A stretch of 64,000 nucleotides of DNA, from NCBI RefSeq assembly GCF_005877005.1, contig NZ_SSNH01000001.1:1-64000 (forward strand), written 5' to 3'. Positions 1 through 64,000 of this stretch are shown here, piece by piece; within the stretch, counting starts at the first letter, position 1, and each line of letters begins with the position of its first letter. The stretch comes from Sinomonas susongensis. Its GTDB lineage: Bacteria; Actinomycetota; Actinomycetes; Actinomycetales; Micrococcaceae. A program made the translations under genes and the position numbers. The notes below the pieces were generated by a model that was not told the origin of the DNA, made no database searches, and worked only from the letters and a program-made list of their open reading frames with translations.

Positions 1-133
1 GCTCCGCCTCGGCCTCGGCCGAGGCCCCCGGCACCGGACCCGCCGCGGGCTCCCGCACCGGGGCCGGCATCTGCAGCACCGGCCCCACCACACGCCCCGC
101 CGTCACACCCACACCGTGAAACTGCTGGCTCAT
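1..133 (-). CDS. ptsI: PTS enzyme I (phosphoenolpyruvate-protein phosphotransferase), N-terminal fragment
   Basis: Partial gene that enters from the left edge; only the first 44 residues are present. It begins MSQQFHGVGVTAGRVVGPV, which matches the start of actinobacterial enzyme I, where an F-x-G-V-x-V-x-x-G-R-x-x-G-P segment opens the protein. Enzyme I passes phosphate from phosphoenolpyruvate to HPr in the cytoplasm. An AGAGGA ribosome site precedes the ATG. It is divergent from the tetR-mtlA-mtlD operon, and one copy of the shared palindrome lies upstream of each gene, so joint control is likely. The call rests on a short fragment plus the mannitol PTS context. Confidence 0.8.
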   Translation of the reverse strand, partial: MSQQFHGVGVTAGRVVGPVLQMPAPVREPAAGPVPGASAEAEAE

Positions 134-196
134 CGGGATCCTCTCGGTCCGGGCACAAGGGCCCTCGGCGGTTTAGCTCCGCGTTACGTTAGTCCC

Positions 197-211
197 TATA
201 GCGTTGCTATA
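197..211. promoter_or_regulatory. Palindromic operator, copy 1 (ptsI side)
   Basis: TATAGC-GTT-GCTATA, a perfect 6-bp inverted repeat with a 3-bp centre. It is identical to the copy at 277-291 and lies 63 bp upstream of the ptsI start. Size and symmetry suit a TetR-family dimer; the adjacent TetR at 310 is the obvious candidate. Binding is inferred. Confidence 0.75.
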
Positions 212-276
212 CAAACGGCTTTGGTGAGGCTCACCACAGGAGGGGCGGGTGTGACGCAGTTCACTATCGGCTCTTG

Positions 277-291
277 TATAGCGTTGCTATA
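277..291. promoter_or_regulatory. Palindromic operator, copy 2 (tetR-mtl side)
   Basis: Second exact copy of TATAGC-GTT-GCTATA. It ends 5 bp before a -10-like TACGCT (297-302), so a bound repressor would block the tetR-mtlA-mtlD promoter. Autoregulation is the simplest reading. Confidence 0.75.
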
Positions 292-309
292 TCGGTTACG
301 CTAGCGGCC

Positions 310-1170
310 ATGCGTGACAGGGAGGTGGGCGTCGCCGGCGACGCTCAGGAGGGGGAGCCGGCCAAGGCTTCGCCCCGTGAGCGGCTGATCGCGGCCGCCA
401 TGGAATTGCTTGCGGCTTCGGACGGCAAGCTTGTCTCCACCCGACAGATCACGGATCTCGCCGGGGTGACAGCGCCTACGCTGTACCACCACTTCGGCGA
501 CAAGGACGGGCTCATGGAAGCCGTCGTGGCCAGAGGCTTCGAGGAGTTCGTCCAGCGTGAGGGCAATATCGAGCGATCGGCGAGTCCGATCTTCGACGTG
601 CAACGACTGTGGGACATCCACGTGCATTTCGGGCTGTCGCACACCGGGCTGTACACCCTCATGTTCGGCAATGCCGGCCCCGGCCGCCGCCCAGTCCTCG
701 TCGAGGAGGCAGAGCACCTCCTCGAGGCGGAACTGGCGCGAGCGGCAGCCGCGGGCCAGCTCGCGGTTCCGCCGGCTCAAGCGGCGCGGGCAGTTCTGGC
801 CGCCAACATCGGGGTCACCCTGATGCTCCTGGCGGACGAGCAAGACGAACCTCTCACGGGAGGCGATATCGCGAACCTGCCGCTCTCCGCGCAGACGCGT
901 GACGCCGTCCTCCGCTCCGTCGTCTCGGACCCGTCGCTGGTTGACGATCCCGAGCGCGGAGCCATCGCTGGGGGCCAGCCGTCCTACGTGGCGGCCGCCA
1001 TCGCCCTCAACGCGACGCTCGAGTCCTCGCACCCGGAACAGCTCTCCGGGACCGAGATGCGGCTCTTCCTCGAATGGCTCCATCGGCTCTCCAATGCACC
1101 GGAGAACGGGAGCGCGCGCAGGAACGGGCAACCCCCCACTACCCCCGGCGGCCCCCGGGCTGCCTCCTGA
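310..1170 (+). CDS. TetR-family regulator of the mannitol PTS operon
   Basis: A 286-residue TetR/AcrR regulator. The N-terminal helix-turn-helix is visible at about residues 20-75 (RERLIAAAMELLA... TRQITDLAGVTAPTLYHHFGDKDGL). The C-terminal ligand domain is longer than in typical TetR proteins (about 200 residues) and the tail is low-complexity. I chose ATG 310 because TACGCT lies 7 bases upstream with no Shine-Dalgarno, which fits a leaderless start; ATG 274 would put codons inside the operator. Only 17 bases separate it from mtlA, so it is probably co-transcribed. It likely senses a sugar or sugar phosphate and represses mtlAD and ptsI; the ligand is unknown. Confidence 0.85.
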   Translation: MRDREVGVAGDAQEGEPAKASPRERLIAAAMELLAASDGKLVSTRQITDLAGVTAPTLYHHFGDKDGLMEAVVARGFEEFVQREGNIERSASPIFDVQRLWDIHVHFGLSHTGLYTLMFGNAGPGRRPVLVEEAEHLLEAELARAAAAGQLAVPPAQAARAVLAANIGVTLMLLADEQDEPLTGGDIANLPLSAQTRDAVLRSVVSDPSLVDDPERGAIAGGQPSYVAAAIALNATLESSHPEQLSGTEMRLFLEWLHRLSNAPENGSARRNGQPPTTPGGPRAAS

Positions 1171-1187
1171 AACGAAAGCAGGGAACC

Positions 1188-3212
1188 ATGTCGACCACCG
1201 CAGCCCCCTCGAGGGGCCACGCCGCGCGGGCCGGGGTGCAGAAATTCGGCACCTTCCTCTCCGGCATGATCATGCCGAACATCGGGGCCTTCATTGCCTG
1301 GGGCCTCATCACCGCCCTCTTCATCCAGACGGGCTGGCTCCCGGTTGACCGGCTCGGCGGCTTCGGCACGAATCCGGCCACGGGCCAGACCTGGACGGGT
1401 CTCGTTGGCCCGATGATCACCTACCTCCTCCCGCTGCTCATCGGCTACACGGGCGGAAAGATGGTCTACGACACGCGCGGAGGCGTCGTCGGGGCGATCG
1501 CCACGATGGGCGTTGTCGTCGGGACGAGCATCCCGATGTTCATCGGTGCCATGATCATGGGCCCCCTCGGGGGCTGGAGCATGAAGAAGATCGATTCGAT
1601 CTGGGACGGGAAGATCCGCCCCGGCTTCGAGATGCTCGTCAACAACTTCTCGGCTGGCATCTGGGGCGCCGCCCTCGCGCTCTTCGGCTTCTTTGCCATC
1701 GACCCTGTCGTCACGACCTTCAGCGCGGCCGCCGGCACGGCGGTGCAGTTCATGGTCAGCAACGGGATCCTGCCACTCACCTCGATCTTCATCGAGCCGG
1801 CCAAGGTGCTCTTCCTCAACAATGCGGTCAACCACGGCATCCTCACGCCGCTCGGCATCCAGCAGTCCGCCGCCCAGGGCAAGTCGATCCTCTTCCTGCT
1901 CGAGGCGAACCCCGGCCCCGGCCTCGGCGTCCTGCTTGCGTACATGTTCTTCGGCAAGGGTGCGGCGAAGGCGTCCGCGCCGGGCGCCGCTCTCATCCAG
2001 TTCATCGGCGGCATCCACGAGATCTACTTCCCGTACATCCTCATGCGCCCGCTCCTGATCCTCGCCACGATCGGCGGCGGCATGACCGGCATCGCGACCC
2101 TCGCGCTCACGCACTCCGGCCTCGTCGCGCCGGCTGCCCCTGGCTCGATCATCGCGGTCCTCGCGCAGACGGCACGGGACAGCTACTTCGGCGTCATCCT
2201 CGCTGTGGTCCTCGCGTGTGCCGTCTCGTTCGCGATCGCGTCGATCATCCTGCGGGCCTCGAAGGACCGCGAGGAAGCCGGCGACCTTGCTGCGGCTACC
2301 GCGAGCATGGAGAGCATGAAGGGCCGCAAGTCCATGGCCTCGAGTGTCCTCGGCCGGAATGCTGCCGGTGCCGAGGGCGCTGGCGGGACCGCTACCCTCA
2401 CCGATACCGAGATCAAGAACATCGTCTTCGCGTGCGACGCCGGAATGGGCTCGAGCGCGATGGGCGCCTCGGTGCTCCGCAACAAGATCCGGGCCGCTGG
2501 CCACAAGGACGTCACCGTCACGAACCAGTCGATCGCCAACCTCACCGATACCTATGACATGGTCGTCGTCCACCAGGACCTTGCCGTCCGTGCGCGGGAG
2601 AAGACGCCGAGCGCCGAGCTCGTGACGGTCGACAACTTCATGGGCAGCCCGAGGTACGACGAGATCGTCGCGCTGCTCGACGAGCAGTCCGCCGCGCCTG
2701 TTCCGTCCGACGGCGTTCCGTCCGACGGCGTGCCCGCCAAGTCCGAGCCCGCCTCCGAGGCGGCGGCCGACTCCAACGGCAAGCAGGTCCTGCGCCCTGA
2801 GTCCATCGTCCTCGCGGGAGCGAGCGTCGACATGGGCGGCGCGATCGAGGAGGCCGGCCGCCTGCTCAAGGCCGCGGGCGCTGTCGACGACGAGTACGTC
2901 GCCTCGATGCACGAGCGCGAACGCTCAGTCTCCACGTTCATGGGCAACGGTCTCGCGATTCCGCACGGCACGAACGAGGCCAAGGGCCACATCCGGTCCT
3001 CCGCCGTGACCTTCGTCCGCTATGACCAGCCGATCGACTGGCAGGGCAAGCCGGTGACGTTCGTCGTCGGCATCGCCGGGAAGGACAAGGAGCACCTCGG
3101 GATCCTCGCCAAGATCGCCAAGGTCTTCGGCGACCGCGAGCAGGTGGCCCGACTGGAGCAGGCGCAGAGCGTCGATGAGGTGCTGGACATCTTCGGAAAG
3201 GTGAATGCATGA
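1188..3212 (+). CDS. mtlA: PTS mannitol transporter EIICBA
   Basis: A 674-residue membrane permease that imports and phosphorylates mannitol to mannitol 1-phosphate. Domain order is EIIC (about 15-395, many hydrophobic segments, GGIHEIYFPYILM motif), EIIB (about 405-505, phosphocysteine in FACDAGMGSS, Cys416) and EIIA (about 535-674, phosphohistidine in GLAIPHGTNEAKGH, His593). The length matches fused MtlA of enteric bacteria. The B-A linker holds a short tandem duplication (VPSDGVPSDGVP). The start ATG has AGCAGGGA upstream. It overlaps mtlD by 4 bases (ATGA), so the two are translationally coupled. Confidence 0.95.
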   Translation: MSTTAAPSRGHAARAGVQKFGTFLSGMIMPNIGAFIAWGLITALFIQTGWLPVDRLGGFGTNPATGQTWTGLVGPMITYLLPLLIGYTGGKMVYDTRGGVVGAIATMGVVVGTSIPMFIGAMIMGPLGGWSMKKIDSIWDGKIRPGFEMLVNNFSAGIWGAALALFGFFAIDPVVTTFSAAAGTAVQFMVSNGILPLTSIFIEPAKVLFLNNAVNHGILTPLGIQQSAAQGKSILFLLEANPGPGLGVLLAYMFFGKGAAKASAPGAALIQFIGGIHEIYFPYILMRPLLILATIGGGMTGIATLALTHSGLVAPAAPGSIIAVLAQTARDSYFGVILAVVLACAVSFAIASIILRASKDREEAGDLAAATASMESMKGRKSMASSVLGRNAAGAEGAGGTATLTDTEIKNIVFACDAGMGSSAMGASVLRNKIRAAGHKDVTVTNQSIANLTDTYDMVVVHQDLAVRAREKTPSAELVTVDNFMGSPRYDEIVALLDEQSAAPVPSDGVPSDGVPAKSEPASEAAADSNGKQVLRPESIVLAGASVDMGGAIEEAGRLLKAAGAVDDEYVASMHERERSVSTFMGNGLAIPHGTNEAKGHIRSSAVTFVRYDQPIDWQGKPVTFVVGIAGKDKEHLGILAKIAKVFGDREQVARLEQAQSVDEVLDIFGKVNA

Positions 3213-4579
3213 GCTCCGAGCAGCCATCGGCCGCTCCTTCGGCAGTCCACTTCGGAGCCGGGAACATCGGCCGCGGGTTCGTCGGCCTCCTGCTCCACGA
3301 GGCAGGCTACGAGCTCGTGTTCGCGGACGTCGCCGCTCCACTCATCGATGCCCTCCGGGAGACGCCGTCGTACACGGTCCACGAGGTGGGAGAGGGCGGC
3401 CGGGACCACGTCGTGGACCGCTATGCGGCCGTCAACTCGGGCACGGACGAGGCCGAGCTCGTCGAGCGGATCGCGCGTGCGGACGTGGTGACGACGGCGG
3501 TGGGGCCGAACATCCTCAAGTTCGTGGCGCCCGCGATCGCGCGCGGAATCGCTGCGCGGCCCGCGGATGCCCCGAGGCTTGCGGTCATGGCCTGCGAGAA
3601 CGCGATCAACGCGACCGACGTCCTGGAGTCCGAGGTCCGCGCTGCGGCCAAGACCGAAGGCCTCTCGGACGCCGACCTTGACGGCAGGGCCCTTTTCGCC
3701 AACACGGCCGTGGACCGGATCGTGCCGGCCCAGGCCCCCGGAGGCGGGCTCGACGTCAGGGTCGAGCCGTACTTCGAATGGGCCATCGAGCGCGGCCCGT
3801 TCGGCGGGGAGGCCCCGGAGATCCCGGGTGTGACGTGGGTGGATTCCCTCGGGCCGTACATCGAGCGCAAGCTCTTCACGGTCAACACGGGGCACGCCGC
3901 GGCAGCCTACTTCGGCCGGGCCGCAGGGAAGGAGAAGATCGCGGACGCGATCGCCGATCCTGCCATCCGGTCGAAGGTGGAGGCGGTGCTCGCCGAGACG
4001 AAGGCGCTCCTTGTCGCGAAGTACGGATTCGCTCCCGAGGAGCAGGAGGCGTACATCCGCAAGATCCTGGAGCGCTTCGCGAATGCCGAGCTCCCCGACA
4101 CAGTGGACCGCGTCGGCCGGGCGCCGCTTCGCAAGCTGAGCCGTCATGAGCGCTTCGTGGGGCCGGCGGCGGAGCTTGCCGAGCGTGGGCTCCCGGCTGA
4201 TGCCCTGCTCGAGGCCATGGGTGCCGCGCTCCGCTTCGACGCTGCGGACGACGACGAGGCCCAGCGCCTCCAAGCCGTCCTGACCGGAGAGGCGAGCGAT
4301 GCGGAGGTCGCGGAAGAGCTCTCAGGGCTCGAACCGGGACACCCGCTGCACGACGCCGTCGTCCGTCTCGTAGCCGAAGCCCGGGCGGGGGGCCCCGCGC
4401 AATTGGTCCGGGGCGCTGGTCCGCGCCGCAGAGACAGCGAGAGGGCCGCCTCTCCCGGAATGCGGGGGGTGGCGGCCCTCTGTTCTGACGGTTCTCTTCA
4501 CCCTGGCCAGTTCTCTTCAGACTGGCCTGTTCTCTTCACTGGGCCCCTGCCGGACTCCTCTTCGAGCCTGGCAGAGTAA
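3209..4579 (+). CDS. mtlD: Mannitol-1-phosphate 5-dehydrogenase with unusual C-terminal read-through tail
   Basis: Oxidises mannitol 1-phosphate to fructose 6-phosphate with NAD+. The Rossmann motif HFGAGNIGRGF is at about residues 14-24 and the conserved NTGHAAAAYFG is near 226. The family is usually about 380-390 residues and the recognisable protein ends near residue 393 (LHDAVVRLVAEA). The frame continues to 456 residues. The extra 60 residues are coded by DNA that contains a perfect 10-bp terminator-like stem (4441-4480) and a 19-bp tandem repeat, so the tail looks non-coding in origin. A lost stop codon or a sequence error is possible. No single indel that gives an early stop at the expected place was found. 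Confidence 0.9.
   Translation: MSSEQPSAAPSAVHFGAGNIGRGFVGLLLHEAGYELVFADVAAPLIDALRETPSYTVHEVGEGGRDHVVDRYAAVNSGTDEAELVERIARADVVTTAVGPNILKFVAPAIARGIAARPADAPRLAVMACENAINATDVLESEVRAAAKTEGLSDADLDGRALFANTAVDRIVPAQAPGGGLDVRVEPYFEWAIERGPFGGEAPEIPGVTWVDSLGPYIERKLFTVNTGHAAAAYFGRAAGKEKIADAIADPAIRSKVEAVLAETKALLVAKYGFAPEEQEAYIRKILERFANAELPDTVDRVGRAPLRKLSRHERFVGPAAELAERGLPADALLEAMGAALRFDAADDDEAQRLQAVLTGEASDAEVAEELSGLEPGHPLHDAVVRLVAEARAGGPAQLVRGAGPRRRDSERAASPGMRGVAALCSDGSLHPGQFSSDWPVLFTGPLPDSSSSLAE
4441..4480 (+). terminator. Terminator-like hairpin inside the mtlD 3' reading frame
   Basis: GAGGGCCGCC (4441-4450) pairs perfectly with GGCGGCCCTC (4471-4480) around a 20-base loop, followed by TGTTCT. This is a strong GC stem with a weak T-run. 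It lies about 100 bases before the mtlD stop, which is the wrong side for a normal terminator. Confidence 0.6.
4491..4547 (+). repeat. Three 19-bp tandem repeats at the end of mtlD
   Basis: Three units start GTTCTCTTCA at 4491, 4510 and 4529, exactly 19 bp apart. The second halves diverge (CCCTGGCCA, GACTGGCCT, CTGGGCCCC). A 19-bp period is not a multiple of three, so the repeat was not shaped by coding selection, although it lies inside the open mtlD frame. Confidence 0.75.
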
Positions 4580-4580
4580 A

Positions 4581-4608
4581 ACCTGCATCGCGCCGTTGAG
4601 ATGCAGGT
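4581..4608 (+). terminator. Hairpin just after mtlD stop
   Basis: ACCTGCATC (4581-4589) pairs with GATGCAGGT (4600-4608), a perfect 9-bp stem with a 10-base loop starting 2 bases after the TAA. There is no T-run. It may be a second transcription stop for the mtl operon. Confidence 0.4.
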
Positions 4609-4725
4609 CACGTCTGCGAGTGTAGGCAGGGGATCACACCGAAGCAAAGCCGAAACAAACCATCGATGCAGATTTGAAACATACGAGCCTGTGGCCGGGC
4701 CAAGCCTCGGCTGTGGGTCAAGAGG

Positions 4726-4761
4726 AAAGGCCCCCGTCGCGCTGGCGCGGCGGGGGCCTTT
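4726..4761 (-). terminator. Rho-independent terminator of the phosphoesterase gene
   Basis: AAAGGCCCCCG (4726-4736) pairs with CGGGGGCCTTT (4751-4761), with a GC-rich inner loop. On the minus strand it follows the phosphoesterase stop and ends in a T-run; it may act in both directions. Confidence 0.8.
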
Positions 4762-4773
4762 CGGGGTCGGTGG

Positions 4774-6486
4774 CTAGCTGCAGGAGCCGCCCTCACCGAG
4801 GTGCTGGCCCTTGTTGCCGGCACAATACGGGGCTTGGACAACCGTACCGTTCGCCGGGTTCAGGATGAGACCGTCCCGGCGCGGATGGCTGAAGTCGAAC
4901 AGGTTGCCGAGCGAGCCCGCGAGCTGGTCGAAGGAGCCGTTGCCGATCCGGCCCAGGTTCCAGTTGTCCTCGATGAAGCTCAGGATCGAGGACTGCTGCG
5001 TGACCGTGTGGTCCACGAAGTTCCGCTTGGCGTACGGCGAGACGACGAGGAGCGGCTGGCGGGGACCCGGGCCGCAGCGGTCCTGGTAGCCATTGAGGAT
5101 GGGCGTGCCGGCCGCAGCCGCATTGAGGCACCACGCGGCGTCGTTGGCCGGATCGTTGGACGCGTTGAGGACCTTCGTCGCGGAGTGGTCGTACCAGCCG
5201 TCGGAGTCGTCGTATGCGAGGACGATCGCGGTCGACTCCCAGTTCTTGGACTTCTGGATCGCGTTGATCTCGTTGACCACGAACTTCTGCTCGTCGATCG
5301 GATCGGAGTAGGACGCATGCCCGTCCTGGTACTCGGGCGCCTTGAGGAACGAGACGGCAGGCATGTTGTCCGAGTTCACGACCTTGTCGAAGGCCGTCAT
5401 GTCGTACTGGTGGTTGGCCTGGCCGTTGTGCCCGATCTCGGCGTCACTGGCCGGGGGGAGGTGGTGCGGGTTGGCCGTCGAGGCGAAGTACTGGAACGGC
5501 TCGTGGTGAGGGCTGTAGTCCGTGGACGAGATGCCCGCGACATTCGTGTGCGACGCGGTGCACTGCGCGTAGCTCGTGCCGCTGATCGTCTTGCTGCCCT
5601 GAGGCGTGAAGCCGCCCTGGAACCAGCCCCACGAGACGCCCTGGGCGTTCAGCAGGTCGCCGACGTTCTTGCCCTGCATCGCGGCCAGGGCGTTGAGGGA
5701 GCCACTCTGGGGCGGATTGTGGCTGTTGTCCGAGCAGTCGTCGTAGGCGGGGTCCGGGTCGCCCGTGACCGTGCCGACACCCTGGGCGTTGGGCGACTTC
5801 ACCGTGTAGGAATCCGGCGTCGACGTCTGCTGGCCCGTGAGCGCATTGATGCTCGTCACGCCGTGCGTCTGGCCGGACACGAGGTTGAGCGCACCCGGCG
5901 TCGACGGCCCGAACGTGTCGCTGTAGCTGTTGTCGCTCATCGCAAAGTGCTGGGCGTAGTTCCACATGCCGGTGACGGTGTTGCCGTCGTAGTAGTCCAT
6001 CGTGAGGCCGGGCGCCTGATAGCGGGGCGCGCCGCACGTGTCCGTGCTCGTGTTCTGGACGAACTTGTCCATGAGGCCGCCGTCGTAGGCCTTCTGCTCC
6101 TGCGTGTACGCGTGACCCTGGTCGCAGGTCACGGCCTGGGAGGGTGTGAGGCGGGAGGGCTGCACCGAGTTGGGGTTGTTCGGCGCGAGGAGGCCCGCGT
6201 TCGCGAGGGTGTTGATGCCTTTCGGCGTGTTCGGCGCGGCCGTGAATGACGGGGCAGGAGCCCCGGACCCCTGGGTTGTCTCGCCGGGCGTATTGGCGGC
6301 GTTGGGGTAGGTCGCGAAGTAGTGGTCGAACGAGACGTTCTCGCCGAAGATCACGACGACGTGCTTGATGGGCGTCGAGGTGCTGGAGGCTTGGGCGGGC
6401 AGGGCAGCTGCAACGGCTCCGGCCGAGGCGATGGCGAGCCCGAATGCGCTCGTCGCGGCCGCGGCGCGAATGCTGAACTTTGGCAT
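4774..6486 (-). CDS. Secreted alkaline phosphatase-superfamily phosphoesterase (phospholipase C/acid phosphatase type)
   Basis: A 570-residue exported protein. Residues 1-34 form a signal peptide (basic start, hydrophobic AFGLAIASAGAVAAALPA, AxA-like cut). The mature part opens with IKHVVVIFGENVSFDHYF, the metal-binding start of the phosphoesterase family (Pfam PF04185) that covers phospholipase C and AcpA-type acid phosphatases. FLKAPEYQDGHASYSDP and VVSPYAKRNFVDH are also typical. ATG 6486 was chosen because it opens the signal peptide, with AAGGA 12 bases upstream; an upstream in-frame ATG at 6519 adds 11 unrelated residues. Substrate cannot be read from sequence; extracellular phosphate scavenging is an inference. 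Confidence 0.85.
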   Translation of the reverse strand: MPKFSIRAAAATSAFGLAIASAGAVAAALPAQASSTSTPIKHVVVIFGENVSFDHYFATYPNAANTPGETTQGSGAPAPSFTAAPNTPKGINTLANAGLLAPNNPNSVQPSRLTPSQAVTCDQGHAYTQEQKAYDGGLMDKFVQNTSTDTCGAPRYQAPGLTMDYYDGNTVTGMWNYAQHFAMSDNSYSDTFGPSTPGALNLVSGQTHGVTSINALTGQQTSTPDSYTVKSPNAQGVGTVTGDPDPAYDDCSDNSHNPPQSGSLNALAAMQGKNVGDLLNAQGVSWGWFQGGFTPQGSKTISGTSYAQCTASHTNVAGISSTDYSPHHEPFQYFASTANPHHLPPASDAEIGHNGQANHQYDMTAFDKVVNSDNMPAVSFLKAPEYQDGHASYSDPIDEQKFVVNEINAIQKSKNWESTAIVLAYDDSDGWYDHSATKVLNASNDPANDAAWCLNAAAAGTPILNGYQDRCGPGPRQPLLVVSPYAKRNFVDHTVTQQSSILSFIEDNWNLGRIGNGSFDQLAGSLGNLFDFSHPRRDGLILNPANGTVVQAPYCAGNKGQHLGEGGSCS

Positions 6487-6585
6487 CAGGAGTGATCCTT
6501 CAGGTCGTTGGAGGGGCATTCGCCACTGACCTTAAACCTGTGAGGAGCCTGTGATGGCCGAGTTCCCAGTCAGTTCAACAAGAAT

Positions 6586-7248
6586 TCACTGACTGTCCGA
6601 GGGCCGTGCCGCCGCCCTCAGCCCGTCGAACAGCACTGCGACGACGTCGTCTGCGAGCCTCTCCGGCGTGAGCGATCCGCCCGGCCGGTACCACTCGACG
6701 ATGGAGTTGATGGTGCCGAAGAGGAGACGCGAGACCGTGCGCGGATCGACGTCGCTGCGGACGGTGCCTTCTTCGCGTGCCTCCTCGATGAGCTCGGCGA
6801 CCTTCCGGTCGAAGCCGCGCCGCCGCTCGAGGGCGCGCCGCTCGGTCTCGGTGTTGCCCCGGAGGCGGAGCAGGAGTGTTACGAACGGCAGCCGCTCCGT
6901 GAGGACGCCGACGGTCGAGCGGACCACGAGCTCGAGCCGGTGCTCGGCGGTTCCCTCCTTGGTCTCGGGAGCCTCCCAGACCGACTCGAGGCCGCCGAGG
7001 GCCTGCTCGAGCGCGAGCGAGAGCAGGTCCTCCTTCGAGGGGACATGGTGGTAGATGGCCGACTTCGAAATGCCCAGGTTCTCGGCCAGGATTCCCATCG
7101 ACGTCGCGTCGTAGCCATGCCGATTGAACACCTCGACGGCGACGTTCAGCACCGACTGCTGGTCATACCCGGGGCGGCCCCTGCGGCCGGACGGCGCGGG
7201 TCCAGGCTGCACGGGTCCCGTGGTGTCTGTTGCAGCGGCGGAAGGCAT
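6586..7248 (-). CDS. TetR-family regulator, likely phenylacetate repressor (PaaR-like)
   Basis: A 220-residue TetR protein. A proline-rich start precedes the helix-turn-helix at about residues 28-75 (VLNVAVEVFNRHGYDATSMGILAENLGISKSAIYHHVPSKEDL in pieces), then an all-helical ligand domain. It is the last gene of the minus-strand group paaI-paaK-tetR. TAGACT lies 7 bases before the ATG with no Shine-Dalgarno, so it may also have its own leaderless promoter. The same 22-bp operator type occurs upstream of paaI and paaA, and TetR-type PaaR proteins are known to release such sites on binding phenylacetyl-CoA. The assignment is by context. Confidence 0.8.
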   Translation of the reverse strand: MPSAAATDTTGPVQPGPAPSGRRGRPGYDQQSVLNVAVEVFNRHGYDATSMGILAENLGISKSAIYHHVPSKEDLLSLALEQALGGLESVWEAPETKEGTAEHRLELVVRSTVGVLTERLPFVTLLLRLRGNTETERRALERRRGFDRKVAELIEEAREEGTVRSDVDPRTVSRLLFGTINSIVEWYRPGGSLTPERLADDVVAVLFDGLRAAARPSDSQ

Positions 7249-7285
7249 GGGTTCCAGTCTAGGCGGCGGGTCCGGGCAGAGCGGA

Positions 7286-8626
7286 TCAGGCTCGGTTGCG
7301 GAGATCGTAGATGCGGCGCAGCTTGCCGTTCGAGCGCTCGAGCGATCCCGGCTCGACGACGTCGATCCTGCACGACGAGCCGATGTGGACCTTGATCTGC
7401 TGGCGGAGGGCCGCGGCGGCCGAGGTGCGCTGCTCCGGCGTCGTGCCCTCTCGGGGCTCGATCTTCACGGTGAGCTCGTCCATGCGGTGGGGCCGGGTGA
7501 TCTCGAGCTGGAAGTGCGGGCTCAGCTCGGGGATCCGCAGCGCGATCTCCTCGATCTGGGACGGGAAGAGGTTGACGCCGCGGAGGATGATCATGTCATC
7601 GCTGCGGCCCGAGATCCGGCCCATCCGGCGATGGCCGGGGCGGGTAGTGCCCGCTTGGAGGGTCGTGAGGTCCTTGGTGCGGTAGCGGATGATCGGCAGG
7701 GCCTGCTTTGTGAGGGACGTGAAGACGAGCTCCCCCGTCTCGCCGTCGGCCATCGTCCTGGAGAGGTCGAACGGGTCCACGATCTCGGGGCGGAAGTGGT
7801 CCTCCCAGATGTGGCTTCCGTCCTGCGTCTCGACCGACTCGCCCGCGACGCCGGGCCCCATCACCTCGGACAGGCCATAGATGTCGCACGCCTTGATCCC
7901 GAACATCTCCTCGAGTTCGTGGCGCATCTCCTGCGTCCACGGTTCGGCCCCGAGCACCGCGAACTTGAGCGATGTCGCCCGCGGGTCGAGCCCCTTGTGG
8001 ACCATCGCGTCACCGATGGTGAGGAGGTACGTCGGCGTGCAGAGGATCGCGTCGGGCGCGAAGTCGTTGATGAGCTGAATCTGCTTCTCGGTCTGGCCCC
8101 CGGACATCGGGATGACCGTTGCTCCGAGCTTCTCCGCGCCTCCATGCGCGCCGAGGCCTCCCGTGAAGAGGCCGTAGCCGTAGGCGTTGTGCACCTTCAT
8201 TCCCGGGCGGACGCCGGACGCCCGAAGGCAGCGGGCCACGAGCGTGGCCCAGTTGTCGAGGTCCTGCTTCGTGTAGCCGACCACGGTGGGACGGCCCGTC
8301 GTGCCGGAACTCGCATGGATGCGGGCCACCTGGTCCATCGGGACGGCGAACATGCCGAACGGGTACTCCTGGCGGAGGTCTTCCTTCGTGGTGAAGGGGA
8401 ACTTGGCGAGATCGGCGAGCTCCTTGAGGTCGCCCGGGTGCACTCCGGCCTCGTCGAACTTGCGCTTGTAGAGCGGGACTCGGCTGTACGCGTAGGCCAG
8501 GGTCTCCTGCAGCCGCGTGAGCTGGAGCGATTCGATCTGGTCCCGCGACATGGTCTCCTCGGCGTCGAGGATCGCGGGGCCGAACAGTGAGGACTGGGAT
8601 GACGCGGGAGCGGCAGTCTGGGTCAC
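7286..8626 (-). CDS. paaK: Phenylacetate-CoA ligase
   Basis: A 446-residue cytoplasmic enzyme that activates phenylacetate to phenylacetyl-CoA with ATP, the first step of the paa pathway. The AMP-binding motif ASSGTTGRPTVVGYT is near residue 107 and the C-terminal AMP-binding domain contains GRSDDMIILRGVNLFPSQIEE. Length fits PaaK (about 430-440). The start is GTG 8626, preceded by GGAGAGAG; the open frame continues upstream but that stretch codes for paaI in another frame. It lies 38 bases after paaI and just before the TetR gene. Confidence 0.95.
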   Translation of the reverse strand: MTQTAAPASSQSSLFGPAILDAEETMSRDQIESLQLTRLQETLAYAYSRVPLYKRKFDEAGVHPGDLKELADLAKFPFTTKEDLRQEYPFGMFAVPMDQVARIHASSGTTGRPTVVGYTKQDLDNWATLVARCLRASGVRPGMKVHNAYGYGLFTGGLGAHGGAEKLGATVIPMSGGQTEKQIQLINDFAPDAILCTPTYLLTIGDAMVHKGLDPRATSLKFAVLGAEPWTQEMRHELEEMFGIKACDIYGLSEVMGPGVAGESVETQDGSHIWEDHFRPEIVDPFDLSRTMADGETGELVFTSLTKQALPIIRYRTKDLTTLQAGTTRPGHRRMGRISGRSDDMIILRGVNLFPSQIEEIALRIPELSPHFQLEITRPHRMDELTVKIEPREGTTPEQRTSAAAALRQQIKVHIGSSCRIDVVEPGSLERSNGKLRRIYDLRNRA

Positions 8627-8664
8627 GGTTTCTCTCTCCGTAGTGGCCAAGGGGTGGACGGGTG

Positions 8665-9123
8665 TCAGTGCTGGGGGATGGTGCGCGAGCGGCCGCGGAA
8701 TTCGGCGATGAGGCGTCCGGAGCCGTCCGCGTCGGGTGACGCGAAGACCTGGACGTCGTAGAGCCCGCTGCGCCCGGCTTGGGCGCGGCGGGCCGCGACG
8801 GCTGTGATGCGCTCGCCGACGTGGGCGGGCGCAAGGAAGTTCACGTCGACGCCGGCCGCAACGGTGATCGTGCCGGCCTGGTCTTCGTCCGGGGTGTGGG
8901 GGTTGCACGCGAGGGCGAAGGCGGAGTCCGCGATGGCGAAGATCATCCCGCCGTGCGCAATGCCGAATCCGTTGAGCATTTCCCGCCGGAGGGTCGTCGC
9001 CACCGTCGCGCTGCCGTCGCCGAGGGCGAGGACCTCGAGGCCCATCCACTCGGTCGCGTAGTCGTCGGTGAGGATCGGGTGGGCCAGGGTTGCCGGCGTC
9101 TCGGCGGGAGCGGCGTCGCTCAT
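8665..9123 (-). CDS. paaI: PaaI-type hotdog thioesterase
   Basis: A 152-residue hotdog-fold thioesterase that hydrolyses stalled phenylacetate-pathway CoA esters and so frees CoA. The family signature NGFGIAHGGMIFAIADSAFALACN is visible in pieces near residues 50-75, with the catalytic Asp in ADSAFA. ATG 9123 has GAGGT upstream; another ATG 15 bases earlier has no such site. First gene of the paaI-paaK-tetR group, with the putative operator 20 bases upstream. Confidence 0.9.
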   Translation of the reverse strand: MSDAAPAETPATLAHPILTDDYATEWMGLEVLALGDGSATVATTLRREMLNGFGIAHGGMIFAIADSAFALACNPHTPDEDQAGTITVAAGVDVNFLAPAHVGERITAVAARRAQAGRSGLYDVQVFASPDADGSGRLIAEFRGRSRTIPQH

Positions 9124-9142
9124 GGGGGTACCTCGCAATTCT

Positions 9143-9164
9143 TTACCGAATGTTCATTAGGTAA
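9143..9164. promoter_or_regulatory. PaaR-type operator upstream of paaI
   Basis: An imperfect inverted repeat: left arm TTACCGAATG, centre TT, right arm CATTAGGTAA, with nine of ten arm positions symmetric. Its reverse complement agrees with the site before paaA (19388-19409) at 15 of 22 positions, including GAAC and TCGGTAA in register. Confidence 0.7.
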
Positions 9165-9212
9165 TCCCATGGGCGACGCCGTGTCAAGACACCCAAGGCA
9201 GGCGGCCCCTCC

Positions 9213-10619
9213 TCAGGCCTCCTGCCGCCGTCGCCTCGCCAGTCCCGCAACGGCGGCCAGTGCGAGGACGGAAAGGGTGGTCGCTGCCCAGAATCCGGCC
9301 CGGCCCCCGACCGTAAAGTCGCCCGGGGCCGCGAACGCCGCGAAGGTCGAGGCGACGATGGCCAGTCCGACGGCGCCTCCGAGCTGCTGCATCGTCTGGA
9401 AGAGCCCGGAAGCTGCGCCAGCGTGCTCTGGCTCGACATTGCGCAGCGCGAGCGTCGTGAGCGGCATGAACGTCATTCCGGCCGAGATGCCCGTGGCCAC
9501 GAGCGCCCCGGCGACGAGGGCGAAGTTCGTGGTGGGGCTGAGCTGGGTGAGGGGCAGGAAGGCGACGACGCGCAGCGCGGCGCCGGCGATGACCAGCCGA
9601 ACTGCCCCCACCCTCTCGACGAGTCGCGGGATGACCCGGGACATCGCGAAGATGCTCAGGGGCATCGGAAGGAAGGCGAGCCCGGTCACGAGGGGCGTGA
9701 AGTGCAGTTGGTCCTCGAGGTATTGGACCATGAGGAAGAACATCGCCAGCATGCCGCCGTAGGTCGCGGCCATCGCCGCGAGTGCTCCAACCCTGCTCGG
9801 GCTCCGCAGGAGCTGCGGCCTGAGCAGGGGGTGGGGAACGCGTCGCTCGGTGAAGGCCAGGAGGCCGATGAGCAGTGCGCCGACGGCGATTCCGCCGAGG
9901 GTGCGGGTGCCGAACCAGCCGTAGTCGGGTGCCTGGATCAGGGCCCACACGATGGCGACGGCGCCGCCCGTTGCGCTGACCGCCCCGACGATGTCGAAAC
10001 GGCCGGGCGCGCGCGGGGTTTCGCCGACGAGTCGGGGCACGGCGATCAGCACAAGAAGGCCGATCGGCACGTTGATGAAGAGTGTCCACCGCCAATTGGC
10101 CGTGTCGGTCAGCACGCCCCCGAGGATGAGCCCCATGGCCCCGCCCATCGAGGCGATCGCCGAGAACAGGGCGAGGGCGCGATTGCGTGAGCCCTCATCG
10201 GGGGCGTTGGTCGTGATGAGGGCGAGCACGCTCGGGGCGGCGAAGGCTGCCCCGAGGCCCTGGAGGGCGCGTGCGACGACGAGGAGGGCGGGCGTTGTGG
10301 CCAGTCCGCCGAGGAGGGAGAAGAGCGTGAAGGCGGCCACGCCGATGAGGAACGTGCGGCGTCTGCCGACCACGTCCCCGATCCTCCCGCCAAGGAGCAG
10401 GAGGCCGCCGAATGCGACGGCGTAGCCGTTGAGGACCCAGCTGAGATCGGAGTGGGAGAAATGGAGATCGGTTGCGATGTGGGGGAGGGCCACGTTCACG
10501 ACCGTGGCGTCGAGGACGAGCATGAGCTGGGCGAGCATGACGAGCCAGAGGCCGATGTTGCCGCCCCGGCGCTTCGGGGTGGCCGAGTTGGGGGTGCGTG
10601 TCGCGGTGATGAGTGGCAT
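9213..10619 (-). CDS. MFS transporter, DHA2 (drug:H+ antiporter) family
   Basis: A 468-residue inner-membrane exporter of the EmrB/QacA type, expected to have 14 membrane helices. Visible signatures are LMLVLDATVVNVALPHIATDL in helix 1 (pieces), the motif-A stretch GGRIGDVVGRRRTFLIG and the motif-C-like GGAMGLILGGVLTD. ATG 10619 was chosen because upstream codons overlap the operator region and the divergent tetR. Divergent from and probably repressed by the TetR at 10726. Substrate is unknown. Confidence 0.88.
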   Translation of the reverse strand: MPLITATRTPNSATPKRRGGNIGLWLVMLAQLMLVLDATVVNVALPHIATDLHFSHSDLSWVLNGYAVAFGGLLLLGGRIGDVVGRRRTFLIGVAAFTLFSLLGGLATTPALLVVARALQGLGAAFAAPSVLALITTNAPDEGSRNRALALFSAIASMGGAMGLILGGVLTDTANWRWTLFINVPIGLLVLIAVPRLVGETPRAPGRFDIVGAVSATGGAVAIVWALIQAPDYGWFGTRTLGGIAVGALLIGLLAFTERRVPHPLLRPQLLRSPSRVGALAAMAATYGGMLAMFFLMVQYLEDQLHFTPLVTGLAFLPMPLSIFAMSRVIPRLVERVGAVRLVIAGAALRVVAFLPLTQLSPTTNFALVAGALVATGISAGMTFMPLTTLALRNVEPEHAGAASGLFQTMQQLGGAVGLAIVASTFAAFAAPGDFTVGGRAGFWAATTLSVLALAAVAGLARRRRQEA

Positions 10620-10650
10620 GAGGTGATGTCCTATTCGGCGTACACTAAAT

Positions 10651-10663
10651 GGAGAGATGCTCC
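10651..10663. promoter_or_regulatory. Operator half-copy near the MFS start
   Basis: GGAGAGATGCTCC resembles the stronger palindrome at 10676-10692 (outer GGAGA and CTCC kept). The centres lie 27 bp apart, which would suit two TetR dimers in the divergent promoter. Confidence 0.5.
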
Positions 10664-10675
10664 GATTAGAAATAT

Positions 10676-10692
10676 ACGGAGAGTGTCTCCGT
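10676..10692. promoter_or_regulatory. TetR operator in the MFS/tetR divergent promoter
   Basis: ACGGAGA-GTG-TCTCCGT, a perfect 7-bp inverted repeat with a 3-bp centre, between the divergent MFS gene and its TetR neighbour. Confidence 0.75.
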
Positions 10693-10725
10693 TTTGCAAC
10701 CGTCGGAAAGGGAGTAGTGGTTTCT

Positions 10726-11298
10726 GTGCGCGCTGACGCTCGCCGCAATCGGGATCGGATCGTCGAGGTCGCTCGTGGGCTCTTCCGGGCGAAGGGCTAT
10801 GACGCCGTCTCGATGGACGAGGTCGCGAAGGCCGCGGAGGTCGGCACCGGAACCCTCTACCGGCATTTCCCCACGAAGGAGGAACTCTACGACGCGGTTC
10901 TCGAGGCCTGGGCCGACCGTGTGAACGGGGCCGTCGACCGAGCGCTCTCCCTCGACGCACCGGCCCGTGAGCGCCTCTTGGCGTGGTTGCGCGACTTTGC
11001 CGGGATGCTGACGGAGCACAAGGGCGCGGCGGCGCGGATCACAGCCGCGCTCGGAGACGCCAGCTCTCCGTTCGCCGCAAAGTGCCAGACATACCTCGGC
11101 GCCAATGAGCGCATCATCGAGGGCCTGGCCTCGGCTGTGCGCCCGGGGGTGGAGGCCATGCAGATCAGCCGGCTCGTTGGCGGAGCAGCGGCGGTGGCGG
11201 ACAGCAGCGATCTTTCGCCCGACGCCCTCGCATCGATGCTCGAGATCGTGGCCGACGGGCTGCTCGTGCCTGAGGGCGCGAACCTCGCCGACCGGTAG
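10726..11298 (+). CDS. TetR-family regulator of the divergent MFS exporter
   Basis: A 190-residue TetR protein. It starts VRADARRNRDRIVEVARGLF; the helix-turn-helix follows (MDEVAKAAEVGTGTLYRHFPTKEEL, about residues 26-50). GTG 10726 sits 11 bases after AAAGGGAG; an upstream ATG at 10657 would translate through both operators and is unlikely. Its stop lies 3 bases from the stop of the convergent oligopeptidase gene. By position it represses the MFS gene and itself; inducer is unknown. Confidence 0.88.
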   Translation: MRADARRNRDRIVEVARGLFRAKGYDAVSMDEVAKAAEVGTGTLYRHFPTKEELYDAVLEAWADRVNGAVDRALSLDAPARERLLAWLRDFAGMLTEHKGAAARITAALGDASSPFAAKCQTYLGANERIIEGLASAVRPGVEAMQISRLVGGAAAVADSSDLSPDALASMLEIVADGLLVPEGANLADR

Positions 11299-11301
11299 GC
11301 G

Positions 11302-13509
11302 CTAGGCGGTCACCTCGCGGGCGCCGAGCCCGTCAGCGATGAACGCGTAGTCCCACGCCCGGTCCTTCCACTCCTCGTACCGGCCCGAGGCCCCGCCGTG
11401 CCCCGCGACCATCTCGGTCTTGAGCACGATCGGCTGCCCGCTCGTCGACGCCTCCCGCAGCGCCTGGACCCACTTGGCGGGCTCGACGTTCAGCACGCGG
11501 GTGTCGTTGAAGGAGGTCACTGCGGCGACTCGGGGATAGGCGGCGGGCCGCACGTTCTCGTAAGGCGTGTACGACCTCATGTACGCGTAGACCTCCGGAT
11601 CCTCGATCGGGTTACCCCACTCCTCCCACTCGAGGGCCGAGAGCGGCAGCTCGGGGTCGAGGATCGTCGTGAGGGCGTCCACGAACGGAACCTCTGCGAC
11701 CGCCACGGCGTATTTCTCGGGAGCGAGGTTGAGCACGGCCCCGATGAGGAGGCCGCCGGCCGAGCCCCCCATGCAGCCGATCCTCGCCGGGTCGGCCCAG
11801 CCCGAGGACACCACCCAGTCCGTCGCCGCGACGAAGTCGCTGAAGGTGTTCTTCTTGCGCAGCTTCTTGCCGTCCTCGTACCACCGGCGGCCGAGCTCCC
11901 CGCCGCCCCGGACGTGTGCGATCACGAACACGATGCCCCGGTCGAGCAGGCTCAGCCGTGCGATCCCGAAGGCGGGGTCCATGCTGACCTCGTAGGAGCC
12001 GTAGCCGTAGACCAGCGCGGGGTTCGTCCCGTCCGGGCGGACCGATGCGCGCCGAAGGACCGACAGCGGGACCTGGGTGCCGTCGTCGGCCGTGGCCCAT
12101 GCACGTTCAGCGACGTAGTCGTTGGGGTCGTAGCCACCGAGCACGGGGGTTTCCTTGCGCAGGAGCAGCTCGCCGGTCGCAAGGACGTAGTCGTAGATCC
12201 GCGGCGGGGTGAAGAACGAGGTGTACCGGAGGCGAGCGACGGGAGAGCGGTAGTCCGAAGAGCCCGCCCCCGCCGTATAGAGTTCCTCGCCGAAGGCTGG
12301 CTCCGCGAACGACGGCGCGCGCCCGCCGTCCGCGGCCCCGTCGCCTCCGAAGGCAAAGCCCAGGACGTCTTCGAGCCTCGCGAAGCGGACCGTTTCTATC
12401 GTGTCGCGCCGCAGCGAGAGGATGAGATGGGTCGAGGTGACGTCCGCGCCTTCGATCTTCACGGCGTCGTCATGCTCGACGACCGTGCGCCACTCCTGCT
12501 CGGCCGGGGGCTTCGCGAACTCGGCCAGGGGCGCCATCGAGACCATGTTGTTGAACGCCCGGCCGGGCTCCCGCCCGTGCGCTCCACGCTGCGGGCCGCC
12601 GTTGTGAACGAGCAGGACGTGGGCCTCGCCGTCGTGCTCGAAGACCTCGGCGCTGTGCAGGATGCGCTCGCTGCGGGGAACGAGGACCATGAGCTGGGCC
12701 GCGGGTGCGGCGAGGTCGAGGCACCGCGTCTCGCTGTACTCGGAGTTGCCGATGCCCACGAGCAGCCAGCGGCGATCGGACGAGAGGTCGATCGATGTCC
12801 ACTGGGCGACGTCGGCCTCCTCGTAGAGCACCTCGTCCTGGTCGACCGGCGTGCCGAGCGTATGGACACGGACCTGGAAGGGCCGCCACGACTCGTCGGC
12901 GACCATATAGAAGATCCGCCGCCCGTCAGGGGAGAACTCGAGCCCGTAGAAGACGCGCTCGATCACCTCAGGGAGGTGTTCTCCGGTGCGCAGGTCCTTG
13001 ATCCGCAGAGTGAACGTCTCGTCGCCCGAGTTGTCCACCGCGTACGCATAGAGGTGGCCGTCCCGCGTGAGCGCAGCTCCGCCTAGCGCGAAGAACGGGT
13101 GTCCCGCGGCCTCGGCGTTGCCGTCGAGCAGCACCTGCTCGCCGTCGAGCGGGACACCGGGGACGACGGCGGGCGGCGTCCAGACATCGGGCTCCGCTCC
13201 TACCCGGCAGTAGACCGGGTACTGGCTGCCCTCGACCGTGCGGGCGTAGTACCACCACTCGTCCAGCCGGCTCGGCACAGAGAGGTCCGTCTCCTGGGTG
13301 CGGCGCTTGATCTCGTCGAAGATCGCGTCCCGAAGGGGGCCTTGATCCTCGGTGGCCCGCTGGGTATACGCGTTCTCGGCCTCGAGATGCGCGACGACGT
13401 CCGGGTTGTCCTTGTCCCGCAGCCACTCGTAGGGGTCGACGAACACGTCGCCGTGGCGCTCGCGGCGCGAAGGAACCTTCCGGGCGACGGGCGGGACATC
13501 AGCACTCAT
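11302..13509 (-). CDS. ptrB: S9 family prolyl oligopeptidase / oligopeptidase B
   Basis: A 735-residue serine peptidase that cleaves short peptides after basic residues if it is a true oligopeptidase B. An N-terminal beta-propeller (about 75-420) is followed by the alpha/beta-hydrolase domain. The catalytic Ser is in CMGGSAGG (near residue 583) and the His in VAGHGGASGR near the C-terminus; HVRGGGELGRRWYEDGK is diagnostic for the family. Length fits PtrB (about 690-730). TAGGGT lies 6 bases before the ATG with no Shine-Dalgarno, a leaderless-type start. Probably cytoplasmic, as no signal peptide is seen. Confidence 0.92.
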   Translation of the reverse strand: MSADVPPVARKVPSRRERHGDVFVDPYEWLRDKDNPDVVAHLEAENAYTQRATEDQGPLRDAIFDEIKRRTQETDLSVPSRLDEWWYYARTVEGSQYPVYCRVGAEPDVWTPPAVVPGVPLDGEQVLLDGNAEAAGHPFFALGGAALTRDGHLYAYAVDNSGDETFTLRIKDLRTGEHLPEVIERVFYGLEFSPDGRRIFYMVADESWRPFQVRVHTLGTPVDQDEVLYEEADVAQWTSIDLSSDRRWLLVGIGNSEYSETRCLDLAAPAAQLMVLVPRSERILHSAEVFEHDGEAHVLLVHNGGPQRGAHGREPGRAFNNMVSMAPLAEFAKPPAEQEWRTVVEHDDAVKIEGADVTSTHLILSLRRDTIETVRFARLEDVLGFAFGGDGAADGGRAPSFAEPAFGEELYTAGAGSSDYRSPVARLRYTSFFTPPRIYDYVLATGELLLRKETPVLGGYDPNDYVAERAWATADDGTQVPLSVLRRASVRPDGTNPALVYGYGSYEVSMDPAFGIARLSLLDRGIVFVIAHVRGGGELGRRWYEDGKKLRKKNTFSDFVAATDWVVSSGWADPARIGCMGGSAGGLLIGAVLNLAPEKYAVAVAEVPFVDALTTILDPELPLSALEWEEWGNPIEDPEVYAYMRSYTPYENVRPAAYPRVAAVTSFNDTRVLNVEPAKWVQALREASTSGQPIVLKTEMVAGHGGASGRYEEWKDRAWDYAFIADGLGAREVTA

Positions 13510-13597
13510 GTTCCCACCCTAGCTATTCGCGCCCACCACGGAGTACGGCCTCGCGCACCACTGGTTTTCGGGGCGGGACCACTGAGACGGGCGTCGC

Positions 13598-14728
13598 TCA
13601 GTTTCCGTTGGCGAGATTGTTCGCGGCAACGTACTGGGGAACCGTGCCCTGCGCCATCGCAGTGGCGAGACCCGTTGTCGCGGCTTGGTTCAGGAGCACG
13701 ATCGACTGCCCGTCTGTCGACCAGCCAGTGCCGTTCGTCGGGAGTGTGAACGTCGTGATGTCCTTGGGCCGCACATTGACGAGTTCGACTCCCAGAGAGG
13801 CGACGGCGGAGGCGGTGAAGCCGGAATCCACGGTCAGATACGGCGAGAACCCGTTGACCGCATTCGCGAGGGTGATCGGGTTTGCGAGCGTCTGGGGCGT
13901 CGCGAGCTTCGACACGAGAGCCTTCATGAAGGCCTGCTGGTCACGCACGCGCTGGTAGTCCCCGTCCGCGAACGCGTAGCGCTCTCGGACGAATGCGAGC
14001 GCCTGTTCGCCGTTCATCGTCTGCGGCCCGGCATCGAAATGGATATCCGAGGTCTGGCTCGCCGTGAACGCCTTCGGGACGTTCACGGTGACCCCGCCGA
14101 CGGCGTCGGTGAGGCCCTTGAACCCTTCGAAGTCCACGAAGACGACGTGGTCGAGGCGCTGTCCGAGGAGCGATTCGACCGTCTGCACCATGAGCGGCAC
14201 CCCTCCGAACGCGAGCGCGGCGTTGATCTTCGCGGAACCGTGGTCCGGGATGGGGACCCACAGGTCGCGCATGATCGAGACGACGTAGACGTGCTGTCGA
14301 TCGGCCGGGATGTGGACGAGCATCATGGTGTCCGAGCGCTGGTCCGAGGGCGTCCCGGACTCGGCGGCTGCGCCCGTCGCCCCGCGGCTGTCCGAGCCCA
14401 CGAGCAGGATGTTCACCGCCGTCTTGCCGTCCGGCCCCGGACGGGGCTCGGCCGGACGCGACGACTCCTGCGGGAATGCATTCGGGATCTTCTTGGTGTT
14501 CCCGTCGAAGCTCTGGGAGAGGCTCCCGAGGTACACGATTGCCGCGACGGCCGCGAGCACGACGACGAGCAGCGCACCCAGCAGGACGAAGGTCGCGGTG
14601 CGCTTCTTCTTGCGTCGGGGCGTGTCTGCCGAGCGCCGCCTCGAGCGGGGTGCAGGAGCCGGAGTCCCCGCGCGGGAGGCGGAAGCGTCGGGCGCTTCGA
14701 CGGCGGGCTCACTCTCGTCGGGGTTCAC
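13598..14728 (-). CDS. LytR-CpsA-Psr (LCP) family glycopolymer transferase
   Basis: A 376-residue membrane-anchored protein. A basic, disordered N-terminus is followed by one membrane helix (about residues 46-70, FVLLGALLVVVLAAVAAIVY), then the extracellular LCP domain with NILLVGSDSRG, RSDTMMLVHI and SIMRDLWVPIP. LCP enzymes move undecaprenyl-linked glycopolymers onto peptidoglycan. The start is GTG 14728 with GTGAGG upstream. It is divergent from the PqqD/HprK-like/BY-kinase group and is one reason to link that group to surface polysaccharide. Confidence 0.93.
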   Translation of the reverse strand: MNPDESEPAVEAPDASASRAGTPAPAPRSRRRSADTPRRKKKRTATFVLLGALLVVVLAAVAAIVYLGSLSQSFDGNTKKIPNAFPQESSRPAEPRPGPDGKTAVNILLVGSDSRGATGAAAESGTPSDQRSDTMMLVHIPADRQHVYVVSIMRDLWVPIPDHGSAKINAALAFGGVPLMVQTVESLLGQRLDHVVFVDFEGFKGLTDAVGGVTVNVPKAFTASQTSDIHFDAGPQTMNGEQALAFVRERYAFADGDYQRVRDQQAFMKALVSKLATPQTLANPITLANAVNGFSPYLTVDSGFTASAVASLGVELVNVRPKDITTFTLPTNGTGWSTDGQSIVLLNQAATTGLATAMAQGTVPQYVAANNLANGN

Positions 14729-14822
14729 GGTGCCTCACTTCTCGGGCCGGGCGGCGGATACTATCAGTCTGCCCTGAGGGCTGGCTGGGAGCCGTTGGGC
14801 GGCTCTTGGGGAAGGGGGAATG

Positions 14823-15113
14823 ATGCCGATCTGGCGCAGAAGCAGCTCGGTTGCCGAGGTCCTCGGCGAGGGAGGCGAGCGGGTTGCGCTGCTCAATCTG
14901 TGCGCGAACAGGCCCGTCGTCCTGAGGGGTCCGGCTGCGGTCATCTGGTCGCTCATCGACGGGGTCCGCAGCGAAGGGGACATGCTCGCCAAGTTGCGTG
15001 AGGACTATGGGACGGCCGCTCCGCCCGATCTCGAGGTGCAGCTCGCCACGTTCCTCCGCGAGCTCGCCGAGCAGGGACTCATCGGGGCGCTCGTCACGGA
15101 GCCGGCTCCGTGA
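14823..15113 (+). CDS. PqqD-like small protein
   Basis: A 96-residue protein of the PqqD fold (Pfam PF05402). ERVALLNLCANRPVVLRGPAAVIWSLIDG is the characteristic stretch in which a short beta hairpin leads to a Trp-containing helix. Family members bind a leader peptide or chaperone another protein. Two adjacent ATGs exist (14820, 14823); the second has better spacing from GAAGGGGG. It overlaps the HprK-like gene by 4 bases (GTGA), so the two are translationally coupled. No precursor peptide gene was found beside it, so a role in protein-protein contact with the kinase is more likely than peptide modification. Confidence 0.7.
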   Translation: MPIWRRSSSVAEVLGEGGERVALLNLCANRPVVLRGPAAVIWSLIDGVRSEGDMLAKLREDYGTAAPPDLEVQLATFLRELAEQGLIGALVTEPAP

Positions 15114-16330
15114 GGCTGCGCATCCTCGGTGCGTCGGTCTCGGTCGTCTTCGAGGCGGGGCTCAACGCGGCCGAGCGGGCCGAGCTGCGGCAGGCGTGGT
15201 CTCGGTGCCTCGAGGGCGGCGAGGCGGAGGGGGAGGCGGCGCCGTCCGGTCACGTAGGAGTCTGCGAGGCCAGCCAGGCCCGGACCAATAGCATCCAGAG
15301 CAGTTCCCGTCCCTTCCGAGCTCGCATCCTGGCCGGTTCCGGCCCCGGTTACGTGCCGGTCTCGGGCGGATCGTTCCAGCACTTCTCAGCCGAACTCACG
15401 AGTGCCCTGACGTTGGCCGCCATCGAGCAGCGCGGCGGCGAACTGATCATGCTGCACGCGTCGGGGCTCGCGGATCCGGGAACAGGCCGAACGGCTGCGC
15501 TCGTCGGGCCTTCCGGCGTGGGCAAGACGACCGCGACGCGCGCCCTCGCCCGGAGGATGGGTTACGTGACCGACGAGACGGTCGGCGTCGAGCCCTCGGG
15601 CGCGGTCGTCCCGTACGCGAAGCCGCTCTCGGTCATCGTCGACAAGCCGCCTGCCCCGAAACGGCAGCTCGGCCCGGACGCGCTCGGCCTCCTCGTCACG
15701 CCCGCCCAGACGCGGCTCGGCGCCGTCGTTCTGCTCGAGCGCGCCCCCGCCCAGAGTTCACGGGCACCCGAGGTCCGCCCGCTCGACCATGCCGACGCCA
15801 TCGTGGGGCTCGCGCCGCACACGTCCTCCCTCGCGATGCTGCCAGACCCGCTCCAGCGGATCTGCCGCATGCTCGATGCCTGCGGCGGGGCCGTCCGAGC
15901 GGTCTACAGCGAGGCCGATGACCTCGCGGGCCTCGTGCCCGGGCTCCTGTCCCGGCCCGCCGTCGACGGCGGGTGGGTGCCCGCCGTCGACCGTTCCGCC
16001 CGACTGCGCCAACCGGCTCATCTGCACAGGGCCGACGTCGACAGGGCTCGTCTGCACAGGGCTCATCTGCACAGGGCCGACGTCGTCGATGCCGTCGAGA
16101 TCGCGACCCCGGGAAGCGGCAGGACCGAGCTCCTCGTCATGGTCGGGCAGCAGGTTCTGCGGCTCGGGGGCATCGCCCCGGCGATCTGGCGTGGCCTGCG
16201 CACGCCCACGGGGCTCGAAGGCCTGGTCGACCGGATTGCCCCCGAGGTCGGGCTCCCGCCGGACTACGAGGGAGCCCTCGAACGCGCGGTGGAGGAGCTC
16301 AGTGACTACGGGGTGCTCACACGGAGCTGA
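15110..16330 (+). CDS. HprK-like P-loop kinase with pentapeptide repeats and a PqqD-like C-terminus
   Basis: A 406-residue protein with a mosaic layout. Residues 1-120 are weakly conserved; 131-141 hold a Walker A loop (VGPSGVGKTT) and 153-160 a VTDETVGV loop like the acidic loop of HPr-kinase-related proteins. Residues 301-325 read as pentapeptide repeats (AHLHR ADVDR ARLHR AHLHR ADVVD). Residues 345-406 resemble PqqD again (QQVLRLGGIAPAIWRGL... ending DYGVLTRS). HprK-related kinases with PqqD partners are known from exopolysaccharide clusters of other phyla; the substrate is unknown. GTG 15110 overlaps the upstream stop. Confidence 0.65.
   Translation: MRLRILGASVSVVFEAGLNAAERAELRQAWSRCLEGGEAEGEAAPSGHVGVCEASQARTNSIQSSSRPFRARILAGSGPGYVPVSGGSFQHFSAELTSALTLAAIEQRGGELIMLHASGLADPGTGRTAALVGPSGVGKTTATRALARRMGYVTDETVGVEPSGAVVPYAKPLSVIVDKPPAPKRQLGPDALGLLVTPAQTRLGAVVLLERAPAQSSRAPEVRPLDHADAIVGLAPHTSSLAMLPDPLQRICRMLDACGGAVRAVYSEADDLAGLVPGLLSRPAVDGGWVPAVDRSARLRQPAHLHRADVDRARLHRAHLHRADVVDAVEIATPGSGRTELLVMVGQQVLRLGGIAPAIWRGLRTPTGLEGLVDRIAPEVGLPPDYEGALERAVEELSDYGVLTRS
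16016..16089 (+). repeat. 15-bp coding repeats encoding pentapeptides
   Basis: Near-identical DNA units built on GCTCATCTGCACAGG and GCCGACGTCG repeat in frame inside the HprK-like gene. They encode A-(H/D/R)-(L/V)-x-R pentapeptides. The high DNA identity suggests recent slippage or duplication. Confidence 0.65.
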
Positions 16331-16346
16331 GATCGGCCGGGTTTAG

Positions 16347-17900
16347 ATGAACCTTGTGCAGAATTCACTCCAAGGCGACAACCCTGCGGGCGGTCAGGGC
16401 ATGAACCTCGCGGACTACCTCTCGGTGGCGCGCACGTACTGGTCCGGGATCCTGGTCTTCGTTGTCGTCGCCACGGCGGGGGCCTTCGGCTGGTATCACG
16501 TGCAGCCCCGTGTCTACGAGGCCCAGTCGAACGGAATGGTCGTCACAGGCGGCTCGGAGAACCTCAACCTCTCGCTCGCGGGGGACAACCTCTCGAAGTC
16601 CAAGGCGAAGGGCTACCGCTCGCTCGCCGACTCCCTCCTCGTGGCGGAGCGCGTCATCAAGACGCTCGGCATCAGCACGTCGCCGCAGGCGATCGCCGGC
16701 ACCGTCAAGGTCGTCGTCCCGGTCGACTCCGCGGAGCTGCAGGTGACTGCGACGTCGTCGGACCCGGTCCAGGCGAAGGAAGTCGCCGATGCATGGGTCT
16801 CGGCGCTCGCGGCGCAGGTGTACGAGATCGAGAAGTCGATGTCGACCTCGGGGGCGGACCCGGCCACGAAGGTTGTTCCGCTCGCGAAGGCCGCTGTCCC
16901 GAGCGCGCCGATCTCGCCGAACCTTCGGCTCGCGCTCGGCGCCGGTGTCGCGGGCGGGCTTGTGCTCGGGCTCGCCTACGCGCTCGTGCGCAATCTGCTG
17001 GACCGGCGAATCAGGGCCGCCGCGGAGATCGAGCGGCGCTTCCACGTGCCGGTCGTGGGAACGCTGCCGCGGGACAAGCGCCTCGTCGGAGAGACCCGCA
17101 TCCTCGACGTCCATGGCGCGGGCGCCGGGCACGCGATGGGCGAGGCGCTCCGGGAGCTGCGGACGAACCTGCACTTCATCGATGTCGACAGCCCCCCGCG
17201 CGTCCTCCTGGTGACGAGCTCGCTGCCATCCGAGGGCAAATCGACGGTCATCGGGAACCTCGCTGCAACCATTGCCGCGGCAGGTGAGGATGTCATCGTC
17301 GTGGACGCAGACCTGCGCCGGCCCACCGGGCACAAGGTCTTCGGGGTCGTGGGGGACGTCGGCATGACGGACGTCCTCACAGGCCGCGCGACGATCGAGG
17401 AGGTCCTGCAGGAGTGGGGCCCGATGCCGCACCTCAAGATCCTCGCGGCGGGCCGGATCCCGCCGAACCCGTCCGAGCTGCTGGGCTCCCGCGCGATGCA
17501 GCACCTCCTCGAGGAGCTCTCGCAGCGCGCCGTCGTCCTCATCGACACCCCGCCGCTGCTGCCGGTCACCGACGCCGCGGTCCTTTCCCGTGCGGCGGAC
17601 GGAACGCTCGTCGTCGCCCGGGCGCGGAAGACGACGACGGACAGCCTCCAGCGCGCGCTCGGGAACCTGGCCCGCGTGCGGGGGCGGGTCCTCGGCGTCA
17701 TCCTCAACTGCGTCGCGACGAAGGGGCCGGACACCTACAGCTACGGCTACTACGGGACGTACTCGAGCAGGCCCGAGCGCCGCAGGGGCTGGCTCGGGGC
17801 GAGCCATGGGAACAGGGGCACCGCCGGCGCGGACGACGCTCAGGGCTCGTCTGCGCCCGAACCCGTTCCGGCATTCAGGGGCAGGCGTTCGGCGAACTGA
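16347..17900 (+). CDS. Wzz/CpsD-type polysaccharide co-polymerase with bacterial tyrosine kinase domain
   Basis: A 517-residue fused chain-length regulator and BY-kinase. The Wzz-like part has helices near 30-50 and 190-212 flanking an extracellular loop. The cytoplasmic kinase has Walker A TSSLPSEGKST (290-300), Walker A' VIVVDADLRRP (about 318) and Walker B VVLIDTPPLLP. A tyrosine cluster at 464-472 (DTYSYGYYGTY, five Tyr) is the expected autophosphorylation site. ATG 16347 has a weak ribosome site; ATG 16401 is an alternative. It follows the HprK-like gene by 16 bases. Its last 61 bases overlap the convergent phosphatase gene. No glycosyltransferases or Wzx/Wzy lie here, so its polymer is made elsewhere. 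Confidence 0.9.
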   Translation: MNLVQNSLQGDNPAGGQGMNLADYLSVARTYWSGILVFVVVATAGAFGWYHVQPRVYEAQSNGMVVTGGSENLNLSLAGDNLSKSKAKGYRSLADSLLVAERVIKTLGISTSPQAIAGTVKVVVPVDSAELQVTATSSDPVQAKEVADAWVSALAAQVYEIEKSMSTSGADPATKVVPLAKAAVPSAPISPNLRLALGAGVAGGLVLGLAYALVRNLLDRRIRAAAEIERRFHVPVVGTLPRDKRLVGETRILDVHGAGAGHAMGEALRELRTNLHFIDVDSPPRVLLVTSSLPSEGKSTVIGNLAATIAAAGEDVIVVDADLRRPTGHKVFGVVGDVGMTDVLTGRATIEEVLQEWGPMPHLKILAAGRIPPNPSELLGSRAMQHLLEELSQRAVVLIDTPPLLPVTDAAVLSRAADGTLVVARARKTTTDSLQRALGNLARVRGRVLGVILNCVATKGPDTYSYGYYGTYSSRPERRRGWLGASHGNRGTAGADDAQGSSAPEPVPAFRGRRSAN

Positions 17901-18535
17901 CGCCGTTCCGCCTCTCTCAGCGAGGCGCGGCTCTCGCCCGAGGGGGCGCGGCGGCGCCGGCGGGGGAGAGCTGCGCGGATCAGCGCGCTGACGGGTGGGA
18001 TGAGCTCCTCGGCCATGCGCTCGTAGGCAGAGGCGTCGAGCCCGAACGGATCGGCGACGTCATTGAGCGACGGGTCGTCGAGCCGTACTTGATGTCGCAC
18101 CCTCTCGCCGTCGACGACGTACCGCCGCCACGCGTCCGCGACGGTCTCGCGGGTCGAGGGTCCGGGCAGGATCTCGACGATCCGTGCGAACTCGCGGAGG
18201 GTGAACGTGCGCTTGAGCACCGAGGGCGCGAGCGCGAGGACGGGGCCACGATGCTCCTCGGCGAGGATGAGCACGAGAGCCGCCTCTTCGAGATGCCGCT
18301 GCGTGAGCTGCCGAGCCTCGAAGGCCTCGAGGCTCGAGCCGAGTCGAGCCGCAAGCTCGGCCGACCTCGGATGGGCCGGCTGCCCTGCGAGTGCTCTGAC
18401 GCCAGCGCTCGTCACGGCGAAAACCCCGGGAGCGGCCTCGTCCAGGCCGGACTGCAGCAGCCGCTCGGCCAGCGGGGACCGGCAGATGTTCCCCGTGCAC
18501 ACGGTGAGGATTCGGAAGGGGGATCCTTCGCTCAT
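17840..18535 (-). CDS. Low-molecular-weight protein-tyrosine phosphatase
   Basis: A 231-residue phosphatase with the catalytic loop VCTGNICRSP at residues 12-21 (Cys13, Arg19). The C-terminal region includes DPFGLDASAYERM, the expected position of the general-acid Asp, plus a basic tail longer than the usual 150-190 residues. It probably removes phosphate from the BY-kinase encoded on the opposite strand; such kinase/phosphatase pairs control polysaccharide export. It lies 4 bases after the signal peptidase gene on the same strand and overlaps the kinase gene by 61 bases tail to tail. ATG 18535 has GAGG 3 bases upstream. Confidence 0.9.
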   Translation of the reverse strand: MSEGSPFRILTVCTGNICRSPLAERLLQSGLDEAAPGVFAVTSAGVRALAGQPAHPRSAELAARLGSSLEAFEARQLTQRHLEEAALVLILAEEHRGPVLALAPSVLKRTFTLREFARIVEILPGPSTRETVADAWRRYVVDGERVRHQVRLDDPSLNDVADPFGLDASAYERMAEELIPPVSALIRAALPRRRRRAPSGESRASLREAERRQFAERLPLNAGTGSGADEP

Positions 18536-18539
18536 CGCC

Positions 18540-19290
18540 TCACGCTAGCATCCCCACCCGCCACAGTGGCCAGACCCTGAGCGCCACCCGCCCGACGACG
18601 GCGGAGGTCGGCGCCGTGCGCATGCAGGGGTCGGGTGGGGACTGGCCCCGGCAGGCCGCCGCCGAGTCCGCGGATGCGGAGCGATGGTCGCCGAGCAGCA
18701 CGAGCTCACCCGACGGCACCGTGAACGCGCGGAAACAGCGGGCAGAGCGCGGTGTCGTCGAGCAGTCGAGCACCCGGGGCACGAACGGGAGGTTGAGCGT
18801 GACGTACGGCTCGTCGATCCCACGCCCGTCGCGTTCGAGGCGGCCGTCCGCATCGCAGCACGAGATGGTCTGGCCGCCCCGGGCCACGATCCGCTTGACG
18901 AGGTAGCTCCGGTTCGAAGGGCCGATGCCGGTGAGGTCGCCGAACGCGCGCACAAGAGCAGGAGCCCCGCCGGCGGGGCCGCTGCCTGCGCCGTCGTCTG
19001 CCTTCGATCCGTCGTCTGCCTTCGATCCGTCCCATCCCGCGGGCCGCGTCACGACGACGACGTCGCCCACCTGGGGGGGCGCGGCCGAGGAACGTGGACA
19101 GGCGGTCGGCGAGGAACCAGTCACCGCCGTGGGGGCCGCCGTGAAGAGTCGGTTCCATGGAGGCGGAGGGCACCCGGTACAGCTTCACGAGGAACGCCTG
19201 AACGAGCGAGACCACGAGGACGGCGATGAGGGCATGGGCCGCGAAGCGCAGCCAAGCGGGCACCTCCTTGCGCTGTTGGCGGGGGGTCAT
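18540..19290 (-). pseudogene. lepB: Signal peptidase I interrupted by a frameshift
   Basis: Type I signal peptidase (Sec/Tat leader cleavage at the membrane) split over two frames. Frame 1 gives the start ATG 19290, a membrane helix (residues 15-37) and the catalytic-serine motif PSASMEPT (Ser44). Frame 2 gives QVGDVVVVTRP, the lysine motif SYLVKRIVARGG and LVLLGDHRSASADS. The frames meet at a run of seven C (plus strand G7, 19073-19079); one extra C would restore a continuous protein of about 250 residues. All catalytic motifs survive, so a sequencing error or a phase-variable tract is as likely as real decay. An 18-bp in-frame duplication (GSKADDGSKADD) lies near 18992-19031. The start has TACGTT 6 bases upstream (leaderless type). 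Confidence 0.85.
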
Positions 19291-19387
19291 GCGGCGAACG
19301 TAGCAGTGGAGGTGGACACGGAGGGCGCTTCTGCTGCCCTCTGCGTAGGCTCCACGGACGGCTTGACGCCCATTGCCCTGTCCACAT

Positions 19388-19409
19388 ATTCTGAACGAAC
19401 GGTCGGTAA
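19388..19409. promoter_or_regulatory. PaaR-type operator upstream of paaA
   Basis: Reads ATTCTGAACG then AACGGTCGGTAA. Fifteen of 22 positions agree with the reverse complement of the site before paaI (9143-9164). It ends 17 bases before paaA, overlapping the expected promoter. The nearby GAACGAACGG is part of the same site. Confidence 0.65.
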
Positions 19410-19426
19410 TTATTTGAGGAGGAGCT

Positions 19427-20422
19427 ATGGCAGCTGCGCCCCTGCAGCCCGTGGCCGCCGAAGCATCCGAAGAGGATCGCGCAGGCCAGGCAGCATTTGA
19501 CCGCATCATCGCCGACGACTCACGCATCGAGCCCACGGACTGGATGCCGGAGGCGTACCGCAAGACACTCACGCGCCAGATCTCCCAGCACGCGCACTCC
19601 GAGATCATCGGCATGCAGCCGGAGGCCAACTGGATCACGCGCGCCCCGAGCCTCAAGCGCAAGTCGATCCTGATGGCGAAGGTGCAGGACGAGGCCGGCC
19701 ATGGCCTCTACCTCTACTCCGCAGCTGAGACGCTCGGCACCCCACGCGACGTCCTGAACCAGCAGCTGCTGGACGGCAAGGCCAAATACTCGTCGATCTT
19801 CAACTATCCGGCGCGCAGCTGGGCGGATATGGGAGCGATCGGCTGGCTCGTCGACGGCGCAGCGATTGCGAACCAGGTCCCGCTGTGCCGGGCAAGCTAC
19901 GGCCCCTACGGACGCGCGATGGTGCGGATCTGCAAGGAGGAGTCGTTCCACCAGCGGCAGGGCTTCGAGATCCTGCTCGAGCTGTCCCACGGCACCCCCG
20001 AGCAGAAGAAGATGGCGCAGGACGCCGTCAACCGCTTCTACGCACCTGCCCTCATGATGTTCGGGCCGCCCGACGACGACTCGCCCAACTCGAAGCAGTC
20101 CATGGCCTGGAATATCAAGCGGTTCTCGAACGACGAGCTGCGCCAGCGCTTCGTCGGCATGATCGCCGAGCAGGTCAAGGTCCTCGGCCTCACCCTCCCC
20201 GACCCGGAGCTCCGCTTCGACGAGGAGACGGGCAAGTGGATCCATATGGAGCTCGACTGGCAGGAATTCAAGGACGTCATCGCGGGCCGCGGCCCGTGCA
20301 ACGCCCAGCGCCTTGAGCGCCGCCGGGAGGCGCACGCCAACGGCGCCTGGGTGCGCGAGGCCGCCCGTGCCTACGCGCAGAAGGCAGGGCAGCGGAAGAT
20401 GCAGAAGGCAGGTGCAGCCTGA
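19427..20422 (+). CDS. paaA: 1,2-phenylacetyl-CoA epoxidase, catalytic subunit A
   Basis: A 331-residue di-iron oxygenase subunit that epoxidises phenylacetyl-CoA. The ferritin-like carboxylate-bridged iron site is visible as [17 protein letters not shown] (E-x-x-H) and [16 protein letters not shown] (E-x-x-H). Length equals typical PaaA. A strong GAGGAGG lies 7 bases before the ATG. First gene of paaABCDE, with the operator immediately upstream; overlaps paaB by one base (TGATG). Confidence 0.97.
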
Positions 20423-20730
20423 TGAGCAATCAGCCGATGGGCAATCAGACCAACATCTGGCCCCTCTGGGAGGTCTTCGTGCGCTCGAGCCGCGGCCTCT
20501 CGCACGTCCACGCCGGCTCGCTGCACGCACCCGACGCCGAGATGGCGCTGCGCAACGCCCGGGACCTGTACACGCGTCGCAACGAGGGAGTCTCGATCTG
20601 GGTGGTCCCCTCCGAGGCGATCACGGCATCGGACCCGGACGCGAAGGGCTCGTTCTTCGAATCCCCGCAGGGCAAGGACTACCGCCATGCGACGTACTAC
20701 ACCAAGAGCGAGGGCGTGAAGCACCTGTGA
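20422..20730 (+). CDS. paaB: 1,2-phenylacetyl-CoA epoxidase subunit B
   Basis: A 102-residue small subunit needed for the multicomponent epoxidase. WPLWEVFVRSSRGLSHVHAGSLHAPDAEMALRNARD is the family core (pieces), with NEGVSIWVVPSEAI following. It overlaps paaA by one base and paaC by 4 (GTGA), so stoichiometric translation is likely. Confidence 0.95.
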   Translation: MSNQPMGNQTNIWPLWEVFVRSSRGLSHVHAGSLHAPDAEMALRNARDLYTRRNEGVSIWVVPSEAITASDPDAKGSFFESPQGKDYRHATYYTKSEGVKHL

Positions 20731-21608
20731 ACGCCGCTCCTACACCCTCCCACCCCGCCCGAACCGACCATTCCCTCGACAGCTTCGGCGACGCCGCGGC
20801 GTCGGCGACCCGGGTAACCCCGGGCAACGCCCTGCGCCCGGAGGACATCGCGATCCAGACCGAGCGCCCGAGCGACGACGTCGCCCAGTACGCGCTGCGC
20901 CTCGGCGACGATTCCCTTGTCCTCGCCCAGCGGCTGGGCGAGTGGATCTCGCGCGGTCCGGAGATCGAGGAGGACATCGCACTCGGCAACATCGCCCTCG
21001 ACCTCCTCGGCCACGCCCGCTCGTTCCTCACCTATGCGGGCCACGCCTGGGGCAAGTCCGAGGACGACCTCGCCTACTGGCGGGACGAGGAAGAGTTCCG
21101 CTCCGCGTGGATCTTCGAGCAGCCCAACGGCGACTTCGGCGTGACGATCGCGCGGCAGCTCGTCGTCGCCGTCTACCAGTGCCTCCTCTACGCACGGCTC
21201 GTCGGGTCGGCGGACAGCACGATCGCGGCCATCTCGGCGAAGGCGCTCAAGGAAGTCGACTACCACCGCGACCACGCAATCCAGTGGACGCTCCGCCTCG
21301 GCGACGGCACCGATGAATCGCACCGCCGCATGCAGGCGGCACTCGAGCTCATGTGGCCCTACGTCGACGAGCTGTTCGACGACGACGAGCTCGTCGAGCG
21401 CGTCGGCGAAGCCGGGGTCCGTCCGTCGACGCTCCGCGCCGAGTTCGACGCCGAGATTGCAGCCGTCCTCGACGAGGCCACACTGACCCTGCCCGCCGTC
21501 CCGCGCGCCCGCGGCGGCGGACGCCGCGGCGAGCACACCGAGCACCTCGGCTACCTGCTCGCCGAGATGCAGGTGCTCGCCCGCAAGCATCCCGGCGCGA
21601 CCTGGTAG
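20727..21608 (+). CDS. paaC: 1,2-phenylacetyl-CoA epoxidase, structural subunit C
   Basis: A 293-residue partner of PaaA with the ferritin-like fold but without a complete iron site in the family. Family stretches are ALRLGDDSLVLAQRLGEWI, NIALDLLGHARSFLTYAG and ALKEVDYHRDHAIQWTLRLGDGT (pieces). The GTG start overlaps the paaB stop. A 50-residue N-terminal extension before EDIAIQTERP is longer than in E. coli PaaC and looks disordered. Confidence 0.94.
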   Translation: MNAAPTPSHPARTDHSLDSFGDAAASATRVTPGNALRPEDIAIQTERPSDDVAQYALRLGDDSLVLAQRLGEWISRGPEIEEDIALGNIALDLLGHARSFLTYAGHAWGKSEDDLAYWRDEEEFRSAWIFEQPNGDFGVTIARQLVVAVYQCLLYARLVGSADSTIAAISAKALKEVDYHRDHAIQWTLRLGDGTDESHRRMQAALELMWPYVDELFDDDELVERVGEAGVRPSTLRAEFDAEIAAVLDEATLTLPAVPRARGGGRRGEHTEHLGYLLAEMQVLARKHPGATW

Positions 21609-21636
21609 AAACGCGAGCTGACAGAAGGAGCTGCCG

Positions 21637-22128
21637 GTGATCACGACCGACGACGACGTCGTCGCCCTCGCGGCGACCGTGAACGACCCTGAGATCCCAG
21701 TCCTCAGCATCCGGGACCTGGGGATCCTTCGCGACGGGCACCTCGAGGACGACGGCGCGGTGCGGCTCACCATCACCCCGACCTACTCGGGCTGCCCCGC
21801 CATGGACGCGATCCGCGACGACCTCGAGCGCGTCTTCCACGAAGCGGGGCACGAGCGGGTCCAGGTGGACCTCGTCCTCTCCCCGGCCTGGACCACGGAC
21901 TGGATGACGGAGGAGGGCAAGGCCAAGCTCGAGGAGTACGGCATCGCCCCGCCCACCGGCGGCTCCAGCCTCCACGCCGGACCGGTACGCCTCGGCCTTG
22001 CGGTCAAATGCCCCCGCTGCCACTCGCTCAACACACGCGAGCTCTCCCGCTTCGGCTCGACGTCCTGCAAGGCGCTCTACGTCTGCCAGGACTGCCGTGA
22101 ACCCTTCGACTACTTCAAGGTGCTGTAG
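21637..22128 (+). CDS. paaD: PaaD, phenylacetyl-CoA epoxidase maturation/accessory protein
   Basis: A 163-residue protein with a DUF59/MIP18-type domain (VNDPEIPVLSIRDLGIL, TPTYSGCPAMDAIRDD) and a C-terminal zinc-ribbon-like CPRCHSLNTRELSRFGSTSCKALYVCQDC. It is thought to help iron-sulfur loading of PaaE. GTG start with AAGGAGC upstream. The 3' end carries an imperfect direct repeat with the bases before paaE (GACTACTTCAAGGTGCT and GACTTCGAGGTGCT). Confidence 0.94.
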   Translation: MITTDDDVVALAATVNDPEIPVLSIRDLGILRDGHLEDDGAVRLTITPTYSGCPAMDAIRDDLERVFHEAGHERVQVDLVLSPAWTTDWMTEEGKAKLEEYGIAPPTGGSSLHAGPVRLGLAVKCPRCHSLNTRELSRFGSTSCKALYVCQDCREPFDYFKVL

Positions 22129-22148
22129 ATGACTTCGAGGTGCTCCCT

Positions 22149-23345
22149 ATGACCGACCAGCTGACCGAGGACGCAGAGGCGACCGGCCGCCGTCGGGCGT
22201 CCTTCCACCCGCTCGTGGTGACCCAGGTCCGCCGTCTGACGAACGACGCGATCGAGGTGACGTTCGCCGTCCCGGCTGAACTCGCCGATGAGTACGACTA
22301 CATTCCGGGGCAGTACGTCGCGCTCCGAGCCCACGTTCCCGGCGGGGGTGTCGACGGCGAGGCCAGGGAAGTCCGCCGCAGCTACTCCATCTGTGCCCCG
22401 CCGCAGCGCTTCGCCGACGGCGGCAGCGAGATCCGGGTTGCGATCAAGAAGGACCTCGGCGGCCTCTTCTCGACGTGGGCCAACGAGCACCTCGCCCCCG
22501 GCGACACGCTCGACGTCATGAGCCCGGCCGGTGCTTTCATCTCGAAGCACAGGATGACGGGCCTCAACGACCCGACGAGCATCGACACGGACCGCGAGCA
22601 CACCTTCGTCGCCGTTGCGGCAGGCTCGGGCATCACCCCCGTCATCGCGATCGCGAAGACCGTCCTCGCCGCGGACGAGAACGTCCGCTTCGACCTCATC
22701 TACGCCAACAAGGCTGCAATGGACGTCATGTTCGTCGAGGAGCTCGCCGACCTCAAGGACAAGTACCCGTCCCGCTTCGCGCTCCACCACGTGCTCTCGA
22801 GGGAGCAGCGCATCTCGCCGCTGCTCTCCGGCCGGGTCGACGCCGAGAAGCTCACGACGCTGCTCAACACCGTGATCCACGCCGACGACGTCGACGAGTG
22901 GTTCCTGTGCGGGCCCTTCGAGCTCGTCCAGCTCGTACGGGACACGCTCTCGGAGCGCGGGGTCGAGCCGGAGAAGGTCCGCTTCGAGCTCTTCACGACG
23001 GGCACGCCGTCCAATCTCGAGGGGAACATAGGGCGCCCCGTCGTCGAGGACGACTCGGGGAAGAACTTCGACATCGAGTTCCGCCTCGACGGGCTGCAGG
23101 GAGTGGTCAAGAGCCCGGCAGCCGCGAACGAGACGATCCTCAACGCGGCGCTTCGCGTGCGCGCGGATGTCCCCTTCGCGTGCGCCGGCGGCGTATGCGG
23201 CACGTGCCGCGCGAAGCTCGTGGAGGGCACGGTCGACATGGCGGAGAACTACGCACTCGAGCCGGACGAGCTCGAACGCGGGTACGTCCTGACGTGCCAG
23301 TCCCGCCCGACGTCGGACGCCGTGTCCGTCGACTTCGATGCCTGA
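22149..23345 (+). CDS. paaE: 1,2-phenylacetyl-CoA epoxidase reductase subunit E
   Basis: A 398-residue electron-transfer subunit. The N-terminal FAD-binding ferredoxin-reductase domain has RRSYSICAPP (about residues 78-87) and the NAD(P)H-binding GSGITPVIA. The C-terminal plant-type 2Fe-2S domain has CAGGVCGTCRAKLVEG plus a later Cys (LTCQS). It moves electrons from NADPH to PaaA. ATG 22149 has GAGG 9 bases upstream; GTG 22140 is less likely. Confidence 0.95.
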   Translation: MTDQLTEDAEATGRRRASFHPLVVTQVRRLTNDAIEVTFAVPAELADEYDYIPGQYVALRAHVPGGGVDGEAREVRRSYSICAPPQRFADGGSEIRVAIKKDLGGLFSTWANEHLAPGDTLDVMSPAGAFISKHRMTGLNDPTSIDTDREHTFVAVAAGSGITPVIAIAKTVLAADENVRFDLIYANKAAMDVMFVEELADLKDKYPSRFALHHVLSREQRISPLLSGRVDAEKLTTLLNTVIHADDVDEWFLCGPFELVQLVRDTLSERGVEPEKVRFELFTTGTPSNLEGNIGRPVVEDDSGKNFDIEFRLDGLQGVVKSPAAANETILNAALRVRADVPFACAGGVCGTCRAKLVEGTVDMAENYALEPDELERGYVLTCQSRPTSDAVSVDFDA

Positions 23346-23381
23346 CCCAGCAGCCTGACCCAGCAGCCCAACGCAGCAGCC
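23343..23381 (+). repeat. Three 13-bp tandem repeats between paaE and the hydratase gene
   Basis: TGACCCAGCAGCC occurs twice exactly (23343, 23356) and once as CAACGCAGCAGCC (23369). The first copy contains the paaE stop codon. The array ends directly before the CAGGAGG ribosome site of the next gene, so copy number changes would alter only the gap. Confidence 0.8.
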
Positions 23382-23392
23382 CAGGAGGCCCC

Positions 23393-24175
23393 GTGATTTC
23401 ACTCGCCATAGCGGACGGCGTCGCCGAGGTGGCTCTCGACGCGCCCGCGAAGCTCAACGCCGTCGACCCCGCTGCCCTCGCCGAGCTCTCAGAGGCGTAC
23501 GACGACGCCGCTGCCGCCGTCTCGAGCGGCGCCGTCCGCGCACTGCTCCTCCGTGGGGAGGGGCGCGCGTTCTGCGCGGGTCGGGACATCTCCGGCGTCG
23601 ACCCCGCGGACGACGACGTGCTCGGGTACCTCGGGGGGCTGGTGACGCCGCTCATGCAGAAGATGGCAGCATTCCCTGCCCCGACCTTCGCGGCCGCCCA
23701 AGGGGCCACGCTCGGGGTCGGGCTGGGGCTCCTGCTTGCGACCGACGTCGTCTACGTCGCCGAGAACGCGAAGATCGGCTCGCCCTTCGCGAACCTCGGC
23801 GCGACCCTGGACTCGGGCGGCCACTGGTACTTCACCGAGCGGCTGGGCATGCACCGGACCCTCGACCTCATCTACACGGGCGACCTCATGAGCGGTGAGG
23901 AGGCGGTGCGCTCGGGGCTCTTCAGCCGCGCGCTCCCCGCTGACGAACTGCTCGACAAGGCCCGCGAGACCGTGCATCGAGTCGCGCAGGGCGCCACCGG
24001 CGCGTTCGTCGCCTCGAAGGAGCTCGTGGCCCAGGTCCGCGACCGTCGCCTCGGCCTGTGGGAGTCCATGGACGCCGAGAACAAGGCGCAGGCTGCGTTG
24101 TGCGATACGGCGGACTACCGCGAGGGCTTCAAGGCGTTCCAGGAGAAGCGGAAGCCGGAATTCTCAGGGCGGTGA
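23393..24175 (+). CDS. Enoyl-CoA hydratase/isomerase family protein (PaaG/PaaF-like)
   Basis: A 260-residue crotonase-fold protein. LLRGEGRAFCAGRDISG forms part of the oxyanion hole and AAAQGATLGVGLGLLLATD the second; Asp in GATLDSGGHWYF occupies the place of the isomerase catalytic residue in PaaG-type proteins. It follows paaE in the same direction, so the oxepin-CoA isomerase (PaaG) role is likely, although a hydratase role cannot be excluded. GTG start with a strong CAGGAGG. Confidence 0.85.
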   Translation: MISLAIADGVAEVALDAPAKLNAVDPAALAELSEAYDDAAAAVSSGAVRALLLRGEGRAFCAGRDISGVDPADDDVLGYLGGLVTPLMQKMAAFPAPTFAAAQGATLGVGLGLLLATDVVYVAENAKIGSPFANLGATLDSGGHWYFTERLGMHRTLDLIYTGDLMSGEEAVRSGLFSRALPADELLDKARETVHRVAQGATGAFVASKELVAQVRDRRLGLWESMDAENKAQAALCDTADYREGFKAFQEKRKPEFSGR

Positions 24176-24200
24176 CTGGGGCGGCGGGTAGGGTGGCCCC

Positions 24201-25619
24201 GTGAACGCCTCTCGCAGTTCCTCCCACCATGCCCGCGACTCCCACCATCAGACTTCGGTCAACGTGGAGCTGAACCCGCTGTTCAGCAGGCCCGGGGAGG
24301 CTTCGGTCTTCCCACGCTTCACCATTCCGGAGGGCGAATCGCTGCCCTCGACCGCCTATCAGATCGTCCACGACGACGCGATGCTCGACGGCAACGCTCG
24401 CCTCAACCTCGCGACCTTCGTGGGGACCTGGATGGAGCCCGAGGCCGGCAAGCTCTACGCCGAGACCGTCGACAAGAACATGATCGACCGGGACGAGTAC
24501 CCCAAGACGGCGGAGATCGAGCACCGCTGCTGGCGGATGCTCGCCGACCTGTGGAACGCGCCCGATCCCGCTGACTCGATCGGCACCTCGACCGTCGGGT
24601 CCTCGGAGGCGTGCATGCTCGCAGGCCTCGCGCTCAAGCGCCGCTGGCAGCACGCACGGCGCGAGGCGGGGAAGACCACTGACCGCCCGAACCTCGTCAT
24701 GAGCTCCGCCGTGCAGGTGTGCTGGGAGAAGTTCTGCAACTACTTCGAAGTCGAGGCGCGCTACGTGCCGATTTCGGAGGAGCACCGGGTGCTGGACGGC
24801 CACGGGCTCGAGGACTATGTCGACGAGAACACGATCGGCGTCGTCGCGATCCTGGGCGTGACCTACACCGGAATGTACGAGCCCGTGCAGCAGATCTCCG
24901 AGGCCCTCGACGCCATCCAGGCTTCGACCGGGCTCGACGTTCCGATCCATGTCGACGGGGCCTCGGGCGCCATGATCGCGCCGTTCCTGCAGCCGGAGCT
25001 CGTCTGGGACTTCCGCCTGCCTCGTGTCGTCTCGATCAACACGTCGGGCCACAAGTACGGCCTCGTGTACCCGGGGCTCGGCTGGGTCGTGTGGCGGGAG
25101 GCGAAGGCCCTCCCCGAGGACCTCGTGTTCCACGTGAGCTACCTCGGCGGCGACATGCCCACGTTCGCCCTCAACTTCTCCCGGCCGGGCGCACAGGTCC
25201 TCCTGCAGTATTACCTGTTCCTGCGCCTCGGTATCGAGGGGTACCGCGCCGTCCACGCCGCATGCCGGGACGTCGCCGAGTACCTTGCGCGCGAGATCGG
25301 GGCGATGGAGCCGTTCGAGCTGTGGAACGACGGTTCCGACATCCCGGTCTTCGCCTGGAAGCTACGGGAGGGCCACACGGACAAGTGGAATCTGCACCAC
25401 CTCTCTGACCGCCTCCGGATGGAGGGGTGGCTCGTCCCGGCCTATCCGATGCCCGCAGGGCTCGACGGCCTGACGGTGCAGCGGATCGTGGTGCGCAATG
25501 GCTTCACAAGGGACCTCGCAGCGAGCTTCCTCGAGGACTTGCGCAACGCCGTCCAGTTCCTCGACTCGGCCGACGCCCCGTTCCCTGATCCGGGTCACGC
25601 ACCGGCGTTCCACCACTAG
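24201..25619 (+). CDS. gadB: Glutamate decarboxylase
   Basis: A 472-residue pyridoxal-phosphate enzyme that turns glutamate into 4-aminobutyrate, consuming a proton. PLP lysine is in NTSGHKYGLVYPG (Lys285); other family stretches are STVGSSEACMLAGLA and HVDGASGAMIAPFL. Length matches GadB (about 466). GTG 24201 has TAGGGT 6 bases upstream and no Shine-Dalgarno, so it is probably a leaderless transcript separate from the paa operon. No glutamate/GABA antiporter gene is adjacent. Role could be acid tolerance or GABA metabolism. Confidence 0.93.
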   Translation: MNASRSSSHHARDSHHQTSVNVELNPLFSRPGEASVFPRFTIPEGESLPSTAYQIVHDDAMLDGNARLNLATFVGTWMEPEAGKLYAETVDKNMIDRDEYPKTAEIEHRCWRMLADLWNAPDPADSIGTSTVGSSEACMLAGLALKRRWQHARREAGKTTDRPNLVMSSAVQVCWEKFCNYFEVEARYVPISEEHRVLDGHGLEDYVDENTIGVVAILGVTYTGMYEPVQQISEALDAIQASTGLDVPIHVDGASGAMIAPFLQPELVWDFRLPRVVSINTSGHKYGLVYPGLGWVVWREAKALPEDLVFHVSYLGGDMPTFALNFSRPGAQVLLQYYLFLRLGIEGYRAVHAACRDVAEYLAREIGAMEPFELWNDGSDIPVFAWKLREGHTDKWNLHHLSDRLRMEGWLVPAYPMPAGLDGLTVQRIVVRNGFTRDLAASFLEDLRNAVQFLDSADAPFPDPGHAPAFHH

Positions 25620-25675
25620 GCTGCGCCCAGGAGCTCACGGACTCGAACACTTCTTTGATCATACGTTTGTGTTTA

Positions 25676-25687
25676 GAACTCATGTTC
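25676..25687. promoter_or_regulatory. SOS box (LexA site)
   Basis: GAAC-TCAT-GTTC, matching the actinobacterial LexA consensus GAAC-N4-GTTC, with an extra matching GA after it. It lies 2 bp upstream of a TAGGCT -10 element (25690-25695), an ideal place for repression. Confidence 0.75.
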
Positions 25688-25701
25688 GATAGGCTTCTTC
25701 C

Positions 25702-27390
25702 ATGCCTTTGGTGGGGGATGCGTTTGGTGGGGGTCGACGCGACGGGTTCGGCCCGCTTGATGCTGCTGGCTGCTCTGACGGGGACGGCCGGCTTGATGCT
25801 GCCGACCGGCCTGATTCAGTCGGCCGCACCGGCGTTGCCGACTGGCCGAGTCCGCCTGCGTCAGAGCAGCCTTCGTCTGTCGAAGATTGGCGCGGCGCGC
25901 TGAACGGGCTGTTCAGCCGTGCGGAGGGGCCCTCGACGAGAGAGATTGCCTCGTTTCTCTCACGGCTCGCGCTCTGCGGCGGGCTAACCGATCTCACCGG
26001 GCCTGAGCTGATCGATCGACTTGATGCGCTTGAGCGATTGAAGGCGGCGGCCGCAGGGGAGCAGGCGCGAGTCCAAGTCGTGTTCGCCGAGTTGTGCGAG
26101 GCCGGGATGGACGCTCGTGCCGCCGCGCTGGAATCCACGACCGGTCGGACTCTGGCAAGGACTCGAGAACGTTCTGCTTCGGCCCAGATCGCGCTCGCAC
26201 GGAAGGTGTCACCAGCCCGCGGGGCTCGGCTTCTGGCGATGTCGAAGCGGCTCGTTCGCGAGATGCCCCACACGTTCCGTGCCTTGGCAGCTGGTCAGCT
26301 CAACGAGGAGCGGGCGATCTTCGTGGCCGAGGGCGTCGAGGTGCTCTCGCCGCCTGCCCGCTCCGCCGTCGACGAGGACCTCGCGGGCCTTCCGCAGCGC
26401 CTCGAGGGTCTAGGGGATCGCGGGGTCCAGAATGCGGTCCGGGCTGCGGTGGACGCGATTGACGACGGCTCAGCCGTCGCCCGGGTGCGCAAGGCAGAGG
26501 AGGGCCGTAGGGTCACCGTTCGACGGCTTCCTGACTCGATGGCGCAACTCACCGCGGTCCTCCCGGTCGCACAGGCTGCAGCGGTCTCGGGGGCGCTTCG
26601 AGCGGCAGGTGCGGCCGCGAGGGCTGCGGGCGATACGCGGACTGCGGGGCAGGTTGCAGCCGACACCCTCGTGGAGCGGGTGACAGGTCAGGCCCGCGCG
26701 GACGCCGTGCCCCTTCGGGTCGGCCTCGTGATGACGAGTTCGTCTTTGTTCGAACGTGGCCGTGAGCCAGCGGTGCTCCAGGGATACGGGACTATCGCTG
26801 CCGCGCAGGCTCGTGCCATGGTCGCGGCGTCGTCGGCCGGGAGCGTCTCCCCGCCGGCCGACGGTTCTCGCGCCGCCGCTGCGGGCGCTTGGGCGTCTGC
26901 TGCCGACCCCGACCCCGGGATGCCCAGGGCCCCCTCGATGCCCGACCCCGGCGCCGCATCACTCGCAGGGGTCTGGCTCCGTCGTCTTTACCTTGATCCG
27001 GCAACCGGCGAACTCGCCGCCATGGACTCCAGGCTGCGGCGCTTCCCTCGCGCGCTGGCCCGGTACATCGAGATCCGCGATCAGGTCTGCCGCACCCCTT
27101 ACTGCGAGGCGCCGATCCGGCACATCGACCACGTGGTTCCCGTCGCGCTGGGCGGGGAAACCAGCGTCGAGAACGGCCAAGGACTCTGCGAGGCGTGCAA
27201 TCACGCAAAGGAGTCGGCTGGGTGGGGGCGGAACGTGGTCGGAAACGAAGCGCCCGACGGAACCCGCGGGGACATCGTGACGGTCACGCCCACCGGTCAC
27301 GAATACTTCTCGCCACCCCCGACCTTGCCGGGGTCGGCGCAACGGACGGTACCCCGAGAAAGAGGACCCGAGAAGCGGCGGGCCGGCTGA
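25702..27390 (+). CDS. DUF222 / 13E12-repeat family HNH endonuclease
   Basis: A 562-residue protein with an Asp/Gly-rich N-terminus, a DUF222 domain (about 70-350, including ALESTTGRTLARTRERSASA) and a C-terminal HNH nuclease motif: CRTPYCEAPIRHIDHVVP, then NGQGLCEACNHAKE. Such genes occur in many copies in Mycobacterium and Arthrobacter genomes, and 13E12 members in M. tuberculosis are known to be SOS-induced. Here an SOS box and TAGGCT precede the ATG by 6 bases (leaderless). It sits between gadB and the bkd region with no inverted repeats of its own visible. Biological role is unknown. Confidence 0.88.
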   Translation: MPLVGDAFGGGRRDGFGPLDAAGCSDGDGRLDAADRPDSVGRTGVADWPSPPASEQPSSVEDWRGALNGLFSRAEGPSTREIASFLSRLALCGGLTDLTGPELIDRLDALERLKAAAAGEQARVQVVFAELCEAGMDARAAALESTTGRTLARTRERSASAQIALARKVSPARGARLLAMSKRLVREMPHTFRALAAGQLNEERAIFVAEGVEVLSPPARSAVDEDLAGLPQRLEGLGDRGVQNAVRAAVDAIDDGSAVARVRKAEEGRRVTVRRLPDSMAQLTAVLPVAQAAAVSGALRAAGAAARAAGDTRTAGQVAADTLVERVTGQARADAVPLRVGLVMTSSSLFERGREPAVLQGYGTIAAAQARAMVAASSAGSVSPPADGSRAAAAGAWASAADPDPGMPRAPSMPDPGAASLAGVWLRRLYLDPATGELAAMDSRLRRFPRALARYIEIRDQVCRTPYCEAPIRHIDHVVPVALGGETSVENGQGLCEACNHAKESAGWGRNVVGNEAPDGTRGDIVTVTPTGHEYFSPPPTLPGSAQRTVPRERGPEKRRAG

Positions 27391-27432
27391 ACCGAAGCGC
27401 CGCCCGGCCTGCGGGGTCGCCTGGCTTGCGGG

Positions 27433-27861
27433 TCATCTCGTGTCGAGGTCCTCGAACACGAGGAAGGTCTGCGTGTCGAGGACACCCGGCATGTTCTGGA
27501 GCTGGTCGAAGACGACGCGGCGGAGGTCCGTGTTGTCGACGGCGCGCACGAGCAGGATGACGTCGAAGTCGCCGCCGACGAGGGCGATATGGTGCACTTC
27601 GGGGATCCCCTTGAGCTGCTCACGGAGCTCGCGCCAGGAGTGCTGGCGGACCTTGAGCGTCACGTAGGCGCTCGAGCGGAGGCCCGCCTTGAGCGGGTCC
27701 ACGAGCGCCGTGTACTTCATGATGATCCCCTGCTCTTGGAGCTTGGCGATCCGGTTGTAGGCGTGGGCGCGGGAGACATGGACGTTCTCTGCGATCGTGG
27801 TGACCGAACGTCGAGCGTCCTCGGTGAGCTGGGCGAGGATGGCCCGATCCACATCGTCCAC
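27433..27861 (-). CDS. Lrp/AsnC-family regulator, likely of the bkd operon
   Basis: A 142-residue regulator with an N-terminal helix-turn-helix (VTTIAENVHVSRAHAYNRIAKLQEQG in pieces) and a C-terminal ligand-sensing RAM domain (IALVGGDFDVILLVRAVD). GTG 27861 was chosen because AGGAGG lies 5 bases upstream; a longer frame has weaker support. It is divergent from the branched-chain 2-oxoacid dehydrogenase genes, the classic arrangement of BkdR-type activators that respond to branched-chain amino acids. The 164-bp gap between them is the most AT-rich part of this area and should hold its binding sites. Confidence 0.88.
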   Translation of the reverse strand: MDDVDRAILAQLTEDARRSVTTIAENVHVSRAHAYNRIAKLQEQGIIMKYTALVDPLKAGLRSSAYVTLKVRQHSWRELREQLKGIPEVHHIALVGGDFDVILLVRAVDNTDLRRVVFDQLQNMPGVLDTQTFLVFEDLDTR

Positions 27862-28025
27862 GTGGCCTCCTGTGATCTGGATCATTTTGAGGTTTCGTCT
27901 ACAGATTAGGGCATTTCGCTTCCAGCTTTCCAAGATTCCCTCGACTTGTGGATACGAATCAGCGTCCGAGTCGATACTTGTGGCAACACGCCTGGTCAGA
28001 ACAGGACATGCTGCGAGGAGGCATC

Positions 28026-29195
28026 ATGACGATTCCCGCCGAGGCCCAGGAGGCCATCAGCCGCTTCGGGATCAGCATCGAGGACTACATGCTCCCGGTG
28101 CACGGTCAGATCCAGATCCTCTCCGAGGACGGGACTATGCGGCCTGAGGATCAGCGCGGATCGAGCCCTGGTCACCAGTATCCCGTCCCGAGCGATGACG
28201 AGCTGCTGGAGGCGTATCGCAGGCTCGTCGTCGGCCGAAGGGTGAACGATCAGAACTCTGCGCTCGTCCGGCAGGGGCGGCTCGCCGTCTATCCCTCGAG
28301 CCACGGTCAGGAAGCCTGCCAGGTCGCCGCGGCCCTGTGCCTCCGCGAGGGCGATTGGATGTTCCCGACCTATCGCGACGCGGTTGCTGTCATGACTCGG
28401 GGCGTCGACCCCGTCGAAGCCATGACCCTCTTCCGAGGCGACTGGCACGGCGGCTACGACCCCCACGAACGCAAGGTGGGCATCCAGAGCACCCCCCTCA
28501 CGACCCAGCTCCTCCACGCAGTCGGGGTCGCACATGCGGCAAAACTGCGCGGGGAGGACACCGTGGTCCTCGCCATGTGCGGCGATGGCGCGACGAGCGA
28601 GGGGGACTTCCACGAGGCCCTCAACTTCGCAGCTGTGTTCCATCTCCCGGTCGTCTTCTTCGTCCAGAACAACCAATACGCGATCTCTGTGCCGCTCGCC
28701 CACCAGACCGTGGCGCCGTCGCTGGCCCACAAGGCCGTCGGCTACGGCATGGCCGGGGAGAGGGTCGACGGAAACGACATCGTCGCTCTCCTCGCGGTCC
28801 TTGGCCGGGCCGTGACCCTAGCCCGTGCAGGTTCCGGTCCTCTCCTCGTCGAGGCCAACACGTACCGGATGCAGGCCCACACCAACGCCGACGACGCGAC
28901 CCGCTACCGCAACGAGGCTGAGGTCAAGGCGTGGGCCGCGAAGGACCCGCTCAACCGGATGCGGAGCTACCTGCGTTCGACCGGAGCGCTGACCGACGAC
29001 GTCGAGTCGGCCTTCGCGGGCGACGCTGAGGACGTCGCCCAGCGGCTCCGCGACGGACTCAGCGCCGAGCCTAACCTAGACCCGCAGGAGCTGTTCCTCC
29101 ACGTCTTCGCGGAACCCACACCCCAACTGCGCGAGCAGGCCGCCTTCTTGGCCGACGAGCTCGCACGCGACGAGCAGCCAGGAAAGGAACTCTGA
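28026..29195 (+). CDS. bkdA: Branched-chain 2-oxoacid dehydrogenase E1 alpha subunit
   Basis: A 389-residue thiamine-diphosphate enzyme subunit that decarboxylates the 2-oxoacids of Val, Leu and Ile. The ThDP/Mg motif is GDGATSEGDFHEALNFAAVF...NN near residues 180-210. ATG 28026 has GAGGAGG upstream. The protein could instead serve as pyruvate dehydrogenase E1 alpha, but the divergent Lrp regulator favours branched-chain substrates. Overlaps the E1 beta gene by one base (TGATG). Confidence 0.9.
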   Translation: MTIPAEAQEAISRFGISIEDYMLPVHGQIQILSEDGTMRPEDQRGSSPGHQYPVPSDDELLEAYRRLVVGRRVNDQNSALVRQGRLAVYPSSHGQEACQVAAALCLREGDWMFPTYRDAVAVMTRGVDPVEAMTLFRGDWHGGYDPHERKVGIQSTPLTTQLLHAVGVAHAAKLRGEDTVVLAMCGDGATSEGDFHEALNFAAVFHLPVVFFVQNNQYAISVPLAHQTVAPSLAHKAVGYGMAGERVDGNDIVALLAVLGRAVTLARAGSGPLLVEANTYRMQAHTNADDATRYRNEAEVKAWAAKDPLNRMRSYLRSTGALTDDVESAFAGDAEDVAQRLRDGLSAEPNLDPQELFLHVFAEPTPQLREQAAFLADELARDEQPGKEL

Positions 29196-30262
29196 TGAGC
29201 ACGGTCGCCGAAGCCGCCGCCGCGCGCGCCGCCGCGGATGCCGAAAAGAATGACAGCCTGCAGCCGGTGACGTTCGCAAAGGCGCTCACGACCGCGATGG
29301 CAGACGCCATGCGCGAGGACGACACGGTCGTCGTCTTCGGCGAGGACGTCGCAAAGCTGGGCGGCGTCTTCCGGATCACCGACGGGCTGATGGCCGAGTT
29401 CGGGGAGAAGCGCTGCTTCGACACCCCGCTGGCTGAGTCGGGAATCGTCGGCATGGCGCTGGGCATGGCCATGAACGGGCTGCGGCCCATCGTCGAGATG
29501 CAGTTCGATGCCTTCGCGTACCCGGCCTTCGAGCAGATCGCGAGCCACGTTGCGAAGATGCACAACCGGACGCGTGGCCGTGTGCGCCTGCCCATGGTCA
29601 TCCGTGTGCCCTACGCGGGCGGCATCGGCGGCGTCGAGCACCATTGCGACTCCTCCGAGGCCTATTACGCCCACACGCCAGGCCTCAAGGTCTTCACGCC
29701 CGCGACCGTCTCCGACGCATACCGGCTCCTCCGGGAGGCCATCGCCAGCGACGACCCGGTCGTCTTCATGGAGCCGAAGAAGCTCTACTGGTCGAAGGAC
29801 GCGGTCGACCTCGCGGCCCTGCGGGCAGGATTCCAGGGCGGAGCCCTCGACCGCGCCGAAGGGAAGGCCGTCGTCGCCCGCCCCGGCACGGACGCGACCC
29901 TCATCGCCTACGGTCCCGCGGTTCCGCCTGCGCTCGCCGCCGCCGAGGCCGCTGCCGAGGAGGGCCGCTCGGTAGAGGTCATCGATCTGCGCACCATCGT
30001 CCCGTTCGACGACGAGACCGTCGCGGCCTCCGTCCGCAAGACGGGGCGCGCGGTCGTCGTTGCAGAGGCGCAGAGCTTCGCTTCTGTGGCATCCGAGATC
30101 GTTGCGCGCGTCCAGGAACGCTGCTTCCACTCGCTCGCCGCGCCCGTCCGACGGGTGGCGGGCTTCGACATCCCGTTCCCGCCCCCCAAGCTCGAGCACT
30201 GGTACCTGCCGAGCGTCGACCGCATTCTCGACGCCCTCGACACGCTCCAGTGGGAGGACTGA
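29195..30262 (+). CDS. bkdB: Branched-chain 2-oxoacid dehydrogenase E1 beta subunit
   Basis: A 355-residue transketolase-fold subunit. VVVFGEDVAKLGGVFRIT, GRVRLPMVIRVPYAGGIGGVEHH and SIIVPFDDETV-type C-terminal stretch (IDLRTIVPFDDETVAASVRKTGR, in pieces) are standard. The first 25 residues are Ala-rich and not conserved. Coupled by TGATG on both sides to the E1 alpha and E2 genes. Confidence 0.93.
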   Translation: MSTVAEAAAARAAADAEKNDSLQPVTFAKALTTAMADAMREDDTVVVFGEDVAKLGGVFRITDGLMAEFGEKRCFDTPLAESGIVGMALGMAMNGLRPIVEMQFDAFAYPAFEQIASHVAKMHNRTRGRVRLPMVIRVPYAGGIGGVEHHCDSSEAYYAHTPGLKVFTPATVSDAYRLLREAIASDDPVVFMEPKKLYWSKDAVDLAALRAGFQGGALDRAEGKAVVARPGTDATLIAYGPAVPPALAAAEAAAEEGRSVEVIDLRTIVPFDDETVAASVRKTGRAVVVAEAQSFASVASEIVARVQERCFHSLAAPVRRVAGFDIPFPPPKLEHWYLPSVDRILDALDTLQWED

Positions 30263-31839
30263 TGACCGTGACCCGTGAATTTCTGCTTCCCGATCTGGGC
30301 GAGGGCCTGACGGAGGCCGAGCTCGTGCGCTGGCTCGTTTCTGTAGGTGACCTCGTTGCCGTCGACCAGCCCGTGGTGGAGGTCGAGACCGCGAAGGCCG
30401 TAGTCGAGGTGCCGTCGCCCTACGCCGGCGTCGTCTCCGTGCTCCATGGCGAGCCGGGAGAGACGGTCGACGTCGGCCGACCGCTCATCAGCATCGACGA
30501 GGGGAGCTCGAAGGCCGACGGCGCCGGAGCGGGCGGTGCGAAGTCGGCCGGCGATGGGGCTGCTGAGCAATACCGGACCGAGGAACGGGCGGGCTCCAAG
30601 ATCCCGGCGGCGGTGGCGACAACTGGTGCGGCGGCGACGGGTGCGTCGGCGACGACAACTGGTGCGGCGGCGGCGACGGCCGGTGCTGCGGGTTCGTCCG
30701 CGTCGTCGACGGCTGGTTCAGGGTCAGGGAACGTCCTGATCGGGTACGGAACGTCCGAGTCGACAGGGTCCGGCAGGAAGCGGCGTCGCAAGGGGCTCCC
30801 TTCTGGAGGCCAGCAGAATGCCCCGGCCGCGCCGAAGGAAGCGCTCCGGGTCGTGTCGCCGCTCGTGCGGCGGCTGGCACGCGAGCTCGGCGTCGACCTC
30901 CACTCGATCAAGGGCTCGGGGCCGGACGGGCTGATTCTGCGTCGTGACGTGGACGAGGCCGCGCAGGTGCTGAAGGTGCCTCGGGAAGTGAGCGTTGCGC
31001 CTGGGCAGTCTGGGCAGCCTGGGCAGTTGGGGCAGTCTGGGCAGTTGGGGCAGTCTGGGCAGTTGGGGCAGTTGGGGCAGTCGGTGCCGGCGCAGTCGGC
31101 GCAGTCGGCTGCCTCCGATTCCGCCACGGGCCTCGGGGTCTCGTCCCGCACCCCTATCCGGGGCGTCCGCAAGACGGTTGCGCAGGCGATGTCCCGCAGC
31201 CGCTCGGAGATTCCCGAGGCGACCGTGTGGGTCGACGTCGACGCGACCGAGCTCGTGGCCCTCCGCGAGGACCTCAAGCGTCGCGAGCCCGAGCGCGCGC
31301 CGAGCCTGCTCGCGTTCATCGCCCGCTTCACCCTCGCCGGCCTTGAGAAGTACCCGGCGCTCAACAGCCGGATCGAGACGGCAGAGGACGGCGGCAAGGA
31401 GATCGTCGAGTTCGACGGCGTGAACCTCGGCTTCGCGGCCCAGACCGAGCGCGGACTCGTGGTCCCGAATATCCGCGGGGCCCACCGCATGAGCGCCCGA
31501 TCCCTCGACGGCGAGCTCCGCCGGCTCACGGCCCTTGCACGCGACGGGAAGGCCGCGCCGAAGGACCTCACCGGAAGCACCTTCACCCTCAACAACTACG
31601 GCGTCTTCGGAGTCGATGGGAGTGCCGCCATCATCAACTACCCGGAGGCGGCGATCCTCGGAGTGGGCCGCATTCTCGACCGGCCCTGGGCAGTGGAAGG
31701 GCAGCTTGCGGTGCGGAAGATCGTCCAGCTCACCCTCGTCTTCGACCACCGCGTATGCGATGGCGGAACGGCCGGAGGCTTCCTGCGGTTCGTGGCCGAC
31801 GCCGTCGAACACCCGGGCAGCATCCTCGCCGACCTCTGA
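30262..31839 (+). CDS. bkdC: 2-oxoacid dehydrogenase dihydrolipoyl acyltransferase (E2)
   Basis: A 525-residue E2 core protein. It has a lipoyl domain (residues 5-80, lipoyl-lysine in VETAKAVVEV, Lys45), a long Ala/Thr/Gly linker, a peripheral-subunit-binding domain (about 195-235, VSPLVRRLARELGVDL), a Gly-Gln-Ser/Leu repeat linker (about 250-275) and the catalytic domain ending in FDHRVCDGG, with the HxxxD active site. The last gene of bkdABC; no E3 (lipoamide dehydrogenase) gene follows, so E3 must come from elsewhere. Confidence 0.93.
   Translation: MTVTREFLLPDLGEGLTEAELVRWLVSVGDLVAVDQPVVEVETAKAVVEVPSPYAGVVSVLHGEPGETVDVGRPLISIDEGSSKADGAGAGGAKSAGDGAAEQYRTEERAGSKIPAAVATTGAAATGASATTTGAAAATAGAAGSSASSTAGSGSGNVLIGYGTSESTGSGRKRRRKGLPSGGQQNAPAAPKEALRVVSPLVRRLARELGVDLHSIKGSGPDGLILRRDVDEAAQVLKVPREVSVAPGQSGQPGQLGQSGQLGQSGQLGQLGQSVPAQSAQSAASDSATGLGVSSRTPIRGVRKTVAQAMSRSRSEIPEATVWVDVDATELVALREDLKRREPERAPSLLAFIARFTLAGLEKYPALNSRIETAEDGGKEIVEFDGVNLGFAAQTERGLVVPNIRGAHRMSARSLDGELRRLTALARDGKAAPKDLTGSTFTLNNYGVFGVDGSAAIINYPEAAILGVGRILDRPWAVEGQLAVRKIVQLTLVFDHRVCDGGTAGGFLRFVADAVEHPGSILADL
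31000..31090 (+). repeat. GQSGQLGQ-coding minisatellite in bkdC
   Basis: Nine-base units such as CAGTCTGGG and CAGTTGGGG alternate about ten times and code for Gly-Gln-Ser/Leu/Pro. They form the flexible hinge between the subunit-binding and catalytic domains. Being in-frame, length changes would leave the enzyme intact. Confidence 0.8.
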
Positions 31840-31902
31840 CGGCCATGGCAGAATCGGACGCACGACCTGACAGACCAGCGTACAAGTAAGGACGTGCGAC
31901 GT

Positions 31903-32751
31903 ATGGATGAAAGGCGTCAGATGCCTTCCTGGCGCGACCTCGGCGGCGGGACCTACTCGCTCAGCCTCGAGCCGCTCCGACTCAACATCGGCCTCGTTGT
32001 GGGCGCCGAACGTGCCCTCGTGGTGGACACGGGGGAGGGGCCGCGGCAGGCGCGGCTCATCCTCGAGGCCGTGCGCGAGAAGACCGAGCTGCCGCTCGTC
32101 GTCGTCAACACGCACGCCCACTACGACCACTACTTCGGCAACGCACTGTTCGCCGCCGCGGGGGTCACGGAGTTCTGGGCCCACGAGAACGCCGCTGTCG
32201 CGATGGCGGCTCACGGGGAGGAAGCGCGGGCCGAGGTCGCGAGAACCGAAGCGGGCCAGCGCGAGCCTGAGATGGCGGAAGGGCACGGCGATCACACGGA
32301 AATCGTGGTGCCCCAGGCCATCGTGCGCGACCAGCCCGTGCTGGTGGACCTCGGCGGACAGTCGGTCACGCTGTTCTACCTCGGCCGCGGCCATACGGAC
32401 GGCGACCTGCTCGTGGGGACCTCCACCACGCTCTTCACGGGCGACCTCGTCGAAGAGGGTTCCTACCCGGAGTTCGAGGACGCGTATCCGGAGGAGTGGG
32501 CTGACTCGCTGCGGCACATCTCCGCCCTCCGTCACCGCTACGAGCACCTCGTGCCCGGCCACGGCGGGCTCTCCACTGACGTCGCCGTGCGCACGATGGC
32601 CGAGACGATGGCAACGGCCGTCCGCTCCGCACGTCAGGCGACGAGAGAGACGCCCCACGACGCGACGAAGGCCATCCCGATCCTCCCGTACGGCCCCGAG
32701 CAGTCAAGGCTGTTCATCAGCCGCCTCAAGGCGGCAAGCAGCCTGCACTAG
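31903..32751 (+). CDS. MBL-fold metal-dependent hydrolase
   Basis: A 282-residue metallo-beta-lactamase-fold protein. Metal ligands are visible: NTHAHYDHYFGN (HxHxDH), GRGHTDGDL, FTGDLVEEGS and VPGHGG. Substrate is unknown; similarity of the layout to glyoxalase II-like and lactonase-like members is general only. ATG 31903 was chosen with AAGGA 12 bases upstream; GTG 31894 is an alternative that adds three residues. It follows bkdC by 63 bases. Confidence 0.82.
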   Translation: MDERRQMPSWRDLGGGTYSLSLEPLRLNIGLVVGAERALVVDTGEGPRQARLILEAVREKTELPLVVVNTHAHYDHYFGNALFAAAGVTEFWAHENAAVAMAAHGEEARAEVARTEAGQREPEMAEGHGDHTEIVVPQAIVRDQPVLVDLGGQSVTLFYLGRGHTDGDLLVGTSTTLFTGDLVEEGSYPEFEDAYPEEWADSLRHISALRHRYEHLVPGHGGLSTDVAVRTMAETMATAVRSARQATRETPHDATKAIPILPYGPEQSRLFISRLKAASSLH

Positions 32752-32783
32752 AGTTGCTGCGGGGCAGGTACGAAAGGGGCGGG

Positions 32784-34268
32784 ATGGTCGACGACGGTAC
32801 TCAGCAGCGCACGGACGACGGCGGTGCTCCCGCTGCAGCCCCCGAGCCCGTTCCCTTGTCGCGGCGGGAGCTCCGCCGCCTGCGCGAGGCGGAGGAGGCT
32901 GAGCGGGCCGAGCGCGTCCGCGAGGCGGAGCCCGAACCCGTGCTCGCCCGGACCGGGGCGCCGCTGGCGGAACCGGTGTTGGCCGAGCCTGCGCTGCCGG
33001 AACCGGTGCAGCCGGAACGGGTGCTGGCGGAACCTGCGCTGCCGGAACCGGTGTTGGCCGAACCTGCCCTGACGGAACCTGCGCGGCCTGAACCGGTGCA
33101 GCCGGAGCCGGTGTTGGCCGAGCCTGCGCTGCCGGAACCGGTGTTGCCGGAACCGGTGCTGGCCGAACCTGCCCTGACGGAACCGGTGTTGCCGGAACCG
33201 CCGCTGGCCGAGCCTGCCCCTGCGGAGCCGCCCCTGGCCGAGCCTGCCCCTGCGGAGCCGGTGCTGCCGGAGCCGGGGTCCCTGCGGGCGCGTGAGCCGC
33301 TCGCGCCCAGACCGTCTCCCCTCCCGCGGCGTCTATCGTCGCCTCAGTCCGAGCAGCCGGCCGGCTTCATCAAGCCCTCGCAGGCTGCGCCCCCACGCGG
33401 CGGCCTGCGCGGGTGGCTGTACCGGCTCACGGCCGGCACGCTCAATCTCGGCCCCTCGCCCGCGGAACGCGAGGAGGCGGAGCTCAACCGGCGCATCCGC
33501 CGTCGCCTCGAAGGCAGCCGCAACACGGCGCTCCTCTCGATGAAGGGCGGCGTCGGCAAGACCTCGACGACCGTGGGCGTCGGCCTCACGTTGGCGAGCA
33601 TCCGCTCGGGCAGCGTGTGCGCGATCGACGCGAACCCCGACGCCGGCGACCTCATCGAGCGGGCGCTCGGCGAGGGCGCCTACGAGTCGGAGCGTCAGCT
33701 CACGATCACGAAGCTCCTCCGCGAGCTCGGGGACAACGATTCCCGTGTCGCGCTCGACGCCTACCTGCACGAAGTCCGGAGCCTGCGCCTCCTGGCCGGT
33801 GAACAGGACCCGGACCTCTCCGACTCCCTCCGTGCCGAGGACTACGAGCGTGTCTACTCCCTCGTCTCGCGGCATTACCAGGTGACACTCACCGACTGCG
33901 GCACGGGCGTGAGCCGGCCGGCCATGCGAGGGATCCTCGAACACGCGGACAACATCGTCGTCGCGGCGGGCTTCGCGGTGAGCGGGGCGAAGAGGGCCAG
34001 GGACACGCTGCTCTGGCTCTCCGCACATGGCTTCGAGCGCCTCGCGAAGGAGGCGATCGTCGTCGTGACCGACAAGGACGACGTCTCGGCCCGCGTCGAC
34101 AAGGGCGCCATCGAATCCGCGCTCGCCGGGATGTGCGGCATGCTGATCAGCGTCCCCCACGACAAGGCCGTGGCCGACGGCGACCTCGTCTCCCTCGAGG
34201 CGGTCCATCCGGAGACCCGCCGAGCGTACAGGGAGATCGCCGCGGCAATCGTCGACGGCTACCGGTGA
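32784..34268 (+). CDS. MinD/ParA-like ATPase with Glu-Pro repeat N-terminus
   Basis: A 494-residue protein. Residues 20-50 are a charged helix (RRELRRLREAEEAERAERVREAE), 55-165 are Glu-Pro-(Val/Ala/Pro)-Leu repeats, and 250-494 form a P-loop ATPase with the deviant Walker A SMKGGVGKTSTT, DANPDAGDL and LTDCGTGVSRPAM. The layout recalls mycobacterial secretion-linked MinD proteins with Pro-rich N-termini (EspI-type), but no type VII secretion gene is nearby. ATG 32784 has AAAGGGGCGGG upstream. It is probably a cytoplasmic ATPase that positions or senses something at the membrane; function unknown. Confidence 0.75.
   Translation: MVDDGTQQRTDDGGAPAAAPEPVPLSRRELRRLREAEEAERAERVREAEPEPVLARTGAPLAEPVLAEPALPEPVQPERVLAEPALPEPVLAEPALTEPARPEPVQPEPVLAEPALPEPVLPEPVLAEPALTEPVLPEPPLAEPAPAEPPLAEPAPAEPVLPEPGSLRAREPLAPRPSPLPRRLSSPQSEQPAGFIKPSQAAPPRGGLRGWLYRLTAGTLNLGPSPAEREEAELNRRIRRRLEGSRNTALLSMKGGVGKTSTTVGVGLTLASIRSGSVCAIDANPDAGDLIERALGEGAYESERQLTITKLLRELGDNDSRVALDAYLHEVRSLRLLAGEQDPDLSDSLRAEDYERVYSLVSRHYQVTLTDCGTGVSRPAMRGILEHADNIVVAAGFAVSGAKRARDTLLWLSAHGFERLAKEAIVVVTDKDDVSARVDKGAIESALAGMCGMLISVPHDKAVADGDLVSLEAVHPETRRAYREIAAAIVDGYR
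32953..33280 (+). repeat. Glu-Pro minisatellite in the MinD-like gene
   Basis: Degenerate 12-15-bp units such as GAACCGGTGTTGGCC and GAGCCTGCGCTGCCG recur in frame for over 300 bp, with longer blocks of 60-90 bp also repeated. They code for EPVLAEPALPEP-like sequence. Confidence 0.8.
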
Positions 34269-34306
34269 GGGTGAATCCCCGAGGCGGTTTCCAGGAGGGG
34301 GAGCTG

Positions 34307-34332
34307 CACGGCTGCCCCCAATAGCAGCCGTG
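34307..34332 (+). terminator. Hairpin terminator after the MinD-like gene
   Basis: CACGGCTGC (34307-34315) pairs perfectly with GCAGCCGTG (34324-34332) around an 8-base loop and is followed by TCGCTCTT. It lies 40 bases after the stop. Confidence 0.55.
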
Positions 34333-34454
34333 TCGCTCTTGGCAAGACCCCCATCAGTCCCTCTGGCCCAGCAGATTCATCTGCCGGAGGGTTTATCCAA
34401 TGACTGGACATGTGAAGGCTAGCGTTCCGCCCGCCCAAGGCGCAACGCGGGTTC

Positions 34455-35378
34455 TCAGGGGTGCGGCTGGTTCCGCCGCACCGCGACCGCGAACAGCCAG
34501 GTCGCGGCGATTCCCAGCAGATAGCCGCTGATCACGATGAGTGAGAGTCCCGTCCAGAAGTAGTGCGTCGTGCTGACGACGCCGGAGCCGGGGGCGATGC
34601 TGACAAGCATGACGACGGCGACCGCTGTCGCGCCGAGGCCCACGAGCAGTGGAAGGGTGAGCCACACCCGCGAGGATGCCCAGGTGCTGCCGAAGCCGTC
34701 CCAAGTGTTCCACCGTGCCCCGGTGCGGAGCACGAGCCACCCGGTCGGGGCCATGCACGCGCCGACGACGAGGAACGCGGCGACGACGTCCGCCGGCCTG
34801 TGCCACTGGTTGACGAGGGTCGCCGCACCCGCCGCAACCGCGAACGTCGTGCCCGCGAACGCGACGAAGGGGCGCCTCGCGGGCGAGCACACGAGGAAGA
34901 CGGCGGCAGCGGCGGAGGCCGCCGCCGTCGTATGCCCGGACGGAAGCGAATTCTCCATGATCGTCTGGATGCCCCGGAAGGGCCGCGTGAAGACGTAGGC
35001 CTTGAGCACCTGGGTCAGGATGTTCGCGGCTCCGGCGCCCGCCAACGTGATGAGCGCCGCCTGCCATCGTCGTCTCACGATCGCCGCATAGAGGAGGCCG
35101 CCGAGCCCGATGACGACGGCAATCGTCGGCAGCGCGTCGAGGAACCCGAGGGCTGCCTTGGTTGCCTTGCCGTAGACCGCGACGGCTTCGTCGAGCGCCG
35201 ACTCGTCGATGTACTGGCCGGTCGTAGTGCGGACGAAGAACCAGTAGGTTCCCCCGACGCCGATCGCCGAGGCCAGGGCGGCCACGAGGAAGAGCCCCGG
35301 TCCGGCCACGGCCTCGCCGAACGGAGCCGCATGCCGTGCGGAAGCGGGCGTGCCGTAGTTCTCGCGGGTGGAAACCAT
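34455..35378 (-). CDS. PAP2-family membrane phosphatase
   Basis: A 307-residue integral membrane protein with about eight hydrophobic segments. The three PAP2 phosphatase motifs are present: KAYVFTRPF, PSGHT and NQWHRPADVV, with the catalytic His in the last. Family members remove phosphate from lipid phosphates such as undecaprenyl diphosphate or phosphatidic acid. The C-terminal extension of about 100 residues after motif 3 adds further helices and is longer than in minimal PAP2 proteins. Divergent from the M50 protease gene. Confidence 0.87.
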   Translation of the reverse strand: MVSTRENYGTPASARHAAPFGEAVAGPGLFLVAALASAIGVGGTYWFFVRTTTGQYIDESALDEAVAVYGKATKAALGFLDALPTIAVVIGLGGLLYAAIVRRRWQAALITLAGAGAANILTQVLKAYVFTRPFRGIQTIMENSLPSGHTTAAASAAAAVFLVCSPARRPFVAFAGTTFAVAAGAATLVNQWHRPADVVAAFLVVGACMAPTGWLVLRTGARWNTWDGFGSTWASSRVWLTLPLLVGLGATAVAVVMLVSIAPGSGVVSTTHYFWTGLSLIVISGYLLGIAATWLFAVAVRRNQPHP

Positions 35379-35434
35379 GGGACCTAGGGTCGCACACGCT
35401 GCTGAGCACGCGCTGATGCCGATAGGGTCGAGAG

Positions 35435-36151
35435 GTGGTTCAGGAATGGTGGACGGACTTCATCAACGGCTTCACACGCACCGGCCCGATCACGGTGCCC
35501 GGCTACGAGCTCGTCTGGCTGCTCGTCGGGGCAGCCGCGCTGTGCGTCGTGCCCGTGCTCTGGCGGCTCTTCGGTCGCTTCGTCACGATCGTGCATGAGC
35601 TCGGCCACGCCTTCGCCGGACTCGCGACCGGCATGCGCGTCACGGGAATCACACTTCGCATGGACCAAGGCGGGACGACCCTCGGGATGGGCCGGGGCCG
35701 GGCGGTGTGGTTCGGCTTCTGGGGCTACCCCGCGCCAGCGGTGGTCGGGGCGGCGCTGGTGTGGGCGTCGTCCCAGGGCTGGGGCAGAGCGGCACTTTCG
35801 GCCGCCGTCGTCCTGCTCGTGCTGACGTTCCTCTTCATCCGCAACGTCCAGGGCGTGTTCATCCTGCTCGGCGCCATCATCGTCGTCGGGGCCATCGTGG
35901 TGGCGGTCCCCCCGGATTTCCAGGGCCAGCTCACACTCGGTGCCGGTGTTGCGCTCGTGCTTGGCGCGGCGCGCGACTGGTGGAACCTCGTCTCCGTCCA
36001 CACGAGCCGTCGCCGGGAGCTGGCCAGCTCGGATGCGTTCATCCTCTCTCGGAAGACCGGCGTCCCCGCCGCCCTATGGCTCTTCGCGTTCGCCGTCGTC
36101 ATCTCCCTGAGCGGCGCCGCGGCGTGGCTTGTGCTAAGGGTGGCAGCATGA
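35435..36151 (+). CDS. M50-like membrane zinc metalloprotease
   Basis: A 238-residue membrane protein with the zinc motif HELGHA at 54-59 inside the second hydrophobic segment and six or so helices overall, typical of small M50B-type proteases. GTG 35435 is preceded by TAGGGT with a 6-base gap (leaderless type). Its stop overlaps the menC start (ATGA), so menC translation depends on it. Substrate is unknown; the link to menaquinone synthesis may be only transcriptional. Confidence 0.8.
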   Translation: MVQEWWTDFINGFTRTGPITVPGYELVWLLVGAAALCVVPVLWRLFGRFVTIVHELGHAFAGLATGMRVTGITLRMDQGGTTLGMGRGRAVWFGFWGYPAPAVVGAALVWASSQGWGRAALSAAVVLLVLTFLFIRNVQGVFILLGAIIVVGAIVVAVPPDFQGQLTLGAGVALVLGAARDWWNLVSVHTSRRRELASSDAFILSRKTGVPAALWLFAFAVVISLSGAAAWLVLRVAA

Positions 36152-37167
36152 TGGACACTCCGTCTCCGCTTCCCGCGCTCGCCGAGCTCGAGGCGACGGC
36201 CGCCGTCGTCCGCCTTCCGCTGACCGTCAGATTCCGGGGGGTCCTCGAGCGCGAGGCCCTCCTGCTCCGAGGCCCCGCCGGCTGGGGCGAGTTCGCCCCG
36301 TTCCTCGAATACGACGACGTCGAATCGTCCCGTTGGCTCGCATCCGCCATAGAGGCCGCCTGGGAGGGCTTCCCGGAGCCCGTGCGCGACACCGTGCCTG
36401 TGAACGCGACGGTGCCCGCCGTCGCGGCGGGCCGCGTCCCCGAGATCCTCGCCAAGTACGGCGCGGTTCCCGCAGTGAAGGTCAAGGTCGCCGAGCGAGG
36501 GCAGTCGCTCGAAGACGACGTCGCGCGCGTGGCCGCCGTCCGAGACGCCCTCCCAGGCGCCGCCGTTCGGGTTGACGCGAACGCCGGCTGGAGCGTCGAC
36601 GAGGCCGTCGAGGCACTCACGGCGCTCGCGCCCTTCGGGCTCGAATACGCCGAGCAGCCCGCCGAAGGGATCGAGGGCCTCGCGGCCGTCCGGGCGCGCC
36701 TCGCCGCATCCGGCCTCCAGCTCCCGATCGCCGCCGACGAAAGCGTCCGCAAGGCAGAGGACCCGCTCCGCGTCGCCCGCGCCGGCGCCGCGGACCTCAT
36801 CATCGTGAAGGCCGCACCGCTCGGCGGAGTGCGCCGCGCGCTCGAGATCGTCCGCGAGGCGGGACTGCCCGCCGTCGTGAGTTCGGCCCTCGACACGTCC
36901 GTGGGACTCGCTGCGGGCGTCGCGCTCGCCGCCGCGCTCCCGGAACTCCCGCACGCGTGCGGCCTCGGCACCGGCGCGCTGTTCGCGCACGACGTCGCGC
37001 GCTCGCCCTTGGTGCCCCGCGGCGGCGTCCTGACCGTCGGGGCGGCGCTCAGTGTTGCAGCGGCGCCCGACCCGCAACTGCTGGCGCAGCACGCCGCCCC
37101 CGCTGACCGGCGCACGTGGTGGATCGAACGCCTGCGCCGGTGCTACGGGGTGCTCACGGGGAGCTGA
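36148..37167 (+). CDS. menC: o-Succinylbenzoate synthase
   Basis: A 339-residue enolase-superfamily enzyme that dehydrates SHCHC to o-succinylbenzoate in menaquinone synthesis. Catalytic lysine pair in VKVKV, metal ligands in VDANAGW, EYAEQP and ADES, and the second-side lysine in IIVKAAPLGG. Starts ATG 36148 overlapping the M50 gene; its last 14 bases overlap the convergent glucosidase gene. Confidence 0.92.
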   Translation: MMDTPSPLPALAELEATAAVVRLPLTVRFRGVLEREALLLRGPAGWGEFAPFLEYDDVESSRWLASAIEAAWEGFPEPVRDTVPVNATVPAVAAGRVPEILAKYGAVPAVKVKVAERGQSLEDDVARVAAVRDALPGAAVRVDANAGWSVDEAVEALTALAPFGLEYAEQPAEGIEGLAAVRARLAASGLQLPIAADESVRKAEDPLRVARAGAADLIIVKAAPLGGVRRALEIVREAGLPAVVSSALDTSVGLAAGVALAAALPELPHACGLGTGALFAHDVARSPLVPRGGVLTVGAALSVAAAPDPQLLAQHAAPADRRTWWIERLRRCYGVLTGS

Positions 37168-39892
37168 CGGGGGCTAGCTGGCGCTGGTCGGATCCCTGCT
37201 GGCGCTGGCAGATGAGGTGTGCCACGAGGGCCGTCCAGCCCGTCTGATGCGAGGCGCCGATCCCGGCACCCGTGTCTCCGTGGAAGTACTCGCTGAACGT
37301 GGGGTGAGCGTCCCACAGCGGCCCGGACGGATGGTGCCTCGGTGTGCTCGGCCGGCGGCCGCTCTGATCCGGCCGGAAGAGCCGCACGAGCCGCTCCTCG
37401 AGTTCCCGCGCGACGTCGCCGAGCGGCAGCTTCACGCCGGACCCGGTCGGGAACTCGACCTTGAGCTCGGCCCCCGAACCCTCGGCATAGTCCGCGAGGG
37501 CGTCGACGACGAGGACGTTGACCGGGAACCACACGGGACCCCGCCAGTTGGAGTTGCCGCCGAAGAGCCCGGAGTCGGATTCTCCCGGCAGATACGTGAT
37601 GCTCATCGGCTGCCCCGCGACGTCGACCGTGAACGGCTCCCGATAGGCGGCGGACAGCGAGCGGATGCCATACGGCGAGAGGAACTCGCCCTCGTCGAGG
37701 AGCCGGGCGAGCACGCGTTCGAGCCGGGCGTCATGCAGGACGGCGAGCGTGAAACGCGTGGGGTCCGCGCCTTCGGCTGTGCCGCCGTCGCCCGCCTTCA
37801 GAAGGGCACCCGTCTCGTCAGGACGGTGGCGCTGGAGCCAGTGCAGGTTCTGGGCGAAGTCCGGCAGCCGCTTGACCGCCCAGTCGGGCGTCACCGCGAC
37901 CGCGAGGAGCGGAAGGAGGCCGACCATGCTGCGGATCGGGAGCCGTTCCTGGCGGCCGTCCTCGCCCAGCAGCACGTCGTAGAAGAAGCCGTCCTGTTCA
38001 TCCCAGAGGGAGACCCCGCCGCTCCCGAAGGTGTCCATCGCCTGGGCGATGGTGAGGAAGTGCTCGAGGAACTTCGTCGCGAGGTCGTCCCAGACGCGGT
38101 CGTCCCGGGCGAGTTCCAGTGCGATGCGCATCATGGAGAGGCAGTAGAAGCCCATCCAGCTGGTCGCGTCCGACTGCTCCAGCCGGTGACCGGGCGGGAG
38201 TCCCTTCGAGCGGTCGAACGCCCCGATGTTGTCCATGCCGAGGAAGCCGCCCTCGAAGAGGTTGGAGCCGTCCGCGTCCTTCCGGTTCACCCACCACGAG
38301 AAGTTCAGGAGCAGCTTCGCGAACACCCTCGTCAGGAAGTGCTTGTCCCGCGAGCCGTCGATGCAGAAGACCTGCCAGGCCGCCCAAGCATGGACGGGAG
38401 GGTTCACGTCTCCGAAGGCCCACTCGTACGCGGGGAGCTGCCCATCCGGGTGCATGGCCCATTCGCGGCACAGCAGCACGAGCTGGTTCTTCGCGAAGTC
38501 CGGGTCGACGTGGGCGAGTGCGACGCAGTGGAACGCGAGGTCCCACGACGCGAACCAGGGGTACTCCCACTCGTCAGGCATTGAGATGACATCCGCGAGG
38601 GCCAGATGGCGCCAACCGGTGTTGCGGCCCCACACCGACTCCCGGTCGGCTGGGGGAGCGGGGAACGCGGGGTCGCCCTCAAGCCACTCCCGCACGGAGT
38701 AGCGGTAGTGCTGTTTGCCCCACAGGAGCCCGGCGAAGGCACGCCTGGCCACGAGCGCGTCCTCGGACGCCGAGGGGCCGCGATCACCGGGGACGATGGC
38801 GGCATAGAACTCGTCAGCCTCGCGCTCGCGATCCTCGAGGACGTCGTCGAACCCGACGCCGAACGGTTCGAGGGGGAGGGCCTCGCCCGTGAGGCGCAGC
38901 CGCACTGCCACGCTTGCCCCCGGGGCGACCGCGGGGAAGTGCCAGCGGATCGCCGCCTTCGTGCCTTCCTCGGCGGGGTTGAGCAGGGAGCGGTCGCCCC
39001 GGACGATCGCGGCGTCGATCGCGTTCTTCGGGTGCGGTGAACGGTTCGACGGCGCCCCGAAGAGTTCGACGTCGTTGCTCTCGTTGTCGCAGAACAGCAG
39101 CTCGGGTGTGGGGGCGTCGGGCGCAGCGGCGGCAGCCTCGGCGGCGAGCACGTACCTTCCGAGGAACCCGTGCATCGCCTCGACCGCGACGACGCCCCCG
39201 GGGAGGAGCTCGGGCGCACGGAGTCGGCGGATCTGGGGCCGGCGGTCGTCGCGCCCCCACGCCCACGTGTTCCGGAACCACAGCTGGGCGACCAGGTCGA
39301 GGGGCGCGGGATCTGGACCGTGGTTGGTGGCCGTGATGGTGATGCAGATGTCGTCCGGCGAGGCCTTCGCGTGGACCGTCTCGACGTCGAAGAAGCGGTC
39401 CTCCGCCAGGACGCCCGTGTCGGCGAGCTCGTATTCCGGCTCACTCCGGGAGCGCGAGCCGTTGACGCTCACGAGCTCCTCGTAGGGGTACGCGGCCTGC
39501 GGGTAGCGGTACAGGGTCTTGGCCCACGAATGGGTCGGCGTCGCGTCGAGGTGCCACCAGTGCTCCTTGACGTCCTCGCCGTGATTGCCCTGGCCGTTCG
39601 TGAGCCCGAAGTAGCGCTCCTTCAGACGGTCGTCCCTGCCGTTCCACAGCGCCACTCCCAGATTGAGGAAGCCGAAACGGTCGCATAGCCCGGCGATGCC
39701 GTCCTCGCCCCACCGGTACGCGCGGCGGTGGGCGTGGTCGAACGGGAAGAAGTCCCAGGCGTCCCCGTCGGCCGAGTAGTCCTCGCGGACAGTGCCCCAT
39801 TGGCGACCGGCGAGGTAGGGGCCCCACATGCGCCAGGGATCGGAATCCTCGGGCGACTCGGAAAGGCGGCGCTCTTCGGCGGTGACCGGCAT
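37154..39892 (-). CDS. GH63-like glucosidase (mannosylglycerate hydrolase/glucosidase family)
   Basis: A 912-residue cytoplasmic glycoside hydrolase with a beta-sandwich N-terminal half and an (alpha/alpha)6 C-terminal domain. WDLAFHCVALAHVDPDFAKNQL, FGDVNPPVHAWA and NSNWRGPVWFPVN (pieces) are characteristic of GH63-related enzymes that cut alpha-linked glucosides, including glucosylglycerate or mannosylglycerate types. ATG 39892 was chosen: the frame stays open far upstream, but that DNA codes for menD on the other strand. CAGACT lies 6 bases before the ATG. Substrate not predictable; compatible-solute or oligosaccharide breakdown is possible. Confidence 0.82.
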   Translation of the reverse strand: MPVTAEERRLSESPEDSDPWRMWGPYLAGRQWGTVREDYSADGDAWDFFPFDHAHRRAYRWGEDGIAGLCDRFGFLNLGVALWNGRDDRLKERYFGLTNGQGNHGEDVKEHWWHLDATPTHSWAKTLYRYPQAAYPYEELVSVNGSRSRSEPEYELADTGVLAEDRFFDVETVHAKASPDDICITITATNHGPDPAPLDLVAQLWFRNTWAWGRDDRRPQIRRLRAPELLPGGVVAVEAMHGFLGRYVLAAEAAAAAPDAPTPELLFCDNESNDVELFGAPSNRSPHPKNAIDAAIVRGDRSLLNPAEEGTKAAIRWHFPAVAPGASVAVRLRLTGEALPLEPFGVGFDDVLEDREREADEFYAAIVPGDRGPSASEDALVARRAFAGLLWGKQHYRYSVREWLEGDPAFPAPPADRESVWGRNTGWRHLALADVISMPDEWEYPWFASWDLAFHCVALAHVDPDFAKNQLVLLCREWAMHPDGQLPAYEWAFGDVNPPVHAWAAWQVFCIDGSRDKHFLTRVFAKLLLNFSWWVNRKDADGSNLFEGGFLGMDNIGAFDRSKGLPPGHRLEQSDATSWMGFYCLSMMRIALELARDDRVWDDLATKFLEHFLTIAQAMDTFGSGGVSLWDEQDGFFYDVLLGEDGRQERLPIRSMVGLLPLLAVAVTPDWAVKRLPDFAQNLHWLQRHRPDETGALLKAGDGGTAEGADPTRFTLAVLHDARLERVLARLLDEGEFLSPYGIRSLSAAYREPFTVDVAGQPMSITYLPGESDSGLFGGNSNWRGPVWFPVNVLVVDALADYAEGSGAELKVEFPTGSGVKLPLGDVARELEERLVRLFRPDQSGRRPSTPRHHPSGPLWDAHPTFSEYFHGDTGAGIGASHQTGWTALVAHLICQRQQGSDQRQLAPVSSP

Positions 39893-39991
39893 GCGGCCAG
39901 TCTGCCATGCACCCCCGCGCGGGTCCCGCTGCGCCGACCAGCCACTTCGCCGAGGCGCCACCCCGCAGCACCGCGAGCCTACGATGGACAT

Positions 39992-41695
39992 GTGACTTCT
40001 CTCGGCTCCCTCGACGCCGCCCGCGAAACGGTCTCCGGACTCCTCGCCGGCGGCGTCCGTCGTGTCGTGGTCTGCCCCGGATCCCGCAGCGCGCCGCTCG
40101 CGTACGCCCTCGCCGAGGCGGAGGGCCGAGGACTGCTCGAGCTCGTCGTCCGCGTCGACGAGCGCGTGGGAGGCTTCACGGCGCTCGGTGCTGCGCTCTC
40201 CTCGGGGCGGCCCACGGCCGTCGTCACGACGAGCGGGACTGCCGTGGGGAACCTGCTCCCGGCCGTGATGGAGGCGAACCACGCGGAGGTCCCGCTCGTC
40301 GTCCTCTCGGCCGACCGTCCCGCCGAACTGCACGGCACGGGGGCGAACCAGACCACCGAACAGCTCGACCTCTTCGGCGAGCACGTGCGCTTCGCGACGT
40401 CCGTCGCGGCAGGGGAGCCGCCGTCGTCGGCCGTCCGGACCGCGCTGAGCGCTGCGTCTGGGCTCCTGCCGGGGGTCCCCTCGGGACCCGTCCAGATCAA
40501 CGTGTGCTTCCGGGAGCCTCTTGTCCCACCGGGGGAGTGGGAGCCGGCGACGGCGGGCTGGCAGCAGCCGCCGACCGAGGGCTTCGCATACCGGCGGCCA
40601 GCGGTCGCGGCCCTCGGCGGTCTGCCGCCGCGCCGGACCGTCGTCCTCGCGGGGCACGGGGCGGGTCCGCTCGCCGAGGCGTTCGCGGCCGCGCACGGCC
40701 TCCCGCTGCTCGCCGAGCCGTCGTCGAACGCGCGCTTCGGCTCGCACGCCGTCGGGCCGTACCGGGTGCTGCTCGATGGGCACCCGGGGGACGGGATCGA
40801 GCGTGTCGTGCTGTTCGGGCGGCCCACCCTGAGCCGCCCCGTGACCGCGCTCCTCGCCCGCGAGGGGGTTGAGACCGCGCTGTACCACCCCCGGCCTGCC
40901 GCGTGGTTCGAGGAAGGACGCCGGCGCGAGAAGCTCGTCGAGGACCTCGAAGAGCTCTCCGCCTTCGCAGGCCGCGGCGCTGAGGGCTGGCTCGACACGT
41001 GGCTTCTGGCTGGCGCGAGTGCCCAGGAGGCTGTCGACCGGCTCCTCGCGAGCTCCCCGCTCTCGGGGCCAAAGCTCGCGCAGCTCGTGTGGCAGCAGGC
41101 CCACGGCCAGCTCATGCTCGGCTCCTCGAACGGGATCCGCGACGTCGACCTCGCGGCGCCGCCGTCCGCCGAACCCGGCGCTCGGGTCTTCGCCAACCGC
41201 GGCCTCTCGGGCATCGATGGAACCGTCTCGAGTGCGACGGGCCTCTGGCTCGGCAACCGCGTCGAGACCACGCTGTTCCTCGGCGACCTCACGCTGCTCC
41301 ACGACGTCGGCGGCCTCCTGCTCGGCGTCGGCGAGGCCGAGCCTTCCCTCCGGATCGTGGTCCTCAATGACGGGGGCGGCGCGATCTTCGGGCTCCTCGA
41401 GCACGGGCGTGTGGGCGGCGACGAAGCGCGGCCCGGCGCCGGGGCCGCCGTCGAACGGCTCTTCGGCACCCCGCACAAGGCCGACCTCAGGGCGCTCGCC
41501 GCCGCGTATGGAATCCGGCACACCACGGTGCGGACGACGGCGGAGGCCGCCTCCGCGCTCGCCGCACCGGGGACCGGGGGCCGCGAGATCATCGAGGCGC
41601 GCGTCGACCGCTCGGGGCTCCGGGGCCTGCACGAACGGCTGCGAGCGGCAGTAGCGGAGTCGGTCTCCCCCCAGCACCGCTACGGGTACAGATAA
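39992..41695 (+). CDS. menD: SEPHCHC synthase (menaquinone synthesis, ThDP enzyme)
   Basis: A 567-residue enzyme that joins isochorismate and 2-oxoglutarate. VVVCPGSRSAPLAYAL and RVDERVGGFTALGAAL are the N-terminal family marks; NRGLSGIDGTVSSATG and VLNDGGGAIFGLLEHG form the ThDP site. GTG 39992 is preceded by TACGAT with a 6-base gap and no Shine-Dalgarno (leaderless type). The C-terminal codons RYGYR resemble the tandem repeat that follows. Confidence 0.95.
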   Translation: MTSLGSLDAARETVSGLLAGGVRRVVVCPGSRSAPLAYALAEAEGRGLLELVVRVDERVGGFTALGAALSSGRPTAVVTTSGTAVGNLLPAVMEANHAEVPLVVLSADRPAELHGTGANQTTEQLDLFGEHVRFATSVAAGEPPSSAVRTALSAASGLLPGVPSGPVQINVCFREPLVPPGEWEPATAGWQQPPTEGFAYRRPAVAALGGLPPRRTVVLAGHGAGPLAEAFAAAHGLPLLAEPSSNARFGSHAVGPYRVLLDGHPGDGIERVVLFGRPTLSRPVTALLAREGVETALYHPRPAAWFEEGRRREKLVEDLEELSAFAGRGAEGWLDTWLLAGASAQEAVDRLLASSPLSGPKLAQLVWQQAHGQLMLGSSNGIRDVDLAAPPSAEPGARVFANRGLSGIDGTVSSATGLWLGNRVETTLFLGDLTLLHDVGGLLLGVGEAEPSLRIVVLNDGGGAIFGLLEHGRVGGDEARPGAGAAVERLFGTPHKADLRALAAAYGIRHTTVRTTAEAASALAAPGTGGREIIEARVDRSGLRGLHERLRAAVAESVSPQHRYGYR

Positions 41696-41696
41696 T

Positions 41697-41835
41697 CGCC
41701 CCCTGGAGCGTTTCGGGTACGGCTAACGCGCCCCCTGGAGCGTTTCGGGTACGGCTACGCGCGCCTTGGAGTGTTTCGGGTACGGCTACGCGCGCCTTGG
41801 AGTGTTTCGGGTACAGATCGTTTCGGCTACAGATG
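41697..41835 (+). repeat. 31-bp tandem repeat array downstream of menD
   Basis: TTTCGGGTAC recurs at 41711, 41743, 41774 and 41805 (spacing 32, 31, 31), each within a unit of the form CGCCCCCTGGAGCG-TTTCGGGTACGGCTA; a fifth, shortened copy (TTTCGGCTAC) starts at 41821. Units 1-2 and 3-4 form two closely matched pairs. The array starts right at the menD stop and ends before the bidirectional terminator. Confidence 0.85.
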
Positions 41836-41859
41836 ACGGGCAGCCGAACCGCTCAAGCC

Positions 41860-41915
41860 AAAGGCCGCGGCTCCGTGAGAACGAGAACACTCGTTTCCAC
41901 GGCGCCGCGGCCTTT
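41860..41915. terminator. Large bidirectional terminator between menD and the ABC transporter
   Basis: AAAGGCCGCGGC (41860-41871) pairs perfectly with GCCGCGGCCTTT (41904-41915); inner bases CCGTG/CACGG and AACGAG/CTCGTT extend the stem. The A-run/T-run flanks suit both convergent genes. Confidence 0.85.
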
Positions 41916-41937
41916 ACGTGCCGCTTTCGCCTGCCGG

Positions 41938-42747
41938 TCAGAGGACCTTGCTGAGGAAGCTCCTGGTGCGTTCCTGCTGGGGGTTGGCGATGACGTCGCG
42001 GGGGTTGCCCGATTCGACGACGACGCCGCCGTCCATGAAGGTCAGGGTGTCGCCGACCTCGCGGGCGAAGCCGATCTCGTGGGTGACGACGACCATGGTC
42101 ATGCCGGACTTCGCGAGGTCCTTCATGACGTTCAGGACGTCGCCGACGAGTTCGGGGTCCAGGGCCGAGGTGGGCTCGTCGAAGAGCATGAGCTCGGGGT
42201 CCATGGCGAGTGCGCGGGCGATCGCGACGCGCTGCTGCTGTCCGCCGGAGAGCTGGGCCGGGTAGTGCTTGGCCCGGTCGGAGAGGCCGACGCGGTCGAG
42301 GAGCTCGAGGGCGCGCTTCCTGGCCGCGGCCTTGTCCTGGCCCTTGACCTGGACGGGGGCCTCCATGACGTTCTCGAGGGCGGTCTTGTGGCCGAAGAGG
42401 TTGAAGCGCTGGAAGACCATGCCGATGTTGCGGCGCTGGGCGGCGATCTCCTTGAGGTGCAGCTCGTGGAGCTTGCCGGCCTTCTCGCGGTAGCCGATGA
42501 GCTCGTCCTTGACCCAGATGCGCCCGGCGCTGATCGTCTCGAGGTGGTTGACGCAGCGCAGAAGGGTGGACTTGCCGGACCCGGAGGGGCCGATCAGGAC
42601 CGAGACTTCGCCCTGCTTGACGGTCATGTCGATTCCGCGGAGCACGTGGTGCTCGCCGAAGTACTTGTGCACTCCCTCGATCCGGACCAGGTCTGTGGCC
42701 GTCGGGGATGGGGCGGCGTGCCCTGCGTTGGTGGCGGGGGCGCTCAT
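41938..42747 (-). CDS. Polar amino-acid ABC transporter ATP-binding protein
   Basis: A 269-residue ABC ATPase of the GlnQ/HisP type. Walker [11 protein letters not shown]-loop [10 protein letters not shown], signature LSGGQQQRV, Walker [15 protein letters not shown] and H-loop VTHEIGF are all present. It overlaps the permease gene by 4 bases (ATGA). The three-gene set (binding protein, permease, ATPase) imports a polar amino acid; specificity is not clear. Confidence 0.95.
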
Positions 42748-43772
42748 CGTCCGCTCTCCTCGATCGTGGGGCCGGCGGCGGTGGGGCCGCCGGGGATGGC
42801 GGTGCCGTTGCCGGTGTCGGACCCTGCGGGGGTTCCCGCGCCGGCTGCCTTGGCGGCGGCCGGGTTCACGGCAGCGGCGGCGACGAGGTTGTCCACGCCC
42901 CGTCCGTAGTACTTCTCGATGTAGTGCTGGCCGACCATGAGGATGCTCGTGACCAGCAGGTACCAGGCGGCCGCGACGATCAGCAGCGGGATGGGCTGGT
43001 AGGTGCGGTTGGCCAGAGCGTTCGTGACGAACGTCAGGTCGAGGGTGAACGGGACGGCCAGGACGAGCGAGGTCGTCTTGAGCATGCCGATGGTCTCGTT
43101 CCCGGTCGGGGGCACGATGACGCGCATGGCTTGGGGGAGCACGATGCGCCACATGATCTTGGTCCCGCGCATGCCGAGGGCTTCGGCGGCCTCGACCTGG
43201 CCCTTGTCCACGGACTTCAGGCCGGCGCGGAAGATCTCGGCCAGGTACGCGGACTCGTTCAGGCCCAGGCCGAGGATGGCGGGGATGAAGCCCTTGGAGG
43301 GGTCGCTGAGGATGTAGGTCGCCAGCTGGGGGCCGAACGGGATGCCCAGGGAGATGCTCGGGTAGAGCACGGTGACCAGGCCCCAGAAGATCAGCTGGGT
43401 GTAGACCGGGGTGCCGCGGAAGAACCAGACCCAGAACCAGGAGGACCAGCGCAGGATCGGGTTGTCCGACTGGCGCATGAACGCGAGGATGATCGCGAGG
43501 ATGATCGCCAGGAGCATCGACAGGACCGTCAGCAGGAGCGTCCAGCCCACGCCGCGGACCACGTTGACGTCCATGATGTACGCGGCGACGGTGCCCCATG
43601 CGAAGCGCGGGTTGGTCGCGAGGCTCTGGATGGCCAGTGCCGCGAGCACGAGGATGATGGCGGCCGCGACCCACCGGCCCGGGTGGCGCACCGGAACTGC
43701 CTTGATCAGTTCCGGCGCGCCGCCCTTCGTGGCTTCGGTGGTCTCCGCCTGAGGTGCAGTCATGACAGTCAC
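42744..43772 (-). CDS. Polar amino-acid ABC transporter permease
   Basis: A 342-residue inner-membrane protein of the HisM/GlnP family. [15 protein letters not shown] opens the transporter core, and the EAA loop [22 protein letters not shown] contacts the ATPase. The last 55 residues are an Ala/Gly/Pro/Thr-rich tail not found in most homologues. GTG 43772 overlaps the binding-protein stop (GTGA); ATG 43763 is the alternative start. Only one permease gene is present, so it must act as a homodimer. Confidence 0.92.
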
Positions 43773-44710
43773 GAGGAGACGGACGGGTTGACCTCGGACT
43801 TGGTGACGGCGCCGTCGGCGTTGTTCCAGGTGTCGAGGATCTTCTTGTAGGTGCCGTCGGAGATGAGCTTGGTCATGACCTTCTGGACGAGATCGGCCAT
43901 TGCCGTGTCGCTCTTCGCGACTGCGATGCCCTCAGGTGCCATTTCGGTCGTGTCGCCGATCTTCTGCAGGGCGCCGTTGGTCTGCTGGATCGCGTAGCTG
44001 GTGACAGGCGAATCCGCGGACATGGCGTCGAGAGCACCGTTGACGAGGCGCGTGTTGAGGTCCGTCTGAGCCGCGAGGGTGACGATGTTGACCGCGCTCT
44101 TGCCCGACGAGGTGCACTTGTCGCTGAGGGCCTTGACCTCGTCAGCCTCGGTGGTGCCCGTCTGGACGCCGATGGTCTTCCCGCACACGTCGCTCACGGA
44201 GAAGTTCTTCGGGTTGCCCTTCTGGACTGCCCAAGCGACGCCGGCGTTGAAGTAGCTCACGAAGTTGACCGCCTGGAGGCGTTCCTTGGTGATCGTGAAG
44301 GAGCTGATGCCGAGGTCGTACTTCGGGCCGAGCGCGGGCAGGATGCCGGTGAAGTCGGCCGTCTGGACGTCGACCTTGAGGCCGAGCGTCGCCCCGATTG
44401 CCTTGGCGAAGTCGACGTCGTAGCCCATGGGCGTGTGGTTGTCCGAGCCGCCGAGGAACTCCGCAGGCGCGTAGGTCGTGTCGGAGCCGACGACGAGCGT
44501 GCCCTTGGACTTGATCGCGGCGGGCACCTGCGATGCCAGCGAGTCGTCCTTCTGCACCGTGCTGGGATCGAAGCTGGCGGCCGCAGAACCCGAGCTGCTG
44601 GGCTGGGCGCCGCCGCCCGTCTCGGACGCATTGGTGCAAGCGGTCAGTGCGAGTGCGCTGGCTGCAAGGACCACGGCGCCCTTGGCGGCGAGCTTCGTGG
44701 AGAAAGTCAT
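43769..44710 (-). CDS. Amino-acid ABC transporter substrate-binding lipoprotein
   Basis: A 313-residue lipoprotein of solute-binding family 3. Signal peptide with lipobox LTAC (Cys25), then a Ser/Gly linker and the core with [35 protein letters not shown] and [13 protein letters not shown] in pieces. ATG 44710 has AAGGGA upstream. A TAGGAT -10-like element lies about 55 bases upstream, so this operon has an untranslated leader, unlike many neighbours. Confidence 0.93.
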
Positions 44711-44922
44711 AGGTCGTCCCTTACTTGGAGGTACTGGCAATCAGGTGCTAGAGCGACATCTATCCTACCGGCTCCCGAGAGCGGTGAGATGTTCGTCACA
44801 TGCAACTTTCGTTTCCCAATTGGACAACGAATCGCGCTCTCGCGCAAGCCCGTCGGGAGGCGAAGGTTCTGGAACCCCGGACGTGGCTGTCTGCGATGTC
44901 AGACTCTTTTGCCGCAGCGGCC

Positions 44923-46245
44923 TCAGCGCTCGACGCCGAGGGCCTCCAGCATCGGGCGGAACTTGGCCCACGTCTCGGCGAGCTCCGCCTCCGGCTGCGA
45001 CCCCTCGACGATGCCGCAGCCCGCGTAGAGGCGCGCCGCCGTCGTGCCCTCGAGGACGCCTCCGCGCAGCGCGATGCCGAATTCGCCGTTGCCCGCGCCG
45101 TCGAGCCACCCCACCGGCCCCGCATAGGGTCCCCGATCGAGCTCCTCGAGTTCGAGGATGAGGTCGGCCGCAACCTTGGTCGGCGTCCCGCAGACCGCGG
45201 CGGTCGGGTGCAGGGCGTTCACGAGCGCGAGCGGCGTCGGGACGTGCCCCTCGATCTCGGCGAGCTCGGCCTTGACGTCCGAGGCCAGGTGGAACACGTT
45301 GGGCAGCTCGAGGATGAACGGCTCGTCGTGGGCGTTGAGCGCCTCCGAGAACGGTTCGAGGGCGGTCGTGAGCGACTCGATGGCGATCTGGTGCTCGTGG
45401 CGCTGCTTGGGCGAGCCCGCGAGGACCCGCTCCGCGTAGCCCGGGCCCGCGCCGTCGGCGTCCCGGCGGTCGAGCGTTCCCGCGAGCACGCGCGCCTGCG
45501 CCGTGCGGCCCTCGACTTGGATCAGCATCTCGGGAGTCGCCCCGACAAGCCCGTCGACCCCGTAGACCCAGCAGTCTCGGTAGGCCGACGCGAGCCGCCG
45601 CAGGACCCGTTCGCGACGGATCCCGGCGTCGTCCTCCACGACCACGTCCCGGGCGAGCACGAGCTTTTCGAGCTCCCCAGCGCGGATGTGCCGTACCCCG
45701 GACGCGACCGCGCTCATCCAGCGCTGCTCGCCGAGCCTCCCGGGCCGCACCCGGAGGTGCGCTCCGTTCGACGCCGCGGGCGCGGCCGCCGTGATCCAGC
45801 GTTCGACGCCGGCCCGCAGCTCCCGCTCGGACGGGCGCCGTCCGTCTGCGGTGAGCTGGGTGGCCCACGCGCGGCCCTCCCGGATTCCGACGACGATCTC
45901 AGGCACGACGAGCCGGGATTCGTACTCGGACGTCCTCGAGAAGGCGAACGAGCCGAAGGCGAGCGGGCCCGTGCCGGGGTGCTGGAGCGCGTCCTCGACC
46001 TCGGCCTCGAGGGTCTGCTGCTTCCACCACGCTTCGGCTTCGATGAAGCGGTCCGGGCCGGTCGTGGTGAAGCGCATGGCTTCGCCGAACCCGAGATGGC
46101 CCTCTCCGCGTCGTACCCAGCACAGGACCTCAGGCCGGTTGACCGCGCTCGCGAGGTCGTCGAGGGGGAAGCTGCCGCGTGCGTCGACAGCACACGGGTC
46201 TACAGCGCCCAGATCGACGGTGAGGGCGCGCAAAGGGGAGCTCAT
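44923..46245 (-). CDS. menF: Isochorismate synthase
   Basis: A 440-residue chorismate-binding enzyme that makes isochorismate for menaquinone. The C-terminal catalytic domain has KLVLARDVVVE, GATPEMLIQVEG, LHPTAAVCGTPT, GPYAGPVGWLDG and YAGCGIVEGS. The start overlaps the upstream GntR gene by 4 bases (ATGA). An alternative siderophore role (EntC type) is less likely as other men genes flank it. Confidence 0.92.
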   Translation of the reverse strand: MSSPLRALTVDLGAVDPCAVDARGSFPLDDLASAVNRPEVLCWVRRGEGHLGFGEAMRFTTTGPDRFIEAEAWWKQQTLEAEVEDALQHPGTGPLAFGSFAFSRTSEYESRLVVPEIVVGIREGRAWATQLTADGRRPSERELRAGVERWITAAAPAASNGAHLRVRPGRLGEQRWMSAVASGVRHIRAGELEKLVLARDVVVEDDAGIRRERVLRRLASAYRDCWVYGVDGLVGATPEMLIQVEGRTAQARVLAGTLDRRDADGAGPGYAERVLAGSPKQRHEHQIAIESLTTALEPFSEALNAHDEPFILELPNVFHLASDVKAELAEIEGHVPTPLALVNALHPTAAVCGTPTKVAADLILELEELDRGPYAGPVGWLDGAGNGEFGIALRGGVLEGTTAARLYAGCGIVEGSQPEAELAETWAKFRPMLEALGVER

Positions 46246-47000
46246 GATGGGTCAAGAGTACGCGCTGGCCTCCGGGCGGGCCGCGCCGGGCGCCGCTCGG
46301 GCCCCGCGGCGGGCCGGAAGAGCTCGGGCCGTGCCGCCTGGATGCGCTCGAGGTCCTCGAGGACGAAGCGAAGGTGGGCGCGGAGCTCGTCCCGTGCTGC
46401 CTCGAGGCGGCCCTCCGCGACGGACTCGACCACGCGACGGTGGTCGGCGACGTACTCGGCGATGGGCCGGTAGCCGCTGAGGCCGAGGTAGCGCGCACGG
46501 TCGAGGTGGCCCTTCGCGCTCTGCACGGCCGTCCACGCGGTCTCGTGGCCGGCGATGGCGAGGAGTGCCCGGTGGAACTTCTCGTCGAGCGGGTAGAAGT
46601 CCTCCCTGTCCGTGCACTCCTCCTGGGCCGCGAGGATCTCCTCGACTGCGGCGCCCTGTTCCGCCGTCCAGTTCTCGACGCACGCCTCGAGCGAGGCGAC
46701 CTCGATCGCCTCCCGGACGAACTGTGCCTGCCGGACCATGTCGGGGTCGATGAACGAGACGTAGCTCCCGCGCTGGGGGCGGATGTCGACGAGTCCAGCC
46801 TGGGCGAGCAGGAGGAGCGCCTCGCGCACGGGGGTGCGGCTGAGGTCGAGCCGGAGGGCGAGGTCGTTCTCGCTGAGCAGGGCGCCGGGGGCTTCGTCGC
46901 CCCGCACGATGAGCTCGCGGATGTGCTCGTACGCGAGGTCGCGGTTCGACGGCGGTCGGGCGGCCGACGGCGGCGGCGTGCCCGGGAGGGACGGGACCAT
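46242..47000 (-). CDS. GntR-family regulator (FadR/FCD subfamily)
   Basis: A 252-residue regulator with a winged helix-turn-helix (about 20-85, LSENDLALRLDLSRTPVREALLLL in pieces) and an all-helical FCD domain with the metal-binding residues D, H and H (LDEKFHRALLAIAGH...DHRRVVE). The C-terminal 25 residues are Arg/Pro-rich. ATG 47000 was chosen because TAAGGT lies 7 bases upstream (leaderless type). Divergent from the idonate-type dehydrogenase, with an inverted repeat between them. Unusually, it overlaps menF by 4 bases, tying a sugar-acid regulator to isochorismate synthase. Confidence 0.87.
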   Translation of the reverse strand: MVPSLPGTPPPSAARPPSNRDLAYEHIRELIVRGDEAPGALLSENDLALRLDLSRTPVREALLLLAQAGLVDIRPQRGSYVSFIDPDMVRQAQFVREAIEVASLEACVENWTAEQGAAVEEILAAQEECTDREDFYPLDEKFHRALLAIAGHETAWTAVQSAKGHLDRARYLGLSGYRPIAEYVADHRRVVESVAEGRLEAARDELRAHLRFVLEDLERIQAARPELFRPAAGPERRPARPARRPARTLDPS

Positions 47001-47045
47001 GCGTCCAACCTTAGGCGGGCCGCACGTGCGGGGGCAGGAATCGAC

Positions 47046-47065
47046 AGCACTGGTATGGCAGTGCT
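47046..47065. promoter_or_regulatory. Operator between the GntR gene and the dehydrogenase gene
   Basis: AGCACTG (47046-47052) and CAGTGCT (47059-47065) form a perfect 7-bp inverted repeat around GTATGG. It includes TGGTATGGCA, similar to FadR-type operators. Likely bound by the divergent GntR protein. Confidence 0.65.
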
Positions 47066-47103
47066 TGAATAGGGGGAGCCGTGAACCCCTCAGGAGGAAC
47101 CCC

Positions 47104-48120
47104 ATGAGCCTGGCCGTCGTCGTCCACGCAGCCGGTGATCTGCGCCTCGACCCCGTCGAACCCCGCGAGCCCGGCCCCCGGGAGGCCCTCGTCTCGATCG
47201 AGTACGGGGGGATCTGCGGGAGTGACCTGCACTACGTCAAGCACGGCGCCGCGGGGCTCAGCATCCTCAAGGACCCCATGGTCCTGGGGCACGAGGTGGC
47301 GGGACGAATCGCTGCCCTCGGCTCCGAGGTGTCCGGTTTCGAGGTGGGCCAGGCCGTCGCCATCCACCCCGCCATCGTGTGCGGCGAGTGCGAGTTCTGC
47401 ACGTCGGGCCGGCCGAATCTTTGCGTCAACGTGCACCACCTCGGATCGGCCGCCTACCACCCCCACACGGAAGGCGCCTTCTCCGCCCGCACGGTGGTTC
47501 CGGCGAGCCAGCTCCGTGCCGTGCCCGACGGCGTGAGCACCCGTCTGGCCGCGGTCGCCGAACCGCTCGGCGTCGCCATCCATGCCGTGCGCCGCGCGGG
47601 CTCGGTCGAAGGCCGGACCGTCCTGGTGAACGGGGCCGGTCCCATCGGGGCCCTCGTCGTCGCCGCCGCCCGGAAGGCCGGGGCCGCACGCGTCGTCGCC
47701 AGTGATCTGGCCGTCGGCTCCCTTGAGATCGCGCGCCGCATGGGAGCGGACGACGTCGTCAACCTCGCCGAGGGCGGCACCCTCCCGGACGCCGACGTCG
47801 TCTTCGAGGCATCCGGTGCCCCCGTCGCCGTCACGAGCGTCCTGCGTGCCGTGAAGCGCGGCGGGATCGTCGTCCAGGTGGGCAACCTCCCCGCAGGCCT
47901 CCTCGAGGTCTCCCTCGCCGAGATCGTGTTCCGCGAGATCGACTACCGCGGGTCGTTCCGCTTCATCGACGAGATCTCGACCGCACTCGAGTACCTCGCC
48001 GGCGGCCTCGACGTCGAACCGATGCTGACGCACGAATACCCGGTCGAGGAGGCAGTCGAGGCGTTCCGGGTGGCCGGGGACCGCAGCACGGGGTCCTCGA
48101 AGGTCCTCCTGCGGTTCTGA
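47104..48120 (+). CDS. idnD: Zinc-dependent alcohol dehydrogenase, L-idonate 5-dehydrogenase type
   Basis: A 338-residue medium-chain dehydrogenase. Catalytic zinc ligands in [10 protein letters not shown] and VLGHEVAG; structural zinc in [18 protein letters not shown](P) fold in [31 protein letters not shown] is typical of IdnD, which interconverts L-idonate and 5-ketogluconate. Strong AGGAGGA before ATG 47104. The symbol rests on sequence resemblance and GntR context; other polyol substrates are possible. Confidence 0.78.
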
Positions 48121-48166
48121 GCGGGTGCGTCCCGAGGCCCGGCGGAAGTTTGGCAGAATGGGCCGG

Positions 48167-48931
48167 GTGAGCACAGGCAAGAGGGCATCTCTCCAGAAGG
48201 TTCCCGGCGACGTGGCGAGCATGTTCGACGACGTGGCTCCCCGCTACGACGTCGTCAATGACCTGCTCTCGCTGGGCCAGACGCGCAGGTGGCGCAAGGT
48301 CGTCTTCGACGCGGTCGGCGCGAAGCCCGGCCAGCGCGTCCTCGACCTCGCGGCCGGCACGGGCACGTCCGCCGAGCCCTACGCCGACGCTGGCATCGAG
48401 GTCGTCGCGTGTGACTTCTCGCTCGGCATGCTGCGCGTCGGCAAGCGCCGCCGCCCCGACATCGACTTCATCGCCGGCGACGCGACCCGCCTTCCCTTCG
48501 CGGACAACTCGTTCGACGCCGTCACCATCTCCTTCGGCCTCCGCAACGTGAGCGAGCCGCACCGAGCGCTGCAGGAGATGCTGCGCGTCACGAAGCCGGG
48601 CGGCAGGCTTGTCGTTGCCGAGTTTTCCTCGCCCGTGAACCCGCTGTGGCGCACCATGTACCTCGAATACCTCATGCGCGCTCTTCCGCCCATCGCGCGG
48701 AAGGCCTCTTCGAACCCCGACGCCTACGTGTACCTCGCAGAGTCGATCCGCGCATGGCCGGACCAGGACCACCTCGCGGACTGGCTCACCCGGGACGGCT
48801 GGGAGGACGTCGAGTACCGCAACCTCTCCGGCGGCATCGTCGCCGTCCACCGCGCCACGAAGCCTGTGCCGGCGGCCGCGCAGTCCGGGCCGGTGGAGAA
48901 GATCCGGCGCGCGCGGCGCGCGGCGGGCTGA
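48167..48931 (+). CDS. menG: Demethylmenaquinone methyltransferase
   Basis: A 254-residue SAM-dependent methyltransferase (UbiE/MenG) for the last ring methylation of menaquinone. Family marks are [17 protein letters not shown] and SAM motif [40 protein letters not shown] follows. GTG 48167 was chosen with CAGAAT 7 bases upstream; ATG 48158 in the same frame is possible. Followed 7 bases later by the MenJ-like reductase. Confidence 0.92.
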
Positions 48932-48938
48932 GGGGCTC

Positions 48939-50285
48939 ATGGAGGTCCTGATCGTCGGGGCCGGGCCCGCCGGCTCGACCGCAGCGCACTACCTCGCGCG
49001 TTCCGGCGTCGAGGTGACGGTGCTCGAGAAGACCCGTTTCCCCCGTGAGAAGGTCTGCGGCGACGGGCTCACGCCGCGGGCAGTCCGCGAAATCCAGCTG
49101 CTCGGCCTGCCCCATGCGGCCGAGGACGGGTGGCGGCGCAACCGCGGCCTGCGTCTCATCGCCGGCGGCCGCACCGTCGAACTGCCTTGGCCCGAAGGCG
49201 GCGGCTTCCCCGACTACGGCCTCATCCGGACCCGGCTCGGGTTCGATGAGGCGCTCGCACGCCACGCCGAAACGGCCGGCGCGAGGATCCTCGAGGGGCA
49301 CAACGTCGCGGAAGTCCTGACGGACGACGGCGGTCGGGTCGTGGGCGCGCGTGTGCAGCTCCTCGACGAGGACGGCCGCAGGACGGGGGAGACCCGCGAC
49401 TTCCGCGCCGACGTCGTGCTTGCCGCCGACGGCAATTCCACGCGGGCCGCCGTCTCGCGCGGACTCGCCAAGCGCGACGACCGGCCCCTCGGCGTCGCCT
49501 ACCGCACGTACTTCCGCAGTCCCCGGCACGAGGACGACTGGATGGAGGGCTGGCTCGAGCTCCCCGGCCGCGACGGCAAGCCGCTCCCGGGCTACGGATG
49601 GGTCTTCGGGGTCGGCGACGGCACGTCGAACGTGGGGCTCGGGATCCTCAACTCGTCGAAGGAGTTCGGGAAGCTCGACTACCGGCAGGTGCTCCGCGAC
49701 TGGACTGCCTCGATGCCGGAGGAATGGGGCTTCACCGAGTCGAACCAGGCCGGGCCCGTGCGGGGGGCGGCCCTCCCGATGGGGTTCAACCGGACTCCCC
49801 ACGTGGTTCCCGGCATGGCCCTCCTCGGCGACGCGGGAGGCATGGTGAGCCCCTTCAACGGCGAGGGCATCAGCTACGCGATGGAGTCGGGCCGCTACGC
49901 GGCGCAGTTCCTCGTGGATGCCGCAGCAGCCCAGCGCTCGGCGGGTCGCGTGCGGCCGGCCGCGGACGACGTCGACCGCCGCCTCCGTGCCTACGCGGAC
50001 CATGTGCGGGAGCAGTGGGGGAGCCACTTCACGCTCGGCCGCGCATTCGCGGCGCTCATCGGCCAGCCTGCGGTCATGCGCCTCGCACTCCGCACGGGGA
50101 TGCCGGTCCCGGCGCTCATGCGCGTCGTCGTCCGCCTCCTCGCCAACCTCACCGAAAAACGGGGAGGAGGGCTCGAGGACCGAGCCATCCGGCTCCTCGA
50201 GGCGCTCACGCCGGAGACGTCGAACCTTCGGCCCATGACTCCGCCCGCAGTCCGTTTGAACTCGCCCACCCCGGCCGAAAGCTAG
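48939..50285 (+). CDS. menJ: FAD-dependent geranylgeranyl/menaquinone reductase (MenJ-like)
   Basis: A 448-residue flavoprotein. N-terminal FAD motif VLIVGAGPAGSTAAHYLA, the PREKVCGDGLTPRAV stretch typical of geranylgeranyl reductases, and the second FAD motif GMALLGDAGGMVSPFNGEGI. In mycobacteria the homologue MenJ saturates one isoprene of menaquinone and is encoded near ubiE/menG and a polyprenyl synthase, the same order as here. Function is inferred from family and synteny. Confidence 0.82.
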   Translation: MEVLIVGAGPAGSTAAHYLARSGVEVTVLEKTRFPREKVCGDGLTPRAVREIQLLGLPHAAEDGWRRNRGLRLIAGGRTVELPWPEGGGFPDYGLIRTRLGFDEALARHAETAGARILEGHNVAEVLTDDGGRVVGARVQLLDEDGRRTGETRDFRADVVLAADGNSTRAAVSRGLAKRDDRPLGVAYRTYFRSPRHEDDWMEGWLELPGRDGKPLPGYGWVFGVGDGTSNVGLGILNSSKEFGKLDYRQVLRDWTASMPEEWGFTESNQAGPVRGAALPMGFNRTPHVVPGMALLGDAGGMVSPFNGEGISYAMESGRYAAQFLVDAAAAQRSAGRVRPAADDVDRRLRAYADHVREQWGSHFTLGRAFAALIGQPAVMRLALRTGMPVPALMRVVVRLLANLTEKRGGGLEDRAIRLLEALTPETSNLRPMTPPAVRLNSPTPAES

Positions 50286-50294
50286 GCTTGACCC

Positions 50295-51395
50295 GTGACG
50301 AACACTGAACACAGCTGGACCCACGCGGGGCACGGCGCCGGCGAGAGCGCCGAGCCCGCCCCGACCACGACGGCGATTGCCGCCGGGATCCAGCTGCCTG
50401 CCGGATTCGCCGCGATAGCGGAGGACCCCGACCTCGGCCCCGCCATCACGACGAACATGGCCCGCGTCGAGAAGCGTCTCCGCGAGGCCATCGCGAACTC
50501 CGACCCCCTCGCCGATGCGACGAGCCGCCACCTCGTCGAGGCCGGCGGCAAGCGGATCCGGCCGCTGCTCACTCTCCTCTGCTCGCATCTCGGCGACTGG
50601 ACGCGGCCGGAGGTCCTGCAGGCGGCCGCCGTCGTCGAGCTCACGCATCTCGCGACCCTCTACCACGATGACGTGATGGACTCCGCACCGTACCGTCGTG
50701 GAGCCCCGACCGCGCACGAGGTGTGGGGCAACACTGTTGCGATCCTCACGGGCGACCTCATCTTCGCGCGCGCCTCGATCCTCGTCTCCGAGCTCGGCGG
50801 CCGTGCCCTGTCCATCCAGGCCCGGACGTTCGAACGCCTTTGCCTCGGCCAGCTCCACGAGACCGTGGGGCCGCGTGAGGATCAGGATCCCGTGGAGCAC
50901 TATCTCTCGGTGCTCTCCGACAAGACCGGTTCCCTCATCGCCGCGTCGGGGCAGATGGGCGCGATCTTCGCCAAGGCCCCTGACGAGTATGAGGAAGTGC
51001 TGGTCAAGTACGGGGAGAACGTGGGCGTCGCGTTCCAGCTCGCCGATGACGTGATCGACGTGACCGGAGGGAAGGTGACGTCGGGCAAGTCCGCTGGCAC
51101 GGATCTCAGGGAAGGCGTGCCCACCCTGCCGGTGCTCCTCCTGAGGCGTGCAGCCAACGGCGGGGACGAGTCCGCGCGCGACGTGCTGCGGCTCATCGAC
51201 GGCGACCTGTCGAGCGACGCTGCCCTCGCCGAGGCTGTTGCAGCGATCAGCGAGCATTCCGTGACCGCGGACTCGTGGGCTGCCGCGCGGGAGTGGGCGG
51301 ACGCTGCGAAGGCGGCCCTTTCGCCGCTGCCCGAGGGCGTCGTCAAGCACTCGCTCTCAGCGTTCGCGGACGCGGTGGTGGACCGGCAGGCGTAG
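50295..51395 (+). CDS. Polyprenyl diphosphate synthase (menaquinone side chain)
   Basis: A 366-residue trans-prenyltransferase that builds the menaquinone isoprenoid tail. First Asp-rich motif DDVMD at 125-129, second DDVID at 251-255, GGKRIRP near 80. The first 30 residues are extra and disordered. GTG 50295 has TAGGCT with a 6-base gap and no Shine-Dalgarno (leaderless), so it has its own promoter despite lying 9 bases after menJ. Chain length cannot be read safely. Confidence 0.9.
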   Translation: MTNTEHSWTHAGHGAGESAEPAPTTTAIAAGIQLPAGFAAIAEDPDLGPAITTNMARVEKRLREAIANSDPLADATSRHLVEAGGKRIRPLLTLLCSHLGDWTRPEVLQAAAVVELTHLATLYHDDVMDSAPYRRGAPTAHEVWGNTVAILTGDLIFARASILVSELGGRALSIQARTFERLCLGQLHETVGPREDQDPVEHYLSVLSDKTGSLIAASGQMGAIFAKAPDEYEEVLVKYGENVGVAFQLADDVIDVTGGKVTSGKSAGTDLREGVPTLPVLLLRRAANGGDESARDVLRLIDGDLSSDAALAEAVAAISEHSVTADSWAAAREWADAAKAALSPLPEGVVKHSLSAFADAVVDRQA

Positions 51396-51457
51396 CGCCC
51401 CGGTACTTGTCCCACGCGTAGCGCCGCACGTGCTGTCACATGTGCGCTTAAACGGTT

Positions 51458-51495
51458 GGGCCCTGGGTGGCGGCAATGCCGCTATCCCAGGGCCC
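51458..51495 (+). terminator. Strong terminator after the polyprenyl synthase gene
   Basis: GGGCCCTGGG (51458-51467) pairs with CCCAGGGCCC (51486-51495); an inner stem GCGGCA/TGCCGC extends it. Followed by GTTTCCGTT. Confidence 0.8.
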
Positions 51496-51513
51496 GTTTC
51501 CGTTCGCACCCGA

Positions 51514-51541
51514 ATCCACTGGAGGCTGAAGTGGATCCACT
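51514..51541. repeat. Nested ATCCACT inverted repeats
   Basis: ATCCACT (51514-51520) is inverted at AGTGGAT (51530-51536), which itself overlaps a 12-bp palindrome AGTGGATCCACT (51530-51541). It lies between two converging genes, where operators are not expected. Confidence 0.6.
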
Positions 51542-51550
51542 GACAAGTTT

Positions 51551-51566
51551 ATGACAGATCTGTCAT
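51551..51566. repeat. Perfect 16-bp palindrome ATGACAGATCTGTCAT
   Basis: Fully self-complementary without spacer, in the AT-rich gap between the converging polyprenyl synthase and SUKH-like genes. No gene starts nearby on either strand. Confidence 0.75.
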
Positions 51567-51615
51567 ATGTCCAGTCCCAACCGTCAATTTATTCTTGGGG
51601 GCAGGAAAGGCGCGC

Positions 51616-52056
51616 CTAGACGTGCTGCTCTTCGTCATCCTCGGCCCCCGAGAAGACCCATTCGAACATGTCGAACGTGAACTCGGAGAAGGTGCCGTCC
51701 TCCGACACCCACTCGCCGCGGGCGTTGTTCTTGCGGTAGACGATCGGGTCGGGCACCCGGAGATCCCCGGAGCGCAGGCCCCACGTGAACTGCTCTTCCT
51801 CGTCCTCGAGGAACATGAGGAACCCCTCTTCGTCGATCTCGAGTTCCTCGGGATCCCAGAAGTAGTGGTACGCCTCCATCAGCTCGGAGCCTCCGAGCGC
51901 AAGGTAGAACTCGCGCAGCGCGAGGGGGATCGTGAAGGCGTGCTCCTCGAGGGCCTCGTCGAGCTCGTCCTCGGAGATCCCATCACTCGGCCTCCACGGA
52001 TCGCCGAGGTACTTGGGGACAAGCGCGCGGAACTTCTCCAAGAACATGTCGCTCAT
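51616..52056 (-). CDS. Small acidic SUKH-like (Smi1/Knr4-type) protein
   Basis: A 146-residue very acidic protein. LDEALEEHAFTIPLALREFYLALGG and the later WGLRSGDLRVPDPIVYR (pieces) resemble the SUKH fold found in some toxin-immunity proteins and cell-wall regulators. It stands alone with no toxin gene next to it, so an immunity role is not supported. TAGGAT lies 6 bases before the ATG (leaderless type). Called mainly on these two motifs; function unknown. Confidence 0.55.
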   Translation of the reverse strand: MSDMFLEKFRALVPKYLGDPWRPSDGISEDELDEALEEHAFTIPLALREFYLALGGSELMEAYHYFWDPEELEIDEEGFLMFLEDEEEQFTWGLRSGDLRVPDPIVYRKNNARGEWVSEDGTFSEFTFDMFEWVFSGAEDDEEQHV

Positions 52057-52130
52057 GACTTCATCCTAGCCGGGCCGCTCTCGCCTGCGGAGGCGGTGGC
52101 CGGAGTCGGGCGCGCAGGTAGGCTCCCCCT

Positions 52131-52817
52131 ATGACCCAGCCGTTCCTCGTCGCCTGCGCTCACGGAACCAGCAATCCGGACGGGAAGGCCGCGATCCTCG
52201 GGGTCGTGGACGAGCTGCGCGCCGCCCGTCCGGACGTCACCGTGCTGGAGGCCTACGTCGACGTTCACGGCCCCGAGCTGCCCCGCGTCGTCGAGGGCCT
52301 GCCAGCGGACGTGCCCGCCGTCGTCGTCCCGCTCCTGCTGAGCGTCGGCTACCACGTCAAGGTGGACATCGGCCGGGCCGTCAAGTCCAGGGAACGGACG
52401 ACGGCGGCCGCGCCCCTCGGCCCGGATGCGCGTCTCGCGGAGGTGCTCCGCGAGCGCCTCGCCGCGGCGGCACTCGGGCCGGACGACGCCGTCGTGCTCG
52501 CCGCTGCGGGCTCGTCGAATCCGGCCGCGGCAGACGACGTCGAACGCCTCGCCGACATGCTCCGGCACCTGATCCCGAACAGGGTCCTGCCCGCCTACGG
52601 GGCGAGCGCCGAGCCCAGCGTGCCCGACGCCGTCGCCGAGCTTCGCGCGGAGGAGACCGGCCGCATCGTGATCGCGAGCTACCTGCTCGCGCCCGGCTAC
52701 TTCCACGACCAGCTCGCCCGCGCGGGGGCGGACGCCGTCGCAACGCCCCTGCTGCCGTCCCCGGAGGTCGCCCGGATCGCCCTCGACCGTTTCGACGCCG
52801 CCCTCGCCACGCTGTGA
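52131..52817 (+). CDS. Sirohydrochlorin ferrochelatase (CbiX/SirB family)
   Basis: A 228-residue class II chelatase that inserts iron into sirohydrochlorin to give siroheme, the cofactor of sulfite reductase encoded next. FLVACAHGTSNPDGKAAI carries the metal-binding His, repeated in LLLSVGYHVKVDI, and the two halves of the protein are internally similar. TAGGCT lies 6 bases before ATG 52131 (leaderless). It supplies the step that the CysG protein at 61032 may lack. Confidence 0.87.
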   Translation: MTQPFLVACAHGTSNPDGKAAILGVVDELRAARPDVTVLEAYVDVHGPELPRVVEGLPADVPAVVVPLLLSVGYHVKVDIGRAVKSRERTTAAAPLGPDARLAEVLRERLAAAALGPDDAVVLAAAGSSNPAAADDVERLADMLRHLIPNRVLPAYGASAEPSVPDAVAELRAEETGRIVIASYLLAPGYFHDQLARAGADAVATPLLPSPEVARIALDRFDAALATL

Positions 52818-52962
52818 GCACCGGACCCCGGGGCCGGGTCGGGATCGGCTGGCGGGGTCGGCTCGCGGGGTACGTGACGCCAATACGAAGAAATATGTCC
52901 CCCGGTGACATCGCATTGCATCTCTCTGGGGACACGCCCGGGGCGGTCCGTACCCTCGAATC

Positions 52963-54750
52963 ATGACTGAAACAGCCCTCACTGCGCGTTCCGGGGCTGC
53001 CCGCGGCGGGCAGCGACCCGATCAGCGTGCTGACCAGCGTCCGGGGCAGCCGGGGCGTCCGCGTTCGTCCAAGCCCAACGGGCAGTGGAAGGTCGACGGG
53101 ACCGAGCCGCTCAACGCCAATGAGGTCTGGAAGCAGGAAGACGGCGGCCTCAGCGTCCGCGAACGCATCGAGAACGTCTACGCCAAGGGCGGCTTCGACT
53201 CGATCGACCCCACCGATCTGCACGGTCGATTCCGCTGGTGGGGGCTGTACACCCAGCGGAAGCCGGGCATCGACGGCGGCAAGACGGCCACGCTCTCGCC
53301 CGAGGAACTCGAGGACCGCTACTTCATGATGCGCGTGCGCATCGACGGTGGCGCGCTCACGACCGAGCAGCTCCGCGTCATCGGCGGGATCTCCCGCGAC
53401 TTCGCGCGCGGCTCGGCCGACATCACCGACCGCCAGAACATCCAGCTGCACTGGGTCGAAATCGAGAACGTGCCCGAGATCTGGCAGCGGCTCGAGGGTG
53501 TCGGCCTGCACACGACCGAAGCCTGTGGCGACGTGCCCCGCGTCATCCTCGGTTCGCCGGTCGCAGGCATCGCTGCCGAGGAGATCCTCGACCCGACGCC
53601 GCAGATCCGCGAGATCGCGGACCGCTACATCGGCGACGAGAGCTTCGCGAACCTCCCGCGCAAGTACAAGACCGCGATCACAGGCCACCCCAGCCAGGAC
53701 GTGGTCCACGAGATCAACGACTTCGCCCTCGTGGGCGTCGTGCACCCCGAGCTCGGCCCGGGCTACGACCTGTGGGTCGGCGGCGGCCTCTCCACGTCGG
53801 CTCACCTCGCGGTCCGCCTCGGCACGTTCATCGAGCCCTCCCGCGCGGCCGAGGTCTGGGCCGGCGTGACGAGCATCTTCCGCGACTACGGCTACCGCAG
53901 GCTCCGCAACCGCGCGCGCCTCAAGTACCTCGTGGCCGACTGGGGCGCCGAGAAGTTCCGCCAGGTCCTCGAGACCGAGTACCTCTCCTCGCCGCTGCCC
54001 GACGGTCCCGCTGCCGAGAAGCCGACGACGCCGGGCGACCACGTGGGCGTGCACCGCCAGAAGGACGGGCGCTTCTACGTCGGCGCGACCCCGACCGTCG
54101 GTCGGGTGTCGGGAGAGGTCCTGCTGCAGCTCGCGGACCTCATCGAGGCGCACGGCTCGCAGCGGCTCCGGACGACTCCGCACCAGAAGATCGTCGTCCT
54201 CGACATCGAGGAGAGCCGGGTCGAGTCACTCGTAGCCGGGCTCGAAGAGATCGGCCTCTACGCCAACCCCAGCCCGTGGCGGCGCTCCACCATCGCGTGC
54301 ACGGGCATCGAGTTCTGCAAGCTCGCGATCGTGGAGACGAAGGAGACGGCAGCCAACGCCATCGACGAGCTCGAGAAGCGGTTCCCGCCCGAGGCCGGCG
54401 AGGGCTCGGGCGCGAACGGGCTGCTCAAGCCGCTGACCCTCCACATCAACGGCTGCCCCAACTCGTGCGCCCGCATCCAGACGGCGGACATCGGGCTCAA
54501 GGGCCAGCTCCTGCCAGACGGCAACGGCGGCCAGACGCCCGGCTTCCAGGTGCATCTCGGCGGCGGGCTCGCTTCCGAGACCCGTGAAGAAGCCGGCACC
54601 GGGCGGACCGTCCGGGGCCTCAAGGTCACTACCGAAGACCTTCCCGAGTACGTCGAGCGGGTGACGCGGCGGTACCTCGCAGAGCGTGCCGACGAGAGCC
54701 AGAGCTTCGCGGAATGGGCCCTTGCGGCCGAGGAGGAGGCGCTCCAGTGA
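52963..54750 (+). CDS. sir: Sulfite reductase (ferredoxin type, siroheme 4Fe-4S)
   Basis: A 595-residue enzyme reducing sulfite to sulfide with ferredoxin electrons. Two ferredoxin-like halves; the cluster/siroheme cysteines are CTGIEFC (446, 452) and NGCPNSC (498, 502). Arg/Lys active-site stretch in ITDRQNIQLHWVEIE. Nitrite reductase is a close alternative, but the cysH-cysD-cysN genes in the same operon make sulfite the substrate. TACCCT lies 6 bases before ATG 52963 (leaderless). The first 40 residues are Arg/Pro/Gln-rich and poorly conserved. Confidence 0.92.
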   Translation: MTETALTARSGAARGGQRPDQRADQRPGQPGRPRSSKPNGQWKVDGTEPLNANEVWKQEDGGLSVRERIENVYAKGGFDSIDPTDLHGRFRWWGLYTQRKPGIDGGKTATLSPEELEDRYFMMRVRIDGGALTTEQLRVIGGISRDFARGSADITDRQNIQLHWVEIENVPEIWQRLEGVGLHTTEACGDVPRVILGSPVAGIAAEEILDPTPQIREIADRYIGDESFANLPRKYKTAITGHPSQDVVHEINDFALVGVVHPELGPGYDLWVGGGLSTSAHLAVRLGTFIEPSRAAEVWAGVTSIFRDYGYRRLRNRARLKYLVADWGAEKFRQVLETEYLSSPLPDGPAAEKPTTPGDHVGVHRQKDGRFYVGATPTVGRVSGEVLLQLADLIEAHGSQRLRTTPHQKIVVLDIEESRVESLVAGLEEIGLYANPSPWRRSTIACTGIEFCKLAIVETKETAANAIDELEKRFPPEAGEGSGANGLLKPLTLHINGCPNSCARIQTADIGLKGQLLPDGNGGQTPGFQVHLGGGLASETREEAGTGRTVRGLKVTTEDLPEYVERVTRRYLAERADESQSFAEWALAAEEEALQ

Positions 54751-55484
54751 GCACGCAGACAGAGGCAGCCAAGCCGAAGGCGCCCAAGCGCTCAGCAGAG
54801 GAACTCCGCGCCCTCGCCGACTCCGGTGCAGCGGAGCTCGGCTGGGACGCGTCCGCAGAGCAGGTGATCGCGTGGGTCGCGAGGAATTTCGCCACCGAAG
54901 CGGCAGCCGTGGCCTGCTCGATGGCAGACGCCGTGCTGCCCGCCCTCGTCGCCGAGCAGCTGCCCGGCGTCGATGTGCTCTTCCTCGACACCGGCTACCA
55001 CTTCCCGGAGACGTACCGGACGAGGAATGACGTCGCCGAGAACCTCCGCGTCAACATCGTCGACGTGCTGCCGCGTCAGACAGTGCCCGAGCAGGACGTG
55101 GCCGAGGGCAAGGACCTGTTCGCCCGAGACCCAGCCCGGTGCTGCGCCCTGCGGAAGGTCGAGCCCCTGCACCGCTCCCTCGAGGGCTACGAGCTGTGGT
55201 TCACGGGTGTGCGCCGGGACGAGGCGCCGACCCGCACCAACACGCCCCTCGTGGTGTTCGACGAGAAGAACGGCCTCGTCAAGGTCAACCCGCTCGCGCC
55301 GTGGTCGTTCGACCAGCTCGTCCAGTACTCCGAGGACAACCTGCTGCCCGTCAATCCCCTCCTTGCCCAGGGGTTCCTCTCCATCGGCTGCGCGCCGTGC
55401 ACCCGCGCCGTGGCCCCGGGAGAGGACCCCCGAGCCGGCCGCTGGTCCGGCACCGACAAGACAGAATGCGGACTCCACGTATGA
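54747..55484 (+). CDS. cysH: Phosphoadenylyl/adenylyl sulfate reductase
   Basis: A 245-residue thioredoxin-dependent reductase. The cysteines Cys132-Cys133 (RCCALRK) and Cys215/Cys218 (IGCAPCTRAV) form a 4Fe-4S cluster site, which marks the APS-using type; the redox Cys is in TECGLHV at the C-terminus. LDTGYHFPETY is the nucleotide-loop mark. No APS kinase gene (cysC) is present, in line with direct APS use. GTG start overlaps the sir stop (GTGA), with GAGGAGG upstream. Confidence 0.94.
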   Translation: MSTQTEAAKPKAPKRSAEELRALADSGAAELGWDASAEQVIAWVARNFATEAAAVACSMADAVLPALVAEQLPGVDVLFLDTGYHFPETYRTRNDVAENLRVNIVDVLPRQTVPEQDVAEGKDLFARDPARCCALRKVEPLHRSLEGYELWFTGVRRDEAPTRTNTPLVVFDEKNGLVKVNPLAPWSFDQLVQYSEDNLLPVNPLLAQGFLSIGCAPCTRAVAPGEDPRAGRWSGTDKTECGLHV

Positions 55485-56428
55485 GCGCTCCCACCACCGC
55501 CGCCCCGGCCGAGGCTGCCGCCACGGAGGCCGCGGCCCACCTCGGGCTCCTGGACTCCCTCGAGGCCGAGTCGATCCACATCATCCGCGAGGTCGTCGCG
55601 GAGTTCGAGCGTCCTGCAATGCTGTTCTCGGGCGGCAAGGACTCGGTCGTCATGCTGCATCTGGCCGCGAAGGCGTTCTGGCCCGGGAAGATACCGTTCC
55701 CCGTGCTGCACGTGGACACGGGACACAACTTCCCCGAGGTCCTCGACTTCCGCGACCGTACCGTCGCCCGGCTCGGACTCAAGCTCGTGGTCGGTTCCGT
55801 GCAGGAGTACATCGATCGCGGCGAGCTCCAGGAGCGCGCCGACGGGACGCGCAATCCCCTCCAGACCGTGCCCCTGCTCGACACGATCGCAGCTAACAGG
55901 TTCGACGCCGTGTTCGGCGGCGGCCGACGCGACGAGGACAAGGCCCGCGCGAAGGAGCGCATCCTCTCGCTGCGCGACGAGTTCGGCCAGTGGGACCCGC
56001 GCAACCAGCGTCCGGAGCTGTGGAACCTCTACAACGGCCGCCACACCGTGGGCCAGCACGTTCGTGCGTTCCCCATCAGCAACTGGACCGAGCTCGACAT
56101 CTGGCGCTACATCGAGCGCGAGCGCATCGAGCTGCCGAGCATCTACTACGCCCACGAGCGCGATGTCTTCCAGCGCGATGGAATGTGGCGCGCCGTCGGC
56201 GAGGTGAGCCTGCCGCGCGAGGGGGAGGACGTCGTCGTCCGCACCGTGCGCTACCGCACTGTGGGGGACATGTCCTGCACGGGCGCCGTCCTGTCGGACG
56301 CCTTCACGGTCGCCGACGTGGTCCGCGAAGTCGCGGCGTCGACCCTCACCGAGCGCGGTGCCACGCGCGCCGACGACAGGATCTCCGAGGCGGCGATGGA
56401 AGACCGCAAGAAGGACGGGTACTTCTGA
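55481..56428 (+). CDS. cysD: Sulfate adenylyltransferase small subunit
   Basis: A 315-residue ATP sulfurylase subunit. PP-loop MLFSGGKDSVVMLHLA, then HVDTGHNFPEV and GGGRRDEDKARAKER. Acts with CysN to make adenylyl sulfate. ATGA overlap with cysH and TGATG overlap with cysN. Confidence 0.96.
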   Translation: MSAPTTAAPAEAAATEAAAHLGLLDSLEAESIHIIREVVAEFERPAMLFSGGKDSVVMLHLAAKAFWPGKIPFPVLHVDTGHNFPEVLDFRDRTVARLGLKLVVGSVQEYIDRGELQERADGTRNPLQTVPLLDTIAANRFDAVFGGGRRDEDKARAKERILSLRDEFGQWDPRNQRPELWNLYNGRHTVGQHVRAFPISNWTELDIWRYIERERIELPSIYYAHERDVFQRDGMWRAVGEVSLPREGEDVVVRTVRYRTVGDMSCTGAVLSDAFTVADVVREVAASTLTERGATRADDRISEAAMEDRKKDGYF

Positions 56429-57825
56429 TGACTGCTGAAGCCACGCTGCCCCCGGCAGCCCTCGAGCAGGGCACCGTGCCCTCCGGAACACTGTTCCGGT
56501 TCGCGACGGCCGGCTCGGTCGACGACGGAAAGTCGACCCTCGTGGGCCGACTCCTCCACGATTCGAAGGCCATCCTCGCCGACCAGCTCGACGCCGTGGC
56601 CCGTACGTCCGAGGCGCGCGGCTTCGGCGGGGACAAGGCCGAAGGCACTCGCCGGCTCGACCTCGCTCTGCTGACGGACGGCCTCCGGGCTGAGCGTGAG
56701 CAGGGCATCACCATCGACGTCGCCTACCGCTACTTCGCTACCGATCGCCGCACGTTCATCCTCGCCGACTGCCCCGGCCACGTGCAGTACACGAAGAACA
56801 CGGTCACGGGTGCCTCGACGGCCGACGCCGTGGTCCTGCTCATCGACGCCCGCAAGGGCGTACTCGAACAGACGCGGCGGCACCTTTCCGTGGCGGCGCT
56901 CCTGCGTGTCCCGCACGTCGTCGTCGCAGTGAACAAGATCGACCTCGTGGACTTCTCCGAGTCGGTCTTCAGGACCATCTCCGCCGACGTTGCCCGGGCC
57001 GCGCGAGAGCTCGGGCTGCGCGAGGCGGTCGCCGTGCCGGTGTCCGCGCTCGACGGCGACAACGTCGTGGACCGCTCGGCCCGCACTTCCTGGTACACGG
57101 GGCCGACGCTCATCGAGCTGCTCGAGAACCTGCCGGGCACCGACGAACTCGATGATGCCCAAGAGCCGTTCCGCTTCCCAGTGCAGACCGTGATCCGCCC
57201 GCAGGGCGCGCTCGCGCCGGGGCTCTCGGAAGCGGAGTTCCGGGACTACCGCGCATACGCGGGCCAGATCACGGAGGGCATCGTCCGTGTGGGCGACCGC
57301 GTCTCCGTGGTGACGCCCGGTCAGGCTGCACGCGAGACAACCGTGGCCGGGATTGACGTCGCCGGCCGCTCCCTTCAAGAGGCGGCCGCGCCGCTCTCGG
57401 TCGCGCTCCGCCTTGCCGACGAGTTCGACGTCGCCCGGGGAGACACGATCGCAGCAGCGGGCACCCTGCCGGAGAGCACGGCCGACCTCTACGGCTCCCT
57501 GTGCTGGCTCTCGACGAAGCCGCTACGCGAGGGTGCGAAAGTCCTCGTCAAGCACGGGACATCAACAGTCCGGGCACTGGTCCGGTCGGTGTCGGGGCGC
57601 CTCGACCTCGACACGTTCCAAGTGGCTCCCGCCTCCGGCCTCGAGCTCAACGACATCGGCGAGGCCCAGCTGCGCCTCGCCGCGCCGCTCCCGCTCGAGC
57701 CGTACGCGTCGCACCGTCGCACTGGTGCCTTCCTCGTGATCGACCCGCAGGACGGTGCGACCCTGGCCGCGGGCATGGTCCGGGCGCACCCGGGCGATTC
57801 CGAGGACGAGCGCTACTGGATCTAG
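56428..57825 (+). CDS. cysN: Sulfate adenylyltransferase large subunit (GTPase)
   Basis: A 465-residue EF-Tu-like GTPase driving adenylyl sulfate formation. P-loop GSVDDGKSTLVGRLL (about 29-43), switch REQGITIDVAYRYF, DCPGHVQYTKN, NKIDLVD. There is no C-terminal CysC (APS kinase) domain. Last gene of the sir-cysHDN operon; a terminator follows. Confidence 0.95.
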   Translation: MTAEATLPPAALEQGTVPSGTLFRFATAGSVDDGKSTLVGRLLHDSKAILADQLDAVARTSEARGFGGDKAEGTRRLDLALLTDGLRAEREQGITIDVAYRYFATDRRTFILADCPGHVQYTKNTVTGASTADAVVLLIDARKGVLEQTRRHLSVAALLRVPHVVVAVNKIDLVDFSESVFRTISADVARAARELGLREAVAVPVSALDGDNVVDRSARTSWYTGPTLIELLENLPGTDELDDAQEPFRFPVQTVIRPQGALAPGLSEAEFRDYRAYAGQITEGIVRVGDRVSVVTPGQAARETTVAGIDVAGRSLQEAAAPLSVALRLADEFDVARGDTIAAAGTLPESTADLYGSLCWLSTKPLREGAKVLVKHGTSTVRALVRSVSGRLDLDTFQVAPASGLELNDIGEAQLRLAAPLPLEPYASHRRTGAFLVIDPQDGATLAAGMVRAHPGDSEDERYWI

Positions 57826-57847
57826 CCCCGTCCTCCCCGAGCCACGG

Positions 57848-57876
57848 CGCCCGTCACCCCCTGGTGGCGGGCGTCG
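57848..57876 (+). terminator. Terminator of the sir-cysHDN operon
   Basis: GCGCCCGTCACC (57848-57859) pairs with GGTGGCGGGCGTC (57864-57876) with one mismatch and a short loop, 22 bases after the cysN stop. Confidence 0.65.
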
Positions 57877-58199
57877 TCGCCTTCCTGCCCGGTTATCGGC
57901 TGCAGACCGTAGGGGATGCGGCGTGTCGCGACCCGACACGCAGGCAGGGCCTGAGAAACGGGCTGGAGCGCCCAAGCAACGCCCCTCGGAGACCGCGCCG
58001 ACCCTGTGTGACGCCGCGTGACGTACGGTGAACGACCGTGACCGGGCTCTTGGGGCGCCGAAATCCCCTCCCTACGCTGGAACGCATGGTCCGCACCAAG
58101 AGCCCCGCGATCCCAGGGCAAATGCCCCGATGTCGGGCTCGTCGCTAGGCCCGCCTCCCGACCTTCCGACCCTTCTCCAGCGAGACCCGAGGACTCACC
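57877..58199 (+). promoter_or_regulatory. Long leader region before the sulfonate-type ABC operon
   Basis: About 320 bases without a long gene. It holds a perfect 8-bp hairpin (GCGTGTCG 57921-57928 with CGACACGC 57934-57941), a short inverted repeat ACGGT-GAACG-ACCGT near 58025-58039, a TACGCT -10-like element (58073-58078), a 20-codon leader frame (58086-58148) and alternative small stems (GGGC-AAAT-GCCC; CCCGA-TG-TCGGG) over its 3' part. This is a layout suited to attenuation. No known riboswitch was recognised. Confidence 0.5.
58086..58148 (+). CDS. Putative leaderless leader peptide (20 residues) upstream of the ABC operon
   Basis: ATG 58086 is preceded by TACGCT with a 7-base gap, the same start signal seen at many genes here. 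The peptide MVRTKSPAIPGQMPRCRARR ends 51 bases before the transporter gene. It has one Cys followed by Arg-Ala-Arg-Arg just before the stop. Cysteine-rich leaderless short frames that attenuate sulfur genes are known in mycobacteria; this one has only a single Cys. Translation is unproven. Confidence 0.4.
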   Translation: MVRTKSPAIPGQMPRCRARR

Positions 58200-59396
58200 A
58201 TGAGCAAGAGCCCTACGCCTGACACAGAGACGCCCCAGCGCGTCCGCATCACCGCCGACACGGACACGGACCGCGCGAAGCGAGGCCGGGGACTGACCAT
58301 CGGCATCGGAGCCGCCGTCGTCCTCCTCCTTGCAGTAGGCGCCGCCCTGGCGACCGCCCACGCCAACCAGGGGGCGACCCAGCCGAGCCAGTCCGCCGTG
58401 GCCCAGACGGGCACCCCCGCGGCACAGCTGAGGCTCGGCTACTTCGCGAACGTGACCCACGCCCCCGCCGTCGTCGGGGTCCACCAGGGCCTGATCGCCG
58501 ACACCCTCAAGGCCGCCGGCACGAACAGCCTCACGACGCAGGTCTTCAACGCCGGCCCGGCCGAGATCGAGGCGCTCAACGCGGGCGCCATCGACGCCGC
58601 GTACGTCGGCCCCAACCCGGCGATCAACTCCTTCGCCCAGAGCAAGGGCCAGTCGCTCGTCGTGGTTGCGGGGGTTGCTGCGGGCGGTGCGCAGCTCGTC
58701 GTGCGGCAGGGCATCACGTCGGCCTCGCAGCTCAGGGGCGCGACGCTCGCGACGCCGCAGCTCGGCAACACGCAGGACGTCGCGCTCCGCGCCTGGCTGG
58801 CCAAGCAGGGCTACAAGACGAGCCCGAGCGGCGCAGGCGATGTGACGATCGACCCGACGGACAACGCCCAGACCCTCAAGCTCTTCCAAGCCGGGAAGCT
58901 CGACGGCGCCTGGCTGCCCGAGCCGTGGGCCTCGCGCCTCGTGCTCGAGGCTGGCGCGCACGTGCTCGTCGACGAGAAGACCCTGTGGGACGGCTCCCAG
59001 ACCGGCAAGCCCGGGCTGTTCCCGACGACCGTGCTCGTGGTGAACAAGAAGTTCGCGGCAGACCACCCGCAGACGGTAGAGGCCCTCGTCAAGGGCGACG
59101 CCGCCGCGATCGACTGGCTCAACAAGGCGAGCGGCACGGAGAAGGTCCAGGCCGTGAACGACGGGCTCAAGGCCGCCGCCGGGCAGGCCCTGCCCGCGAG
59201 CGTCGTCCAGAGCGCCCTGGGCAACATCACCTTCACCACCGACCCCCTCGCGGGCGCGTACCCGAAGCTGCTCCAGGACGGCGTCGACGCGGGAGTCTCC
59301 AAGTCTGCAGACCTGCACGGACTCTTCGACCTGAGTGTCCTCAACCGCCTCTCGGGCGGGGCCAAGGCCAGCGCCGCCGGACTGGGACAGGAGTAG
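58200..59396 (+). CDS. ssuA: ABC transporter substrate-binding protein, SsuA/TauA type
   Basis: A 398-residue exported binding protein of the aliphatic-sulfonate/nitrate family. Cytoplasmic basic start, one hydrophobic segment (about 32-53) and no lipobox Cys, so it is secreted or held by an N-terminal anchor. LRLGYFANVTHAPAVVG, EIEALNAGAIDAAYVGPNPAIN and GAWLPEPWASRLV (pieces) are family marks. GAGG 7 bases before the ATG. Sits between cysN and cysG, so a sulfur compound is the likely ligand. No monooxygenase gene (ssuD/tauD) is present here, so uptake of sulfonate versus another oxyanion is open. Confidence 0.85.
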   Translation: MSKSPTPDTETPQRVRITADTDTDRAKRGRGLTIGIGAAVVLLLAVGAALATAHANQGATQPSQSAVAQTGTPAAQLRLGYFANVTHAPAVVGVHQGLIADTLKAAGTNSLTTQVFNAGPAEIEALNAGAIDAAYVGPNPAINSFAQSKGQSLVVVAGVAAGGAQLVVRQGITSASQLRGATLATPQLGNTQDVALRAWLAKQGYKTSPSGAGDVTIDPTDNAQTLKLFQAGKLDGAWLPEPWASRLVLEAGAHVLVDEKTLWDGSQTGKPGLFPTTVLVVNKKFAADHPQTVEALVKGDAAAIDWLNKASGTEKVQAVNDGLKAAAGQALPASVVQSALGNITFTTDPLAGAYPKLLQDGVDAGVSKSADLHGLFDLSVLNRLSGGAKASAAGLGQE

Positions 59397-59405
59397 GAGC
59401 GAGAC

Positions 59406-60131
59406 ATGTCCGTACTGCTCGAGAACCTCGGCAAGCGCTTCGGCGACGGCGCCCCCGTGCTCGACGGGGTGAACGCCTCAATCGGCGCGGGGGAGTTCGT
59501 GGCCCTGCTGGGCGCTTCCGGCTGCGGCAAGTCGACGCTGCTCAACATCATCGCGGGCCTCGAGCGCCCCAGCTCGGGGGCCCTCGAGGTCCCGGCAGAT
59601 GGGGCAGCGTTCATGTTCCAGGACGCCGCCCTCTACCCGTGGCTCACGGCTCGCGGGAACGTCGAGCTCGCGCTCAAGCTGCGCGGCGTCGGAAAGGCCG
59701 AGCGCAGGGCCCGGGCCACCGAGCTCCTCGACCTCGTCCACCTCGGTGAGGCCGCCGACAAGCGCCCGCATGAGCTCTCGGGCGGCATGCGCCAGCGCGT
59801 GGCCCTGGCCCGTGCCCTGAGCCAGGACCGCGAGGTCCTCCTCATGGACGAGCCGTTCGCCGCGCTCGACGCCATCACGCGCGACCTCCTCCACGACGAG
59901 CTCACCCGGATCTGGCGCGAGACGAACCGGACGATCATCTTCGTCACCCACAACGTCCGGGAGGCCGTCCGCCTCGGCCAGCGCGTCCTGCTCCTCTCCT
60001 CCCGCCCGGGCCGCGTGGTGAGCGAGTGGGCCGTGCCCGGCGCGGTGAAGGACGACGCCGCAGCTGCCGCCGCCCTGACGGCCGACATCACCGCCCGCCT
60101 GCGCGAGGAGATCCGCCGCCATGGCAAGTAA
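59406..60131 (+). CDS. ssuB: ABC transporter ATP-binding protein, SsuB type
   Basis: A 241-residue ABC ATPase: Walker A GASGCGKST, Q-loop MFQDAALYPW, signature LSGGMRQRV, Walker B VLLMDEPFAALDA, H-loop VTHNVRE. Starts 9 bases after ssuA and overlaps ssuC by 11 bases. Confidence 0.92.
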   Translation: MSVLLENLGKRFGDGAPVLDGVNASIGAGEFVALLGASGCGKSTLLNIIAGLERPSSGALEVPADGAAFMFQDAALYPWLTARGNVELALKLRGVGKAERRARATELLDLVHLGEAADKRPHELSGGMRQRVALARALSQDREVLLMDEPFAALDAITRDLLHDELTRIWRETNRTIIFVTHNVREAVRLGQRVLLLSSRPGRVVSEWAVPGAVKDDAAAAAALTADITARLREEIRRHGK

Positions 60132-61035
60132 CGTGACCGAACTCGAACCGGGGGCGCACGCCGCGGGAACCACTAGGACCGAGACCGAGGATCTCCGTGC
60201 CCTTGAGGCAGGCCTCGACGAGCTCCAGTCCGAGGCCGCCCACCGCCGCCGCGACTGGGGGCGGGTGGCGCTCCCGCTCGGGGCCGTCGTCGTCGTCCTC
60301 CTCGTGTGGCAGATCGTGGCGTCGCTCGGCCTCAAGCGGCAGGACCTCATGCCCGGGCCGCTCGACGTCGCCGCGAGCCTCGCCCAGCTGTGGCGGGAGG
60401 GCCAGGTCCAGGAGGCTATCGTCACCTCCCTCACGCGCGGGCTGCTCGGCTTCGCCGTCTCGATCGTCATCGGCACCCCGCTCGGCCTCCTGCTCGCACA
60501 GGTGCGCCCGCTCCGCCGCGCGTTCGGCCCGCTCATCTCGGGCCTCCAGGTCCTGCCCTCGGTCGCGTGGGTGCCGGCCGCCATCATCTGGTTCGGCCTC
60601 ACGGACGGCACGGTCTACTTCGTGGTGCTCATGGGGGCGATCCCGTCGATCGTCAACGGCCTGATCGCCGGCGTCGACCAGATCCCGCCGCACTACCGTT
60701 CGGTCGCGAAGGTCCTCGGCGCGTCGCGGCTCGAGCTCGCGCTCCAGGTTGTCCTCCCGGCCGCGCTCCCCGGCTATGTCGCTGGCCTCAAGCAGGGCTG
60801 GGCGTTCTCATGGCGCTCCCTCATGGCTGCCGAGATCATCGCGGTGGGCGGAAGCCTCGGCTTCGGCCTGGGCTCGCTCCTCGATCAGGGCCGTACGCTG
60901 AGCGACATGGGAATCGTCATGGGCGCCATCATCGCGATCCTCGCCGTCGGCATCCTCATCGAGCTGCTCGTGTTCGGGCCCGTGGAGCGGAGGCTCCTGC
61001 GCAGGCGCGGCCTCCTCGCGGGGGCAACCCGATGA
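60121..61035 (+). CDS. ssuC: ABC transporter permease, SsuC type
   Basis: A 304-residue inner-membrane permease with about six helices. SGLQVLPSVAWVPAAIIWFGLTDG and the EAA loop VAKVLGASRLELALQVVLPAALPGYVAGLKQ (pieces) are characteristic of the sulfonate/nitrate group. Overlaps the ATPase gene upstream and cysG downstream by 4 bases (ATGA), so transport and siroheme synthesis are translated together. Confidence 0.92.
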   Translation: MASNVTELEPGAHAAGTTRTETEDLRALEAGLDELQSEAAHRRRDWGRVALPLGAVVVVLLVWQIVASLGLKRQDLMPGPLDVAASLAQLWREGQVQEAIVTSLTRGLLGFAVSIVIGTPLGLLLAQVRPLRRAFGPLISGLQVLPSVAWVPAAIIWFGLTDGTVYFVVLMGAIPSIVNGLIAGVDQIPPHYRSVAKVLGASRLELALQVVLPAALPGYVAGLKQGWAFSWRSLMAAEIIAVGGSLGFGLGSLLDQGRTLSDMGIVMGAIIAILAVGILIELLVFGPVERRLLRRRGLLAGATR

Positions 61036-62285
61036 CCGGTCGTGACCTCTTCCCTACCTCCCTGCGGCTCCTCGGGAAGCCCGTCCTCGTCGTCGGCGGT
61101 GGGCGAGTCGCCGGGCGCCGCGCCCTGGCGCTCCTCGATGCGGGGGCGGTCGTCACCGTTGTCGCGCCGGAGGCAGGGGACGACGTCGCGCGGCTGGCCG
61201 AAGCGGGTCTCGTCACGTGGGTGCGCCGCGGCTACGAGACGGGCGACCTCGACGGCGTCTGGTTCGCGCAGACCGCGACGGGGGTCGCCGAGGTGGACTC
61301 GCGTGTGGCCGCGGACGCCGAGGAATGCCGCATCTGGTGCGTCAACGCGGGCGATCACGAGGCCTCCGCCGCGTGGACCCCTGCGTCGGCCCGGGTCGAC
61401 GACATCACGGTTGCAGTGAACGCCGGGGGAGACCCACGGCGCGCCAAGGCGCTCAAGGACGCGATCGTCCTCGCGCTCCGGACCGGGAGCCTCCCCCTGC
61501 GGAGGCAGAGGGCCGCAGCACGCGGCCAGGGACGTGTGGCGCTCGTCGGCGGCGGCCCCGGAGACTCGGGGCTCATCACCGTGCGGGGACGCCAGCTCCT
61601 CGCCGAGGCCGACGTGGTCGTCGCGGACCGGCTCGGGCCCCGCGGACTCCTCGACGAGCTCACCGCCGCCGAGGCAGGCGGCCCCCGCGTCGTCGAGGTC
61701 GGCAAGGCCCCCGCGGCCCATCAGGCGAGCCAGGACGAGATCAACAGCATCCTCGTCGACGAGGCACGAGCGGGCCATCTCGTCGTGCGGCTCAAGGGCG
61801 GCGACCCGTACGTCCTGGGGCGTGGGGGCGAGGAGGCCGAGTTCTGCCGCGAGCACGGCGTGGACGTCGAGGTGGTCCCAGGCGTCACGAGCGCGATCTC
61901 CGTGCCCGCGGCCGCGGGCATCCCCGTGACCCACCGGGGGCTCGCGACGGGCTTCAGCGTCGTGACCGGGCACGAGGAGCTCTCCGAGCTGCCGGCTCGG
62001 CCAGACCACACGATCGTGCTGCTCATGGGGGTGCGCCGCCTCGCGCACTCCGTACGGCACCTGCTTGCGCACGGCCTCCCCGGCAGAACTCCCGTCGCGA
62101 TCGTGGAGAGCGGCTGGACCGAGCGCCAGCGCGTCACGATCGGAACGCTCGAGACGATCGTGGACCAAGCCGAGCGCGTCGGCGTCGCGAACCCTGCCGT
62201 CATCGTGGTGGGCGACGTCGTGCGTGTGAGCCCCTACGCCGTCGGCTCCCTGCCCAGCACGTCGGCCGCCCATCCGGCGCAGTGA
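61032..62285 (+). CDS. cysG: Siroheme synthase: precorrin-2 dehydrogenase / uroporphyrinogen-III C-methyltransferase
   Basis: A 417-residue bifunctional enzyme. N-terminal dehydrogenase domain (1-155) with the NAD motif [19 protein letters not shown]-terminal SAM methyltransferase (about 165-410) with [39 protein letters not shown] and [23 protein letters not shown] in pieces. It is about 40 residues shorter than E. coli CysG, mainly between the domains; the separate chelatase at 52131 may supply iron insertion. Confidence 0.93.
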
Positions 62286-62328
62286 GCGCCCACCGGAACC
62301 TCTGAACCCCATCCGAAGGAACAACCCA

Positions 62329-63804
62329 GTGTCGAACACGAACTCCACCCCAGCCCGAGGCACGGCTGGACGCCCGCTCCGCATCGCCGTCGTCGGCTCC
62401 GGCCCCGCCGGCGTCTACGCCGCCGACCTGCTCACCAAGAGCGCGCCCGCCGCGTCGGGTGAGCTCGCGCTGAGCATCGACCTCTTCGACCGCTACCCGG
62501 CGCCCTACGGCCTCATCCGCTACGGCGTCGCGCCGGACCACCCGCGGATCAAGGGCATCGTCAACGCGCTCCACAAGGTCCTCGACCGGGGCGACATCCG
62601 CTTCTTCGGCAACGTCGAGTACGGGACGGACCTCACGCTCGAGGACCTCCGCCGCCACTACGACGCCGTGATCTTCGCGACCGGCGCGATCAAGGACGCC
62701 GACCTCAACATCCCGGGCATCGAGCTCGAGGGCTCCTTCGGCGCGGCAGACTTCGTCTCGTGGTACGACGGCCATCCCGACGTGCCCCGCGAGTGGCCGC
62801 TCGAGGCCAAGGAGATCGCAGTGATCGGCAACGGCAACGTCGCGCTCGACGTCGCGCGGGTGCTCTCCAAGCACGCCGACGAGCTGCTCGTGACCGAGAT
62901 CCCGGACAACGTGTACCGCATCCTCAAGGATTCACCGGTCACTGACGTGCACGTCTTCGGCCGGCGCGGCCCCGCGCAGGTCAAGTTCACCCCGCTCGAG
63001 CTCCGGGAGCTCTCGCACTCGCACGACGTCGATATCGTCCTGTACCCCGAGGACTTCGAGTTCGACGAGGCCTCGGACCGCGAGATCCAGACGAACAACC
63101 AGGTCAAGACGATGGTCGGCACGCTGACCAACTGGATCGCGGAGCAACCCGAAGACCTCTCCGAGCTCACCGCCTCCCGGCGCCTGCACCTGCACTTCCT
63201 GCACAGCCCGGTCGAGATCGTCGACTCGACCGAGACTCCGGGCAGGGTCGCCGGGATCCGCTTCGAGCGCACAGAGCTCGACGGCACGGGCAACGCGCGG
63301 GGTACGGGCGAGATCGTCGAGTACCCGGTCCAAGCTGTGTACCGCGCGATCGGCTACTTCGGTTCGCTGCTCCCCGACGTCGAGTTCGACCACACTCGCG
63401 GGGTGGTCCCCAACGACGGCGGTCGCGTCCTCGACGCCGAGGGCGCCTTCGTGCCCGGCCTCTACACGACGGGCTGGATCAAGCGCGGTCCCGTCGGTCT
63501 CATCGGCCACACGAAGGGCGACGCCCTCGAGACCATCGGCCACCTCCTCGAGGCCCGCGAGGACCTTCCGGTCGCAGCCGAGCCCCGGGAGGACTCTGTC
63601 GTCGCCCTCCTCGAGGAGCGGGGAACCGAGTACACGACCTGGGAAGGCTGGCTTGCCCTCGACGCGCACGAGCGCTCGCTCGGCGAAGCCGCCGATCCTG
63701 CCCCGACCCACAAGGGGCCGGTCGTGCGTGAGCGCGTGAAGGTCGTCGCGCGGGAGGAGATGGTGGGCATCTCCCGCGAGGGCGCGGCAGTCGCCGCCGG
63801 CTAG
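62329..63804 (+). CDS. fprA: Ferredoxin/adrenodoxin-type NADP+ reductase (FprA-like)
   Basis: A 491-residue flavoprotein. FAD motif IAVVGSGPAGVYAADLL, DRYPAPYGLIRYGVAPDHP, NADP motif EIAVIGNGNVALDVARVL, and GWIKRGPVGLIGHTKGDA near the end match mycobacterial FprA. It can pass electrons from NADPH to the ferredoxin used by sulfite reductase, which explains its place at the end of the sulfur block. GTG 62329 has GAAGGA upstream. Its stop shares the CTAG with the convergent regulator's stop. Confidence 0.93.
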   Translation: MSNTNSTPARGTAGRPLRIAVVGSGPAGVYAADLLTKSAPAASGELALSIDLFDRYPAPYGLIRYGVAPDHPRIKGIVNALHKVLDRGDIRFFGNVEYGTDLTLEDLRRHYDAVIFATGAIKDADLNIPGIELEGSFGAADFVSWYDGHPDVPREWPLEAKEIAVIGNGNVALDVARVLSKHADELLVTEIPDNVYRILKDSPVTDVHVFGRRGPAQVKFTPLELRELSHSHDVDIVLYPEDFEFDEASDREIQTNNQVKTMVGTLTNWIAEQPEDLSELTASRRLHLHFLHSPVEIVDSTETPGRVAGIRFERTELDGTGNARGTGEIVEYPVQAVYRAIGYFGSLLPDVEFDHTRGVVPNDGGRVLDAEGAFVPGLYTTGWIKRGPVGLIGHTKGDALETIGHLLEAREDLPVAAEPREDSVVALLEERGTEYTTWEGWLALDAHERSLGEAADPAPTHKGPVVRERVKVVAREEMVGISREGAAVAAG

Positions 63805-64000
63805 GCGCGGGAGACCCGCCGCACCGCGAGCGCGAGGTAGAGCTGCACGCGGTCCGCGGTGACGGCGGGGTCGTAGCCCGTGAGCTCGGCGATCTGCGCG
63901 AGCCGGTACCGGACGGTGTTCCGGTGCAGGTTGAGGTCGTCGGCCACGGAGGCCACCGACCCGTTGAGGTTGAGGTACGTCTCGAGCGTGTGCACGAGCT
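63801..64000 (-). CDS. PucR-family regulator, C-terminal fragment
   Basis: Partial gene cut by the right edge; 66 codons seen. ELVHTLETYLNLNGSVASVA then DLNLHRNTVRYRLAQIAELTG is the C-terminal helix-turn-helix of PucR/CdaR-type activators, which usually control purine, sugar-acid or amino-acid use. The stop TAG occupies 63801-63803 within CTAG shared with fprA. The sensory N-terminus is outside the window. Confidence 0.85.
   Translation of the reverse strand, partial: LVHTLETYLNLNGSVASVADDLNLHRNTVRYRLAQIAELTGYDPAVTADRVQLYLALAVRRVSRA

Follow-up and report, generated by a model that had tools for sequence, protein, structure and literature searches.

An HprK-fold kinase and RRE gene pair of Sinomonas and its candidate role in the processing of WxxP-signal proteins

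The 64,000-nucleotide stretch of DNA analysed here (the window), from the soil bacterium Sinomonas susongensis, carries two overlapping genes, one for a small PqqD-fold protein and one for an HprK-like kinase, and raises the question of what such a kinase acts on. The first-pass annotation had suggested that the two genes form a small phosphorylation module acting on polysaccharide export, with the neighbouring BY-kinase as a conceivable substrate. Our best reading is instead that the pair belongs to an RRE-guided system that would modify and mature secreted proteins and is encoded at the exopolysaccharide loci of Actinomycetales and in their surroundings.

Overlapping genes for an RRE and an RRE-tailed kinase

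The two reading frames overlap by 4 bases and show a coding-type third-position GC content (0.86 for the PqqD gene and 0.87 for the kinase gene), in agreement with the overlapping pair as first described, except that the PqqD gene starts at an ATG 3 bases further 5′ (Table 1). The PqqD fold that had been assigned to the small protein was confirmed by its Pfam match. Pfam and NCBIfam matches also confirmed the flanks, an LCP gene on one side and a BY-kinase/tyrosine-phosphatase pair on the other, and the LCP gene is likewise divergent from the pair in the seven other Sinomonas carriers (7/7). The reverse-strand S26 peptidase gene was absent from the earlier description of the flanks; the window copy loses its frame at seven consecutive G, within the interval of about 19071-19082. 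An Rfam scan of positions 13000 to 20000 revealed no RNA element at gathering level, and promoter and terminator scans at the locus gave no match. As to anti-phage defence, PADLOC returned a single weak match, to mad8, which scored 20.3 bits and covered the P-loop region.

Table 1. Features of the gene pair and its neighbours, in window coordinates
Feature	Position	Strand	Basis
Discrete RRE (PqqD-fold adaptor), 97 aa	14820..15113	+	PF05402, 37.5 bits (cut-off 23.4)
HprK/PEPCK-fold kinase with C-terminal RRE domain, 406 aa, GTG start	15110..16330	+	AF2 model, Foldseek, VIA
Walker A loop GPSGVGKTT, kinase residues 133-141	15506..15532	+	G136, G138, K139 and T141 invariant in 95/95 rows
Asp155-Glu156 of the kinase, expected catalytic/metal residues	15572..15577	+	95/95 rows
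Variable linker of the kinase, earlier called 'pentapeptides'	16007..16066	+	pLDDT, TRF, non-conservation
C-terminal RRE domain of the kinase, residues 320-406	16067..16327	+	Profile against PDB
BY-kinase / chain-length determinant fusion	16347..17900	+	TIGR01007, 165 bits
Low-molecular-weight tyrosine phosphatase (LMW-PTP)	17840..18535	-	PF01451, 83 bits
S26 signal peptidase paralog, frameshifted	about 18540..19290	-	Specific to kinase-positive Sinomonas
LCP glycopolymer transferase, divergent neighbour of the pair	13598..14728	-	PF03816, 162.6 bits

The AlphaFold2 model of the kinase, built on a 15-row alignment, reached a pLDDT of 87.8 and a pTM of 0.85. Foldseek matched it to PEPCK (E = 1.8e-4) and to HprK/P (3tqf, 7e-4), and VIA-align superposed it on PEPCK with a Z score of 13.5 and an rmsd of 4.5 over 244 aligned residues. 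The HprK-like fold, on which the first-pass annotation had let its proposal depend, is present in this predicted model, by which the kinase is of the HprK/PEPCK fold. The Walker A loop and the acidic loop that had been picked out earlier were also recovered: His116, Gly136, Gly138, Lys139, Thr141, Asp155, Glu156, Lys171, Pro172 and Lys184 are invariant in all 95 rows of an alignment of homologues, several of which share a genome. By analogy with HprK, we take Asp155 and Glu156 to have the catalytic or metal-binding role. Fold, P-loop and acidic pair are shared with HPr kinase/phosphatase and PEPCK, from which the window kinase differs in having an extra N-terminal domain and an RRE tail and in giving no match to PF07475 at E ≤ 1.

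A kinase together with a PqqD protein is also what makes up the HPr-rel-A pair, which occurs in a polysaccharide setting. The window genes differ from it in their scores, 17 bits for the kinase with TIGR04352 (HprK-related kinase A; cut-off 200) and 19.3 bits with TIGR04353 (HPr-rel-A PqqD; cut-off 35). The literature searched, subscription papers and preprints aside, gave no paper on the HPr-rel-A names and, for HprK-like kinases and related terms, PMC13381572 only. In-frame TGA codons occur within some of the order-wide kinase matches, and at one locus (L061) the stop ends a short kinase without the RRE tail.

Ahead of this tail, five pentapeptides had been annotated, and here the earlier description failed. 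PF00805 scored 11.6 bits against a cut-off of 20.2, residues 300-316 have a pLDDT below 50 in the AlphaFold2 model, the DNA is a 15-bp × 4.2 minisatellite (16015-16077, by TRF), and the relatives in the kinase alignment (A1) carry other repeats or none. A pentapeptide-repeat domain is ruled out on these four grounds, and the stretch is an unconserved, disordered minisatellite linker. Comparable in-frame repeats occur within the PqqD protein of another Sinomonas (L027).

The second PqqD-like domain proposed for the C-terminus of the kinase was substantiated by profile matches to solved RREs and by a structure match. PF05402 gave 16.6 bits on this fused domain, below its cut-off of 23.4; searched against the PDB, the fused RRE profile (A7) found TbiB1 (5.6e-5), LppB (9x8z, 4.2e-4) and PbaB1 (9x90, 0.0014), and Foldseek matched the kinase tail to TbiB1, a lasso RRE (E 0.15, probability 0.98). 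The profile of the discrete RRE family (A5) found the same three structures, at 1.5e-8 for TbiB1, 4.3e-5 for PbaB1 and 7.1e-4 for LppB.

PMC13381572 gives the RRE-binding motif as [Y/W]xxPx[L/V/I/F/A], with the Trp held by E75 and Q79 of PbaB1 beside F83, and the Tyr by D70 of LppB. The pocket positions in the discrete RRE of the window are D70, Q74 and F78. Within the discrete family, the place of PbaB1 F83 is Phe in 20/20 rows and that of Q79 is Gln in 17/20 (Glu in 2, His in 1); that of E75 is Glu in 7, Gln in 6, Asp in 2 and another residue in 5, being acidic in 9/20. Judged from these residues, two of the three pocket places favour the Trp type, which would agree with the Trp of the signals described below. 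The fused RRE has an Ala where LppB has its pocket Phe, F74, and its task may therefore be to keep the kinase attached to the complex instead of reading the tag, which would leave loci that have no discrete RRE nearby without an evident reader.

Exported proteins and enzymes that accompany the kinase

Of the 15 Sinomonas genomes, eight carry the kinase, all with E values of 9.3e-72 or better, whereas the other seven gave weak partial matches only. The proteins encoded beside the kinase belong to several families that have the signal peptide, and not always the mature domain, in common. Their twin-arginine signals follow the motif RR-x7-A-W-x-x-P-x-[IVL]-x6-P-x-x-A-A-S. A profile of 37 positions made from 19 such signals, seeded from kinase-positive loci (A4), detected 18 Sinomonas proteins at E ≤ 1e-6, with members in all eight carriers, the best E value in the seven non-carriers being 0.015. 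The generic TAT_signal model, used as a control, matched all 15 Sinomonas genomes at E ≤ 0.1 and 13 of them above its cut-off. The 64-kb window itself has no WxxP-signal gene at E ≤ 1e-6.

We collected 128 unique signals (134 before duplicates were merged), requiring RR and W at extraction and dropping one Trp-less signal (L250). RR is present in 128/128, as the extraction demanded, and Pro at W+3 in all 128; [IVL] occupies +5 in 120, Pro +12 in 127, Ala +15 in 107, Ala +16 in 111 and Ser +17 in 118, with no position conserved past +17, and these counts are to be read with the fact that the A4 profile itself favours the motif. In a less circular test, proteins were gathered from the examined loci by similarity of the mature domain alone, and with 13 seeds excluded, all 17 non-seed proteins bore both the WxxP and the Ser. 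Such residue-specific conservation within the signal core suggests a dedicated reader; alternatively, a WxxP stretch in the hydrophobic core might serve export or cleavage only.

The WxxP proteins are putative Tat substrates and probably surface or matrix proteins. A search of seven WxxP-type proteins with NCBIfam gave no match above cut-off, and an RCC1-like match of the 499-residue protein of the window genome reached 38.7 bits, below the cut-off of 150. For one WxxP protein of Sinomonas, a modest model (pLDDT 72.9) predicts a beta-sandwich as the mature domain. For this model, Foldseek returned TTHA1873 as the best match (E 8.4e-4), followed by weak adhesin-, cohesin- and BslA-type matches, all of them too weak to name a function for the predicted fold.

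The pairing of kinase and signal extends to the whole order. Of the 297 genomes sampled, 58 carry the kinase (A1, E ≤ 1e-10) and likewise 58 the WxxP signal (A4, E ≤ 1e-5): both in 53, the kinase only in 5 (G140, G154, G195, G221 and G276), the signal only in 5 (G045, G108, G122, G135 and G253) and neither in 234. The signal was present in 5 of the 239 kinase-negative genomes, and Fisher's test gave 1e-46 with phylogeny ignored, a significance that is overstated because the genomes are related and the A4 profile was seeded from kinase-positive loci. A relaxed kinase search of the five signal-only genomes returned weak partial P-loop-type matches only. Counted by genus (94 sampled), both were found in 21, the kinase only in 1 and the signal only in 0. 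WxxP matches number 1 to 12 per genome and are scattered; in at least 23 of the 53 genomes with both, a WxxP gene and the kinase gene lie within 3 kb of each other. In a sample of 296 genomes from the phylum, the kinase profile at 1e-10 matched eight, two of them strongly (327 and 526 bits, both from the order) and six partially (43-63 bits), and the A4 signal was found in two, namely those with the strong kinase match.

Two enzymes follow the same division within Sinomonas, a division that may go back to a single evolutionary event. A dedicated S26 paralog, scoring 201-601 bits, is present in 8/8 carriers and 0/7 non-carriers; two further S26 genes occur in all 15 genomes at 69-111 bits, and the next-best score in any genome is 110.5 bits. 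The S. gamaensis ortholog of the paralog is of the bacterial type (TIGR02227, 93.9 bits, cut-off 47) and not of the archaeal or SipW type (TIGR02228, 19.6 of 51.85 bits; SipW model, 11.7 of 190). The PF14907 (NTP_transf_5) nucleotidyltransferase is similarly present in 8/8 carriers and 0/7 non-carriers, and in the order (E ≤ 0.001) it was found in 51/58 kinase-positive and 39/239 kinase-negative genomes. The 64-kb window has no PF14907 match; in the window genome the enzyme (55.8 bits, cut-off 31.2) is encoded 244 kb from the pair, in a stretch about 227-244 kb from the kinase that is a polysaccharide cluster. This cluster encodes a WxxP protein (L258), a sugar transferase, glycosyltransferases, NeuB, Wzy_C and the PF14907 enzyme, together with a product that is epimerase-like as read from its first residues. 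In 8/8 carriers, one WxxP-signal gene shares a contig with a PF14907 gene, at a distance of 17-37 kb.

Scanning the DNA of named genomes yielded 157 kinase relatives, from Sinomonas, Arthrobacter, Pseudarthrobacter, Rathayibacter, Microbacterium, Herbiconiux, Kocuria, Knoellia, Nocardioides and others, and the best 80 of the 157 were examined with their surroundings (at least 20 kb of DNA in 64/80 loci; L114 and L115 seem to be copies of one region). Among these best 80, an RRE was found at 78 loci, fused to the kinase in 74 and discrete in 40, with 6 of the 40 being weak matches of 22-40 bits. A WxxP-signal protein was present at 47 of the 80, a PF14907-type nucleotidyltransferase at 44, a tyrosine phosphatase at 37 and a sugar-phosphate transferase at 31. 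Many Pseudarthrobacter loci have the gene order exported protein, PqqD, kinase, BY-kinase, nucleotidyltransferase, GalU. The polysaccharide setting of the kinase loci is real.

Comparison with LPP and lasso pathways

The LPP (linear polyphosphorylated peptide) clusters of Bacillota, as described in PMC13381572, lie in capsule loci and encode an HprK-like kinase, a discrete RRE, an NTP transferase, the signal-peptidase-I-like LppS and a transporter. LppK puts several phosphates on Ser3 (Ser+3) beside the cleavage site, and in the assay the cleavage of the leader by LppS requires the RRE LppB. The paper confines LPPs to Bacillota and gives their biological role as unknown. Our module shares with LPP the HprK-like kinase, the discrete RRE, the uncharacterised NTP transferase, a signal-peptidase-I-like protease, the polysaccharide loci and an aromatic-xxP motif. 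The spacing is also alike: the distance from Pro to the cut is 12 in LPP versus 12-13 here, depending on the AxA chosen, and that from Pro to Ser is 15 versus 14.

Set against the same account, the differences are several. The present genes belong to Actinomycetota; their motif has W instead of Y and lies within a twin-arginine signal; the candidate substrates are up to about 540 aa long and scattered in the genome; and a second RRE is fused to the kinase. Moreover, the S26 peptidase is of the bacterial and not of the SipW/archaeal type, and the precursor motif YxxPxVLxHQxIxFETxxS of LPP stands against WxxPx[IVL]...PxxAAS in the candidate substrates. By the last two features, peptidase type and precursor motif, the module is not LPP, yet on present evidence it would work like LPP. 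It seems to resemble the LPP pathway but to act on whole proteins. A link of such gene pairs to a RiPP pathway, which the first-pass annotation had weighed, thus receives a divided answer: the partner set is that of the LPP RiPPs, which speaks for the link, and the location in polysaccharide loci speaks against it.

Paeninodin-type phosphorylated lasso pathways (PadeK, PsmK, PsmN) likewise combine a kinase with a nucleotidyltransferase, and the Trp-type RRE motif and the pocket Gln and Phe (PbaB1) are also in common. According to the review PMC9266682, their kinase differs in modifying a C-terminal Ser, and the nucleotidyltransferase homolog PsmN reportedly installs a hexose on the phosphoserine of the lasso peptide, with an indirect route left open. 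Lasso-type machinery had been noted as missing from the window, and indeed, unlike in lasso clusters, neither a macrolactam synthetase nor a transglutaminase-like peptidase was found with Pfam among the 25 window ORFs scanned (about 7.3-36 kb). The accompanying claim that a precursor peptide is absent stands in part, in that no small peptide precursor was recognised in a survey short of a systematic search.

A candidate processing system and its alternatives

It is rather likely that the kinase, the RRE, the PF14907 enzyme and the S26 peptidase form a gene set that acts together on WxxP-signal proteins. The gene set is well supported, and the analysis also establishes its phyletic coupling, the folds, the conserved motif and part of the binding pocket, whereas binding, phosphorylation, glycosylation and the order of steps are what we infer from it. 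The discrete RRE would bind the WxxPx[ILV] segment inside the twin-arginine signal peptide of the pre-protein, and the HprK-fold kinase would phosphorylate the conserved Ser at W+17, at the end of the signal and beside the cleavage site. The phosphoserine may then receive a sugar from the PF14907 enzyme, and the dedicated S26 peptidase would remove the signal next to the Ser, with the RRE perhaps presenting the site. The mature product would reach the cell surface together with the polysaccharide. This detailed chemistry, drawn from sequence and analogy, we hold nearly as readily as we doubt it.

In exosortase/PEP-CTERM-like sorting, one machinery in a polysaccharide locus serves scattered substrates with a short tag, and the system was found by phyletic pairing; the present case differs in its N-terminal tag within the signal peptide and in having a kinase and an RRE in place of a transpeptidase. 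We tentatively suggest a new class of protein sorting and modification, in which RREs would read the WxxP tag and guide the kinase and nucleotidyltransferase to full-size secreted proteins, whose Ser close to the signal would be (poly)phosphorylated and glycosylated, possibly joining these proteins to the polysaccharide of the locus. RREs, familiar as handles on peptide natural products, are here tied by tight phyletic pairing to the signal peptides of full-size secreted proteins, and in a second phylum. RRE-guided phosphorylation may therefore serve to modify exported proteins as well as RiPPs; orphan exported actinobacterial proteins gain a candidate processing machinery, and HprK/PqqD/NTP_transf_5 genes in polysaccharide loci gain a testable role.

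Alternatively, the WxxP might be a mark read by the dedicated S26 peptidase or needed for nothing but export, and the target of the kinase and RREs would be some other peptide or protein of these polysaccharide loci that went unrecognised. The strict co-occurrence of S26 and WxxP signals in Sinomonas (8/8 versus 0/7) is consistent with this, as is the fact that no WxxP gene was seen in the examined DNA near 33 of the best 80 of 157 kinases, including 5 of Sinomonas and 7 of Rathayibacter. However, the near-invariant residues of the signals are those of the published RRE motif, and the discrete RRE keeps the Gln and Phe of the Trp-type pocket. Among the same best 80 of 157, moreover, a WxxP protein lies within 1.5 kb of the kinase at 42 loci, and an S26 peptidase was found in the examined DNA of 23. 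We consider this explanation unlikely.

The earlier view, that a Ser-kinase module regulates the BY-kinase or polysaccharide export, has become improbable. RREs are known to bind leader peptides, and in Sinomonas other partners follow the kinase more closely than the BY-kinase does. The locus is flanked by prolyl oligopeptidase and paaA, and at this same place in the chromosome 5/7 non-carriers retain a BY-kinase ortholog and the phosphatase; the site in these five (L187-L191) has no PqqD, kinase or S26 gene. The BY-kinase is separable from the module in Sinomonas and was rejected there as an obligate partner. What speaks for a functional tie is that a BY-kinase is present at 64 of the best 80 of 157 loci, frequently just 3′ of the kinase gene. 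The polysaccharide link first proposed therefore holds for the setting, as seen from the BY-kinase (64/80) and the sugar-phosphate transferase (31/80), and not for the BY-kinase or export as the target.

A conventional linear LPP-like RiPP pathway with a small secreted peptide as product, the WxxP proteins being its precursors or a short precursor having been missed, is favoured by an enzyme set equal to that of the lpp clusters and by the LPP precursors, of 35-200 aa, being likewise conserved N-terminally and variable C-terminally (PMC13381572), but it is very improbable in view of the 499 and 540 aa of two of the three WxxP proteins in the window genome, the predicted beta-sandwich mature domain of a third WxxP protein, and the scatter of WxxP proteins with signal peptides at 1-12 matches per genome.

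In the literature searched, subscription papers and preprints aside, RiPP recognition elements and twin-arginine are mentioned together in a hot-spring metagenome study.

Frame change in the S26 signal peptidase gene

The S26 signal peptidase gene beside the kinase locus carries a frame shift at a run of seven G (window 19071-19082, minus strand), with its catalytic N-terminal part and the remainder lying in different frames. This frame change may stem from an error in sequencing, from decay of the gene or from phase switching. The polysaccharide-regulation genes directly adjoin genes for phenylacetate catabolism (PaaA/C-type, PaaD and PaaE-type; window 19427-23345), an adjacency also observed in other Sinomonas.

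Variation among kinase loci

We observed a second, divergent kinase locus within one Sinomonas (L035, G002:C1:3012501-3032500), which also encodes its own BY-kinase and phosphatase, together with two PF14907-type nucleotidyltransferase genes and one WxxP-like protein. The linker of a Sinomonas PqqD protein (L027, 9200-9724) is enlarged by in-frame short tandem repeats, as are those of the kinase homologs of loci L022, L023 and L027, and the repeat differs by species.

Exported and small proteins

Three paralogs of the exported WxxP proteins have degenerate signals, in which the twin arginines or the hydrophobic core is missing, although the L091 paralog retains WSVP. A Pfam and NCBIfam scan of one small uncharacterised protein encoded upstream of PF14907 gave no match; such a protein lies immediately 5' of the PF14907 gene in five of the seven Sinomonas loci fetched.

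Coordinates of further features in the window and in fetched loci (L)
Feature	Location	Length
WxxP-protein paralog, degenerate signal	L081 6117-6854	
WxxP-protein paralog, degenerate signal	L084 6162-6926	
WxxP-protein paralog, degenerate signal	L091 7865-8578	
Small protein upstream of PF14907 gene	L150 10446-10823; also L151, L152, L155, L156	113-138 aa as called
Protein with HNH endonuclease domain	window 25702-27390	562 aa
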